NCBI RefSeq assembly: GCF_000151315.2
Contig: NW_011887299.1
Location: forward strand, 50,391 to 114,390
Direction of reading: 5' to 3'
Source: Capsaspora owczarzaki ATCC 30864
Lineage: Eukaryota; Opisthokonta; Filasterea
Length of the DNA: 64,000 nt
The position numbers and the translations under genes were made by a program. Below the pieces are notes generated by a model. That model saw only the letters and a program-made list of their open reading frames with translations, did no database searches and had not been told where the DNA came from. Position 1 is the stretch's first letter. Every line of letters starts with the position of its first letter. Shown one piece after another: positions 1 to 64,000 of this stretch.

Positions 1-55
1 TATTGGCCACTCTTCTGGTGGTTGCTTGGCAGGCTCCAGCTGAAACTTACTGGCT

Positions 56-385
56 TTGTTGGTAGATATCGAGTGCCTTGCAACTTATCGGATGGTCTTC
101 ACGCATGCGTGCTTCTGCCCTGGCACCACTTGCTCGTACGGGCCTCCCGGATCTTCGTCCGCCACTCCATCCGTGACTTCTTCGGCAGTCGCGTCCGAAA
201 CCGCTGCACCCCAGCCTTCGCCGCCTGCTCCCTGCACTTGTACTCTTGAGTCCTACATCATTGTCGCTGCCACATCCGTTGCCCTGACCTTGGTGGTTGT
301 AATTGTTACTCTTTGCGCTCTCCGCGCCTTCATGCTCAAGCGATCCCGTCAAGACGGCTCTCAGTACACGCCGCTGCAAAGTTAA
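56..385 (+). CDS. 3' end of a single-pass membrane protein gene (5' part outside window)
   Basis: Only the last exon is visible. It encodes a Cys-containing, Ser/Thr/Pro-rich stretch, then a hydrophobic segment of about 25 residues (roughly 267-345, core VALTLVVVIVTLCAL), then a short basic tail ending QYTPLQS and a stop at 383-385. This order suggests a type I membrane protein with a mucin-like extracellular stalk and a short cytoplasmic tail. The same frame has a stop at 41-43, so a splice acceptor must lie after it; the AGs near 64-65 or 71-72 are candidates and the true exon start is not settled. The partner domains and the function cannot be seen from this end of the gene. Confidence 0.6.
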   Translation: MLVDIECLATYRMVFTHACFCPGTTCSYGPPGSSSATPSVTSSAVASETAAPQPSPPAPCTCTLESYIIVAATSVALTLVVVIVTLCALRAFMLKRSRQDGSQYTPLQS

Positions 386-654
386 CTGCACTGATGGGTT
401 CAGTTCACGCATCGTCAACTCAATCACCCATTTCGTTTTCTTGCGTTTCTTGCTGCTTTTGGATTTTGTCATGTCGCTATTGCCTCCCTCATACCCGAGT
501 GTTACACTCTGATATACAGGACTGCATTTTTGTGATTGAGTTGTTCATGATTCATGTGCAATTTGAGAACTCGCGGCCTTTCGCTTTTGTTCTGCATTAT
601 CTTCATTTTTTTTCTTTTTTCTTTTCGTTTATCGGTTTCCAGTCTTCCTTTTCC
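386..654. other. intergenic spacer, 3'UTR and 5'UTR sequence
   Basis: The spacer separates the stop of the membrane-protein exon from the ATG at 655. It is T-rich, especially at 600-650 (TTTTTTTCTTTTTTCTTTTCG). I see no further gene or repeat. Confidence 0.4.
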
Positions 655-3600
655 ATGTCCGAGCAGTTCAAGGTTTGGAATGAATGATTGTTTTATGATT
701 CGCAATCACGAATCTTTTGGTTGTGTTTGTCTGTGAAACAACAACGAAAAAAACAAATCTCCGTTTTCGGATCTGAAAATTGGGGAAACTTTTTGGATCT
801 GGCAACGGAAAATAAACCGCCGCGCCTTTTATGTTTTCGCATTTCGCTGCCATTGTTTGCTTTGACAAAATGGAAGTTTTGCATCAGAAATGAAAGCAAA
901 GTTCGACTCGATCGACGGGTTAAAAAGGGACGACGAAGACAGCGACACAAAAGGAGAGCGAGAGAGAGAGAGAGAGAGAGAAGCGCAACGTCGGTGGTGG
1001 TGGGTGGGGCAACTACTCATCCACTCATCCACTCCCCATGCTCCACCCTTGCTCCTTGTTCGCTCGCACGATTTTTGCAAGGCTTGCTGACCTTGTGTGC
1101 ATGGCCTTGATTTCTGCGCGCTTTTGGTGGCGTTGCGGCTGACCGTGTGCTTTGTTGCAGTGCTTTGCCGACGAGAGCGTGTTCGCATTGCACGAGCTGC
1201 TGCTCGAGCCGCAGGAGACCATCCCGCTGCACTTCCGCCAAGATGCAGGCTTCCGTCTGCCGGCAGACCGATGCGGATGCCAGGGCTACGAAGTCCTGCT
1301 CAAGGTGCGCATCTGTCTGGGTCGCAAATCTCGCGTGTGTTGCCATTCACAAACTCGCAAACTCGATCGTCACGATTCACTCATTGAACATATAAACAGG
1401 ACGGCGGTATTGTCGGCGTCAAGCTTGCATTCAGCGCAAAGGAGCCGCTGGACAATGTGTGGTTTATTCCGCGAACTGCCACAAGTAAAACACACCTCGC
1501 CAAGGTACTTTTCTGAAATGAAAACGGGTGCAAGTGTAGTACACTCCAATGCTCAACTGACTTGCTTTGGATGATCAGGGTGACATGGACATGCACGCCA
1601 TCCACCTGGGAAACTTCAAACCAAGCGAAAGTAACAATGGCTCATTCGAAACCATGTTCAAGTGGAAGTTCCCAATCGTCGCCGATTGCAGCCTGCATGA
1701 AACCAAGATGCCAGGACAAGCAAGCCGCCCGTCGCAGCCGCACGCTTCACTGACGTCGCAGGGGCTTGACAAGCTGGGAAGCACCTCGTTAATGTTAACG
1801 CCAACGTCCGCGCTGTCGGCGGCCTCTTCCCAGCACAGCAAAAGCAGTAGCTCATCCTCCCACCTTCCTCTGACGGCTGGTTCATCCGAAGTGTCACCAC
1901 GGCGCACATCAGATGCAGAGCAGAGCTTTACATTCAACTCACACGCCGATGCGAAATCATCCGTCAGTTCCTCGGATGACTTGTCGCCTTCCTCTCCCTC
2001 CTCCCCGAATGTCAACGACCAGCGCATGAATCTGGTCCGGATGCATGACACTGCCCAGGACCAGCAATGCAGCCTCAGCAAAGCCATCATGGGCCTCGTG
2101 TGTGAAGCGTCCGAATCGGACATTGCCGACGATGACAGTGAAGAGCCTACGAGCCCGAACAGCGATTCAGCCTCGTCCAAGTCCAGAGGGAGTGTGTTTA
2201 GCGTCGTCAAGCAGCGGATATCGACGATTGGCCAGCGTCTGGGAGGAGGAAAAGCATCCAAGTCTACGCGCTCCTTGGGCCCTCCTTCTTCCCCGCCATC
2301 CCGCAAGCTTTCTCTGGTTGAATCCAACGAAGTTGTTGCGACAAACCAGCAAACTGACTTTTCCTCCGAGCTCGGCGATGAAGAGAGCATCACCGAGCTT
2401 GAAGTCGACGATGCCGGCGAGCTGGTTGCCGTCCATGCCTCGTCCCCTCTGCTACTCTCCAAGAAAAACTTTAAGCAGTATCGGCACGACGGTCGTCTGA
2501 CAGTGTCACAGCAGTTCTATGTAAGTTGTTTCGAGTCGAGAAGATTTGGGGGGGGGGTTGTTGTTTGTGGTGTTGTTGTTCTCGTGTCGTTGTTTCGCTC
2601 ACTTGTGTTTTTGAGTGGCCAGATTGTCGAAGGAGGTGGCCGCGTGCTGGCTCGGCTGAGGATGCGATTCATTGCCACTTGTGCGCCAATCCCGCCTCTT
2701 TGCTCGTACTGCCGCAAGAGGTTTGCCAAGTTGCGGTCTTCGTCCAACGAGCAGGCGCGCCTCGCCCCAAAGCATCGGCAAACGGCCGACGTGCTATTTG
2801 TGCGCTCTGATCCCTGGAAGCAATCTCTTTTCTACAGCCTGATGAAGCGAGACGATGCGCAAGTCATCCCATATGTGAAATTGATCGAAATGCGTAAGAA
2901 GAATTTTTTTCCCAACGTTGTTGCCCTTTGTCGTTTGTCTGAGCAGTTTGCTCATGCTCTTTTTGCTCGTTCTTGTGACAGAGGAGCGCATGTTTGAGCA
3001 CCCAAGCGCCCCTCGCGCCGTTGCTGCAACTCCCGACGACATCAATGAGGACTTTGATCCTGAAGAGCATCGCGACTTTCCTTCCGGGATGCCTGCACAT
3101 CAGCGAGTCGGCAAGGTGAGGATGCCATGATTATTTTCTTGTTGTGGTTGTGTCTTCGAGGTGCAAAAGACACTGGTGGTCGCAGCACAATGTGTTTTCT
3201 GTTGTTCTTTACTCTGCTCACTGTTTCCTGTTCCACCCCCCCCCCTCAAATAGTTTTTAAACTTTACCGACTTTGAAACTCAAGTTGCCAAAATGGTCAG
3301 TGTTGAGCAGGCAGACTCGACCAGTTTCTTGGAAGCACGAGACGGCGCAAAGCTCGCATACCTACTTTTCAAAGCCTCGGCCGAACCGGTCGCAATTGTG
3401 CTGTTTATCGCGACATTTGGCTTTGGTAGTGCCTGGTGCTTGGATCTTGCCTCGCGACTTGCGAAAAACAATCCCTTCCACGTCATTGTGCAGTACGAGC
3501 GAGGCCATGGTCCAGCGTAAGTCGAGCTGCTGTTTTTCCCTGCATTTTTGCCTTGAAGTTCTTCCTTGCTGACTTGCCGTGCCACGATGGCAATTTCTCG

Positions 3601-4575
3601 CTCTTTAGTCTCGATCCGAGCGGAGATGCTCCGTCGAAAGAAGCGCTCTGGCGTGACATGCGCACCATGATCCGATACCTGCGGTGGAACTATCCTGCGC
3701 TTCCGCTTGTTGTCGGAGGTCACAGCAACGGGGCTGGCAAGCTACTAAACTACAATTCGTGGAAGTCAAGCCTGCCTGCAGATGCCATCTTTCTGATCAG
3801 TCCATTCCTGCACGAGCTGATGCGCAGCCACAAGCGCAACATGACCAAGAAGGATCACTTCCAAAGAAAGCTAAACTCAATGTCGGGCGGTCGACTCGCC
3901 GGGCACTGGATTGCGCTTGATCTGACCAACCATGTCGCACGAAAGGAAATTGCCGGACTTTGCGTTCCCACGCTCATTTCTGTAAAACGTTCACTGGCGA
4001 GCTGTTTGGTTGGTCGAATGTTCAATAATGCTGAACATTTTCACTGAATTTTTCAACGTGCGCAGGTGAATATGATGGCGGCAGTGCTGATCAAGGATGC
4101 CAAAGCGGCGTTTTCAGCCATCTCGGTTCCCTTTGCGCTGTGGGCGGGTTCCGAGGACGAGCTGTTTCCGTCGAAGGAGGTTCTTGCTGCTGCTGATTAC
4201 TCTCCATCGCAGAGCAAGGTGAGTTTCTTTGCTGCGAGTCGGGGTGATTGTTCTTTTGGTTTGTGTGAATCTCAGTATTGCATTTACATGCAGGTTGCTG
4301 AGGAAATCGAGGGCGGTACGCACGTCGGAATCGTGAATATGATCGAGGACCATCTGGCACCGTGGATTAAGCGCATCATACCACCAATCAAGGCACGTCT
4401 GGACGCCGAGCTTGCCAGGCAGGCTGCCGTGCGTGCCGCTCGACGCGAGCGTGAAACTGCAGAGGCTCCTTCATCCTCGTCACCACCAGCATCGACCAGC
4501 CCTAGCTCTACGAAATTGGCAGAGGAGCGGTCTAGCACACCATCCATTTCAGTTTCGGCAACTGTTGACGTTTAG
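655..4575 (+). CDS. large protein with C-terminal alpha/beta-hydrolase domain
   Basis: Predicted exons: 655-672, 1161-1304, 1400-1504, 1579-2520, 2623-2893, 2982-3115, 3254-3516, 3609-3981, 4066-4218, 4294-4575; all phases agree and give about 894 residues. The first exon is only MSEQFK and is the least certain. Residues about 1-130 form an unrecognised globular region, followed by about 270 residues of Ser-rich disordered sequence. The C-terminal half is an alpha/beta-hydrolase: nucleophile elbow GGHSNGAG (exon at 3609), a likely acid in WAGSEDELF (exon at 4066) and a His in GGTHVGIV (exon at 4294). It ends in a charged, Ser-rich tail. The serine-hydrolase fold is well supported by the ordered triad; the substrate (lipid, ester or peptide) cannot be told. 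There is no signal peptide or membrane segment. A lipase-like or regulatory pseudo-esterase role is possible. Confidence 0.75.
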
Positions 4576-4984
4576 CAACTGATTGTTGGAACAAAAACCA
4601 GACTAGGCTCAAAAATTCTCAGCAAAAACCGCTTTCGACCAGGTTTTCCTCCCGGATACAGGCGGTGATTCAGAAAGCCAGCAAAGCGGAATAAGATACC
4701 GTCAAGCATGAGTTGTAAATGCACGCGAGAGAGACACACACACGATTATGCGCATTCGAGTTAAAAGTACAAATCCATTCGTTACTCTATCGGTTTTTGT
4801 TTGTTCTTTCCATCCAACTCTGAGATTGACTTTATTCATCAGATTTATTAAGCTTTATTCCCTTTGCATATGAAGCCCCCCAAACTTGCATCTTATTGCT
4901 CGCTCAGTCTCAGAAATTTGTTTCCGGCTTTTACGATCGCCGCTACGAAGGGTTCCAACTATCCCCACCACCCCAAATTCAAGC
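4576..4984. other. intergenic region downstream of the hydrolase gene
   Basis: About 410 bp with no plausible gene. It contains a short GA/CA-rich run (4726-4745) and AT-rich sequence, and probably includes the 3'UTR of the hydrolase gene. A solo LTR begins directly after it. Confidence 0.5.
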
Positions 4985-5117
4985 ACATCTGTTACGGTTA
5001 AGACCCCTTGGGTCTAACCCACTCTTGTTATTTTGTATTAAATACGAGAATCCCATCATAACCCATCCATAACCGGCTGTGGGACCTGAGGTGCCAGGGT
5101 TTGCTCGTAACAACATC
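4985..5117. mobile_element. solo LTR of an LTR retrotransposon, with 5-bp target-site duplication
   Basis: The 123-bp unit at 4990-5112 starts TGTTACG and ends CGTAACA, a perfect 7-bp terminal inverted repeat of the TG...CA type. It is flanked on both sides by the same 5 bases, ACATC (4985-4989 and 5113-5117). A short hairpin, AGACCCCTTGGGTCT, lies just inside the left end. A second copy with the same ends and design is at 36097-36229. With no internal region left, it is a fossil made by LTR-LTR recombination. It sits 39 bp before the TM2D3 start codon, so it may contribute to that gene's 5'UTR or promoter. Confidence 0.75.
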
Positions 5118-5155
5118 CAACATTATCATCATTCGTGTAGCTCTATTCAGTGGCA

Positions 5156-6361
5156 ATGTCCAGCCGTCGAAGCCGCTCGATGTTCAGCGACTTGCAGCGC
5201 CAGTCCGTGTCATTCACCAATCTGCCAACGACAACCACAGCTCGCTTCCGACCGCCGCCAAGACCGATGCTTGCTGCGCTTCTATTCGCTGTACTAGCAT
5301 CTGTCATTGCTTGGCAGGCAAGCACCGCCGAGGCCGCGTCGTCCTCGTCGCCGTCGCCGTCTCGCTACGATTTGACCTTCCAGCGATACCAGGTTTGGCA
5401 CCATCCCCCCCCCCCAAGCGATCATGCGTCATGATAGTATTGAGTTGCAGTGAAGTGCATTGCGTGAGCTCACTCTTGGGCTGGGATGACAAACCGCGAA
5501 CGAAATTTGCCCGCTTGGTTGCTCAGATTTGTGTGAATTCAAGTTCGAGAGCTTGCTCAGACTACGAGGCCGTTTGTCTCAATTGCACATTTAACGAGTC
5601 GTGTTCATACGGACTGGCGACGACGGCGAACTGCTCTGTGCCAGAGACAATCCATTGCGCTGTAAGGTTGGCGGTAAAGCGACGAGTCTGTTGGTGGTTG
5701 TCTCACCGTGCATGCCCCATACACACACGCAATCATAGGGTGACCGGATATTCTCGAGAAACCTCACTTGCCAGTACTGCTACCAGTCGCCCGAAGCTGA
5801 CTACGCTTGCAGCGAAAACACGGACTGCGACGCGCAAATAGTCGATGCGACCTACGAAGCTGTCTGCACAATGATGGACGATGTACTGTGCATCGGTACG
5901 TTGCTCTTGTACTTCAAACTGGCGTGTCGCAGCATCTGGGGCATTGTTGTGGCCCGAACGTTTTGCTCATCCGGCCTTGTTGTTGTTGTGGGGCTTTTCT
6001 CTTGCTCCCCAGGCAATCGCCGCTTCAAAAAGAATGTACCATGCGAATGGACAGCTGGCATACGATGGTCGACAGCGCTTTTGTTAAGGTCAGTGTTGTT
6101 TGCAGACCAGAAGGACGAAACGAAACGAAATTGGGGTTGTTCGGTTTTGCTGAATGTCTTGCTCACATTGCTGTTTTTTTGCTCGACAACTCCAGCATCA
6201 CCGTCGGTGGATTTGGCGGCGATCTCTTCTATCTCGGCTACACGGGCTGGGGTCTGTGCAAGCTGTTCACCTTTGGCGGATTGGGCGTCTGGACGATCGT
6301 GGATGTTATTTTGATAGCGACTGGCTATCTCGGCCCAGCCGACAACTCGTTGTACTTGTAG
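5156..6361 (+). CDS. TM2D3: TM2 domain-containing protein 3 (almondex) orthologue
   Basis: Exons 5156-5392, 5527-5661, 5739-5895, 6013-6088 and 6196-6361 join in phase to about 256 residues. A signal sequence lies at about residues 39-60 (MLAALLFAVLASVIAW). The luminal part has the TM2D3 cysteine pattern: CLNCTFNESCSYG, NLTCQYCYQSPEADYAC, then VPCEWTAGIRWSTAL. The C-terminal TM2 domain (GGFGGDLFYLGY...WTIVDVILIATGYLGPAD) has two membrane helices joined by a short turn and ends NSLYL, like animal TM2D3 (recalled ...GPADGSLYI). In animals this family acts with gamma-secretase/Notch and in endolysosomal phagocytosis. Notch itself need not be present in a protist, so the ancestral role is open. 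The start ATG follows the solo LTR closely. Confidence 0.93.
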
Positions 6362-6555
6362 TGCCGACTTGTCTTTTTGAGTCATCCAACTCAGTTCTTG
6401 TTAGTATCAACTTCTTTGTAATTCCGTCAAAAGTAAAATGAATTCAGCTTTTGCCTTCTTGTAGGAAAATGTCAATGCCCTCAGTCTACCTTTGTATTGT
6501 TTTCGTTCTAATCGAGCCTTTGTTTCATACTCTTTTTCCTCACTAAAACTTCACC

Positions 6556-6993
6556 ATGAGCGACAAGGAGCCACCAAAGCGGCCGCCAGTGACCTCGACG
6601 ACGCTCTTCCGGGTGCTCAATCCAGAGCTCTTCCTGCGACCCAACAAATACGTGATGGCGTTCGGACTGGGTGCCCTGACGCTGAGCCTCGGCTTTGTCT
6701 GGTGGCAGTCGGAAGGACAGCTCGGGCCCAACTCGAGGTGCTGATTTTGCATTGGAAAAAATCTTGGCATCGATTGTTTGTAGAGTTGTATGATGAGTAT
6801 TGGGTTTGGGAGGGTAGGGGGGGGGGATTGAATTTAGAGGGAACAATAGGATTGACATTGAATTTCCGCTTTGGCTGACATTTACTTCAATATGTGTTCA
6901 AACAGCGTTCAAGCTGGATATCCTCGCATTTCGGAATATCTGCCAGAAACTGCACCGAACGAAAAGAACAAGAAGGCGTCGCGATGGGACTAG
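6556..6993 (+). CDS. SMIM8: small integral membrane protein 8 (SMIM8) orthologue
   Basis: Two exons, 6556-6737 and 6906-6993, join in phase 2 to an 89-residue protein. The core [20 protein letters not shown], followed by a hydrophobic helix ([16 protein letters not shown]), matches the animal SMIM8 signature TTLFRxxNPELFxxPNKxVMAFG. The last residues, KKASRWD, match the conserved ...TSKWD end, which confirms the second exon. Human SMIM8 is about 97 residues, so this copy is complete. The protein is a single-pass membrane protein; its function is poorly known. Without the splice the frame closes after 62 residues, so a single-exon prediction would miss the conserved end. Confidence 0.92.
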
Positions 6994-7127
6994 GCTGTCA
7001 CTGTGCATTCGCTGCGTCACAAAATAATATCTTAACAAAAGGGACTTGCTTGTACAATGCTGCGGCAAGTCATAACAAGTGCATATATATTCAACAAAAC
7101 GTAACAACAAAGTAAGACAGCCAACAG

Positions 7128-8334
7128 CTAAGAAGCTTTCAGCTTGCTGGCAGAGGCAGCCAGCGCGGCAGAGTGCTCGAGATGCGTGTCGTGCGAGGCA
7201 GGCGCGTCCCAGTTAAACTCAATGCCGACAAACAAAAAGTCGAGCCAAAAGTCGGCAACAGCATAGTTGTGCTTCATGGTGCCCTTGTGGTGGTAGTAGT
7301 GCATGTCGCGCAGCTTTTCGAAAATGCCAAACGTGCGGCCCTCCATCCAAAAGTCGCGCTGGTGGAATCCCATATGCATGATATCGGCAAGTTTGAGTTC
7401 CTGTGAGTGGCAGGGCGGTGCAGCATGGGGGATGGCAGGGCAGCGGGGGCGAGCCGAAAAATTTACGAAACGAACAAGTCAGCACACTGCCAACGCCAAC
7501 AATCACGACGCGCAGCTTCCAAAAAACAAACAAAAAAACCTCACAATCATGCCCGTCAGAATGGCAGTCAGGACGGTGGCGAGGGAGCGGTCGTCGGTGA
7601 ATTGCAAGAGAATCAGAGGCGACAGAATGATGGCGCCGATGTACGCCTGCGAGTTGTCTTCCTTTGCGTTTTCGTACGTCTCGCTGATGAACTTGGTCGG
7701 CGGGTAGTCGTTGATGTGGTGTCCGATGTGAGCTCTGCAGCAAGAAGCAAGAAGAAGAACGAGATTTGCAGGATCAGTAATCCGTCCTCCATTCCCCGGG
7801 ACATGCATCTCAATTCAAAAGGCGCTCTTTGTCAATATACACGGTTAGTTACCTGTACCACCATCCGAGGTACTTTCCTTCGAGGCGAACGTGTCCAATC
7901 CAGTGGGTAATGACGGCGAGAATGTTGGTCATGTACCAGCCGCCAGTGACCATCCACCACGGCACTTGCGGGAACTGCCAAGACAGGGAAACACAATTGA
8001 GACATGTTGACATGCACCGAGGGTTTTTCTTTTCTCAGATTCTCAGATTTTAGTCTGCAATCTGCAATCTGGGGTTTGACGCCTTACAGCAGAGTGCACG
8101 GCGAGCGACGTTGCGTTGATGAAGAACATCCACCAGACAAAGAGGCCGAGGATGAACGACTTTGGCACTGGCTTTGCATTGTACCTGTGATCAAAAGGGG
8201 AGAACAGTGCAGGGTGATAGAACGAGCAGAGAGCGAAGTGTGGAGCGACCGTTCCGCCGCAGTATCAGATCAGTTCAGCATGCAGCAGTGAGTGTTATAG
8301 TGGAGTGATAGTGTCGTGGAACATAGAGGCACAT

Positions 8335-8365
<31 letters not shown>

Positions 8366-8591
8366 GAGGGAAGCGGAACTGCTTGTCGGAGGAAAGTCTG
8401 CTGTCGGAGTTTGCGTCTGCTTACGGCTGGTGCAGAATCTGGTTGCGCCTGGACAGCGACGACGACGACGACCCATCAGCATCAGCAGCAGTAGCAGTAG
8501 CAGTGGATGATGCAGTGGATGATGCAGTGGATGATGCAGTGGATGCAGCAGAGTACAGTGGCTGCGTTGGCTGTGCTGCAGCGTCCATCAT
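7128..8591 (-). CDS. fatty acid hydroxylase superfamily (di-iron membrane hydroxylase)
   Basis: Exons on the minus strand, 5' to 3': 8425-8591, 8088-8184, 7853-7974, 7545-7734, 7128-7400; phases agree, about 282 residues. The N-terminus is a Ser/Thr/Ala repeat (SSTASSTASST). Histidine boxes typical of the sterol desaturase/fatty acid hydroxylase superfamily are present: HWIGH, HIGHH (in WYRAHIGHHINDYPP) and HYYHHKGTMKHN, between hydrophobic membrane segments (ILGLFVWWMFFINATSLAV, IILSPLILLQF). These eight or more histidines bind a di-iron centre at the cytosolic face of the ER membrane. I could not assign a specific substrate (sterol, sphingolipid or alkane). Length and box spacing fit the smaller members of the family. 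Confidence 0.85.
8333..8370. repeat. (GA)n microsatellite in an intron
   Basis: A run of GA dinucleotides with a few GGG interruptions, inside the first intron of the hydroxylase gene. Confidence 0.85.
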
Positions 8592-8997
8592 TTGATAGGA
8601 TGAAGGTGGAAAATTTGTAAGACTGCTGCGATGCCAGATGCTCGAGAGTGAAGCACACAAAAAGACGGATGATGATGAGGGGTTGGGGTTGAATGGGGTT
8701 AGGGAACAGCGACAAAAGGGGGTTAGGTGGGGGTAAGTAAGCCTGGTCGGGGTTTTCTACAAAGGAAGGGGGTGAATTGGATTTACACGTGCTACTACTA
8801 CAGTGCGTATTGGGGGGGGGGGGTCATACAAAGTGATACTGTATTAAGGAGCGAACAAAACAAACCACCCCAAAATCGCAGAACAAAAGCAGAGGGAAAG
8901 CCGAACAGCAGTGGACAGAAAACGGCCACTGAAGGAACGACTCGACTCGACTCGACCTGAGGGTACAGAGTCGAGAGTAGACATCGTGACTCTTTTT
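8592..8997. other. intergenic region upstream of the hydroxylase gene
   Basis: Holds the presumed promoter of the minus-strand hydroxylase gene and the 3' flank of the next minus-strand gene. It includes a poly-G run (8813-8822) and GACTC repeats (8938-8956). No gene seen. Confidence 0.4.
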
Positions 8998-9267
8998 TTA
9001 GAAGTCGAACGAGGTCGAGCAGTTGAAGACAGTCGGGGGAAGCTTGGCAGCCTGCGCAGTGTTACTGCAAAGTGACAAGTAACAAACACAGCAGAACAAA
9101 CGCAGAACAAAAGCTGAGCGGCAACATTCACAACAAAACAAGCAACAAGCAACAAAGCAACTGAAGACATTTGGCAACCAGAACAAAAGCTGAGCGACTG
9201 CGAAATGCGGGCAACATTCACAACAAAACAAGCAACAAGCAACGAAGCCTCAATACAATACAATGGC

Positions 9268-9321
<54 letters not shown>

Positions 9322-9793
9322 AGAAGCCTCAATACAATACCATGGCCATTCTCTCTCCCTCCCTCTCTCTCTCTCTCTGCTTCCCCCTCCCTCCGAGACT
9401 TCCAATCCACACAATCATAGATTCCAACTGCCTCCCGTTTGCAACTGCACATCCGACTTCCCCCCCCGTCCCCTTGTGCACCAGCTCACGACGAAAGCCA
9501 TGGTCATGAGCAGCATGTGACGAACCACAGCTGCTCCCCCCCCCCACCCCACTCTACTCCCCAGCCTCAACATAGACACATCGATAGACACACGCGCGGC
9601 AAACTCACGCGCAGAAGGAAGGGACGGCGGCGGCAATGCACCAGACGCAGGCGAGACCGTCGCTCTCCTTGTCCTGGCTGCAGGTCGACTGGGTGGTCAC
9701 GTCGGTGCACTGGTCCACAACGGCAGACGAGGCAAGCATGGCAAAGCACGCGAGCAGGGCAAAGAAGAGCGCAAACAGAAGCGAGGCACGCAT
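8998..9793 (-). CDS. small secreted cysteine-rich protein
   Basis: Two minus-strand exons, 9609-9793 and 8998-9064, join in phase to 83 residues. The ATG at 9793 opens a clear signal peptide (MRASLLFALFFALLACFAML, then ASSA). The mature peptide has about six cysteines: DQC, TC, AC-VWC, SFC and NC. The spacing (C-x7-C-x10-C-x2-C-x7-C, then one in the tail) does not match a family I know with confidence; it faintly resembles PSI-type modules. No transmembrane segment or GPI signal follows. The 544-bp intron between the exons is unusually repeat-rich. Function unknown; probably secreted or luminal. Confidence 0.65.
9102..9345. repeat. partial tandem duplications inside an intron
   Basis: CAGAACAAAAGCTGAGCG occurs near 9103 and 9180. 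The motif around CAACATTCACAACAAAACAAG occurs near 9122 and 9211. The block around GAAGCCTCAATACAATAC plus ATGGCCATTCTCTCTC occurs near 9244 and 9323. The copies are nearly identical, so the duplications look recent. Confidence 0.75.
9271..9318. repeat. (CT)n microsatellite
   Basis: A 48-bp pure CT run in the intron of the secreted-protein gene, followed by a second, interrupted CT tract near 9351-9380. Confidence 0.95.
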
Positions 9794-10158
9794 TGTTGGA
9801 AGAAACGAAAAAAAAAAGTGGTGGATCAAGTCTGAGAAAACAAGAGTGAGCGTCTCAGAGAAAGTGTGAAGGGATGTACTGTATTACAATCATTCAACCT
9901 GTAGCGCCACTCGTTTCTGAAAACAACGGCGCGGAAACATCCCGCTTTCGCTTGCACCAAAAATCAAAAAAGCTCAACAGCAGGGACAATCAAACTGGGC
10001 AAAGCGTGCAGCAACGTATGCACTCTGAGTGCTTCAGCAAGTTGCCTGCGCACCTGCATCGCCAAGCTGATCAACTCTGAGCCTCCATCAGTGAGCAAGA
10101 ACAGATCGCCTCTTAAAGAGCTCGCGGCACAGCTGGTCAAGAGTCAAAGAGCACAGAA
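9794..10158. other. intergenic region
   Basis: About 365 bp between the start of the secreted-protein gene and the stop of the LRRC42-like gene. It should hold the promoter of the former. No convincing frame, RNA gene or repeat. Confidence 0.4.
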
Positions 10159-11745
10159 TCAACGCTGAGATGGCTTGATCTGTGCAAATGGATTCACCCG
10201 CGACGGACGCGAAACGTTGCAATCAGGGTCTGGTGCGTCGGGTGTCCTCTTTGAGCCGCCAGTCGCAGCAAACGAAGCCAGCAAGTCGGTTGCACTGACA
10301 GCTGAAGGGGTCGTCGTGGCACGTTGACGCAGTGTACTTGACGACGATACTAGCTTGGACGTGGGCGCGGCTGGTGCGGTGGATGCGGGCTTTCGCGATA
10401 AAACCAGCTCAAGCGAGATGGCGGGCCGGCTCAGCGTCGCTCCTTCGACGGGGCTTGCACGCTCTGGAACTTCGGATATCGCCCATCCGCTATTGAGAAT
10501 ACAGAGTGGAAAGATCCCGTCTCCGGCAATCACATGCATCGAGCGGGCGTCGGCCTGGAGTAAACCCGGCATGGGTGGCAGAGTCGCATTTGTGCACTTT
10601 GTGTCGCTCAAGCCAACGCGCTCCAAACTGGAAAGCACGAGCAAGTGCTGGCACGCAGCCGGCGTGATGCTGTTTCGCGACAAATCCAGCCATCGCAGGG
10701 CATCTAGGCCTTCAATGCCACTTTTGCGACCTTGTTGCAAACGCGTGCTTCGTACCAGCAAGGCCACCCCACCGTCTGTGAGCTGGTTGCCAGGAAGAGC
10801 AAGCGTTTCGAGTCTGCAACAGAGTCCAGTTGGTAAGCACAACAAACAGCCATCTGCACTGTTCGCACAAGGAGTTTGTTTGCAGTCTGCTGACCTTGCA
10901 AAGTCGCGACCAAGCACCATCATGGACTCATCTCCAAGCTTGCAGTCAGTCAGGTCCAGACTGATCATCCACTTGAACATTTTGAGCTCGCTGGGGTGCG
11001 CAATGCGAGCTCGAAGCGACGTGACGCTGCTCGGGTAAATGCTGGCGAACAGCTGCACCATTGAGCGCGATTCAGAAGCGGATTTTGTCGGAGCCAGCCT
11101 GTAGAATGTCTTTGCTCTTTGCGATGGATGCTGCGCGCGTTGCGTCGTTCGCTGGGCAGCAATAATTTGCCCCGCGCTCAGCAAGTCCATGGCTGTCACT
11201 TCTGGTAGCTGTGCACGGATTGCCTCGCGGATGCACGGCATCTCAATTCGCAGCGCAATGTGAACAAGGCACAACGTGTAGAGCGGTGGCGTTGCGATCG
11301 ACGGCTCATCAGCAGCAACGCCCAGAGAGGACTCTGACGCTGGATTTGGCGGGAAAGAATCTGAGACAAGATTTGGCGCCAAATACTCGGTCTGAGCAGC
11401 GATGGACGCGACCTCCTCGAACGACCGCACGCGCGCAGTCGCAGTCGGGCCCGCGCTGCCCGATCGATCGCGGATGGCCGCAGCGCGCTTTTGCATGGCG
11501 AGGGCGGCAACCCCCGGGCGGAGCAGCGGGTGAGGTTTCAGCCACGGGCGGTCGACCATGCTGGCAAAGATTTTCGGCGGTGCATCATCAGCATCAGCAG
11601 CAGCAGCAGCAGCTCGATTGTTGTGGTCTGTGCGTGTCTGTTTGTAAATGTGCCACTGGGCGACATCGCTCTGGCGCTGGCGGATGAGCTCCAGCTGGAG
11701 AGCAGCCAGAATGCTCGCCGGCAGCATCGAATCGTGAAGGCTCAT
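10159..11745 (-). CDS. leucine-rich repeat protein, LRRC42-like
   Basis: The frame is open from an ATG at 11745 to a stop at 10159. Inside it is a likely 81-bp intron (10814-10894; GTCAGC...TTGCAG) with no stop and a length divisible by three; removing it joins RDFAR directly to LETLALPGNQLTD, giving about 501 residues instead of 528. The LRR core (about residues 250-370) contains SLDLTDCKLGDESMMVLG, ALPGNQLTDGGVALL and LRWLDLSRNSITPAACQHLL, close to human LRRC42 (recalled CLDLSCCKLGDEHELL...). Flanks are Ala/Ser-rich and look disordered. LRRC42 is a nuclear protein of poorly defined function. The family assignment rests on remembered similarity; a generic RNI-type LRR protein is the alternative. 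Confidence 0.68.
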   Translation of the reverse strand: MSLHDSMLPASILAALQLELIRQRQSDVAQWHIYKQTRTDHNNRAAAAAADADDAPPKIFASMVDRPWLKPHPLLRPGVAALAMQKRAAAIRDRSGSAGPTATARVRSFEEVASIAAQTEYLAPNLVSDSFPPNPASESSLGVAADEPSIATPPLYTLCLVHIALRIEMPCIREAIRAQLPEVTAMDLLSAGQIIAAQRTTQRAQHPSQRAKTFYRLAPTKSASESRSMVQLFASIYPSSVTSLRARIAHPSELKMFKWMISLDLTDCKLGDESMMVLGRDFARSADCKQTPCANSADGCLLCLPTGLCCRLETLALPGNQLTDGGVALLVRSTRLQQGRKSGIEGLDALRWLDLSRNSITPAACQHLLVLSSLERVGLSDTKCTNATLPPMPGLLQADARSMHVIAGDGIFPLCILNSGWAISEVPERASPVEGATLSRPAISLELVLSRKPASTAPAAPTSKLVSSSSTLRQRATTTPSAVSATDLLASFAATGGSKRTPDAPDPDCNVSRPSRVNPFAQIKPSQR

Positions 11746-11953
11746 CGTTGTTGCCGCATATCAGCACACCCGAACACAGACCAAAAGGATGACTGAGGTT
11801 TGTCGTTTGGTCTCCAAATGAACAAAGCAAGAGTGAAAGATGCATGTCAGATTGACTATCGGCGTTCGAGTTTCCATGCAAAGACTCGGGTTGCAACAGT
11901 TCGGATGTGCACAATGGTTCATTCACAACACAGCACACATTCGACAGCAACAT

Positions 11954-11989
11954 GTACACACACACAAACACACACACACACACACACGT
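11954..11989. repeat. (AC)n microsatellite
   Basis: An imperfect CA dinucleotide run in the 288-bp spacer (11746-12033) between the LRRC42-like and Furry genes. Nothing else is recognisable in that spacer. Confidence 0.85.
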
Positions 11990-12033
11990 ACACAAATTAA
12001 AAAAAAACTATCCACGACCAAAAAAAAAACGAT

Positions 12034-15000
12034 TCAAAAGGTAAGAGAATGCTTTTGCTGCTGCAAAAAGTTGAGCAAGTGAACGGTTTGCTCCATAAAC
12101 CGACGACAAGTGTCGGCCACGACATGGTCGCGAGGAACGACCACAAAGACGCCCTTGGCTGGACGATCTCCGAGAATGTCCAGAATGCCCAACGCGAGCG
12201 GCGCATGCAGGTCGTCGACATCGTACTTGCCGCCAAACACATCGTTCGGCCACACGCGACGGAAGGCACGCACCAGTGTGACGGCCTGCGCGCTCAGCTG
12301 GTGTGCAAGGTTGTCCCGAACCAACAGCGCCGCCTCGTCTCGATCGTGCAGACTGCCAGAGCGGTACTTGGAGGTGTCAATCTGCGACTCATCGTCCACG
12401 CTCCCAATGACTTCTGCAATGTCCATCCGAAGAGCTTCGACACTGCGAATGATTGTTTCGTTCTGACCACACGCAACAGCCATGCCCAGTGGCAGCAAAT
12501 AAACAAGAGCAACAAACAAATCAATCAGAATCGAAACGCAGCAGTGACATTGAAAAACTAGAATAAAAACCCTCCTCCAACTTACATCAGGGTGCTTGCG
12601 CGGCGAGAGCATCAGTTCAAGCATCTTGGCATAGGTCGACACAATCAAGATCAACTGCAAATGCAGCTTGACAATGCCGATCCAGGCCTTGACAATTTTG
12701 AGACGAGTCACTTTGGTGTCCTGTGTGACAGTTCAGCAAACAGGCATGATTCTCCAGAGATGAGCAGCCACTCCTGCATGAACAAACACCATTCGACAAA
12801 AGGTCACTGTACCTGGGCACGAGCATCCGTGTCTCCGATCAAATCATCCACATCCATAGTGACCACATTTCGTCGCTCTCGGAAGAACTCGACCAGTTGA
12901 TCAATTTCGATGGCGATTGATTTGATGCGTTCCATCAATGCTTCGCTTCGAATCTGCGAGGAGGAGCGAAAAGCAGGCAACAGCAACAACAACAAAAAAA
13001 GTGAATCCCGACATATCCCATAACGAACAAACACAAAAACAAAACATGACATCCACCATACCGTCTCCTCGGACACGAAAACAAACGGAATCTCCATGCG
13101 GTTGAGCTGGGAAATGTCCGAGCGGAAGGCGGCGCTCAGAGACGGGTAGCGATTGCCAAAGACGCGACTGAATCGACAAGCAAGGTTGTTCTGATCCTTG
13201 CGCATAATTTCCAAGAGCCGGTTGAAGCGCGAGAAGGTTGCCACGACGACGGCTCCCGTGACATCATCCGTCAAGCGGGCAATGTGCTCGACCCACTCGT
13301 TTTCAGCCGAACGGTCGGCAACGGGAAGAATCTCCAAGACTGTGGCTGAGCGGGGCTGCTGGCGCAGGAATGGCGTGCTTTCGTAGCTGGCAGACCCATT
13401 TGCAATCGAGTTGGCCAGCGAGGCGGTTGGTATAATGATGGGCGGCGAGCCGCTCGCCGCGACCGTCGAGCCAACGTCGTCGACTGTCACGCTGACAATG
13501 CTTTGCGGGACGACAGAGCCTGCATGGGTGTTCGTGGTGGCCGTTGACACTGACGACGAGGAGGACGACGACCGTGAGCGGAAGCTTCGTTCCTCGGCCG
13601 CATCTGCCGGATGCAACACGGGCGGGTGTTGCCGCGCGACCGGCGAGCCGGAAGGCGTCATGTCGGGCGATTCCGAGCCAGTCGAACCGCTGGCGCTGGG
13701 AATGGAGGTGGTCGAGGTCGGCAGAGCGAGATTGCTTGCAGACGATGTGGAGGCAACTGGCGTTTCGCGTCCACTCGAGGGGAGATGCTCCGACCCCTTC
13801 GCACCATTGTTGCCGTCGTGGCCGTCCTTTCCGCGAGCAAAAAACCCAGACAGCGAAAAGGCCGACCGGCTCCGAGGAATGGACTGTGTGGGCGAGACAG
13901 GCGGAAGTGGGGATGATTGGCCATCCGCGCGGACGGTGCCCATCTTGATGGCTTTGGCGTCGGTGGCCGGTGGGCTGCTGCCCCCTTTCGTCACATCGTC
14001 GAACTGTTGCGAATTACGGTTGCTGCCGCGCGAGACTGTCCGCGATGCAGCAGCGATCGGTGTGCTGAAAACACTGGCCGAGGATTGTCGCTTCATGGCA
14101 CGAGGGGTGCGCGTGGCGTCAAGGCCGTTGTCGTCGGCATCCATCTCGTGCTGAGAGGAGTCATCAACTGTGCTAATGGGGCGCGAACGAGACTGGTGCG
14201 CAGCGGACGCTTGCGATTCGACGTCGCTCTCCGTAGCAGGCATGATCAGCGAACTGGTACTGCTGGAAACGCTCTGCGGTCCCTGGGCGGGAACGAGGCC
14301 ACTAGCGGCGGCAGAAGTCGCGGCTGCTGCTGCTGCTGCGGTGAGCGCGGAGGCAGTCAAAGAGAGTCCTGCTGGCGTCGGCGTTGCGGGCTGCGACGAC
14401 AAGCCAGACCCGCCGAGGGTGGCCGCCGCGGTGGCCTTGTCATTGTCCAGCACATCCTGCATGGCCTGGTCCAAAAAGTTAAAGTCGTCAAAGAAGCGGC
14501 TGTCGTCCAGGAGCGCATCGTCGCTGTGATCGCTCGAATAGCCTGTTGTCTCAAAGCCCTCGTCGTCTTCGGCCGTCACGTCACTGGCTGCCGAAGCGCT
14601 CGCAGAAAGCGTGTCGCGATCGCGGAAAATGGGCGCAGAAGAGACGGCGGGAAGCTCGCGTCCACACGTTCGGCCCACAGCACGCAGGCGGTCACGAGTG
14701 CGGTCCATGCTCTGGAGCGGCAGCGCCCACGGGGACAACCCAGACCCCGCAAGCGGATTCACCGCACCGCCAAGTGCGAGCGCAGCAAACGCAGGCACAT
14801 CGGAGGGCATGTACAGGAACGAGTGGCCCGCAGTCGTCATGGACGGCGAGTGCGCCACGGGGGACGAGCCGCCGCCCAAGTTGCCACTACCAGCACTGAC
14901 AGAGAGGCGTGAGCGAGGGCGCTCGGCAGACGGAGGCAGCAGGTGTGCATTGGACGAGCTTCCAGCGGCAAAGCTCCCGCGCGTGTTGTTGTTGGCACCG

Positions 15001-18000
15001 GCCGTTTGGGACGAGGCGACAGCAGATGCAGCAGATGCTGCCGCGGCGGCCGCCACGCCCGTGGCGGTGGACTGGCGATGTTGGTGATTTCCCTGCGGCT
15101 GATGCTGGGGAGCTCCTCGGACGGTTGTCTGGTGAGCTGCTGCAGCTCGGGGACCGGCATTTCCGCCGTCGACCGGTTTGGCAGCAGCAGCAATGTTGAG
15201 CAGCGACTTGGGGAGCTGCGCGTTTTGCTGGATGTTGCCGACCGACACAACAGCGTCTGTCACACGCAGCGCTTCAACCCAAAGATCGCCTCGCAGGAAT
15301 TGGGCCACAATGGCAAGCAGCTGCCCAAGGGGAACCTTGAGGGTGGCGGCGGTGGTATCCAGCGCGCGAACAAGGCCGTGGAGCACCTTCAGGGCAGGAC
15401 GCTGGTACATGATGGGACCTCGGCTGACAAGCTCAGCCACCAGCGACAACGCAACAACTGCATGGGTCGGGAAGAATGCCTCGGCAAGATATTTGCCCAC
15501 TTCGTCGGCCCACGAGTCCTCTCCCTTGCCATAGTTGCGATGCACATAGAGCGAGTACAGCTTGTACAAGTTGGTGAGCTTGTTGCGGCTGCAGGAGGTC
15601 ACCAGCGCGTTTCCGATCGCCAGTCGGCCGTCGTCAGGATCGTTGAATTCCACCAAGAGGTGGACTGTCAGGGCGACAAGGAGCAGGACGAGGCCATTCT
15701 GAGTCGGCGAGTTGAACAGCGGCTCGGACGCCCACAGCACAAAGCGCGCCAAAAAGTCAATGGAAGGGGTGACGGCGATGGGCGAAACCAAGCCTTTCAC
15801 GGCGAGCGCCACAACGCCAGGGAAGATGACGGATCCCGAATCTTCATCGCCGGCACGAGCGGAAAGGCTGGTGCCGGACTTCCACTCAAGCTGCGCCGCA
15901 AGACGCTCCAGCACCTCGTGGCACGCAGCAGTCTCGAAGGTCGGCATGGAGACAATCCGCGTCAGGAAGCGGATGGCGAGCAAGAACTCGTGCTCAAAGC
16001 TCGACTCCAGGATGGCGCAGGCCGACCAGAACAGCTGTGGGAACTTGAGCACGTGCTTGCCCTCCGACGCCTCAACCAACGACTCGAGGAAGAGAAGAAT
16101 TTCCATCGAATAGCCTTGCGCGTCGTCGTGCGCATCGGCAATCGATTCCGCAAGACGCGCCAGCGTGTCTGCAACAATCTGCTCGGACAGCGATTTGTTT
16201 GGCAAGAATCGGCAAATCTGCAAGCTGCGGCAGGCAAAGTGACGCGAGGTGCACTGCACGGCGACCTTGTGCGCCTCTTGAGCCCACCGGTCGCGCAGCC
16301 ATTCTGGGTTGCTCATGAGCGGAGTCAGCGAGCGGACAAACGTCTCGAGCTGTGGGGTGCTTCTCATGTAGACGGTCTTGGGCGAGAGATCTTCGTGCGC
16401 CCACAACGGGCGGCCTTCGCGCAGCGAAATGAGCGCGATGGGGTCAACGTTGGATGTTGCCGGGTCGCGAGGCAGGCCGGCCAGCGAGTTGAGCGACGTG
16501 GTGGAGACGGACAGCGCGGAAGATTGCCCCAGATTGGAAAAGGTGCTGGAGGAGCTGCTCGAGTCGCTGGCAGTGGAAGTGTTGCTGCTTGTCGAGGACA
16601 AGTTGCCATCCAGCTGCATGCGAACCTTGTTCAGCAAGTGGACGATATTAACCAGGAGCTTTTTGGCGTGGTCGTGCACGAACGGGTTGAGGTGATCGGC
16701 ACAGAGCACGCCGCGATGCAGCAAAAAGGCCACTTGATTCAGAATCTCGTCGCTGCGCGCTGGCGTGACAACTTCGCTGATCAAGATCAGGGCAAAATCT
16801 CCTCGGGTCAGCGGCTTGTGCAGGTGGTCTGGCGGTCGCACAAACACGCGCTCGAGCGGAGCAACAAACAGGAAGGCAGGCAGTGCCGGAAGATCGGTTG
16901 AAGAAGCCGATGCTGACGAGGACGGGATTTGCTGGGGCTTGGAGGTCGCGGCGACGGGGCTGAGGGGAAGACGTTGATGATTGGCCGACAAAACCTCTGC
17001 AGGCTCGAAAAAGACACGGGCTTTTGGAATGTCAAACGCAATCACGGTCGAGCCCTCGCGTTCCACCAGCTGCATTTCGCTCAAGAGCTCAGTGCTGGCA
17101 CGCTCGAAAGAAATGCGCACGAGATACGACGCGATGGTCTTGGCGCACAGCACAAACTCCTTGCAGCAGTTTGAGGTACCCAGTTGGAGCAGGAATGCCA
17201 GCACGAGACGGAAGTTATCGTGGTTGATTCCCGCCAGGCGCATCCACAGCAGCTCCAGCTCGCCAGAATGCGCTTCCTTGTGACGCGCGGTCAGATACAG
17301 CAGGTTGTTGAGCACTGCACAAATGCTTTCACTTGGATCGCGCAAGTCGAACGCAAACGAGTCAAGCCACGGAAGAAGCATGCGGAAGAGGGCATGCCTG
17401 TCCACAAGCGAGGCGATTTCCGCACGTTGGACTATCTCACAGAAAATGTAAATCGCGAGATCCGGGTGACGCTGCGCAACCAATTGAGACACGGATTGCT
17501 GAAACAGGGAGTGGATGCTGGGAAGCGAGCTTGCAATGCTCTGGCGGTCGAGCGGCAGCAACCATTGCGTGAATGAGAACGCTCCAGAGGTTGTGCCATT
17601 GCTGTTGCTAGCGGCAGAGGTCGGAACGACTGGCGGTATGGAGCCACTGGGCGCTCGAGCGATCGCGCCGCTCGGCTGCAGTTGGCGAATCGCAATGTGC
17701 TCGAGCAGGAGCAGCGCGTGCTCACGAAATCCAACATGCTCGGCTGCCAGCTTGCACAAGGCGAGAACCAGCATCTTGGCACGCGGGCAGGGATGCTGCG
17801 GGGCGGAGGCAATCACGTCTGCGATCGCGCGGAAGTAGCCCAGCGCCACATTCGGCGGACTAATGTAGCAGCGCTCCATCACCAAATCCAGCAGCAGCGG
17901 CTCGGCCATATTATCGTGCAAGCAGAATTGGATGGCTTGACGACCGAGCGAAGTGAGCGTTTCGCGCTCACTCATCAACATCGAGTCCACCCAGTCGAAC

Positions 18001-21000
18001 AAAAAGTTGTGCACCTGCAGCACCGCGGACTGGAACAGCGGGCCGTGGCACAACGAACTCACGGCCATCAGCAGGCAGTGGTAGGTTTCTGGGGTCAGGC
18101 CATGCGCAAGGTTGGCCGTCAACCGGAAGCGATGTCGTTCGGCACGCTCGTAGCCGCACCACTTGCAGAACAAGAAGAAAAACTCGACACGTTGCTCCCG
18201 AATGAGCAGGAATGGACGCTGCGAAGAGGAGGAGGAGGAGGAGTTTGACGATGCTGCCGCTGGCGTGGATGCTGGCGTGGTGGTGCCACCGCGCGCCGAG
18301 ATGGTAGAGTTTGACGAGTACATGCTCGCCATGCCCATCGAGGACTCGAGAGCGTGTCGGATGAGCAGGGCAAAGTGTCGGCGCAGTTCGTCCAGGTCTT
18401 CGGGCAGCCCGGCAGCCAGAGCGGCAGCCGCCGCAGCCAGCTCGACCGAATTGTTCGAGTGGCCCGCCGAGGACGGGAAAAGCGCCGAGCCGGGCGAGGC
18501 TGTGCCAGTCATGGGTCCGCCAGACCCAGTCGAGCTCACCAGCGTGCCCGTCTTGCTCAAGTAGTAGTCGTCGTGAAGATAAATTTTGGTCGACTTGATG
18601 TAGGTCAGCAGCAAATCCGCAATGTGCGGCTCATCCACCAGGCCCTTGGCATCAGCAAGCGAGAAGGACGCCAGACCAAAGATGCGAGCAATCATGACGC
18701 GCATGACATGGCGGCGACGGCGCTTTTTGATGTTGGACTCGTCCGTCGCGCGATACGCATCCTGAAGGTACGGCTGGACTTCGTCGACGAGGGCCCGGAA
18801 CCCTTCCGAGTTGATGTGGGCGACTGCAAGCGCAAAGGCGTCACGGACATCTCGCGACTCGGTGCGGACGCCTGCAAGTGAAATCCGAAGCATGCCGCGT
18901 GCCGAAAACTTTGCGCGTCGACGTCCAGCGGAATCCATCCCAGAACCAGCAAATCCAGCACTCGCAGGTCCCACCATGAGCGAGTCGCGGAGCGACGCCA
19001 GGTTGCCCGAGCTGGCAGCTGATGACTTGGCTGTTCCGGTCGCAGAGGCGTGATGGGCAGCGTGCGCATGCGAGCCGGCTGACATAGTGCTGGAGGAGGA
19101 GGAGGAGGAGGAAGAGGATGATGAGGAGGTGCTTGTGGCCGAGGGAACGCCTGGAGCAGCAGGGAGCGGTGCGCCAGAGAGCATGGCGTAGGCTGCGGTC
19201 GTTGCGGCCGACCCAATCGTGTCACTGTCCTTGCTCGGCGACAACAGGGCTTGGGAGTAAGGGCTGTTCAGCCCACGCTCGTCATCCGAGCGCCCGACAG
19301 CGCAGGCAAAGACCAGATAGTTGCGCCAGTGCCCGACATCTTCGTCAAACCCGCGTTTCGGCTTTGGCACATTGTCGTTGCTCTTCAGGATTGAAAGGCG
19401 AGAGGTGGCCTTTGGCGATGGAGCAGCGCCGGACGCCGGCACGGAACTGGCACTCTGGGACTCGGTTGCAATGGAAAACGAAGTGTCAATCTGCTGATGG
19501 AGTTGGATGAATCGGTCGCACACTTCCGGCCAAGCATAGTCGACCGCCCGTTGGCAGCGCACGCGAATGATTTTGAGCAACTGGCCAACGCAAAGCATCC
19601 AAGCATCGTTCTCGGCACTGATGCGCCTGTCGGCCAGCGCAAAGAGCGACAAGTCTGACGGAATGACATGGCCCGGATTCATGGATCCTGGCTGCACGCT
19701 CGTAATGCCAAACATGACGAGAAGGACGGCGAACGGAGTGGTGGCCGAGCCCATTGCTGCGAAAAAGCGCTTGACAATCTCGGGACCATGTTTGTCGAGA
19801 ATGTCCATTACGCGAGTGTCGATTGGCAACTGCGACTGTTGTTGCTGTTGTTGTTGCTGTTGCTGCTGTTGTTGTTGCTGTTGTTGTTGCTGTTGCTGCT
19901 GTTGCTGCTGTTGCTGTTGCTGCTGCTGTTGCTGCGGTTGCGGCTGTTGCGATGACTGGGGTTGCGACTGTTGCGATGTCTGGGGCTGCTGCTGACCAGA
20001 TCCAGACGACGTCGTGCTTTCTGAAATGGTGCTGCCAGAGCTAGTCCCAGCCAACGTGCGAATCTCCTTGAAGGCATACAACGCCAGCTTGCGGTTGATG
20101 GGGCGGGTGCTGCAAAGCGCCATCAGCGCCAAACCCTCAACGCGATGCACAACGTCCAGCGAGATCTTGTGGCGTGACTTGTTCATGTCGGCGGTCGCCT
20201 TTCGGGCCGACGACACTGCATTGCCGTCCGACGAAATCGACCGGCGCGAGCGACCGCTCAGATTGTTTGGGTTTGGCGACCACGTTCCGGTCGGGCTGCC
20301 TGCAGCGGGGCTGTTGTTGCTGCCGCTGCTGCTCGAAAGGGTCACTGGCGAGGATTGCCCGGAAGAGGGGCCCGGTGACGAGTTGAGCATGCCGGACTGC
20401 GACACGAGGGCGGAAAGACCAGAGCCCGAGCCCGTTCGACGGTCGAACGCGTCGCGCGAGTTTTTGCGAGCAGAAACAAAGATGGAAGCGGCCCCGCTTG
20501 GTCCACCGCTTCCCGTGCTGGTGCTATTGCTGCGCTTGAGCATGATGGAATCCATCGAGCTGATGTTGCCAATGGTCGAGTTCCAATGGCAGAGAATCTG
20601 GATCAGCATGCGCAACGCGCCCTCAAAGATGAGCGGACAAGAGTCGGGAATCTCCGTCACGATAAAGTGGACAAAGCCCTTGACCACGTCGTCGCGCAGA
20701 TGGGGAAAGTCAGAGATGAGCTTTTTGAGCGCAGCATAGGCGGCGCTGCGAAGCTCATTGTCCAGGTGAATCGTTGTGCGCGCGAGCAGGTCGATCAGCT
20801 CCTGGATGGTCATGCCGCCGGGCAAAAAGCGCGGGACGAATGCCAGGCATGTCTTGTAGAGCATGAGCAGGGGCCGGCGCTCGGCGTTGAAGACTTCCCC
20901 GAGCGGCTTGCTCTGGAGGAGGACGTTTGTCATGACCATGCCTCGGCCGATGTGAGCATCCAGCGCGCGCAGCGTTGCGCCAAACAGATTGAGGATGGTC

Positions 21001-24000
21001 GCAAAGTAGCTGCCAACACCAGCCTCCTTGGCCGTCGCATCGTCAATGTAGGGAATGGGGGCAACGGCAGGATTGCCGCCACCCTGGTTGGGACTGCCGC
21101 CGCTTCCGCCCAAACCTCGACCAAGCATGTCCGAGTCACTCAGTCGCCGGAACATTGGAGATCGGGCCAGCGTCGACGCTGCGGCGCCAGTCGGGGACGC
21201 CAGCAGCGCAACAAGTGACGATCCGAGCACGGACGAAAGCGTCCCCATCAAGGTGCGCGGCGACGAGCGTGGGAAGGAAGGCTCGGCAGATTTGGCCACC
21301 AGACCTTCGCAGATGGCAAAGAAGGCGCGGAAGCCAACCATCATGCGCTCGGGCGCCAGCGTGACATTTGCGGGTTTCTTGACAGACAGCAGCTCATAGA
21401 TGACGTCTTCCACGGCCAAATCCAGCTTTTCACGCGCGATAAACCGGATAATGTTGACAAAGACCTCGAGCGGCGCCTCGCGCGGGGTGAGTGTGCGGCT
21501 GCCCTTGCTGAACAGGACGTCGGTGATGCTTGAAATGCGCGATTTGGTCGCCGAGTTGCTCTCGCACTTGAAGCGAACGACGTACACCCAGATGAGGTGG
21601 TAGATGGCGTCCATGGAGACCTTGATGACGGCAAACTCCTTGCTCTGTGGTGGTCGATGAGAATGGCGTGAGTGGTTGGAATCGGGCCAGGTTGCGTTTC
21701 TCAATACTCAAGGCAGGGGAAAAAACAAAAGCCATCATCTGCAACGAGCAACTCTTACCTTCACGTTGGTAATGCAGTGTGCCAAGAAGTGATGCCAGTT
21801 GTCCATGAAAAACTTTTTTTGGCTGAGGCACAGCAACGCTGCAGTCAAGGGGAAGAATGACTGCAGATCGAGGTGCGGAGAACACAAAAGTTGAGAAAAC
21901 AAAAGAGCATTTCAACCGAGCGAAATAAGTAGCACATGAAAGCCTTTACCACAGTGTGCTTGTGCTTCTTGGCCATGTCATAAACGTCCTTGTACAGCAA
22001 ATCAACGAGGTTGCGAACGCCTGGAACATTCAATTCGGACTTGGCGACCTGCAAAAAACGATAGCTGAGATGAGCAAGCTGAACCTCAGCGAGAACAGCT
22101 ACAAAACACGACGTACAGCAGCAACGGGCAAAAGCAGCTCGACAAACATGTCGGCAAAGGCGTTCTTGAGTTCTGGCTGCTTCTTGATGTCCAGCAAGAA
22201 CTTGCCGCATTCGTTCATAAAAGTGAAGGACTCTTCCAGAGCATCGATAGGGTAGATCTGTGGGAAAAAAAAATAGAGAGAAACGAAAATACCGTGATGT
22301 GAACATCTCAATTGGTGACCCGAGATGGGACACAGTGGAGCCGCGCAACGAAACACATAGATCCCGAGAGCACTTACCGGAAGGCGAACGAATCGCATGC
22401 CCCGCGTGATGTTAATCAGAATGTGCGGTGGGTGGTTTTGATGCAGCTCCACCAGGAAACGCCGGCGAATACAATCGAATCTGGAAATACAAACAACCCA
22501 AGAATAACACAAGTTCAGTTGGAGGCATGTGTCAAAGATGCAATCCTTCCAACCCTCATTTCAACAAAATACAAAACACTACTCTCAAAACTCACCTCGA
22601 AAGCGACAGAGCGCCAAGAACCTCGGCATAAAACTCGACGAGCTCTTCGCGGTTGCGTTCCGGAGCTTGAGGGTAGAGCTGCTCGACAGACTTGAAATGG
22701 AGCAAGGACGCATTTTCAACGTCGGTGACAATCTGCTGCGGAATGTTGACCTTGACCGTGTGGAGCAGGGCGGACACGATGCGGCAGAAAATGAGCTCGG
22801 AAATCAACGTGGCACGCTCCTTGATAACAGGAAGAAGCGAGCGCCCGTGATGAACTGTGCCAGCGGTGGAAATGGTCAATCCAGGACCTGCGCCAGCTGC
22901 ACTGGCCGAACTGCCGCTCGCGTTGGCAGGCAGAGAAAACGAGCTGCCAGGGGTCACGTGAGCCGCGCCAAGTGCAGCAATCTTGGCATTCACATCCGAT
23001 GCGGATTTCACGGCTCGGTGGTGGGCAAGCCCGCCGGGTGGCAGCGAGTTTGAGTGCCCAGCTGGGCTGGGCGATGAAGGCAGCCCGCCCGTCGTGGGTT
23101 GCGAAGCAGAGCCATTGCCTGCCAGATTGCCAACGGTTGCGACTCCAAGCGACGTCTGTGGGCCCATGGTTGAGGCGGATGACACGGGCGACAGCGGTCG
23201 CAGCGTAGAGGAGCTGCTGCCTGGCGTGAGCGTGCCGATCGAGGCAGCAGAGCCGGCTGACGACAGAGCCGAGCCGTGTGCATCCCGCAGCGTGCCACTC
23301 ATGGAGCCAGACGGATGGGAGGCCGGGCTTGCGAGGCCCGGGGGCTGTCCGAGCAGCAGATTGCCGCTTTCGTGCTGGCCAGATTGAACAAATGCGTGCG
23401 CAGCCTCGTCCGACTTGACGCTCTTCCACGTCACCAGGGCGCCAAACACGGCAGTCGTGCATGCCTGCGACAAGTTGGCCAGCGAGATGCACGCATGGTC
23501 AAACTCTGCGTCATGGCCCCAGACGAGCGACTTGGCGAGCGGAATTTCGCGCCCTGGCGTCGAGCACGACACCGTGAGGAGCGAGTGGAGCTTGTCCGTG
23601 GCGCACTGCAGGGTCGCCTTGAGCACGTTCTCGATCACCGAGACTGCCGGCTCGAACGCGATGGACTGCGCAGCCGCGGCCGTGAGCGGGGTTGCAGCTG
23701 AAGGAGAAGAAGCGGCAGCAGCTGGAGCAGATCCGGTGCCCGAGCCTGCCGTCGCACTACCAACAGCAGCACTGCCGGCAGCAGCAACAGCAGCAGCGTT
23801 GGGATGCCATGGCGCAGTGAGGCCGACCGGCGCAGCAGTCGAGCTCGGGTTGGGATTGCCACTGACTGCTGGCGAACTGTAGTGACTGACAGCCGACGTT
23901 GCGCTCGGCGGGACTGGCGGCGCTGGGGTGGACGGCGCGGGTCCAGGCGGCAGCGGCGGGCGCAGTGACCCCTGAGGCGTCGCTGGCGTGCCAGGCGCAC

Positions 24001-24050
24001 TACTCGCGGGCGTCGCAGGGCTCGGTCGCAGCCCAGGCAATCCAGACATT
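12034..24050 (-). CDS. FRY: Furry (Fry/Mor2/Tao3 family) giant scaffold protein
   Basis: Exons 5' to 3': 22596-24050, 22378-22480, 22117-22257, 21950-22048, 21759-21860, 13062-21644, 12813-12953, 12586-12720, 12034-12462. Counted from the ATG at 24049 this is about 3728 residues (human FRY is about 3013). The Mor2/PAG1-type N-terminal domain is clear: IYPIDALEESFTFMNECGKF, LLLPVAAVAKSELNVPGVRN, LLCLSQKKFFMDNWHHFL, WVYVVRFKCESNSATKSR, FSKGSRTLTPREAPLEVFV. HEAT/ARM-like helices follow. A polyQ tract lies near residues 1200-1235 and a long Ser-rich disordered stretch near 2800-3440. The helical C-terminus contains RIKSIAIEIDQLVEFFRERR. Furry proteins scaffold NDR/LATS (Trc/Orb6/Cbk1) kinases with Mob and control cell shape and polarity. 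The single 8.6-kb exon is remarkable. Poly-T plus CAG just before 24050 looks like a splice acceptor, so an upstream exon is likely. Confidence 0.95.
19834..19935 (-). repeat. CAG/CAA repeat coding polyglutamine in Furry
   Basis: Mixed CAA/CAG codons (read on the minus strand) encode about 33 consecutive glutamines, preceded by a QP/QS-rich stretch (19936-19995). The codon mixture suggests an older, partly stabilised tract. It falls between helical repeat blocks, so it probably forms a disordered linker. Confidence 0.93.
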
Positions 24051-24059
24051 CTGGGAAAC

Positions 24060-24082
24060 AAAAAAAAAAAAAAAAAAAAAAA
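24060..24082. other. poly-A/T tract before the Furry start (likely pyrimidine tract of a splice acceptor)
   Basis: Read on the minus strand this is about 22 T followed by GTTTCCCAG and then A-ATG-TCT. This is a textbook acceptor directly at the start codon of the long Furry exon. Confidence 0.6.
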
Positions 24083-24109
24083 TCAGTCAATACAACAATA
24101 ATGGATTTT

Positions 24110-24171
24110 GCATTGATGTTTGTTACTTGGTTTGGGTTTTGCATTGATGTTTGTTACTTGGTTTGGGTTTT
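24110..24171. repeat. 31-bp perfect tandem duplication
   Basis: Units 24110-24140 and 24141-24171 are identical (GCATTGATGTTTGTTACTTG followed by GTTTGGGTTTT). Each copy carries a potential minus-strand splice donor (GTAACA), so the duplication doubles the donor. Confidence 0.9.
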
Positions 24172-24783
24172 GTTGGCTTTGTTCGCTTCGATCGCTGGTT
24201 TGTGTGTGTGTGTGTTTGCGAATTCCAGTTGAAAGAAGGTTTGAGTTGAAGGAAGAAGAAGAGTTGAAGAAGAAGAGTTGAAGAAAGAAGAAGAAAAAAA
24301 GAAAAGAAAAAAAAGGATTGAATTGGGTTGGATTTGTCTGAGAACAATGTACAAAAAAAAAAAAAATAACATGACATCAACTCGATGGCCTGCTAGATGC
24401 AAACAAATGGATTGGTCAGGTTTGGAACGCGGAGACTCGGAAAGGCCCGCTATAAAACGCGGCCGGGTGGGCGAGGCCGCGGCGGAAGAGTCGGTGGAAG
24501 CCGGCGGGGAGGTCGCGCGCGACTGCTGGCCACTCGAGGTCGCAGAGGTGGCGGGAGAGGTGTCCGTGAAACGGCGAAAGCAGCGCATCGAGCAGAAGGG
24601 AGTGGCACGGCCCTCGCCAAGGAGCGCGTCGTGGGCAACAATGGTCACCACGGGCACAAAGTGCGCATTGCCGCAGCGGCAGATCGGAGTGCGTGCAACA
24701 GCCATGGATCCAAGCACGGCGGGGGTGCGGGGGCCCATCGGGCGAGCCGCGTTCTGGGGCGCGAGCATGACGGGAACGGCCAT
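24158..24783 (-). CDS. small Cys-containing protein or first coding exon of Furry
   Basis: An ATG at 24783 opens a frame whose first 130 residues look like real coding sequence (GC-rich, Ala/Pro/Ser-rich) with a possible metal site: ICRCGN...FCSMRCFRRF, similar to a short treble-clef FCS finger. The frame stays open to a GTAACA donor at 24158/24157 in phase 2. Splicing from there to the acceptor before 24050 keeps the Furry frame, which would add 209 residues. Against this, the last 80 residues before the donor (LFFFFLYIV, SILFFLFFFSSS) are low-complexity sequence translated from a pyrimidine-rich tract. The alternatives are a separate small gene ending at the stop 24154-24156, or an exon that ends earlier. 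Function unknown. Confidence 0.45.
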
Positions 24784-25602
24784 TTTTGTCGATGTTGAGA
24801 AAGTTGCGTCAACGAACCAAATCAAGCGTTCTTGACACAGCAAGCGAAGGGCGAAGAGACTATGAACAAATAAATGGAAAAAAGCAGGTTCTCGAGGAAT
24901 AACAAAAGAGTCTGAGAAAGATTTTTCAGACCCAAAAATTGCTCAGAAGCTGGGAAAACAAAACCCGAAACAGCAAATGTTGCGTAACGGTTGCTCAATT
25001 TGGGCAAAAACGAGTTGAGTTTGTGCGCAAATGACGGTAGCTCTCGAACAGCGGGGGCGTTGCGCGGTTGTTCAGAGGAGCAGGATGGAGATGTAAAAAG
25101 GCGTGGCAACGCGAGAATCTATCCGGACCGGCTGGTGGTGGCGGTGGCGCGAGAAGGGGCGACGGCGAGCAGCGGGGCGGGAATTGGCGAGCGTGCGTTG
25201 GAGTTGCTGAGTACTGCGTGAATGACACGGACAGGGACGATGCGGTGGTTGCTATCAGCTACTACTACTACTGCTTGTCGTCGTCGGTGTCGGCGTACCG
25301 TGTGCTTGCGCGTGTCAGTGCGGAAGGCGAGGGGAGTTTGCAGCAGCGTTAAAGTGCTGTGTGAGATGACGCAACTTTTGGATTTGGCTCTACTGTGTGC
25401 CATTCAAGGAACAAAAAGACTGAGATGAGCGCATTTGGGAATTTGTGAAATGGGCATTTTCAATTGCTGCATGCACGACGATAAATTCGTTGAATGCTAG
25501 AATATGGGCGGCAAAAAACCAAAACAGACCTCTCGCACTGATTTCATTGCGATAGATACAGTACATGTAATCCTGACAAAATACAACACAAAAAACACGC
25601 TA
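24784..25602. other. intergenic region
   Basis: About 820 bp between two minus-strand genes. It should contain the promoter of the 24158-24783 reading frame (and perhaps of Furry). I see short open frames but none with convincing composition, and a small CTA repeat near 25259-25272. Confidence 0.4.
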
Positions 25603-28075
25603 CTAGTAACCTTCGAAATCACGACGATAAGCCCCACGGCCACGACCTCGGCCACGGTCGCGCGCTGGCCGCCGCGAGCCACGGTAATCGTCGTCATCGT
25701 CGTCTTCCTCTTCGTAGACGTCAGAATCCTCCTCCTCTTCGTCTTGGTGAACTTCTTCCTCCTCGTCCTCGTCCTCAGCCTCGTCGGCGCGAATCGAATA
25801 GTCGTCATCCCGCAACCGAGCGGCACGGTTGCGGTTGCTGCTGGCGTCCTCGGGCGAGTCCCGCTTGCTGCCAGCGCCAGAGTCCAGGCTGCTGACGTTG
25901 ACCGCGGTTGCCTCTGAACTGGCCTCTGCAGCGGCAGCGGCGGCGATAGCAGCGGCAATCTCGGCACGCACATTGCTTGCCATGGTGCTCGCTTCGAGGA
26001 GCACGCCACTCGCGTCGTCCGTCGCCAGACGGCTTACAATTTCCGGCAGGGTGGCGCGGTCGGTGATCTGATGAATCTTGAGGCTCTCGCGCGACCGGAA
26101 CTCTTCGGGGAAGTCCGCCTCGTAGTCGACAATCCAGCTGCAAGAGAGCAGACGCGCTGGCTCCCACGAGGCAAAGCGGGTATGCTTCCACGTCACCAGG
26201 TACTCTCGGGAGATGGCATTGAGCGCGTACAGCGGCACAGTATTGGCCAAGGTGGGGCCAGGAATGGTGATGCTGTCAATCTGCAGCTCATCGTCGGGAT
26301 CCGGCATGGACGACGTGGACGACGACGCCGAGTGGAGCGACACCTTGAGATCTGCTGGAACGGCTTTCGCCACAGACGCGACGATTGGGGTGGTCACCTT
26401 GCGCGATCCGACGATGCGGCCAAAGTAAAATGGATGTCTCGACCCGGCCAGCGCCTGCATGAGAGCAAGGCGGAATTGGAACGAGTAATTCGCCGGGGCC
26501 ACGAGCGTTCGCCAGTACTCCTGCAGGACAATAGAAAGAGGGGTGGAAATTTCAAAAAACAAACAAAATATTGGTGTTGTGTAAAGCGCCATTTCATCAG
26601 GAATGGTTCCCTTCCTTCTTACCTCTAGCGGCAAAATGTAATCTTCGGTCAGCCATTGAAACCGGTTGATGCCAAACACGTAGACGAGCAGAGCGCCGAA
26701 GGATGCACTGGTCACTGGCGGCGCAAAGCCAGTGTACTCGTGTGGGTTTAAAATCTAAAGCAATTCAAAAAGGGAACTGAGAAAGTCAGAACAACGAAAT
26801 AGTAATGAAGGATTCAAAAACAAGAAAACAACAACAACAACGCGTGTCACCTTGGCCGGCCAGTGGTCAATGTGCTTGAAGGGAGAAAACGCCCAGACCA
26901 CCTCGCCCGTCAAGGGCGTGCTGTCGTCGAGCAAAACACTCAAATCGGTGTACTCTACGCTTTCGAACGGAGTGTCGTCTGCTTCGCGAGGTGGGCGGAC
27001 GAGCACCACTCGGGCGTCAGGATCCTGCTGCATCATTTCCGAGCTGGCAGCCGACGCTGTTGCTGGAGTCGGGGCAGCATCAATCTGCATTGCCGATGCA
27101 GTTGACAGAGCGGGAGGATTGGCAGGAGCTACTGCTTCGCTGGAGTTGCTCTCGCCGTTCGTCGGGTGGGCCGCAGCGGCCTTGTCGACGGACAGCGACT
27201 CCTGCGTCACATTGGCCGCGCGCGTCACAATCTCCACTGGTCGAATGGACTTGCAATGGCCGTGCGAGTGCGCTTGGAGTTCGAGTCTGCTTTCAAAGCG
27301 CTGCACCGTGCACCAAGGTGAGTTCCACGATACAGCTCGACATCGCAAACAGTTCTGCGCAACCAAACCACACGACCACTACACTGCCATTCGTGCAATA
27401 CATTCATTGATGCATTCATACCTGGTGAGATTCGGCGCAATCGCCCCATTGGCACACGTAGACTGCGCGCCGCAGCAGCTCGGCATCGTGAGCGCGGGTT
27501 TCGTCGTCATCGTCATTGGAGTCGCTGCCCGCTGCATCATTCTCCGGATCACCTTGATCTCCTTGAGGCGGCACCCGCGGCACGCTGGTTGATGGTGGAG
27601 CAGCAGCTGCTGGATGAGCCAAACCGTGCTCCCGCAGCAAGTGCCAGACGACGTTTGCGCACAGAGCGTTGCAGCCACGCCACTGGCACCTGTACAGCCG
27701 CCGAACCGCGAGTCGCTTGGGCAGGACGTGCTTGAGCGATCGCAGCTGCGGCCGGATGAGCGAGAGACCGCCGTGGACCGCTCGCGCTGCCGCCGCCGCC
27801 GTTGCGGTCGCGATCGCCCCGCCGTCGTCGAAGGGGATGAGCTGGTGGATGAGTGCCGCCGTCGTGCCGTTGCCTGCGCCCAGGATGCGCCCGACAGCGA
27901 CCGTCCCAGCCCGCGCGGCCGAGCCAAATCCCGTCCCAAGGCCGCCACGCGCGTACCCTGCTCCGCCTCGCCCGCCACGCCAGCCGCCGCGTCCGCCCAC
28001 ACCGCCGCGTCCTGCTCCACGGCCACCGCCGCGTGCACCACCACGCCAGCCTCCACGCGACCCGCGCCGCGCCAT
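25603..28075 (-). CDS. chromatin-type protein: RGG, C2H2 fingers, PWWP and chromo-like domains
   Basis: Exons 27422-28075, 26851-27300, 26623-26754 and 25603-26520 join in phase 0 to about 717 residues. Domain order: an Arg/Gly-rich N-terminus (residues 1-45, GGARGGGRGAGRGGVGG), two GLI-type C2H2 fingers (YRCQWRGC...WHLLREH near 130-155; YVCQWGDC...LQAHSHGHC near 205-235, split by an intron), a PWWP domain near 345-412 (GEVVWAF...HWPAKV, GALLVYVFGINRFQWL), a chromodomain-like segment near 518-545 (YLVTWKHTRFASWEPARLL), an acidic run near 640-690, and a second Arg/Gly tail (RDRGRGRGRGAYRRDF). PWWP and chromo modules bind methyl-lysine histones and DNA, so a nuclear chromatin reader is the simplest reading. 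I know no family with exactly this order; the chromo call is the weaker one. Confidence 0.75.
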
Positions 28076-28709
28076 TGCTTTTTTGTTTGTTGATGGAAAA
28101 AAAAAAAAAACAAAAAGCAAAAAAAGAAACTGAAAAAGGGCGACTGAGATTCTCAGACAAAGAGGAGTTCTGAGACAGAAAAGAACAAAAAACAAAAACA
28201 AGGTGATTCTGCGTAAAAGACGTCGAGAAAAAGCCAGCATCGAACTACCAAGGCAGGACAAAGGGGCAAGCAATGCGATGCGATGTGCTTTGGAAGAGCG
28301 GAAAGCAGGAGGCGGCAACGAACACTGAGAGCGGCTCAACTCGGGGCTCGCTCGTGGGTTTTTTGTGCCAAGCAAATCCAGAAGAACGATCGACGCATCA
28401 CACAGAGTAGAGTAGAATGGAGTCTGGATTGAGTTTGTTTGCAAGCCAAAATGAATGTTGTCATTGCGAACAATACCATCTCCACTTTCCACTTGTGACC
28501 GAATCACCGTCCATTCCATCAACAATCCATTCCGTCCACTCGTCGCTCATCCATTTCCATTTCCATTTCCAATTCATTCATTCATTCGCAGCTCATTCAT
28601 TCATTGTTTCCATACACTTTGCTTCCTATTGTTCTTTTTTTCTTTTTTTTTTTTTTTCTTTTTTTTTCTTTCTCCGTTTTTTTCCTTTTGCTGCTTCTTC
28701 CATTGAACG
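28076..28709. promoter_or_regulatory. head-to-head spacer between the PWWP gene and the Cu-ATPase gene
   Basis: A 634-bp divergent spacer that must hold both promoters. It contains poly-A (28098-28112), a CATT/CCATTT repeat zone (28500-28612, with CATTTCCATTTCCATTTCC) and a long T-rich run (28636-28695) just before the ATPase ATG. No TATA box stands out. Confidence 0.5.
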
Positions 28710-31700
28710 ATGGCTCGTCTGCTGCCGTCTTCGCCTCAGCCGCTGTCGCCTCAGCCGCCGCCGTCCCTTGCGCGGATTGACGTGCGCATCACTGGCATGA
28801 CGTGCGCGTCCTGCGTCAACGCCATCGAGTCAGGCGTCCTCGAGCTCGGCTGTAAGTCCAAGTTCAGCTCGGTTTTTTTTTTTTTTTTTTTTTTTTTTTC
28901 CCTTCCCCATTGCTCACTCTGTCTTCTGCCCCGCCACTTGATTCCCGTTGACCCTCGCTCTCTCTCTCTCTCGCTCGTCTTGCACTCGTCGTTGTAAAAA
29001 AAGTGGCTGCGGCGGGCGCGACCTCGAAGACGGCTGAAACGGCCATCCCGTCCGCTTCCGTGGCATTGGCGACTTCGCGCGGCACGTTCACGTACGACCC
29101 CAGCCGCGTCAAGCACACAGACATAGTAGACAAGATCAACGACATGGGATTCGAGGCTGAGGCCATTGGCGGCCCAGTGCCCCTGCGCAACAACCAATTC
29201 AATGCGCCAACGGTAAAAAACCCCTTTCGTTGTCGAGCGAGCGTGACTCTCGACCTGTAACCCGAGCCGACTCACTTGTTGGTTGCATTGTGTATTGGCA
29301 AATAATCACCTCTTTTTTCGTTTGGGTAGGACGCCGCTGCTGGTACAGGGGTCGCCGGTGCAACCAGTGCACACCCATCCTCCACCAGCACAAAACCCCA
29401 TTCCAGCCATGTCCCCGTGCTCGACGCGTCGGCGTCGGTCGAAATCGCCATCGTCGGCATGACTTGCTCGTCGTGCGTCAATACGATCGAATCCAACTTG
29501 ATGGACAACCCAAAGGGCGTCACATTCGCCACAGTGTCGCTCGCGACCAACAAGGGCCGCTTTGATTACAACCCAGACCTGACGGGCCCGCGCGACATTA
29601 TCGCTGCGATTGAAGACCTCGGATTCGAGGCCTCGTTGGTAGACTCAAAGGCTTCGGACGAAACCACCCGTGAAATGCTCAGCCACGAGTCGGAAGTCCG
29701 CACTTGGCGCCGACGCATCTTTATTTGCCTGGTCTTTTCGCTTCCGGCCATGATCTGCATGATCATTCTGACACGCATCCCGGAAACAAACGCAAAGCTC
29801 ATGATGCAACCAATCCCCGGTCTCTCGTGGATGAATGCACTGATGATCACGTTTGCCTTCCCGCTCCAAGTGCTGGTCGGGCGGCACTTCTACCGCTCGG
29901 CGTTCGGCGCCCTCCTCCACAAATCCGCCAACATGGATGTGCTCATTGTCCTTGGCACCACGCTTGCACTGCTGTACTCGCTGTTTGTCGTGGCGATTGC
30001 CATCTTTTCGGGCATCATGGCCTCGAGCGACTCCATGGCTTCCCCCATGCTGACCGAGCCACACACCTTCTTTGAAGCCGCGCCCATGCTGCTCACCTTT
30101 GTGTGCATTGGTCGGTACATTGAAAACAAGGCCAAGGGCCGGACGTCGTCCGCCCTCGCAAAGCTACTGACGCTCAAGGCCACCACGGCCACGCTGCTGA
30201 CGCTCGACCCCGCGTCTGGCCATGTCACCTCGGAAAAGGCCATCCATCCCGACTTGGTCCAGCGTGGCGACTTGCTCAAGATTGTCGCAGGCGAGCGCAT
30301 CCCCGTCGACGGCACGGTCGAAAGCGGTCGCGCGTTTGTCGACGAAAGCATGCTGACTGGCGAGTCGATTCCAGTCACCAAGAACGAGGGCAGCACCCTC
30401 TTCGGCGGTACCATGCTCCAGAGCGGCACGTTGCGCATGCGTGCCACCAATGTCGGCCAGGATACTGCGCTGTCCAAGATTGCGCGTCTCGTCGAGCAGG
30501 CGCAAATGTCCAAGCCGCCAATCCAGCAACTCGCGGATCGCCTTGCTGGCCGCTTTGTGCCCTTTATCGTGTGCCTCTCCATTGTCACATTCTTTGTGTG
30601 GCTCATCCTGTGTCTCTGCAAGGCGGTACAGCCCACGGATGACATGACGGATGTCGGCTTTGCGCTGCTGTTTGCCATCTCCACTCTGGTGATTGCCTGC
30701 CCGTGTGCGCTCGGCCTCGCAACGCCCACCGCCGTCATGGTGGGCACTGGCGTCGGCGCCACGCTTGGCATCTTGATCAAGGGCGGAAGTGCGCTCGAAC
30801 TCGCCGCCAAGGTCGACTCGGTCGTGTTCGACAAGACGGGCACCCTCACCACCGGCGTCCTCAGTGTTTCTCGCGTCGAGATGCTCGTCCCAGAGTCCCA
30901 GTGCTCACAGCGAGAACTTCTCGAGCTGGCGGGCCTCGCCGAGGCAGACAGCGAGCATTCCATTGCCGTTGCCATTGTCAAGCATGCCCGCGAAATGACC
31001 AACCTTCCGCTCTTGTCTGGCAGTGCATCCGAGTTTGAGATGGTTCCTGGACTCGGAGTCAAGTGTCGCGTGACGCCGTCTCGGCCCATCGCCGTCTCAG
31101 CCGTCAAGCCGCAGCAGCAGCAGCAGCATCAGCAGCAGTTCGCCAAGACCTTGAGTGCAAATCTTGTGCTGGTTGGCAACCGCGCCTGGATGGCTCAGAA
31201 CGGCATCTTTGTGACCCCCACTGCCGAAGATCACATGGCTGCCTTTGAGCGGCAGGGCAAAACGGCTGTTCTGGTCGCTGCTGACGAGATTCTGGTCGGC
31301 ATTCTCGTCGTCCACGACGGCATTCGTCCAGAGGCGCCAGCAGCCATCGAGGCGCTGCGTCGAATGAAGGTTGAGGTGTGCATGATCACGGGTGACAACC
31401 ATCGCACTGCCAAGAACATTGCGGCACGCGTCGGCATCACCAAGGTCTGGGCGGAGGCGCTGCCAGCCTCCAAGGCGGAGCTCGTCCGCCGCTTGCAGCA
31501 GCAGGGCCGCTCTGTGGCCATGGTCGGCGACGGTATCAACGACTCTCCCGCGCTTGCTCAAGCAGATGTCGGTATCGCCATCGGACACGGCACGGACATT
31601 GCCATCGAAGCAGCCGACATTGTGCTGGTTCGCAACAACATTGCTGACGTGTCGGTGGCGCTTTCGCTTTCCCGCATCACCCTGCGTCGCATCTGGCTGA

Positions 31701-32521
31701 ACTTTGGCTGGGCGCTGGTGTACAACATGCTTTGTGTTCCCATTGCGGCTGGTGCGCTTATGCCGCTCGGCTTTTGGCTCCATCCCGTGTACGCCTCGGC
31801 GGCCATGGCACTGTCATCAAGCTCGGTTGTCTTGTCGTCGCTCATGCTTCGCACCTTCAAGCGCCCTGCATTCGCGGCCGACGACGTGGACTACCGCGAG
31901 AGCGACTCGTGGGATGCGCTGGAGGCGCTTGGCCCTGCGACGGACGACGACTTTGACGACACCGATGACGAATCTGGCAGCCCTGCACCCAAGCGGATGG
32001 AGCGCATGTCTTGGCGCACTCTTTGGCGGGACGGTGTTCTTGTTGGCGTTGTCTCCCTCCTGGTGTTTGGCTGCTTCTTTGCCATCGATCTGCCTCTGCG
32101 GGTGACGCGATGGACCTGTGGCACCACCTGGCGCTTCCCATCCGAGTCCAACAGCCCGCGCTCGTATGCCATCCGTCGCAAGGTGGCGCGCCGCACAAAG
32201 AATGGCTTCTCGGCCCTCAAGACGGAAGACGACGACGAGAACGACGAGGCCGTTGTTGTCAACTCTGACTCGAGCACCAAACTCCGCCGTCGCGTTGTCG
32301 ACCAGCAGGGCGGTGATTCGGACGACGAAGACACGGCGTGGATGAACGACAAGGGCAAGAAAAATAAGCAAAGCCAGCTCCAGCTCAAGTCCTTTGGCAA
32401 AAAGCGCTCCGCTTCCCGAAGTGCCTCTGCGTCCTCCCTGTTGGAAAAGACCAGCGACGACGATGATGATGACGACGATGCGGATGAGAGTGTTTTGTTT
32501 AGTGTCAATGTGCGGCGATAA
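28710..32521 (+). CDS. copper-transporting P1B-type ATPase (ATP7/CCC2 family)
   Basis: Exons 28710-28851, 29004-29212 and 29330-32521 give about 1180 residues. Two N-terminal heavy-metal domains carry GMTCASC and GMTCSSC. The catalytic core has TGES (about residue 461), the metal-binding CPC motif in IACPCALGLATP (about 574), the phosphorylation site DKTGTLTTG (about 618), MITGDN (about 805) and GDGINDSPALAQADVGIAIG (about 849). It pumps Cu+ into the secretory pathway and supplies cuproenzymes. Oddities: the SEHP signature of the nucleotide domain reads SEHS; a Gln/His insert (QQQQQHQQQ) lies near 31111; and a tail of about 200 residues with acidic and Lys-rich tracts follows the last core helices. 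One more hydrophobic segment (GVLVGVVSLLVFGCFFAI) lies in that tail. The first intron has a long poly-T run. Confidence 0.95.
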
Positions 32522-33116
32522 CTTTGGGGAATTTCTGCTTGGTGCTCCTTTATTTTTTTTTGTTCGCGCTCTGCTGGCTCGGAGCTGAGGACGAGGGAGA
32601 TAACTTGTGGAAGCCTGTTTGTGCCCCTTCACCTATGCACTCTTTTTGTTTCCTTCTCACCAATCTTTCTTTTTCGAGACTTTTTTTTTTTTCTTTTTTT
32701 TTCCTCCTTATTTTTCTTTAAATTTTTATGGTTTCTCTTGCCCATTACTTTTCAAACAATAAACAAGGTTTACAGCAAACGGACTTTGCCGACTTCTGCG
32801 TCGTATCAGATTTTCCAGCACACCACAAATTTGGAGATGCAGTCGAATCGTTGGCCGTTCGAGCGTCTGCAATGCGACTCAGATACATTTAAATCTTCCA
32901 GGCACAAGCCGGTGCATTGTTGTAACATCATCAACCACTAGTGAATAATAACTCAGCGCCCGTTGGGAGTTGCCGAAGCTACGAGCTGTTTGCATTTCAA
33001 CCTCTTCTTTCGAGGCTCTTTCTTTTATGAGAATCAACCTTGCCTGAGCACTGTCAGGAACTTTCACTCAATGCACGCAAGGAAGCGGCTTTCAACAAAC
33101 ATTCCAAAAACTGTCG
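32522..33116. other. tail-to-tail spacer with candidate poly(A) signal
   Basis: About 595 bp between the Cu-ATPase stop and the LRR gene stop. T-rich tracts (32682-32702) precede AATAAA at 32758-32763, a plausible polyadenylation signal for the ATPase about 240 bp after its stop. No gene seen. Confidence 0.5.
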
Positions 33117-35559
33117 TCAGACATATCCAACATAAAGCCATTCAAATAGCGCATCGTTGCTGGCTCGAACTTGAACTTGCCAACCCGCGCGCATTTGTCG
33201 GATGACAGGATGGTTGGCAGGCAGGAGTGTCACAAGCTCGAGGTTCGCATCAACGAGGGTCGGTTTCACTGAGCATTTGTATCGAACAGCGCCTTGTTCA
33301 TCTTGGACTGTCAAATCGAAAACACAATCACCGGTGTTGTCAGGACGCTTGCGCCAGTCACGAAGCACATGAATTGCTTTCACACGGATTGAATTTCCTT
33401 GAGGCACAGTGACTTTCAGAACGCGGTCGGGGGTATCGACATGAAACCATTCTCGTTTGGTATGCTGCACGCCTTGCCAGTAGTGCGCTTTGTCCATAAT
33501 GAGCTCGGCAAGCTCGGTTGGTAGTGCGGGCAGAGCTGCCGATTGATCATCAAGCGCCGGTTCGCTGGTCAGCAAGTGAAACACGTTGTGAAGGTCTTCA
33601 GCAGTTGCCAATCGTGGACGCAAGGTTGCAAGAGAGTTGATCTGATCGTCAATGCTGGGCAACGAACAATCAAGGTGAATGAGCACTCAGCAGCGCGACT
33701 CTGTTGGTTGGAAGAGCACAACTCGTTCGGACAAACAACGAACAAAGGTGTAAACAGAAAACGGTTGACTTGACGCATTTCACCAATCGCATGAAGACCA
33801 GCATTGCCAATGCGATTGAATCGTAGCCTATCGCTTAAAGGGTGAGCAAGGTATGGCTGACCCTCGCCCAACGAGCGAGACCAGCAAAGCAAAGCGCACA
33901 GCGACTTACTCGAGCTCAGTCACCGTCGTGTTCACTTTGAGGGCTTTAGCAATTGCCTGCGCTCCAATGTCACCAATCTGACTCTTCTCCAGACTGTCCA
34001 CATTTCCTCCATCAGTGAGCACTCCACTGAATAACTCACTCCCATGCAAAAGTCAATGTGAGATGCCTTACTTGAGCTCCTTCAATGTCATGTTCACTTT
34101 GAGTGCTTCAGCAATCGCCTGTGCTCCAACATCGCCAGTCTCATTGTTGTACAGACTATCCGTCCTTTGTCGTCAGTACGCTGCTGGATTATCCATTCAA
34201 CAGCACAGATGTCATACTTGAGCCAAATCAGTCTCTTGTTCACTTTGAGTGCCTCGGCAATCGCCGTTGCTCCAACATCGCCAATCTGATTTTTATCCAG
34301 ACTGTCCATCTCTTCCGTCAGTGAGTACTCTTATTGCTCTGTGCTGCATCACCCGCTCATAAGCACCAGTAGATGCGAAATGACTGACTTGAGCCGAAAC
34401 AGCGTCTTGTTCAATTTGAGTGCTTCAGCGATTGCGTACGCTCCAGCATCGCCAAGCTGGTTCTCTTCCAGACTGTTGATCTCTTCCGTGAGTGAGTACT
34501 CTTATTGCTCTGTGCTGCATCGCCCGCTTACAGGCATCAGTCCAAAGAAGCTGCCTTACTAGAGCTCCTTCAGTGTCTTGTTCACTCTGAGTGCTTCAGT
34601 GATGGCGTGCGCTCCAGCATCGCCAATCTGAGCGTTGCCCAGACTGTTCATCCCCTCCATCAGTGAGCACTCGTTTGAATCACCCAATCTCATGCACCGA
34701 CAAGAGTGAGATGCCTTACAAGAGCAGCGTCAGCGTCGTGTTCTCTTTGAGAGCCTCAAAAATCGCCTGTACACCAGCATCGCCAATCTGTTTCTCATTC
34801 AGACTGTTCCTCCCCTCTAGTAGTGAGTACTCTTATTGTTCTGCGCTGCATCACCCGTTCACGTGCATCAGTCAAAAGAAGCTGCCTTACAAGAGCTTGT
34901 TCAGCGTCGTGTTCACTCTGAGTGCCTCAGCAATGGCTCGCGCTCCAGCATCGCCAATCTGATTCAGTTGCAGACTGTGCGTTCGTTGTCGTCAGTATAC
35001 TGCTGCATTACCCACTCAACAGCTCAGATGCCATACTTGAGCCAAGACAGTGTCTTGTTCACTCTGAGTGCGTCAGCGATAGCCCGCGCTCCAGCATCGC
35101 CAATCTGATTCTGGGACAGACTGTCCGTTCGTTGTCGTCAGTATACTGCTGCATTACCCACTCAACAGCTCAGATGCCATACTCGAGCCAAGACAGTGTC
35201 TTGTTCACGTTGAGTGCTTCAGCGATAGCCTGCCCTCCAACATCGCCAATCTGATTCTGCCACAGACTGTCCATCCCCTCCACCAGTGAGCACTCGTCTG
35301 AATCACCCATTCTCATGCACCGACAAGAGTGAGAGGCCTTACATGAGCTGCGTCAGCGTCGTGTTCACTTTGAGTGCCTCAGCAATCGCTTGCGCTCCCG
35401 CATCGTCAATCTGCTTCCCATTCAGCCTGTCCCTCCATTTCGTCAGTAACACGCCGTCGCGCTTTCTTTTCAATCAGCTCGAGCTTCCTCTTACCCGAGA
35501 TATCTCGCATTCTTGACTTTGCCACACAACTCTCGCTGTCTATCAGTCATGCTTTGCAT
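33117..35559 (-). CDS. leucine-rich repeat protein built from one-repeat exons
   Basis: Exons 5' to 3': 35495-35559; ten exons of exactly 84 bp (35343-35426, 35183-35266, 35037-35120, 34891-34974, 34720-34803, 34560-34643, 34389-34472, 34218-34301, 34072-34155, 33910-33993); 33756-33827 (72 bp); 33117-33654. All introns are phase 2; the total is about 504 residues. After a short start (MQSMTDRQRELCGKVKNARY) come eleven RNI/NLRC-type repeats of 28 residues, e.g. LEKSQIGDIGAQAIAKALKV, with strand-forming L-x-x-L at each exon boundary. The last exon encodes an unrecognised domain of about 180 residues starting with an F-box-like LPTELAELIMDKAHYW and then beta-rich sequence. No NTPase domain is present. 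A protein-interaction adaptor is likely; partner unknown. Confidence 0.85.
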
Positions 35560-35567
35560 CTCCACAA

Positions 35568-35616
35568 AACAGCTTAACAAACAAAACAGCTTAGCAAACA
35601 AAACAGCTTAACAAAC
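35568..35616. repeat. short tandem repeat before the LRR gene
   Basis: Three copies of CAAAACAGCTTAACAAA (one with G for A) in the region between the LRR start codon and the LTR element. Confidence 0.8.
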
Positions 35617-36234
35617 TGTGACGAACTAGGTGACACCGACGATGACAACTACCACGCATCAGTACGCCCCTCCTTGCCGACTCGTGGGCGCCCCCGCGTC
35701 CCTTAGCATCGTTTCGTGCTCCCAAGTTTTGCTCGCTGAAGCTTTTCACCACGCTTTTTGCCCATTCTTTGTTTTTCCTGTCTTCGGACCAGGTTTTCTT
35801 TTCCGTGTGGTGTTTTTTCTGACTGTTCAGTTGCTTGGGGTTTTTGTTTTTTTCGCCCCGTTCGGGGTTGGGTTTTAGCATGTTTCTTTCCCCCCAGCAT
35901 TTTTTTTTTTTTTTTTTTTTTTTTTTTGTTCTCCCGTGCCTGCGCTTGCTTGCCAGTGCGTTGGACTTTTTGTTTTTGTTTTCTTTTTTTTTTTTTCTTT
36001 TTTTTTTTTTTTTGTATTGCATGATTGCATGATTGCATGATTGCATGTTTGCGGATGGAAGCTCGATCCCACCGGGGCTTTTAAAGTCCGGGGGGATGTT
36101 ACGAACTAGGCTCAGCCTAGTTAGGCTTCCCCTCATTCTTCACTATATTCTTAGTACACGATACTTCCGCATTCTATTCTCGCATACTTTAGTAGTGATA
36201 CGGGTTATGTTCCGGGTAAGGTCGTAACACAAAC
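35612..36234. mobile_element. short LTR-retrotransposon-like fossil with target-site duplication
   Basis: The element occupies 35617-36229 (613 bp) and is flanked by CAAAC on both sides. Its right end, 36097-36229, is a 133-bp LTR starting TGTTACGA and ending TCGTAACA, with an internal hairpin (AACTAGGCTCAGCCTAGTT). A purine-rich stretch (GGGGGGA) lies directly before it, as a polypurine tract should. The left end starts TGTGACGAACTAGG, close to the LTR start, but similarity stops soon after. The interior is T-rich with no protein domain, so this is a non-autonomous or heavily decayed remnant of the same family as the solo LTR at 4990-5112. The intact duplication argues for moderate age. Confidence 0.72.
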
Positions 36235-36289
36235 AAAGACTGTCACCTTCCCAAAAACAGACTCAAATGCCAAACTTTCTTGCATTCTT

Positions 36290-36390
36290 CAGATTAGAGC
36301 AAGGTGGACCTGTTGCCGATAATGGAGCTGTTGCATTGCTAATCGTGTTCAATCCCGCATCGCCAATATGATTGCTACGGCATTGGAAAA
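36290..36390 (-). pseudogene. relic of one leucine-rich repeat
   Basis: On the minus strand this reads CRSNHIGDAGLNTISNATA, matching the NQIGDAGAxAIAEAL core of the repeats at 33910-35426 but diverged and not followed by further repeats. It lies beyond the LTR element. It may be the remains of additional 5' repeats or of a neighbouring copy of the LRR gene. Confidence 0.55.
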
Positions 36391-36582
36391 CAACTGATGA
36401 AACGAAATTGTGTTTGAAGCCAAAAAACAAACAGGGAGACCGGCAAGCCAAAGCGACACCATCAACGATAACCAAAACAAAAAAAACAGCAACAACAACG
36501 AGAACGACAACTGCAATGACGACAATAACAAAATGGTGAAAACATTGCTTTTGAAAACAAAAAAAAAAAATCCGCTTGAGCG

Positions 36583-39392
<2,810 letters not shown>

Positions 39393-39683
39393 TGCGAAAA
39401 AAAAAAAAAAGTGAAGACTGAGATTTGCTCAGAGTTACTTTCAAAAATCGCAAGTGGTCGTTTTGTTGGACTGCAGACACGCACTCGTTTGATCAAGACA
39501 CGCAACTCGCTCGATGCTACGAGCGGACGCGGCAAACAAAACAAACCCGTGATCATCATTTCTTGCTTTGAAAACGAAACGACGCTCTGTGCAAAGCACA
39601 GGACACATCAATCTAACTCTCTTCATTGCAAAAAAGCCAAAAACTCAAGCTGCATTCAAGCAAACAACGACAAAGAGGCTGGT

Positions 39684-41344
39684 TCACTCCACGCTCATCC
39701 GCTCAGAATACCCGCCTGCCCCGTTTTGTGGCGTGTAAAGCGGCAACCCAGCTGCTCGGCGCTCTTTGATCCACTCTGTAAACTCGTCTAGTAGCACAGG
39801 CCCTAGTTTTTTGGCAAGAGACAGCAGTCCTATGTCAGGGGATTGAAACCAAATACGCGAAAATGCAAGCCGAACAAAACTTACACGCTGCAGTTTCGTC
39901 GTAATTGGTCAGCTCTGGGTCCATCGAGTTCATAAAGTCATAGATGCTCATCCATTGATCCCGGTTGATGACCTTGCATGACGGGGTTTCCTAACACGAC
40001 GACAACATCAGAACAATGGTTTGTTTCCAGGTTCTTATTCGCCTCTGACCTTGCTCCATCTTACATTGAGAAACTCGACAAAAGAGTCAATGGCAGGCAG
40101 CTGCTCGGCCAGCAGAAGGTGCAACAGAGCCGCGGCAACCGGGGTCTGCAGACTCTTTTGGCCGTCGCTTCGAGCAAACTGAAACGTAAACTTGTACAAC
40201 TCGCGGAACCGGCCTGGAGTCATGCTGTCAGCGACGAGTGCCGGTAGCGCACGCTTGAGTTTGGCGTTCGAGTCGCATCTGCACGATTGCGCATGTCAGA
40301 AACAGGCGAGAAAAGGAATAAAAAAAAAAACGACGTGGAAGCACAAAAATGCATGACACATACTGAATGCTCTTCATGCCAGTCACCCACTCGGACGACG
40401 AAAAGTAACCCATGGAAGCAGCTTCCAGCGTCCAAGCAATGACCAGTACCGCCAGCTACGTTTGTAGAAAGTTGTCAGAATTCACATCCAAAAAGCGTCA
40501 ATCCGCACTGCCAAACTCACCGAGTCTGCGGCCAGCTCCATGTCGGCGCAAAACTGTTCAACTCCTCCGGGTCCCATCTTTCCTGATTCATCGGGATCGA
40601 TCGCTGCAGAAGCACACACACGTCAAAACCGCAAACAAAGTGAGCAAGTCGCTTGGTGCGAGCGCGCACACACACATTCACAACCGGGGTCCGTACACAT
40701 GTAATGCTCAAACCAAGCGGTGCAAGTAGCTTCCGAGAATGGTGCATCCTGTTGGATTTCCAATGCAGACAGGAGGTGAGCAGCAATCCAAGCAAAAGCT
40801 TGCAATTCGAAACAAGTAAGGCTCTTACATCGTCCACTCGTCTACCACGATTCGATTCGATGGTCAATTGAGATGCCGTTTGTCAAAGCAAAACCAGCAG
40901 AACAAAGAAAACAACGCAGAAAAACGTCAACTCTCAGAAGCGCGGTCTCAGCAGTGTGTTTTCCCGCCAAAATTGTTCCCTTCTCCAATCCAAAATCCAC
41001 GCTCGGGGACAACCTTCCAACAACGCAGACGAACAAACATACGACTTCTTGCGCGATGCAGCAGCAGCAGCAGCAGCAGTGGCTCGCGGCTGTTGAGCTC
41101 GGCGACCAGGTCGGGCTCCTGCGGCGGCACCATTCGCGCGGCGCTTGCGTCCACGCCCATGGCCCTGGACGCTCTCCTCGTCGTCGTCGTCGTCGTGGTC
41201 GTCGCCATGACCATCATCATCGCCATAATCACCATTCTCGTGATGGCCGTGGGCATACAGATGCAGGTTTGCCAGTGCGGCCGTCTCCTCGCCGGCCTGT
41301 GCGCTGGTCTGTGCCTTGACTCGCGTCGACCGTCTTGGCGGCAT
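39684..41344 (-). CDS. DCN1-like protein, DCUN1D4/5 type (cullin neddylation co-E3)
   Basis: Exons 41043-41344, 40697-40836, 40521-40603, 40364-40455, 40065-40278, 39885-39990 and 39684-39802 agree in phase; about 351 residues. The PONY/Cul-binding domain is clear: CTAWFEHY, KMGPGGVEQFCADM, LAVLVIAWTLEAASMGYFS, GRFRELYKFTFQFARSDGQK, NRDQWMSIYDFMNSMDPEL, NYDETAAWPVLLDEFTEW. DCN1-like proteins bind cullin C-termini and the acetylated N-terminus of the NEDD8 E2, speeding cullin neddylation. The sequence MGxFxxxEW is typical of the DCUN1D4/5 branch. The extra N-terminus (about 100 residues) is basic (MPPRRSTRVKAQ) with a His/Asp run (DDHDDDDDE) and may act in nuclear targeting. The start of the second exon is the least secure junction. 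Confidence 0.9.
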
Positions 41345-41866
41345 TGATCAAGCTTGGCTGCGTTTCAAGGATGAGTCTAATTGTGATGTAACTGTTGGGC
41401 TTGTTGTATGCTGATCACTGCTGCGTGATGACGAGCAAAATGGGAAGGAAGCTGTGTAGTTGGCGACTGAGCCAGAATGCAACAATGCCAAAGTCAAGTT
41501 GAATGACCAAAGACAAAAGGTGCAAAGGCGAACAAGTTCACATAGGTGACTCGAGTATTGGAAGCGAAGTGAAGGAACGATGGGAGGAGTGCTTGCGGGA
41601 GATCAAGATGGAGCCGCGTTCAGAGTCATTTTGTGAGGGAATTCATGGTACTGTGTGTGTTCAAAGTGCATGGTATTCATGTGGTAACATCCATCCAAAC
41701 GCCTTGATCTCTTCGCTTGAAATGTGTCCAGTCCAACAGCCACAAAACACCTCAGTCCAGTTTTTGTTTGGTTTTCGTTTGGTTTTCAAGCCAGTTGACC
41801 CGCTTTGGGATCACTACACCTCCAAATCACAACAACGCGCACACATACACACACTATAAATCACCA
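41345..41866. promoter_or_regulatory. head-to-head spacer between DCUN1D and oxoglutarate carrier genes
   Basis: A 522-bp divergent spacer that should hold both promoters. TATAAA occurs at 41855-41860, only 7 bp before the carrier ATG. No other gene or repeat is visible. Confidence 0.45.
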
Positions 41867-43809
41867 ATGGATCGCTTTGTCACTGGTGGCGCTGCCGGCA
41901 TGCTCGCAACCTGCGTCGTTCAGGTGAGGCTTTTCCGCTCGTTCTTTCCTCCTGTTGAATCTGTTGAATGAAGTCGGCGGGGGTTGCGCTGTCGTTGAGC
42001 ACTGTGTTTCCAACGCATCCAAATTTCCTTTCCACCACAAAACCCGACCTCTTTGCATGTATTTTTTCGTTTGCGAATGTTGACAATCCTACTTTTGGCG
42101 ATTTCCTCCTCCTCGCTTTATTTCCTTCTCCTTCCCCCCTCCCCCAACACCTCGCCTCCTTCCCGCTTTTACACATGCAAGTGCTCCCTTCATTCCGCGT
42201 GTTCCCCCCTCAGTTGTGAGCCTTTTGATTTTCCCCTCTCGCTCGTTCTATTTCCTGGCGTGATGTTTCTTTTCACGTTCTTTTGCGAATTGTGGTCTTC
42301 ACGTTTTTGAGTATTTTTAGTTTTTTTGTTGTTGTTTTGTTTGGCTTTTTGATGTTCAATTTGGTTCAAATTTCATTGATTGATTCATGCATTGGTTGAA
42401 AATGCGTTCAAAACGTGTTTGACTTGCTCGCGTTGAATCTGTTGAGAGAGTTGAAGACAGACGAGACAAAAACCACGACCGCAAAACCAAACTCGAGACA
42501 AAAACCACGACCGCAAAACCAAACTCACCAAAAACACCTCGTTTGCTCTACAATTCTAAATTCTGGCAGCCACTCGACTTGATCAAGACGCGATTGCAGC
42601 TCGCCACAAAGAGCACTGAGGCTGCAACTGCGACGTTTGCAAAGCCGCCAGCCATCAACCCAGTCGTCCCGGGCAAGCCAAATTTCGTCAATGTGACATC
42701 GGCCGTCTTGCGCAACGAAGGCGTCCTTGCATTGTACTCTGGGTGAGTCATGCAGTTTGCATCCGTGCCATGCCAATGCTATGCTTTGCTGCCATGCAGT
42801 TCATTCAGCTTGGTGTCTGAGAAGATCCGAGACATTGGCGTTCATGTTCTCATTTTGGTCTTCCTTTTGGTCTTCCGTTTGATTTTTTTCCTCCTTCTTC
42901 CTTCCTTTCACTCGCTGTGGACCTCGCACCAATCCATCAAACACACAACAACCTGCCATGACGCACTTTCTTCCTTGACCTCTTCCACTCGAACAAACAG
43001 CCTTTCTGCAGCCTTGTTCCGCCAGCTGACTTACACCTCGTCGCGCCTGGGCGTTTACTCGGTCGTGAATGAGAAGCTGCAGCAGCGAGCCAAGCAACAT
43101 GCTGCCGCAACGGGCGCCACCAAGTCCGCCGTCCCGTTCTATCAGCTCGTCGGGGCCGGCATGTTTGCTGGTGCCGTCGGTGCGGTTGTTGGCACGCCGG
43201 CCGAGGTTGCGCTGGTGCGCATGACCTCCGATGGCCGACTGCCTGTCGCACAGCGCCGCAACTACAAGAATGTCTTGCATGCCCTTGTGCGCATTGTCCG
43301 CGAGGAGGGCGTCTTGACCCTCTGGCGCGGATGCGGCCCGACCGTTTCGCGCGCCATGCTCCTGAACGCGGCCCAGCTCTCCACCTACTCGTTCTCCAAG
43401 GACCTTCTGCTGCGATCCGGCCACTTTTCCGATAACGTCTACTGCCACATGGCTGCATCCTTGAGTGCTGGTTTCTTTGCCACTGCCGTCTCTCTCCCCG
43501 CCGACATTGCCAAGACGCGCATCCAGGACATGAAGGCTGGCGAGTACAAAAACTCGGTCGACTGTCTCCTCAAGCTCGTTCGCAAGGATGGCATCATGAG
43601 TCCCTGGCGCGGATTCAACGTGTTCTTTGCCCGCATTGGTGAGCAGAAGAGGATCCTGCTGAGCGTGAATGTTTTGATTGTTTTCGAGTTGGTGAATTTG
43701 CACTCACTTGCGTTTTGTTTTGTTGTCTCGAACTGGTTCTCTAGGCTCGCACACGGTGCTGACATTCATTCTTCTCGAGCAAATCACTCAGTTGGTCAAG
43801 AAGATGTAA
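41867..43809 (+). CDS. SLC25A11: mitochondrial 2-oxoglutarate/malate carrier
   Basis: Exons 41867-41923, 42570-42742, 43001-43638 and 43745-43809 give about 310 residues, the standard size. Three carrier repeats are present with signatures PLDLIKTRLQ, TPAEVALVRMTSDGRLP and LPADIAKTRIQDM. The second is essentially identical to the oxoglutarate-carrier version, in which the usual PxD/E-x-x-K/R appears as PAEVALVR. Further matches to SLC25A11: RQLTYTSSRLGVYSV, NYKNVLHALVRIVREEGVLT, LNAAQLSTYSFSKDLLL and the end SHTVLTFILLEQ. It exchanges 2-oxoglutarate for malate across the inner mitochondrial membrane (malate-aspartate shuttle). Its stop is 85 bp from that of PIGG, tail to tail. Confidence 0.95.
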
Positions 43810-43894
43810 TAGCAAGGAGCATCGGGGCAGGGAAAACCGCATGTTTCGTGTACATAAATGTAAAATACAAGATTTAGAACGATAAATCGCCCTT

Positions 43895-46800
43895 TCAATC
43901 GTGGCATGAATCAACCACAAGATGCACAACGACCAGCACAAGATGGGCCACAGAAAGCGCCACCACATACACCACTTTTGGCGCAAACACACTCCAAATG
44001 AAGAGGTGGTGACGTTGAAGAAGAACAGAGGTCACACTCGCGCAGACGTGCAGGGCGTGGAAGACCATCACGCAGTGGATGGTAGATCTGCGAGAGTCGG
44101 TCGAGCGGGCACTCGCCAGAGCCAATAGCACGGAAATCATCATCGGACCGAAGGTGCTTGCAAACAACGCCAGCCCAGGTCCCACCAGGCTGTCAGTGTC
44201 AAAGCCAATGCTGGAGCGCGCAACATCCAATGTGCCGATGGCGTTCGAATTGCCACACGCATAGTAGAACGCATACCCAAGCACGACATGTCCAATGCAT
44301 CGAGTCATGCTGTCCTTCACCTGATGGAGAGCGAGGAGCAACGCGAGAAAGCATGCAATCACAATCAGGTTGGCTGGTCGTTGGTGCAGAACGAGCATGT
44401 GCGTGAGAAACTCGGCACTAATCTCATACAATATGGCACACTTGTTGGGACTGCTCGTCGATTGCGCGCGAGCTGGCAGCAGCAGGCTCCCCAACACCAG
44501 TCCAACTGACTTGACGCAAGCCAACAGCCGGAGCTTGTGGATGGTCCCGGACACGTGCTGGGGAGCAAATGCCTGGATCAAGATCAGCCCAAAAATGCCC
44601 ACAGTCGTCACCCAGTGTGACAGATGGTGAAGCCTCGTCGAAATCCCTCTGAGATTTAAAAGTCGCCACATCACTGTGACAAGGAGCAATCCTGCGACAA
44701 CCTGACTGCAGAGAAGCACAGGCCAATTTTGGGGATTGTGCAGCTCGCTTGCTAGGTCTGGCACTTGCAACCACTTGACGCCAGTCTGGTTGATGCTTCG
44801 GCCAATCTTGAGCAGGGCCATCGCAAAGGCTAGCCGGACGATCGAAATTCTAGAATTGGATCGACCGAGCAGAACGAGGAGAATGCCGGCGAGCCAGTAC
44901 CATGTTTGATGCTCTTCCTCGATAAATGAACTCGAAAAGAGGCTGAGGGCATGTGCTGCAAGAAGGTGTGACGCACAACTGCGAATCCAGCCCTGGTCTG
45001 CTGGGAATGGGTCTGCTGGAGGCACCACAAAGGCCAGCCTTTCAAAGACGACTGCAGCTGCAAACAAGCTTGCCGGCACCCACAGCGACGCGTGGAAGGA
45101 GAACGCTGCGATTTGCTGAACGGAGAGCTCCGGGAAACACTCGGCCAACACGGCAAGAACTGGGAGTGCTGCAATCACCTTCCAGAGCAGCGGCGCACTA
45201 GAAATGGAACGAATCGATGCCAGTGCAACAACACTGATCGTCAAGCAAGCCATGGCAAGATTCGGAAGGTTGGATTGTCGCGACTCAGCGGCCAAGGCAT
45301 CAGAAGCATCGCGTGCCAAGAATCTCAGAGCTTGCAGTGTGCATTCACAAGACTTTAATGAAAGGAGATCGTCCTGGGTTGGAATGCCGTAAAGTTCACG
45401 CCTGGCAGAATCGAGCAGAGAGGTGCTGTTGGAAAAGTGCGTGGAGCAGTCTGAATTCCAGTCCTCATTCTGCAGGGCCAGGTCAATATCCTTCGCAGTG
45501 CGGCCAAGGGAGACATAAAGCTGGCGTAGAATACTTATTTGACCGCGAATGAGACGCCGTAGCCTTGGCCGGAGATCAGAGGTGAAACACAACTCCCGAT
45601 CCGAGTACTGTCCGCCCAACAACACCGACTCGATCAGAACACCGACGTTGCCGGATGGTACAGGAAGGCCCACGGCCAGCGAGACCGTCGCGGCAATGTC
45701 AATCTGGCGAATGTGCTGGCGCTGATCGTTGGTGAAGGAAACTCCGCGCCATCTCGCAGCTTCTTCCAAGTTGCCCTGATTAGCTTGCAGCCCAGATCCT
45801 AAAAAGATGGCGGCCGTTTCTGTCTCCAGCGATGAGGAGCCTCCATGGTTCCCTCGCTCATTGGTGCCATGGTCACCGCACACGACCAGCAATGTTCGCG
45901 TGTTTTGTCGTGCATCCTCTCCCAGCAGTAGTTGGTGCAGGTCAAACAGCATGTCGTCTATTTCATCGAGCTTCGGGCCAAGCGTTGGGCTCGATGGCCC
46001 CTCGGCGTGGCAGATGTGGTCTACGCCGAGAAAGTGCAGCACAATGCAGCGCCAGCCGTCGTCCGAAAACGCCGATGCCGACGCGGGTACTTGGGTATTT
46101 CGCTGAATGTTGTGTGCATCTAGACTCGAATGCCCTGTATCGTACAGACCCAGCACCGCAGGCACGATGTGTCGAGTCACATTTTGGTCCACCTCCACAA
46201 AATCGTGCACAACAAACGAGGTTGTCCCGTCGTGCAGGCGAAAGTGCCGCGGGTACAGCCGAAGCCACGTGTCGTCTCCAAAAAAGTAGGCCTTTCTGCC
46301 AGCCTCCACCAGCGCATCCACCCAGCTGGCAGGCAGCGGCGGGAGGAGCTTGGCAGATTCGAGCGTTGGCATTGTCGCTTGTTGCTCCAATCCGTTGCTC
46401 GTCGACAGCGACCCGCCAAAATTAAACGCGAGATCCAGAAATCCAGGGATGCTGCCTGTTGTTAGCGCCTTGATGCGCGGCAGCGTGACTGTCGGCGTCT
46501 GTGCATGGGCAACGAACGGCAGCGACCGGTTGGAGGACTGGATGAGTTGACGGAATCGAGCATGATTGGCCCGCCCAGGCTCCCAACGAGCACTGGATGC
46601 GTCACTTGAGCTCCCTGCGTGGTCGGTTGGCTCGCCAGCTTGAGGCAAACGGCGGTACGGCAGCATAAAGTCGGCGCGCAGTGCGTCAATCACGACAAAG
46701 ACCATCCGATCGAACGCCGCAGGACGGTCGCCGCCATCCCAGTTCATGCAGTCTGGCTCGTCGTCAGCACAGCGCAGGGTCGGGTGGGCGAACGGATCGG

Positions 46801-46990
46801 CAGACCAGCGGCCTGCTGGCGACGGCGATGGCAGCTGGAACAAGCCGGTCGCAAACAGAGTCATCCCGAGCGCCAGCAACGCAGCGCGCACTAGCAGCTG
46901 AGCTTTGCTCGGGATGAATGCATGAGATGGATTGCGCGGCGGATGGGACGCGCCGGAGCGGAGCAGCCGCATCGAAGCAATCTCAGCCAT
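43895..46990 (-). CDS. PIGG: GPI ethanolamine phosphate transferase 2 (PIG-G/GPI7/LAS21)
   Basis: One uninterrupted frame of 1031 residues, apparently intronless, unlike its neighbours. An N-terminal signal anchor (about residues 30-50) precedes an alkaline-phosphatase-fold catalytic domain: FVVIDALRADF, TPTVTLPRIKALTTGSIPGF (with the Thr nucleophile region), FFGDDTWLRLYPRHF, HDGTTSFVVHDFVEVDQNVT, HFLGVDHICHAEGPSSP and VVCGDHGTNERGNHGG. These match PIG-G rather than PIG-N or PIG-O. About a dozen hydrophobic segments follow. The enzyme adds ethanolamine phosphate to the second mannose of the GPI precursor in the ER lumen. Confidence 0.93.
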   Translation of the reverse strand: MAEIASMRLLRSGASHPPRNPSHAFIPSKAQLLVRAALLALGMTLFATGLFQLPSPSPAGRWSADPFAHPTLRCADDEPDCMNWDGGDRPAAFDRMVFVVIDALRADFMLPYRRLPQAGEPTDHAGSSSDASSARWEPGRANHARFRQLIQSSNRSLPFVAHAQTPTVTLPRIKALTTGSIPGFLDLAFNFGGSLSTSNGLEQQATMPTLESAKLLPPLPASWVDALVEAGRKAYFFGDDTWLRLYPRHFRLHDGTTSFVVHDFVEVDQNVTRHIVPAVLGLYDTGHSSLDAHNIQRNTQVPASASAFSDDGWRCIVLHFLGVDHICHAEGPSSPTLGPKLDEIDDMLFDLHQLLLGEDARQNTRTLLVVCGDHGTNERGNHGGSSSLETETAAIFLGSGLQANQGNLEEAARWRGVSFTNDQRQHIRQIDIAATVSLAVGLPVPSGNVGVLIESVLLGGQYSDRELCFTSDLRPRLRRLIRGQISILRQLYVSLGRTAKDIDLALQNEDWNSDCSTHFSNSTSLLDSARRELYGIPTQDDLLSLKSCECTLQALRFLARDASDALAAESRQSNLPNLAMACLTISVVALASIRSISSAPLLWKVIAALPVLAVLAECFPELSVQQIAAFSFHASLWVPASLFAAAVVFERLAFVVPPADPFPADQGWIRSCASHLLAAHALSLFSSSFIEEEHQTWYWLAGILLVLLGRSNSRISIVRLAFAMALLKIGRSINQTGVKWLQVPDLASELHNPQNWPVLLCSQVVAGLLLVTVMWRLLNLRGISTRLHHLSHWVTTVGIFGLILIQAFAPQHVSGTIHKLRLLACVKSVGLVLGSLLLPARAQSTSSPNKCAILYEISAEFLTHMLVLHQRPANLIVIACFLALLLALHQVKDSMTRCIGHVVLGYAFYYACGNSNAIGTLDVARSSIGFDTDSLVGPGLALFASTFGPMMISVLLALASARSTDSRRSTIHCVMVFHALHVCASVTSVLLQRHHLFIWSVFAPKVVYVVALSVAHLVLVVVHLVVDSCHD

Positions 46991-47235
46991 TGTTTCTCAG
47001 CATCCAAGATCAGGCAAGGTCAAATTTGGAGGTCCCAATCTGCCAGATCTGGAAGAGAAAGGACTGAACAGCATGAGTGCAACAAGCATGCAAAACCCGA
47101 TTGAATGCATTTGAATGAGAGACGACTCAAACAACAACAAATCCCAAAAACAAAACACATTCAATACTCAATCGTACAGAAACAGATCTACAGCAATACA
47201 ACAAACACACTTTCAAACACGCGCACAATCATGAT
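46991..47235. other. spacer between PIGG start and the giant STAND gene stop
   Basis: 245 bp that must hold the PIGG promoter (minus strand). AAC/CAA-rich; nothing else recognisable. Confidence 0.4.
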
Positions 47236-50200
47236 TCATTGAATGGAGCAGGCGGTGGCGCGAGCGAGCAACCCTTCGGTTTGGACGAGCGGTGGCGAAG
47301 GACTGGCTGCCACGCGAACCACGCGCCAGACTGCTGCAGATGGCGGCTGGCCATGGGGCACGGGTGCGGTGGCACTAGCAGCTTCGATGGGGGTCGAAGA
47401 AAGCGTCGCCAGACCTGCAGAGGAGGCAGACGAAGCGGAAGATGCAGAGCACGGCGCCACGGGAGCGGATTGCAGCAGCGCGCCGTCCAGACCGCAGGAG
47501 TACAGCATGCCGCTCTCGCCGTGGAAGGCAACGGACGTGACAATGTCGGTATGTGCCCTCAGGACGGCCAGGCATCGGCCGCTGCCGTTGGCGCGAGCGT
47601 TCGAGATATTCCGCGTGTGCGGAGGCGGCATGGCCCAGATGCGAACGGTAGTATCGGCGCTGCCAGTCGCAGCAACCATGCCGTTCGGGGCAAAACTAAT
47701 GCAAGTGACGGGGCCATCGTGGCCTCGGAAGGTCAGCAGAGGGGTTGGAGGCTTCTTTTGGGCAAGCAGCGCAGCCGAAAGCTGCAGCTGACGCATCGAA
47801 AGCAGCGAGGGCACGACATGGACGGCAACCGTGCGGTACCCGCTCGATGCAACGGTGGCTGCGAGGTACTGGCTGCAGCTGCTCAGCTCTGCCACCCTGC
47901 CTCCGATGCCGGCCAACTGAAGGATGGACTGACCCGAGATCAAGTCCCAGAACACGACAGTTGCAGAGGGGCTTTCGCTCGACGACACGAGAACAAACCG
48001 GCCTCCATCGTCATTGTCGACCAGAGCAGTGTTTTGAGAAAAGCACACACTGAGTACCGGGCCCTCGTGCCCACGGTCGTCCAAGGCCAAATCAGCTCCA
48101 GGGATTGGGGCTGCTGTTCGCGCAATTTTGCCAAAATCGTACTTGACGCGTCCAGTCTCGGTACTCCACACGGTCACCCGGCCTTCTGCTTCGCCGCATG
48201 CCATGAACTTGCCGTCGCGGCCAAAGCTCACCGAGCGAACCAGGCGCTCGCAACCCTGGATGAGCTTGGCTTCTTGAGTCTTCGTTGGCAGCGTTTGCCA
48301 CATTTTGAGCACCTGGCCGGGCTGAAGCGCGCTGGTGTTTTGCTCGATGGTAAGCCCTGCAGCAGCAACCAGATTGCCGAGCGGAGACATGGCGACAGAG
48401 TGCACGGGGAATGACTGGCCCAACGTTGCCAGCAACGCCAATGACGACGCATCCCAGACTTTGATACTTCCAAACGTCTCACCGGTGACGAGGAGATTGG
48501 CGGATGCGCAAACCGACAGGCATGACAATCCACCACATTGGGTGCGGGAAAGTTCGCGGTCGGAAGGCAGTTCGACATCCCAAAGGAGCACCCGTTTGCT
48601 AAACGCGACGGCGACGGATGAGCAGTCGTCGGAAAATCCGACCACGTGTCCGCCTTCAATTTGACGGTGTGCTACCGTATGGCCAGCATCAAGGTCAAAC
48701 AGGGTGACCTGAGTTGCGCCGCTGCAAGCGAGAACACTGCTTTGCGTCGCCAGTTTCAGCGAAATACCACGCGAGGAAGGCAATCCCAGTGCAGCAGAGG
48801 CGAGCATGCCAGCTCCAAGCTGGTCAAACTGGCCGCGGCTCAAGTCAAAGGTATACGACTGCTCGAGTTGCGCGCCACGATACGCATGAGGCAGCTGTTT
48901 GCTGCTGCTGCTGCTGCTGCTGGTCGACAGGTGCGAAGTGATGGCAAACACCAGGACGAGATGGCGATCTGTGGTGCATGCAATCCACTTCTGGTTGCTG
49001 GTCGCAGCGACAATGTGCGCATGAGCCACAACATGCTCGCGTGCCAGCACACGCTCCTCCACAGACCACAGCTGCACGGCTTTGGTGGTTGCAGCGACCA
49101 CGAGCTCTCCTTGCGCTCCAATCATGTTTGCGTGCAACACAGGCTTGGTTCCCAGCGCCTTCCTGCGGGCCACAATGAAAGCCTCGCTGGAAGGGACCGA
49201 TTCGAGCAAACTGGTGCGTGATCCTGACAGAGAGCGAGCAGCCTCCTGAGCCAACGGCATCAGGCAGCTTTGTGGAACGCAGCCTTGTCGGCCACCGAAC
49301 GAAATCTGCCAAAAAAAAAGAACAGGGGAAGAAAATATTGCGGAAGCAACGACCAGGAGTGAGGTTGTTGTTTGTTGTTGTTGTTTTGGCAACGCGACCA
49401 ACTGACAACTTACCCACCACCAGTCCGGGTTGGACTGATCCAGTACTTGCACTTCATCTCCTTCGTGAATGGTCAACTCGTACTCGCGCTGGGCAATAAA
49501 CGAGGTTGCAGTGATGGCACGAGAGGTTGCAGCCTCCGATTCTGAAACGACAAGCATATCAAAAGATGAGGCACGGCCAAACCACGCAATGGCAACTTCG
49601 CTTTTCCAAAAAAAACCCGCCCCATCAATACACACCTTGTGCAGATCCAGGGCCAAAAACAACGGACGCATCGCTTGAGAGAAGAGCGTTGTGCCAGATT
49701 CGAATCTGCCCAGAAGCATCGCCAGAGACAAGATGCGCATCGCCAACAAACATCATCGACGTCACTTTGTGCTGGTGCCCCACGAGGACGCGACGGAAGA
49801 AGCTGGAACGACGAATGTCGTGCAACACGATCGCGAAATTGGGCGCGCCTGCCAGTTCGCCGTCCACGGCTCCAGCCTCGGTTTGCTCGAGTCCGGCGAC
49901 AGCAGCGACCGAGCCAGTGGCGGACAGCACCGGCTGAGCCACCAAGCTCTGCCCAGCGGACGAGTCGGCGGGCTCGGTTGCAGCGTCTCCAAAGAGCGAC
50001 TTCCACCAGGCTGGAGGGTCGCTGAACTGCCACTCGTCGACCAACTTGGCGGAAGCGCTCGCTGCAGTGAGTGAGCTTAGCGCGCCGGACGAGCTCAGAG
50101 AGGACAATGAGGACGACGATAACGGCGCGGAGAGCGGAGATGCAACGGTTTTAGAAACATCGCGAGTCGCGAGCTCAGAGCGCATGACGGACCGGACGTC

Positions 50201-53200
50201 CCAGCGAGAGGCACGCAGGCTCGAGTCAATGACGGTCAAGAGCAACCCATCCTGAGAGAAGGCTGCTGCGAGCGCCTCGCCGCTCAAGTTGGACACCAGC
50301 GGCAAGTGTTCCACTGGGCCTGCTGGCACGAGGGCGCCCTTGCTGCCCAAATCGCGTGTTTGGGCACCAGCAAGCGTCGCGGCGCTCAAATCGCTCCCAG
50401 AAACATCCGCTTCCACGAGCATGGCATGGGTCAAGTTGGCATCCGGCGCTTGCAGATTTTGCAGCGCAGCTCGATTGAACGAGCAGCCGGCCGCGGTGAG
50501 AACTGACATTGCGTTGGCCACCGAGTGATCCGCGACAGAAGCGTCGCTCGTCAGTCCAATGGCAGCGGATTTGCGCGCTCGTTCGACAATCTGTTTAAAC
50601 TGGGCTTCCACCGACGCATCATTGCGGACGCGGTCGGCAAACAGAGAGACCATGTTGAGATCGTCCGTAAAGCTCGGATAAGTGCGGAAGCGGCTGACAA
50701 ACTCGTCAGTGTCGGGAGCGGCCACAATGAAGCGCACAGCAAAGTAGTCCAACAACGCCGACGGCGCGAAAGTGTACAGGTCCGTTGTTTCGCTTGCCTC
50801 GCTTGAAGTGGCAGCATCAAAGAGGTTCCAAGTCGAAGCGGAGGATGTCGCTGTTGGCTCCGACGACTTGCCCTTGCTACTGCCAGGCATGGCCTCCAGA
50901 GCCGAGTCCAACACGCTGGACGCGTTGCGCTCTACGCGCTCGATCGAGATTGGCGAACATTCGAGCAGAAAGGCCGCTCGCTGGTCTTGGCGGTTGAGGA
51001 GCAGGCGCCAGACAGCAGGATTGGCGCGAGGGCGCTTCGGGAAGAATGGCGCAGCGGTCAGCTGTTGGCGGAACAGTTCACCGGCAATCTCGCTGCATGC
51101 ATCCAGCACTTCGGCCACAACATTCGAGATGCCCTCGGGAATGGCGGCTGTCGATCGCAACCGAGCCATCCGGTGATGAATGTACTGCAGCACGTACACA
51201 TCCACGAGCTCGGTGCGCGTAATGGGTGATGAATGCAGGCTGAGTGCAGCGTGCCGCTCGAACTGCTCGAGCAGCGTTGGAAACGCCTCCGTCCACATGG
51301 CAATGCCGGAAACGGTTTGGGTTACGACTGCAAACCCCTTCAAGGTGCTGAAGGCTTGCAAAAGCATCGAGGCATCCCAATCCGCAGGAGGCGTGTCGGC
51401 GAGCGCCGCCTCCACCGCGCGCGACGCAACGGACGGGCGGGAAGGAGTGAGAGCAGCTGCTCGGCGGACGGGCGCTCCATCAATGGATACGGATGTCAGA
51501 CTTGCAGCTCGTGTGAGGGGAGCGGGTGTGCCGGGCGAGGTGCTGATCGCCACAACCGCGGCAGCAGCCGCAGCAACAGGACTATGCGACAGAAGCAGAT
51601 TGGACGACGAGGCGTCACCATGCAGCCGCGAAACGACAGAGCTCGACGATTTGCGTCGCGAAACTGCGCGAGAAGCCACGGGCGAAGAGCCCGGACTGGC
51701 AGAAACCAAATCGGCCAATCCCGAGCGGTGTTGACGTGCCGATCCTCACGGACGCAATAGCTGCCGCAGCAGTCGTCGCAGCAGCAGACGCATGGCTGGA
51801 CGAGGTGCGCTGCTGGGATGTCTTGTTGAGAATGACTCCCAAGCAGCTCTTGTAGTTGGAATTGTCAGCGGCAAGCCACTTGGAAACAAAGGCCAGCTTG
51901 TTCTCTGCCGTCAACGGCTGGATGTGGCGGACAGTCAGGCTCGCGGATGGACTGAACAGCTGCAAGCGACGCTGCTCAATGCGAGCGCAGTCGTTCGGGC
52001 GGGCGGCAAGCACAGTGTTGCAACGCCACTGCTGCAAGTTCAGAGACTCCAACCCGCGCAGATTGGCAACGCAGTCAATCAAGAACGTAAAGCCGCACGT
52101 GAGCTGGAGTTCTCTGACATCAGCAGGCCCCAAGAGCGTGCCAGGTGTGGAGAGGCGTTGCTGGATGGCTCGCTCGAGAGGACCTAGTTCCGTTTGGCTT
52201 TCAAGAACATCCGACATGGAGACGTAGACGGGAATGTTCTTGACGTCTGACCACTGGGCCCAGAGTTCCAGCTCGAGTTGTCGAAGCAGTGTCGTTTTGC
52301 CACTCCCAGCCACTCCGCCAACAACGAGAGCAATGAGGTCGGAAGTCGCGTTGGCCAGCGAGTTTGCAGATTCAAGCTGCTGCAGGAGTGCGTCCAGCGC
52401 GGGAGTTTCCACATCACCTACCGCAGCGGAAACGGCAACAGCAACTGCCGGCGACGACGAGGTGCTTTTTGGCGAATGACCAGCACCCACCTCGACAGCC
52501 AATGTGGGCGAGACCTGCGCCGGGCGATCGCCCAGCCGCAACGCGATGGGATTCGGCGCCACGCGCGATTGCTGCAGCTCTTGTGCGCGCACCTTTTGCA
52601 CGCGCGCAAGCGGGTTGTTTGTCACGCGGGAGAACAACCGCGGCAGGGCGGCATAGTGAGCCTGCGCACTTTGCAGAGTCTGCATGGTGCCGAACGACGC
52701 ATACGACAACCAAGGAGTGCCTGAGATGGCTTCAGTGGCTGAAGCAAACGCATCGTTGATCTGAACGGTACTGGTAGCGAGCAGGTAACAAAACTCCATG
52801 ACGAAATAGTCGGAGGCGATGCCGTCGCACTGTCCTTGCATGCCAATCACTGCGTCGACACCAGCCGTTTCATCATCCTCCGGTTGTGTCTGGACAAAGA
52901 GGCGCCAGGCACCTTCAACAGAGTAGGACGATGGCAGCACCACGCATTGCACCTTGTCCGTGTTGTCGCGAACAACTCTGGCCAAGTGTTCGTACAGCGT
53001 CAGGCGCGCAGCCATGTCGGCGGGCTGGACGACTGCGCCAGGAACAGAAAACGCAACCACCTGTGGTCGGAAGGAGAGAAGAGAGTAGCGGATTTGGTCC
53101 AGGCGGTCGACATTGACATTCATTCCTGCAATGGCTTCCGGCGAGCTGTGGGGAATCTCCATCACAGTCCAGTGGGGAAGCTTTCGCGTAGCCTCGTCTT

Positions 53201-55622
53201 CATCCGACTCCATCGCAAGAGTATTCTCGGCAGCAGCCTTCAAGAGCGTCGCGTTGCAGATGAAATTCAACACCTTGAAATCTGTAGCATTGGAGTTGAA
53301 GCGCATCACAAGCGTATGAAAAGTTCGGGGGGAAAAGAAGTGAGGACAAGCTGCTCACAAACGAATTGATGTGACATGCAAAACGGTCGGCTCACTAGTG
53401 GCGCGCCGAAACACTGGGCGAGGTTTGGCAGCGGTGGACGACCAAGCCTTGTGAACTGGGAGGGGGGACAGCAAAACACAAAAGCACAAAAACATATCAT
53501 TGTCAGTGGAACAAAGTGATATGGGGAAATGCGAGATGAGCTCGGCTGGGGCTGGACTACTCACGTGTTGGCAACGGTGGCTTGTGTGCCAGTTGAAACC
53601 ACGGTCGAGCACGCGCAGAGACGCTTTCCAGAGCTTGTGCAAACAATGCAGGATACGAAATGTACGCGTCAGAATCTTGAGCACGAAACAGATTCTGAAG
53701 GAGCGTCGTCGTGAAGCTTAGAACGTCGTCTTGGCCAACGGCGCAGTGCATCGCGTCGATACAGAACGACGACGCATTCAATGCAATCACGCACTGAGCA
53801 CCCCAATGGCAGAAGGCGCTGGCAAGACCATATGGGATGGGCGACAAAAAGATCAGACATTGGGCAGTGCATTCGTATCGGTCCTGATGTGCCTGCTGAA
53901 TGATTGCGTTGACAGAGTCCTCGTGCTCGTCCAGCCGACCGCGACCCGCCACGACCACGACAGGAGCGGCGTTGCAAGCCTTCAGGAAGTCGTCCGCTGT
54001 TGAAGGAAAAGCTTGGAGCGGTTGACTTCGGACGCGAAGACTGGAGAGGCAACAAAAAAGGAAGAAAGCGTCAGCAAAGGGGGAAATCATAACGTTGTCC
54101 GAACAAGCAAACGAAAAGGAAACACTAATAACGCTGATTCTCGCGTACTCGTCACTTTGCTCAAACGCTGCAAGCAACGGCTGTAGATGCCGAAAGGATG
54201 AATTGGCTCCAGTCGTCACTCCAAACGCCAAGTCCAATGCCACAAGTCGGAATCGATCCACCAGCACGTCTACAAGGTTTGAGGTACAAAGCACGAGCAA
54301 GCAATGAATTTTAAAAAAGCCAAACACACAAAGTGAACCCAAACAGACTTCAGTTGAATGTCGTTTTGTTGCTGCTTACCGTGTCGAGTTGAACCAGTGG
54401 TTGTCGGAAAGCGTGTCTGGAAGGCAAACCACGTCGATAGCGCGAGGAGGTCCTCGTTCGGCATCCAACCACGCGCCGAAGGCACCAGCGGCACTGGAGC
54501 ATCGTAAACGCCGTCTGGGACGGGTGTGCGAATCGCTCCATCAGCACTGGCAGGTGTGTTGCTCGTTGCCCAGCGTGCTGGCACAGACGGCTTCGCATAC
54601 TGAGCAGCATCAGCGGCGGTGGACGAGGGGAGTGGTCGCGGCACCGTTTGCACTGTCGCGTAGAGCGCCTCTTCCTCAACGTCGTGGCCGCCACTGCCGG
54701 GTTGCACCCGGAGTGGTGCAGTTGATGCGGATGCGTCGGCTACATGATCCACAGGGACGGAGTAGTTGGACGCCGCCAGGTGACTTTGAAGGACGGCCAG
54801 CTTGCTGAACGGGACGGGGCCTGGCGTGCTACGAACTGGCTCGACGACAATCGCATCCACTGGCTCTGAAATCAAGGACACGGCCGGGCTGCTGGGGGCC
54901 TCCACATCCAAGTACCGACGCGGCGAATACGCAGAACCAAGCTGATCTTCGAGGTCGGATCGATCTCCCGGGCTGTCTATGCTGTTTGGTGACAAGTCTT
55001 GGTCGTCTGTCATGCAAGATCGGTGCAATCATGAGCTCGTATATCCGGCAAACAAAAAGCACTGCATGAGAAAACGCTTGACGATCCTTACTCGTGTCTT
55101 CCGCTGAGACGCTCATCGCAGCATGGTTGGCAGCACTTCCAGACGGTTGAGTATGGCTCGGATGATCGTCCTCGATTGAGGCACTGCTATTCACAGCATT
55201 GGCAGGCGCTGGTGGGTTGGACTTGCGACGCGGTGGAAGCGCCGGTTTGGCTTTGCTTGGCTTCTGAGACTGGATCTGAGCATAGGTATCATCATCACCA
55301 ACATTATCATCAACATCATCATTGTGGTCTTGACTTGATGCATTGTTGGTGAAGCGATGATCAGCATCAGTATGGCGATCGCTGTGGACGGCTGTTGCTT
55401 CAGTAGGATCACTTGACTGCGCGGCGATGACCGGGATTGGCGGAAGTGCTCGTCGCGCCAGCTCACGACCGCCGCCCGACACGGCGTTATCATCATCGTG
55501 ATTATCGTGACCATCATGACCATCAGCGTGACTGGATTGAAGCGAGGCAGTCGAGGCGGACTCGCTGGGACGGCGTCGGCGATTCTTCTGCGCTGCGACG
55601 CCTGCAATCTGTGCCGCAGTTG

Positions 55623-55654
<32 letters not shown>

Positions 55655-55950
55655 GCTGCGTGCTGGTGAGGTGGCTGCTCGTAGATGACTGCATCAGCAT
55701 TATCAGCATTGGCTGCTGCTGGCTGCTGTTGGGGGGATCGGTGCAGAACAACGTCTGCTTCAATGTACTCGCTCACAAGTCCGTCCGCGCCACCATTCAG
55801 CTCAGTTCGCTCAGTTTGCTCAGTTTTCTCAGTCTGCTGTTGCTGTTGCTGTTGGGTTGGAGGCGGCGGTGGTGCTGGTCGGCGCGTCGTCGGGGCTGCA
55901 ATCCGATCCACTTCAGCATACTCGCCCAGATTCAAATCTGAAGACTCCAT
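47236..55950 (-). CDS. giant STAND-type protein: Tyr-motif tail, two CHAT-like domains, NACHT, pentapeptide repeats, WD40 with inserted SH3
   Basis: Predicted exons: 55092-55950, 54380-55006, 54149-54269, 53565-54040, 53396-53455, 53281 to about 51755, about 51720-49636, 49414-49541, 47236-49305; about 2650 residues. Order: a disordered tail (1-495) with PxxP and YxxP/YxxV motifs; CHAT-like regions near 495-700 and 720-900 (second has VIGMQGQCDGIASDYF); NACHT with P-loop VVGGVAGSGKTTLL and IPVYVSMSD; pentapeptide repeats (LQAPDANLTHAMLVEADVSG); a WD repeat (HLVSGDASGQIRIW); SH3 (YELTIHEGDEVQVL...DWWW...GRQGCVP); then about ten WD repeats, the last ones GHDGPVTCISFAPNGMVAAT and HTDIVTSVAFHG. 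Such NTPases usually form ligand-triggered signalling oligomers. All junctions agree in phase except the one near 51755-51720, where the frame changes and I could not choose a convincing intron; two genes split there is possible but unlikely, since NACHT would lose its C-terminal part. Confidence 0.8.
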
Positions 55951-56260
55951 TCAACGATTGGAGAAGAAAGGAAGAGAAAAGACTGAAGAAAGCAAGCAGT
56001 ATAGCAGGAAAGATTGAATGATTGGAACGAACAGAGACGCTCAGATTGAGATTTTGGCCATTGAGTCTCAGTACTTTCATCCCTCTCAAATAGACCTCGA
56101 CATGCCGTGAATGGGACATCCAAAGTCAACTTTGCAAGCTCGTGAGGCAAATGGTTGTGATTGCAAGGACGGAAACCAGCGTTCGTTCTCAGATGCTCAG
56201 AAACCACTCCTCATTCACTCTTCCTCTTCGTTCACTCTTCTTCTTCTTCTTCTCCGTTGA
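55951..56260. promoter_or_regulatory. head-to-head spacer between the STAND gene and the methyltransferase gene
   Basis: A 310-bp divergent spacer with TTC repeats (56237-56253) just before the plus-strand ATG. It should hold both promoters; no clear core element. Confidence 0.45.
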
Positions 56261-57426
56261 ATGGCACTCACACTCGATCTCTCGCGGCGCATTCTAAACT
56301 TCCTCGCGTCATCGAAATCGCCACCAGGCATCAATCCAGCGCGCATGCAACGCATTGCTCAGGTACAACATCCGACAATACAAGAATCTGAGAATTTTTT
56401 CCCGCGCAAATTTTTGAAGCCTTGTTCTCAGAATGTCTGTGTTGTTTTCAGGTTGTTGGCTCGCGGTCGTCGCTACGGCTTGTGCTCGAGAACTGCATGG
56501 ATCCACACAATGGTACAGCGCTTGCCAATGCAGCAGGACGGAGACCCGAGAGGCGAGGAAGGGCCAAAGTGTGCAAACTGAACACTCACGTCGCGTTGAA
56601 AACATGCTCTGCAGCGTCCGCGTGCATCCGTACCGCCGAGTCCTTTGGCATTGCACACGTCCATGTCATTGGTAAAAACCATCATGAATCTCAGATGGTG
56701 GGACGGGGGGGGGAGTTCGGAGTCGGGGTCGAATTCTCAAATCACTCTTCCTCGTGTTGCACAGAGTCGTTCAGCACGTTTCGACCATCGGAAACGGTCG
56801 CGAGCGGAGCACATACATGGACGCTGGTGCATCACCATCCAAGCGTGGAGCACTGCCGCGCGGCACTCGCAGAGGCCAACTGCGCGCTCGTGGCGTCAGA
56901 CCTGTCTGGCAATGCAACCGAACTGCTGCACGGCGTTCGAAGCTGGCTCCCATCACTCTCGACATTAACAACAGAGCAAAGAAGAGCATTGACGAATGTG
57001 CTGGACGAGCGTGCAGCCATCGCCGCGATACGTTTGACGCCAGATTCAGTCCTCAAGCATGAGGCGGCTGCTCCGCCAACGCCTCCAGCCACGCCAATCG
57101 TCAAAGCGCACGCTTCGCCTGTATTAAAACCTGTGCAATCGCTTGCGCTCGCTTTTGGAAACGAATCGAGGGGAGTTTCGCGTTTGCTCGTCAACTCATC
57201 CGACGCGACATTCTTCCTGAAAACGGTCGGCTTCACACAGAGCCTCAACTTGTCATGTGCCGTTGCAGCCACACTGGGCACGCTTCAGGGAATCAACTTG
57301 CTCGATGGATTGCCCATGTCGCAGGACGAGCAGACCATTTTGCAAGTACGATTTTTGCTTTCACATGGTTCGCGCACCATGACTGAGCTGTTGAGGCGGG
57401 CTGGCATCGAAGTGCCAGGCCTGTAG
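56261..57426 (+). CDS. SpoU/TrmH-family RNA 2'-O-methyltransferase
   Basis: Exons 56261-56362, 56452-56512, 56615-56671 and 56765-57426 join in phase to about 293 residues. The three SPOUT motifs are present: motif 1 DPHNASACIRTAESFG (assembled across an intron), motif 2 LALAFGNESRGVSRLL and motif 3 SLNLSCAVAATLGTL. The N-terminal helix (MALTLDLSRRILNFLASS...QRIAQVVGSRSSLRLVLENC) resembles TrmH-type tRNA Gm18 methyltransferases. The enzyme should use S-adenosylmethionine to methylate ribose in tRNA or rRNA; the knotted fold requires a dimer. An insert of about 50 residues between motifs 1 and 2 (near 56900-57110) is unusual. Mitochondrial or cytosolic location is not evident. Confidence 0.88.
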
Positions 57427-57656
57427 TGGGATGCATGCGCCAAGATGTCAGGTTGCGGTCCGAGATGCGTTGAAAGTCAGTTCTCTCAAACAACAACAAA
57501 ACAATAATTTTAAGACAGCAATGAACCACAAACACACAAAAAAACACATACACACACACGGCCAAGCTAGAGTACACCATTGAAAACAAAAAAGTACATC
57601 AAAGACAACAGGGACATTCAAACAACTGATAAATTGTGGCGCCAAGGCAGGCGAGG

Positions 57657-60600
57657 CTATGGCTTGGCAGAAGCGCCTTCAATTGCAGCGTTCAACTCGC
57701 GCATTGTGATAACGCCCACGACGCGTCCACGCGACGTGACAATGGCAACATTGAGGCCCAAGAGCGAGAACAACGAATGGACCTACAAAACGAGAATGTT
57801 CAGTTGGGACGATCCAAAACACTCTGCTCAAACAGAAGACCAAGTGTACCTTTGCAAGCGAAGTTCGCGCAACAAGCTGGAAGGGGGATGCATCGATTCG
57901 TGCGCCTCGAAGAACCACTTGCTCGTCAAGAAGGGAATGAATGCGGCGCTGAGCAAAAGTGACAAAGAACGTTCAGAAGTGAGTCCCTTGTTTCAGCAAC
58001 GAGAAACGTGAAACAGCATGCAAAAAACGATCAGCTAGCACCATAGCACAGCGACAAAACGACGATCCATCAACAATCAACATACCTCGAGTGCATTCTT
58101 TTCTCGCTCGTCTGGCTGGGCCTCTACTGGTGCGTCCACATTCTCAACGGATTTGCGGAAAATGTTGACAAAGCTCGGCATGCGGCGCTTTCGGAGCTTT
58201 TTCTTTCGCTGTGAGCACCAACATGAAAACGTCGATGAGAAAACAAAAGGCGCAAAAGACACCACAATGGCAAACGCCGCCAAATTCGCAAAATCGAAAA
58301 AAAAAAAACAAGTCTCACCTCATTTTCTGGCAACGTCGAATCCGTTGGCAGAGTCTCATTGCCAGTAAACGACACATTGCTGGTGATACTGGAGAAGGTG
58401 TCTCCGTGATGTTCGTCGTCAGACACAGCTCCATCCAGCGTGTGGGAGCGCGAACGCCCCCCAAGTCCCGCAAGAGCCTTGCTGAGCTGCTCGTTGAGCA
58501 TGCGCTGAAGAACATCACGACGAATCGTGCCAATCAAAATCATTGCCTCTGGTTGAATTCAAGCACAACCAAAACAACAAAGTGTGAGAACTTGCGAAAC
58601 TGCCTTTCGTCTGCCATGAAACTGTGCTTGTATTTTCCACTTACCGCGGCTGTTCACAACTGGGAAGGTGCTGAACTCGGTCTTTGAAACGAGGTCTTTG
58701 ATGTCTGCGTAGGTGGATTCTTCGCTCACGAGCGCCAGGTCGCGATTCATCAAGTCGGCGGCAGTCATGTTGTACAGCCTGCAAGCAAGACGAAATATGA
58801 GTAATGTTGCAAATGACGTGCGTGGAGGGAAAAGAAAGGGGAAAAAAGTCAAAGGCGACGGATGTCCTTACCGTCCTTTTCTCAGATCCGGCAAGAATGG
58901 TAGCTTCTTGATTTGAATGACGCTCTCGTAGAAGGACAGCATCCAGGATTGCGCAACCGCATTTGAAACAACCACAGCAGTCTACAACCAAGGGTTAGGT
59001 CGGGGGAAAACGCAACAAGCGAACATGGAAGGCACTCCAAAAATACCGCATCGTCTTACCAAGAGCGGAATGACGTGGTGAATCTGACCCGTCAGCTCGA
59101 ATGTAATGATTGCGATCGCAATTGTGTGTGTCACACCCGCAGCACACGAAGTCGCGCCTGTTGCCAGAAAATGGATAAAGTGTTAGACACAAAAAAAACA
59201 AGTCCAAAAAAAAATGTCCCCCTTTCCGCTCACATACCGACTAGGGCGTAGCTCGCAGGAATCCAGCCCTCCACAGGATTGGGATTAATGACAGCAATCA
59301 CCTCGCCGACAAAGCGCCCGAGTGCTGCGCCGAGTACGTAGACGGGGAAGGCCATTCCGGCAGGAACAGGCAACGAGATGGCAAAAATGACAAAGAAGAA
59401 CTTGACAAAGGCGAAAATCAAAAGAGCAACGAAAATGTTTGGGTAGTCCCAGTCGGGATTGACTTTCACCAATGGTTCTTGCGAGAAGAGATTGTTAATG
59501 ACTTGACGTTGTGTGAGCTGCAGATGACAAAAAAAACCAAACACGCGAATTGAGGTGGGGAAATTCAGCGGAGGCAACGAAAACGCGAGAGATCTAACTC
59601 ACATTCATGTACGGCCCAATGACGACACCGGACGTCACAGTGGCCAGCACGAAGGTCACAATAAGCGGATACATGAACCAACTGTTCGGTCGAGGTGAAT
59701 GGTGAGCACGAGATTTGTTCACACACAAAACAACCGCCTGTCAACACAACAAAAACCTACTTGTTCTTAATCCAAGAAATGTTGTTCAGCTTGAGGCGGC
59801 GGAAATCAATGTACTTGCGATGGCACTTGACAAACAAGGAGCCAATCAAGCCGCCCAGCATGCCCAGCGGAATGAACACCAAGAGTTCGATGGGCTGGTA
59901 GCTCGTTTTCGGGAAGAAGGTTTGATAGAGTGGAGTGATGACACCTGCGGTTGCACAAGAAACAGAGCAACAACAGCAACGACAAAAATGAAAACCAACG
60001 CGCACGGGATGGAAACAGAAAATGGCGCAGCAGAGCAGGGCCACGCTTTCTCACCGGAACCCGTGTACCACGTCACAAGAACACGATTCATCAATGCCGA
60101 GACCGTCGCCACGAAAAAGCCTCGCCAGTAGTTGCGAATGGCGAAATAGGTCGCAGTGACTTCAATGGCGAACAACACTCCGCCGATTGGCACACCGAAA
60201 TTGACCGCAACACCGACGGCGCAAGCAGCCGAAAGCATTTCCAATCGTCGTGCCTTGTTCTGTAGTCGTGTAGCAAGAGCGACGAGTTTTTAGAAAACGC
60301 CATTATGTGCACGCCACATCCAAGCTCTCTGCTTACATTCGCAATCGCTTTGAACAGGTGTTTCGAACCCTTGTGCACGAGGATGCAAGCAATGTGCACG
60401 TAAGGACCCTCTTTGCCAAGCTGAATGCCGCTTCCGATGGCACCTGCCACACCAACCTGTCGACATGGACCAGGACAATACAGTGAGCCAACATTCAGTC
60501 AAAAACACGCTCGAAAAAGAAAACAAAACATGATCGTGCGTTACAATTTTGGCGACAAGCGTGCGGAAGGAAAAGTAGTGGTACAAATCGATACCCTTGA

Positions 60601-61824
60601 GGATGGTTTTGAGTTCGGGAATGCCAGAGCCTGACCAAAGTCACGGGAAAACCAAAAACCAAAAAAAAAACGATTCAGATCTCTGATCAAAAACGCGAAA
60701 CCCCACATGCTTGCACCACATCCATGTCGTACCGATGGCATTGGTAGAGACGAAATGAGTGAATCCAACGGCAAAGAGCATCACTCCCATCGTGACAGAC
60801 ACCCAAAGCAGGTATTGAAGAAACTTGTCGTCCGTAAGATGAACGAGTTGGCGATGACCTATCACAATTCGGATGAGTTAGATAAAGCTGCAATTGCGCG
60901 CCGTCTAATCCCATATCCGCGTACCAGCTTCGGCTTGCGCGATCGTCAAGTCGACAGTAAAGCCAATGGTGGACGTGAGCATGCCGAGCAGAGCCAAAAA
61001 GACCCAATCGTTGTTGAAGACTGCTGCCACCCAGTACGAAAGCTGGGCTTTGATGCCTGTGTTTGCGGTCCAAGTGTTGAGGGTCGCAGGCAAGTGAGTC
61101 AAGAGGTTGGCAAACATAGTTGACCCTTTTTCCGAGCCCCACGCCCAACCCTCGATGACCAACCAAGCGCTTCAGCTTCAAAACACCACCCCCAACACAA
61201 TCAGCCACTGGTGGTACCTTGTGGCGTGGTGAGGGCGCGCAGATCGTCTGCAGCCTTGTTGGACCGTGCTCCTCCATCTGCGCTGCTGCCGTCGCCCCGG
61301 AGATCGATTTCCTCCGTGTGTACTTCTGTTCCTGGGACTGGATCGCCGTGCCTGACGAGCGGTCCTGACGCGCTCGAGTGCAAGTCCAGCGCGACGGACG
61401 CGTCAGGGTTGAGCGGGTCGAGCGGCATCTCGAGCGCGTCGTCCGCCCGCCTGCCTCCCGACGACGACGACGACGCCACGCCTGCTGCGCCGGATCCCGA
61501 TGCATCCTGAGGGGCGAACAGTGCGGCGACGGCCAGACCGCCGCCTCCTCCGCTGTTGCTCGCTGTTGAGCCTGCTCGATTCCTGCTTGCGTCCCAGCTT
61601 GCTGGGTCTGCGTCGTGCTGGTCGCTCGCTGGCTGCTTGCCCTTGCTGTTCAACCGCGCAGCAGTGTCCTTTGCGAACTGCTTCAGCGCGACGCTCGAGT
61701 AATTGCCATAGCCCTGGAGAACAAAAAGCAGAGACAAGAGAAGGGAAGCGAGGAGAAATAGTTAGAAGGTCAGTATGGCGGCGATGGTAAGCAAATGGTA
61801 GCAAGAGCAGTGAGCGGGTAGTAT

Positions 61825-61855
<31 letters not shown>

Positions 61856-62091
61856 GGCTTTCCTTTGGTTCTTTGCTCCATTCATCTGCTCCCTCTGTCC
61901 CCCCACTCACTCTGTCCCCACTCTCTCTCTCTCCCTGATCCATTCAGCAACCACAGCCAAACACATCATCCAATCCAACTCCACTTTGTGTGCCTTACCA
62001 GTGTCTGCTCGTATGCGTATACGGGCGTCCGATCGTCGAACGTCTCAAAGTCCTCAACCTCGGCGTCCGGGCGATGGGACCTCGACGACAT
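57657..62091 (-). CDS. CLC chloride channel, ClC-2 type
   Basis: Seventeen exons, 5' to 3': 61999-62091, 61218-61713, 60925-61023, 60733-60858, 60545-60630, 60337-60456, 60055-60259, 59761-59944, 59603-59681, 59238-59517, 59060-59157, 58872-58981, 58645-58778, 58319-58548, 58086-58208, 57850-57948, 57657-57782; all phases agree, about 895 residues. Pore motifs: [21 protein letters not shown] (gating Glu near 316) and the helix with [15 protein letters not shown]. In [17 protein letters not shown] the position of the exchanger proton glutamate is Val, as in true channels. The N-terminus has the ClC-2-like [20 protein letters not shown], and two CBS domains close the protein (second: [20 protein letters not shown]). 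A Gly/Ser/Ala-rich insert of about 110 residues fills the second exon. Probably a plasma-membrane channel. Confidence 0.95.
61828..61855. repeat. poly-T tract in the first CLC intron
   Basis: About 28 consecutive T on the plus strand between the first two CLC exons. Confidence 0.95.
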
Positions 62092-63040
62092 GTCAGTTCA
62101 AGTCCCTCCTTGTTTGTTGCTTCTTATGTGTGTTTGATCTTTGTGCTGCTATTGCGAGTTGAGGGTCGAGTTTGACGATGATCAGCAGTCCAACAAAACG
62201 CGGGGAAAACCTGTTTGTTGCACCCCTCACTCACGAGCTCAGGGTTTGGAAAGCAAAACGGGTGACTGAATGAATGGACGAATATAGAGAAAAACTAAGA
62301 AATAAGAAATAAAAGAATGATCACAAAGTGGTGCTGAGAAAAATGGAAGAATGGATTTCAACAAAAAGTCTCAAAGGCAATGCAAGGAAGAGCCAATCGA
62401 TCAATAGAGAAGAGTCAAATAGAGAAGAGTCAAACAGAGGAGATTCAACAGTGGAAAGTGAATGCTGTGGATGTGGAAAACCGGTGGGATTCAATGGAAA
62501 ATTCAATGGAAGCGAGAGCTGTCTCAGAAATTTCCACCCCTCCCTCCACCTGGTATCATGGAACCATCGCTCAGAGTGCTGGTCAGAGTGATGCAATTGC
62601 TGCATCCATAGCAAAAGCCACTGGTCACTCTTTTTGTTCTTTCCGCTCAACTGATGTTCTCCAGCAGCGACCTGACGGATGCGCACTGCGCGCTGTCTGT
62701 CGTCTCGTCCGACCACGTCCGATGTAAAAGCGCACATTAAACATGACCAACCACTACTGATGAGGATTATTTGATAAGGGGGGGGGATGAGTGAGGGTGG
62801 TTGATGGATTCGCATTGTCGGAGGTTTGCTGGATTGGGAGCTGTTCGTTCCAGTGCGAAGCCGTAGAGCGTGGATGACACTCGTAGCTTGCTTGTTACGG
62901 ATGAGCCATTGGAGCTCCCTTTTTGCTTTGTAGCTGTTGTCTGTATGGGGATGTGCATCGCTCAATCTCAACCCCCTCGTCGCTCCACAGTCCCCCATGC
63001 GCAGCTCGTCGTGCTGTCGTCCGCAACGTCCGTCTTCCGA
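62092..63040. promoter_or_regulatory. head-to-head spacer between the CLC gene and the next plus-strand gene
   Basis: About 950 bp with no convincing gene. It contains TAGAGAAGAGTCAAA-type repeats (62404-62450), an ATTCAATGGAA pair (62490-62511) and a poly-G run (62779-62786). In-frame ATGs at 62946 and 62952 could extend the downstream gene. Confidence 0.45.
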
Positions 63041-64000
63041 ATGGAGCATCTCGCATCGACCCAGGCGCTGCCGCCGCTGTCTGGCGGTGCAGTCTCGGAG
63101 GGTTCGCTCACGGCGGTTTCTGTCGAATCGCTCATGCAGGACGTGCCGGCTTCGACCTCGTCTGCTACTACCAGCAAAGCAGCTGCCCAAGCACGGTCGA
63201 TCCAGGCCTCGACGAGCTCTGGCAACTTGCTCAAGCAGCCCGCGACGCCCGCGACGCCCGACAAGCAGCAGCAGCGACCCGCTCAACCCCTGTCGCCCAC
63301 ATCGCCCTCCTCATCGGAGATGCACTCGCCGCGAGCAAACCGGTCCAGCAAGATCCCTGCAACCCCTCAGGCGGCCGCGTCTCATGCGCTGCTGAGTGCG
63401 CTTGTGCCCGCAGCGACCGCTGCAGCGACAGAGCACGTCACTGCGAGCGACGCCGCTGCTTGGGCTACGGCCACCTCGCGTGCTGCAACCGCCACGGCCG
63501 TCTTTGCGAACGCAGTGACTTCATTGTAAGTTGACAAACAACAGGACAACAACAAAAAAAGGGGGGGGCCAGGATCAAACTGCAATCTCGAGGCAATTTC
63601 ATTTTCACCAGATCACAATTCATGATTCAAACATGGTTCTCACCAAAAATGTCACGACGGTACATTCGCGCATTTATTTCGTTTTGTTTTTCGAAATCTT
63701 CCGGTGCAGGTTTGTGGCGGCGGAAGCCCTGCACGTCAACTTTACAACCTCGCTGTGCCCGACCAAGGTGCCGCCATTCAAGGCCTGCTGCACGTCAGAG
63801 CTACCCTCTGCACCGCCGTCGTTGGATGCCTCGGATCGCCAGGGTCGAATTGTCTTTGTCGCGTCGATGGAGCGCTTGGCGGGGTCGGCGTTCGAGAAGC
63901 AGCTGTTGCAAGAACTGCAGGCCGAACTCCAGCAGCAAGCGCACGCTGCCAGCGCGCCCAACATTGCCTTGCCGCACTGGCCCGTCTGCATGGTGTTTCT
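63041..64000 (+). CDS. 5' part of an unrecognised gene (continues past the window)
   Basis: Exons 63041-63525 and 63710 to the window end join in phase 2. The first exon (from MEHLASTQALPPLSGG) is Ser/Ala/Thr/Pro-rich and probably disordered, ending in an Ala-rich helix (ATATSRAATATAVFANAVTS). The second begins FVAAEALHVNFTTSLCPTKV and contains a Gln/Leu helix (KQLLQELQAELQQQAHAAS). No domain is recognisable before the sequence stops. The start could lie further upstream because the frame is open to about 62870. I cannot propose a function. Confidence 0.6.

Follow-up and report, generated by a model that had tools for sequence, protein, structure and literature searches.

Animals use innate-immune STAND switches and tyrosine-kinase signalling together, and we know of no protein outside animals that joins the two in one chain. 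A fusion of this kind in a close unicellular relative of animals would offer a direct, testable case. In fungal NLRs, CHAT is described as an effector domain, near gasdermin genes, and these proteins carry an N-terminal CHAT, a central NTPase and C-terminal WD40, ANK or TPR repeats (PMC9815663, PMC12881547, PMC10197012). For cyanobacteria, PMC2853523 lists proteins that combine a caspase domain and NACHT with 13 or 15 WD40 repeats. On the tyrosine side, PMC5043372 (2016) places BCAR1 orthologues in metazoans only, reports that the SH2 domain of choanoflagellate Crk binds pYxxP, mentions YxxP-repeat membrane proteins in choanoflagellates and Capsaspora, and calls it unknown which substrates Src and Abl had before animals.

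Here, we analyzed a locus of Capsaspora owczarzaki ATCC 30864. The window, that is, the whole stretch of DNA that was analyzed (64,000 nucleotides), lies on contig C8 of the genome searched (27,456,641 bases, 29 contigs). A preliminary description of the locus had proposed a STAND NTPase combining CHAT-like, NACHT, pentapeptide, WD40 and SH3 modules with a tyrosine-motif tail.

Gene model and neighboring genes

The span given in the preliminary description proved correct, with an ATG at 55950 and a stop ending at 47236 on the minus strand. The splice model is as follows.

47236..55950, minus strand: whole gene, nine exons, ~2,640 codons
55950-55092, 55006-54380, 54269-54149, 54040-53565 and 53455-53396, minus strand: exons 1-5
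53281-51750, 51695-49636, 49541-49414 and 49305-47236, minus strand: exons 6-9

From N to C terminus, the protein consists of a tyrosine tail, a tentative CHAT-like segment, CHAT, NACHT, pentapeptide repeats, and WD40 repeats with an SH3 domain among them. Judged from sequence, this order appears NLR-like, with an N-terminal effector module, a central NTPase and C-terminal repeats.

Seven introns of 85-114 nt, with a GC content of 0.39-0.50 and GT-AG ends, keep the frame. The exons had been called frame-consistent, which holds for seven of the eight joints but not for 51750/51695, inside the NACHT region, where the frame changes. Among the GT-AG pairs examined there (donors 51860-51701, length at least 40), no usual intron bridging the break was found: the frame-restoring pairs have GTC or GTT donors in every case, a 58-nt frame-restoring candidate has a GC content of 0.60, and the obvious GTGAGG...CAG intron leaves the wrong frame. 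Comparison of GC3 in both frames did not locate the break. At this joint lies a non-standard intron, or else a mutation or minor error in the sequence. The half before the joint translates into 1,225 residues and the half after it into 1,418, and neither contains an internal stop. The position of the joint inside a single NACHT module argues for one gene.

Genes lie close by on both sides. Downstream, a gene that is also on the minus strand (43895-46996) consists of a long frame with a match to the membrane region of PIGO/PIGG and probably encodes a GPI ethanolamine phosphate transferase. On the plus strand, 56261-57426 covers the start of a divergent gene that by eye resembles a SpoU/TrmH-type RNA methyltransferase.

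CHAT, NACHT and repeat modules

Two segments precede the NTPase.

53565..54269, minus strand: tentative first CHAT-like segment, residues 496-694 (exons 54269-54149 and 54040-53565)
52722..53105, minus strand: CHAT domain core, residues 774-901 (profile, active-site alignment and structure model)

Against a profile of 14 bacterial CHATs, the core scored 31.4 bits, while shuffles reached at most 8.2 bits and 0 of 2,000 scored as high. The segments had no match in Pfam (PF12770) or NCBIfam even at E 10, and Pfam CHAT found no match across the genome at E 1, a search in which remote members would be missed. What had been called CHAT-like is thus a real CHAT by the bacterial profile, but one to which Pfam is blind and which has lost its catalytic pair: His is replaced by Pro and Cys by Ser, whereas both residues are kept in 42/42 bacterial rows. 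Because both are gone, the domain is not to be read as an active protease. For the models of both copies, Foldseek returned nothing at E 0.001, and only a second look with VIA-align listed CHAT, separase and caspase chains; the model of the core shows a caspase/separase-type fold.

The first segment was rejected as a profile-backed CHAT (-1.7 bits; 490/2,000 shuffles as high), and it did not clearly resemble the second CHAT (41/400 shuffles as high). In an unaligned model, its order of strands and helices is similar to that of the second CHAT, and separase and SAVED-CHAT are among its weak structural matches. We tentatively regard residues 496-694 as CHAT-like (caspase fold). When exon 6 was searched against plasmids by tblastn at E 10, the CHAT part had no match, and the 20 weak records all fell in the NTPase part (query 297 on).

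The NTPase was compared by eye with that of L109, a bacterial CHAT-NACHT protein on a Pseudanabaenales MAG contig (4086-6599), in which, by eye, the NTPase is followed by several hydrophobic stretches that perhaps span a membrane.

52179..52328, minus strand: NACHT, Pfam-scored stretch
52293-52316, minus strand: Walker A GVAGSGKT, residues 1037-1044, intact, fitting GxxGxGK[ST]
52059..52091, minus strand: Walker B region FLIDCVAN (by eye against L109)
50729..50776, minus strand: YTFAPSALLDYFAVRF, resembling the FxH..F.EYFA motif that ends NACHT modules (by eye; L109 has FLHRFFLEYFA)

The NACHT module of the preliminary description was matched by HMM search near the cut-off of 26.7 bits, with 21.5 bits on joined exons and 27.8 bits counting frame neighbors. 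Its best PDB match, 5irl/5irm, which we take to be NOD2, was weak (E 0.13), the record being titled uncharacterized protein. By eye, FLIDCVAN keeps the first Asp of MLDGLDE in L109 and has lost the second acidic residue of DGLDE.

The C-terminal modules follow.

50363..50482, minus strand: pentapeptide repeats, one block of ~40 residues
49688..49789, minus strand: WD40 repeat preceding SH3, at the end of exon 7 (weak; 19.5 bits alone, cut-off 27)
49252..49521, minus strand: SH3 domain, exons 8 and 9, interrupted by the 49413-49306 intron
47239..49251, minus strand: WD40 repeats following SH3

All three kinds of module named earlier were recovered above their Pfam cut-offs: pentapeptide with 26.1 bits (cut-off 20.2; 21.8 bits on exon 7 alone), WD40 with 107.3 bits in four stretches (cut-off 27), and SH3 with 38.2 bits for SH3_2 (cut-off 21.8) and 30.7 bits for SH3_1 (cut-off 22.9). 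Scanning the protein's second half with a small WD40 profile of our own gave 8 units, mostly weak, so no blade number is claimed. The SH3 domain is nearest to those of Grb2 (E 7.8e-10) and neutrophil cytosol factor 1, with Jouberin also among the PDB matches. The SH3 groove is formed by Tyr, Asn-Tyr, Phe, Trp and Pro positions; compared with Grb2, the first Tyr is replaced by Thr and Asn-Tyr by Ser-Cys, and Phe, Trp and Pro are kept. The loss of groove residues makes canonical PxxP binding doubtful.

Searches for relatives within the genome returned only the self-match for exon 6 at E 1. Three other NACHT loci were named by eye as TEP1-like, NPHP3-like and NB-ARC-like. At L014 (contig C2 1755500-1765499, minus strand), a frame of >3,100 residues is intron-poor and TEP1-like by eye, with NACHT and WD40 parts. 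At E 0.01 the SH3-WD40 part matched seven places besides itself, none of them a paralogue: six matches fell in residues 1-96 of the query, which carry the SH3, and the seventh was a TEP1-like WD40 frame. Elsewhere in the genome, pentapeptide repeats matched at E 0.001 in one place only, L113 (contig C8 1329000-1338999; frames 2-1759 and 1992-7589), where a 36.6-bit pentapeptide match and weak propeller matches share one 1,865-residue frame; the first frame had no match in Pfam. As a same-architecture paralogue, L113 was rejected, since only its pentapeptide part aligns above chance (0/400 shuffles as high). Shuffles scored as high in 5/400 cases for the arm, 14/400 for CHAT1, 389/400 for CHAT2, 45/100 for the propeller, 20/400 for NACHT (26/400 with roles swapped) and 950/5,000 for the supposed P-loop, and the CHAT profile gave at most 0.7 bits. 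By reading, the two frames resemble CHAT-CHAT-STAND, and L113 is possibly a distant cousin with the same domain order. PADLOC gave weak matches only.

The N-terminal tail and the proposed role of the protein

The tyrosine motifs lie at the N terminus and not in a C-terminal tail; disorder of this region was judged by eye.

54380..55950, minus strand: low-complexity N-terminal tail, residues 1-495 (exons 55950-55092 and 55006-54380)
55432..55452, minus strand: class I SH3-ligand-like motif RALPPIP
55222..55245, minus strand: class II SH3-ligand-like motif PALPPRRK

The ten tyrosines of the tail occur in YAEV, YIEA, YEQP, YAQI, YSPR, YLDV, YSVP, YATV, YAKP and YDAP, four of them as YxxP and four as YxxV/I. 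Motifs of the RALPPIP and PALPPRRK types are class I and class II SH3 ligands, respectively. By p values that are somewhat flattering, since the motif class was picked after looking and the shuffles ignore proline runs, P, V, I or L stands at +3 of 8/10 tail tyrosines versus 34/153 in six other stretches of the same genome, including the rest of the same protein (binomial p 1.7e-4; shuffle p 0.0001), the four YxxP exceed chance (binomial p 4.1e-4; shuffle p 0.013), and SH3-ligand patterns in the tail number four of class I (shuffle p 0.0003) and two of class II (p 0.05), with RALPPIP and PALPPRRK among them. The tail motifs claimed earlier are therefore above chance.

We favor, with somewhat less than even confidence, an NLR-type STAND switch of a unicellular holozoan that signals through a p130Cas-like docking tail and not by proteolysis. 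The position of the active CHAT proteases in fungal and bacterial relatives is taken here by a CHAT without its catalytic pair; since the dyad is lost, a proteolytic output is unlikely, and the tail is left as the most evident output. The WD40 part would sense a cue, and ATP binding by NACHT would allow the protein to assemble into an oligomer. With a CHAT unable to cut, the output would be clustering of the N-terminal tail, like the substrate domain of p130Cas/BCAR1. The PxxP ligands of the tail could recruit Src- or Abl-type kinases through their SH3 domains, and the YxxP and YxxV/I tyrosines, once phosphorylated, could dock SH2 adaptors such as Crk. The dead CHAT may serve as an assembly or partner-binding module, and the SH3 domain within the WD40 region may offer a binding site or be a structural insert. 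Finding a dead CHAT at the effector position of an NLR-like protein from a eukaryote would carry further the bacterial pseudo-protease theme of PMC7159879.

An NTPase switch wired to phosphotyrosine, as first suggested, gains from the CHAT/NACHT/pentapeptide/WD40/SH3 architecture, from the tail motifs and from the genome, which contains 34 SH2 matches (counted exon by exon) and no fewer than 176 matches (134/545 candidates scored) to the tyrosine-kinase-like family, a family that includes other kinases too. Wiring through the SH3 domain is uncertain given its lost groove residues, and phosphorylation of the tail tyrosines with adaptor docking is what we infer from the motifs. A phosphoproteome of Capsaspora has reportedly been published, and transfection and genome editing of this organism are reported (PMC6001378, PMC9170242). 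Against the docking-tail reading stand the eroded Walker B, the eroded SH3 groove and the frame break.

In a bolder form, which we think unlikely, a pre-animal STAND switch of the immune type swapped its caspase-like effector for a p130Cas-like tail, so that a cue would lead through ATP-driven assembly to Src/Abl-Crk signalling. If true, the protein would be a candidate for the pre-animal substrates of Src/Abl-type kinases, a question open in 2016 according to PMC5043372. A weaker extension would make L113 the eroded partner of this protein, by analogy with bacterial STANDs, for which PMC8195603 describes pairs of an active and an eroded member; with only its pentapeptide part aligning above chance, this stays a guess.

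The dead CHAT could also belong to an NLR-type defense or cell-death receptor, in which it would recruit or regulate a separate active protease in a cFLIP-like manner and the tyrosine tail would be minor or due to chance. Such a role would fit the fungal NLRs that have CHAT as their effector and lie close to gasdermin genes (PMC9815663, PMC12881547, PMC10197012), the frequency of inactive caspase-like effectors in bacterial conflict systems (~70% in one class; PMC7159879) and the naming of cFLIP with an inactive caspase domain (PMC8195603). We consider it rather improbable: the genome gave no gasdermin-family match and no Pfam CHAT match at E 1, where remote members would escape, the tail motifs stand above baseline (8/10 versus 34/153), and the neighbor at 43895-46996 looks housekeeping.

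A constitutive cytoplasmic scaffold, comparable to the WD40 and SH3 protein Jouberin or to other large WD40 proteins, would explain the degenerate Walker B (by eye) and CHAT site as non-switching relics, and the partly lost SH3 groove and the Jouberin match agree with it; with Walker A fully intact and the NTPase-then-repeats order being that of described sensor proteins, it is quite unlikely. Two neighboring genes, or a single gene inactivated by a frameshift, could have been united only on paper at 51750/51695, where the frame shifts and no usual bridging intron was found. This is very unlikely, since the P-loop before and the LDYFA motif after the joint belong to one NACHT module, two long open frames without internal stops follow each other in one orientation and leave no space for an intergenic region, the other joints are all clean, and L113, a possible relative, combines its pentapeptide and propeller parts in a single frame of 1,865 residues.

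Comparison with known systems

The Capsaspora protein shares the order of N-terminal CHAT, central NTPase and C-terminal repeats with the fungal CHAT-NLRs. It differs in that CHAT is described as a protease there, whereas its own His and Cys are lost, and in that no SH3, pentapeptide or tyrosine tail is named in the excerpts on the fungal proteins (SH3 and pentapeptide 0 times in PMC9815663).

The cyanobacterial fusions (CHAT-AAA_35, CHAT-TIR-AAA_35 and CHAT-NACHT) likewise have a CHAT of a similar subfamily before the NTPase. A STAND-like NTPase was found in 6/10 proteins scanned, not a fair sample because the ten were picked from 80 loci for long frames (five AAA_35, which we take to be STAND-like, and one NACHT below cut-off); pentapeptides were found in 2 of the ten and TPR in 2. 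Pentapeptide repeats precede CHAT in the cyanobacterial proteins L093 (3186-5552) and L108 (2035-4317). In contrast to the Capsaspora protein, the cyanobacterial fusions are bacterial and intronless, retain the active-site residues in 42/42 CHAT rows, and have no SH3 among the families listed for the ten scanned proteins.

BCAR1/p130Cas (SH3, YxxP substrate domain and FAT-like domain) likewise has several YxxP, SH3-ligand motifs and an SH3 in the chain. Human BCAR1 has 15 YxxP versus 4 in the Capsaspora protein, which adds an NTPase and WD40 repeats; its SH3 is N-terminal, whereas that of the Capsaspora protein lies in the second half, after the first WD40 and far from the tail. The TEP1-like and NPHP3-like loci of the genome also join NACHT with WD40-like or TPR-like parts (by eye), but no CHAT, SH3 or tyrosine tail was seen in them by eye and no pentapeptide match was found. 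Jouberin (AHI1), whose SH3 is among the PDB matches of the Capsaspora SH3, has WD40 and SH3 in one chain and is not known to have NACHT or CHAT.

Literature searches, with supplements outside their scope, found no description of a protein with CHAT, NACHT, WD40 and SH3 together, nor of CHAT, NACHT, WD40, pentapeptide and STAND together; none was found of a CHAT-NLR or CHAT-NTPase fusion with a tyrosine tail and SH3. This agrees with the earlier statement that no described protein has all of these modules, although CHAT-NLRs and caspase-NACHT-WD40 proteins have been described. CHAT-NLRs of fungi and CHAT-NTPase fusions of cyanobacteria were already known, and what the Capsaspora protein appears to add to them is the tyrosine tail and the SH3 domain.
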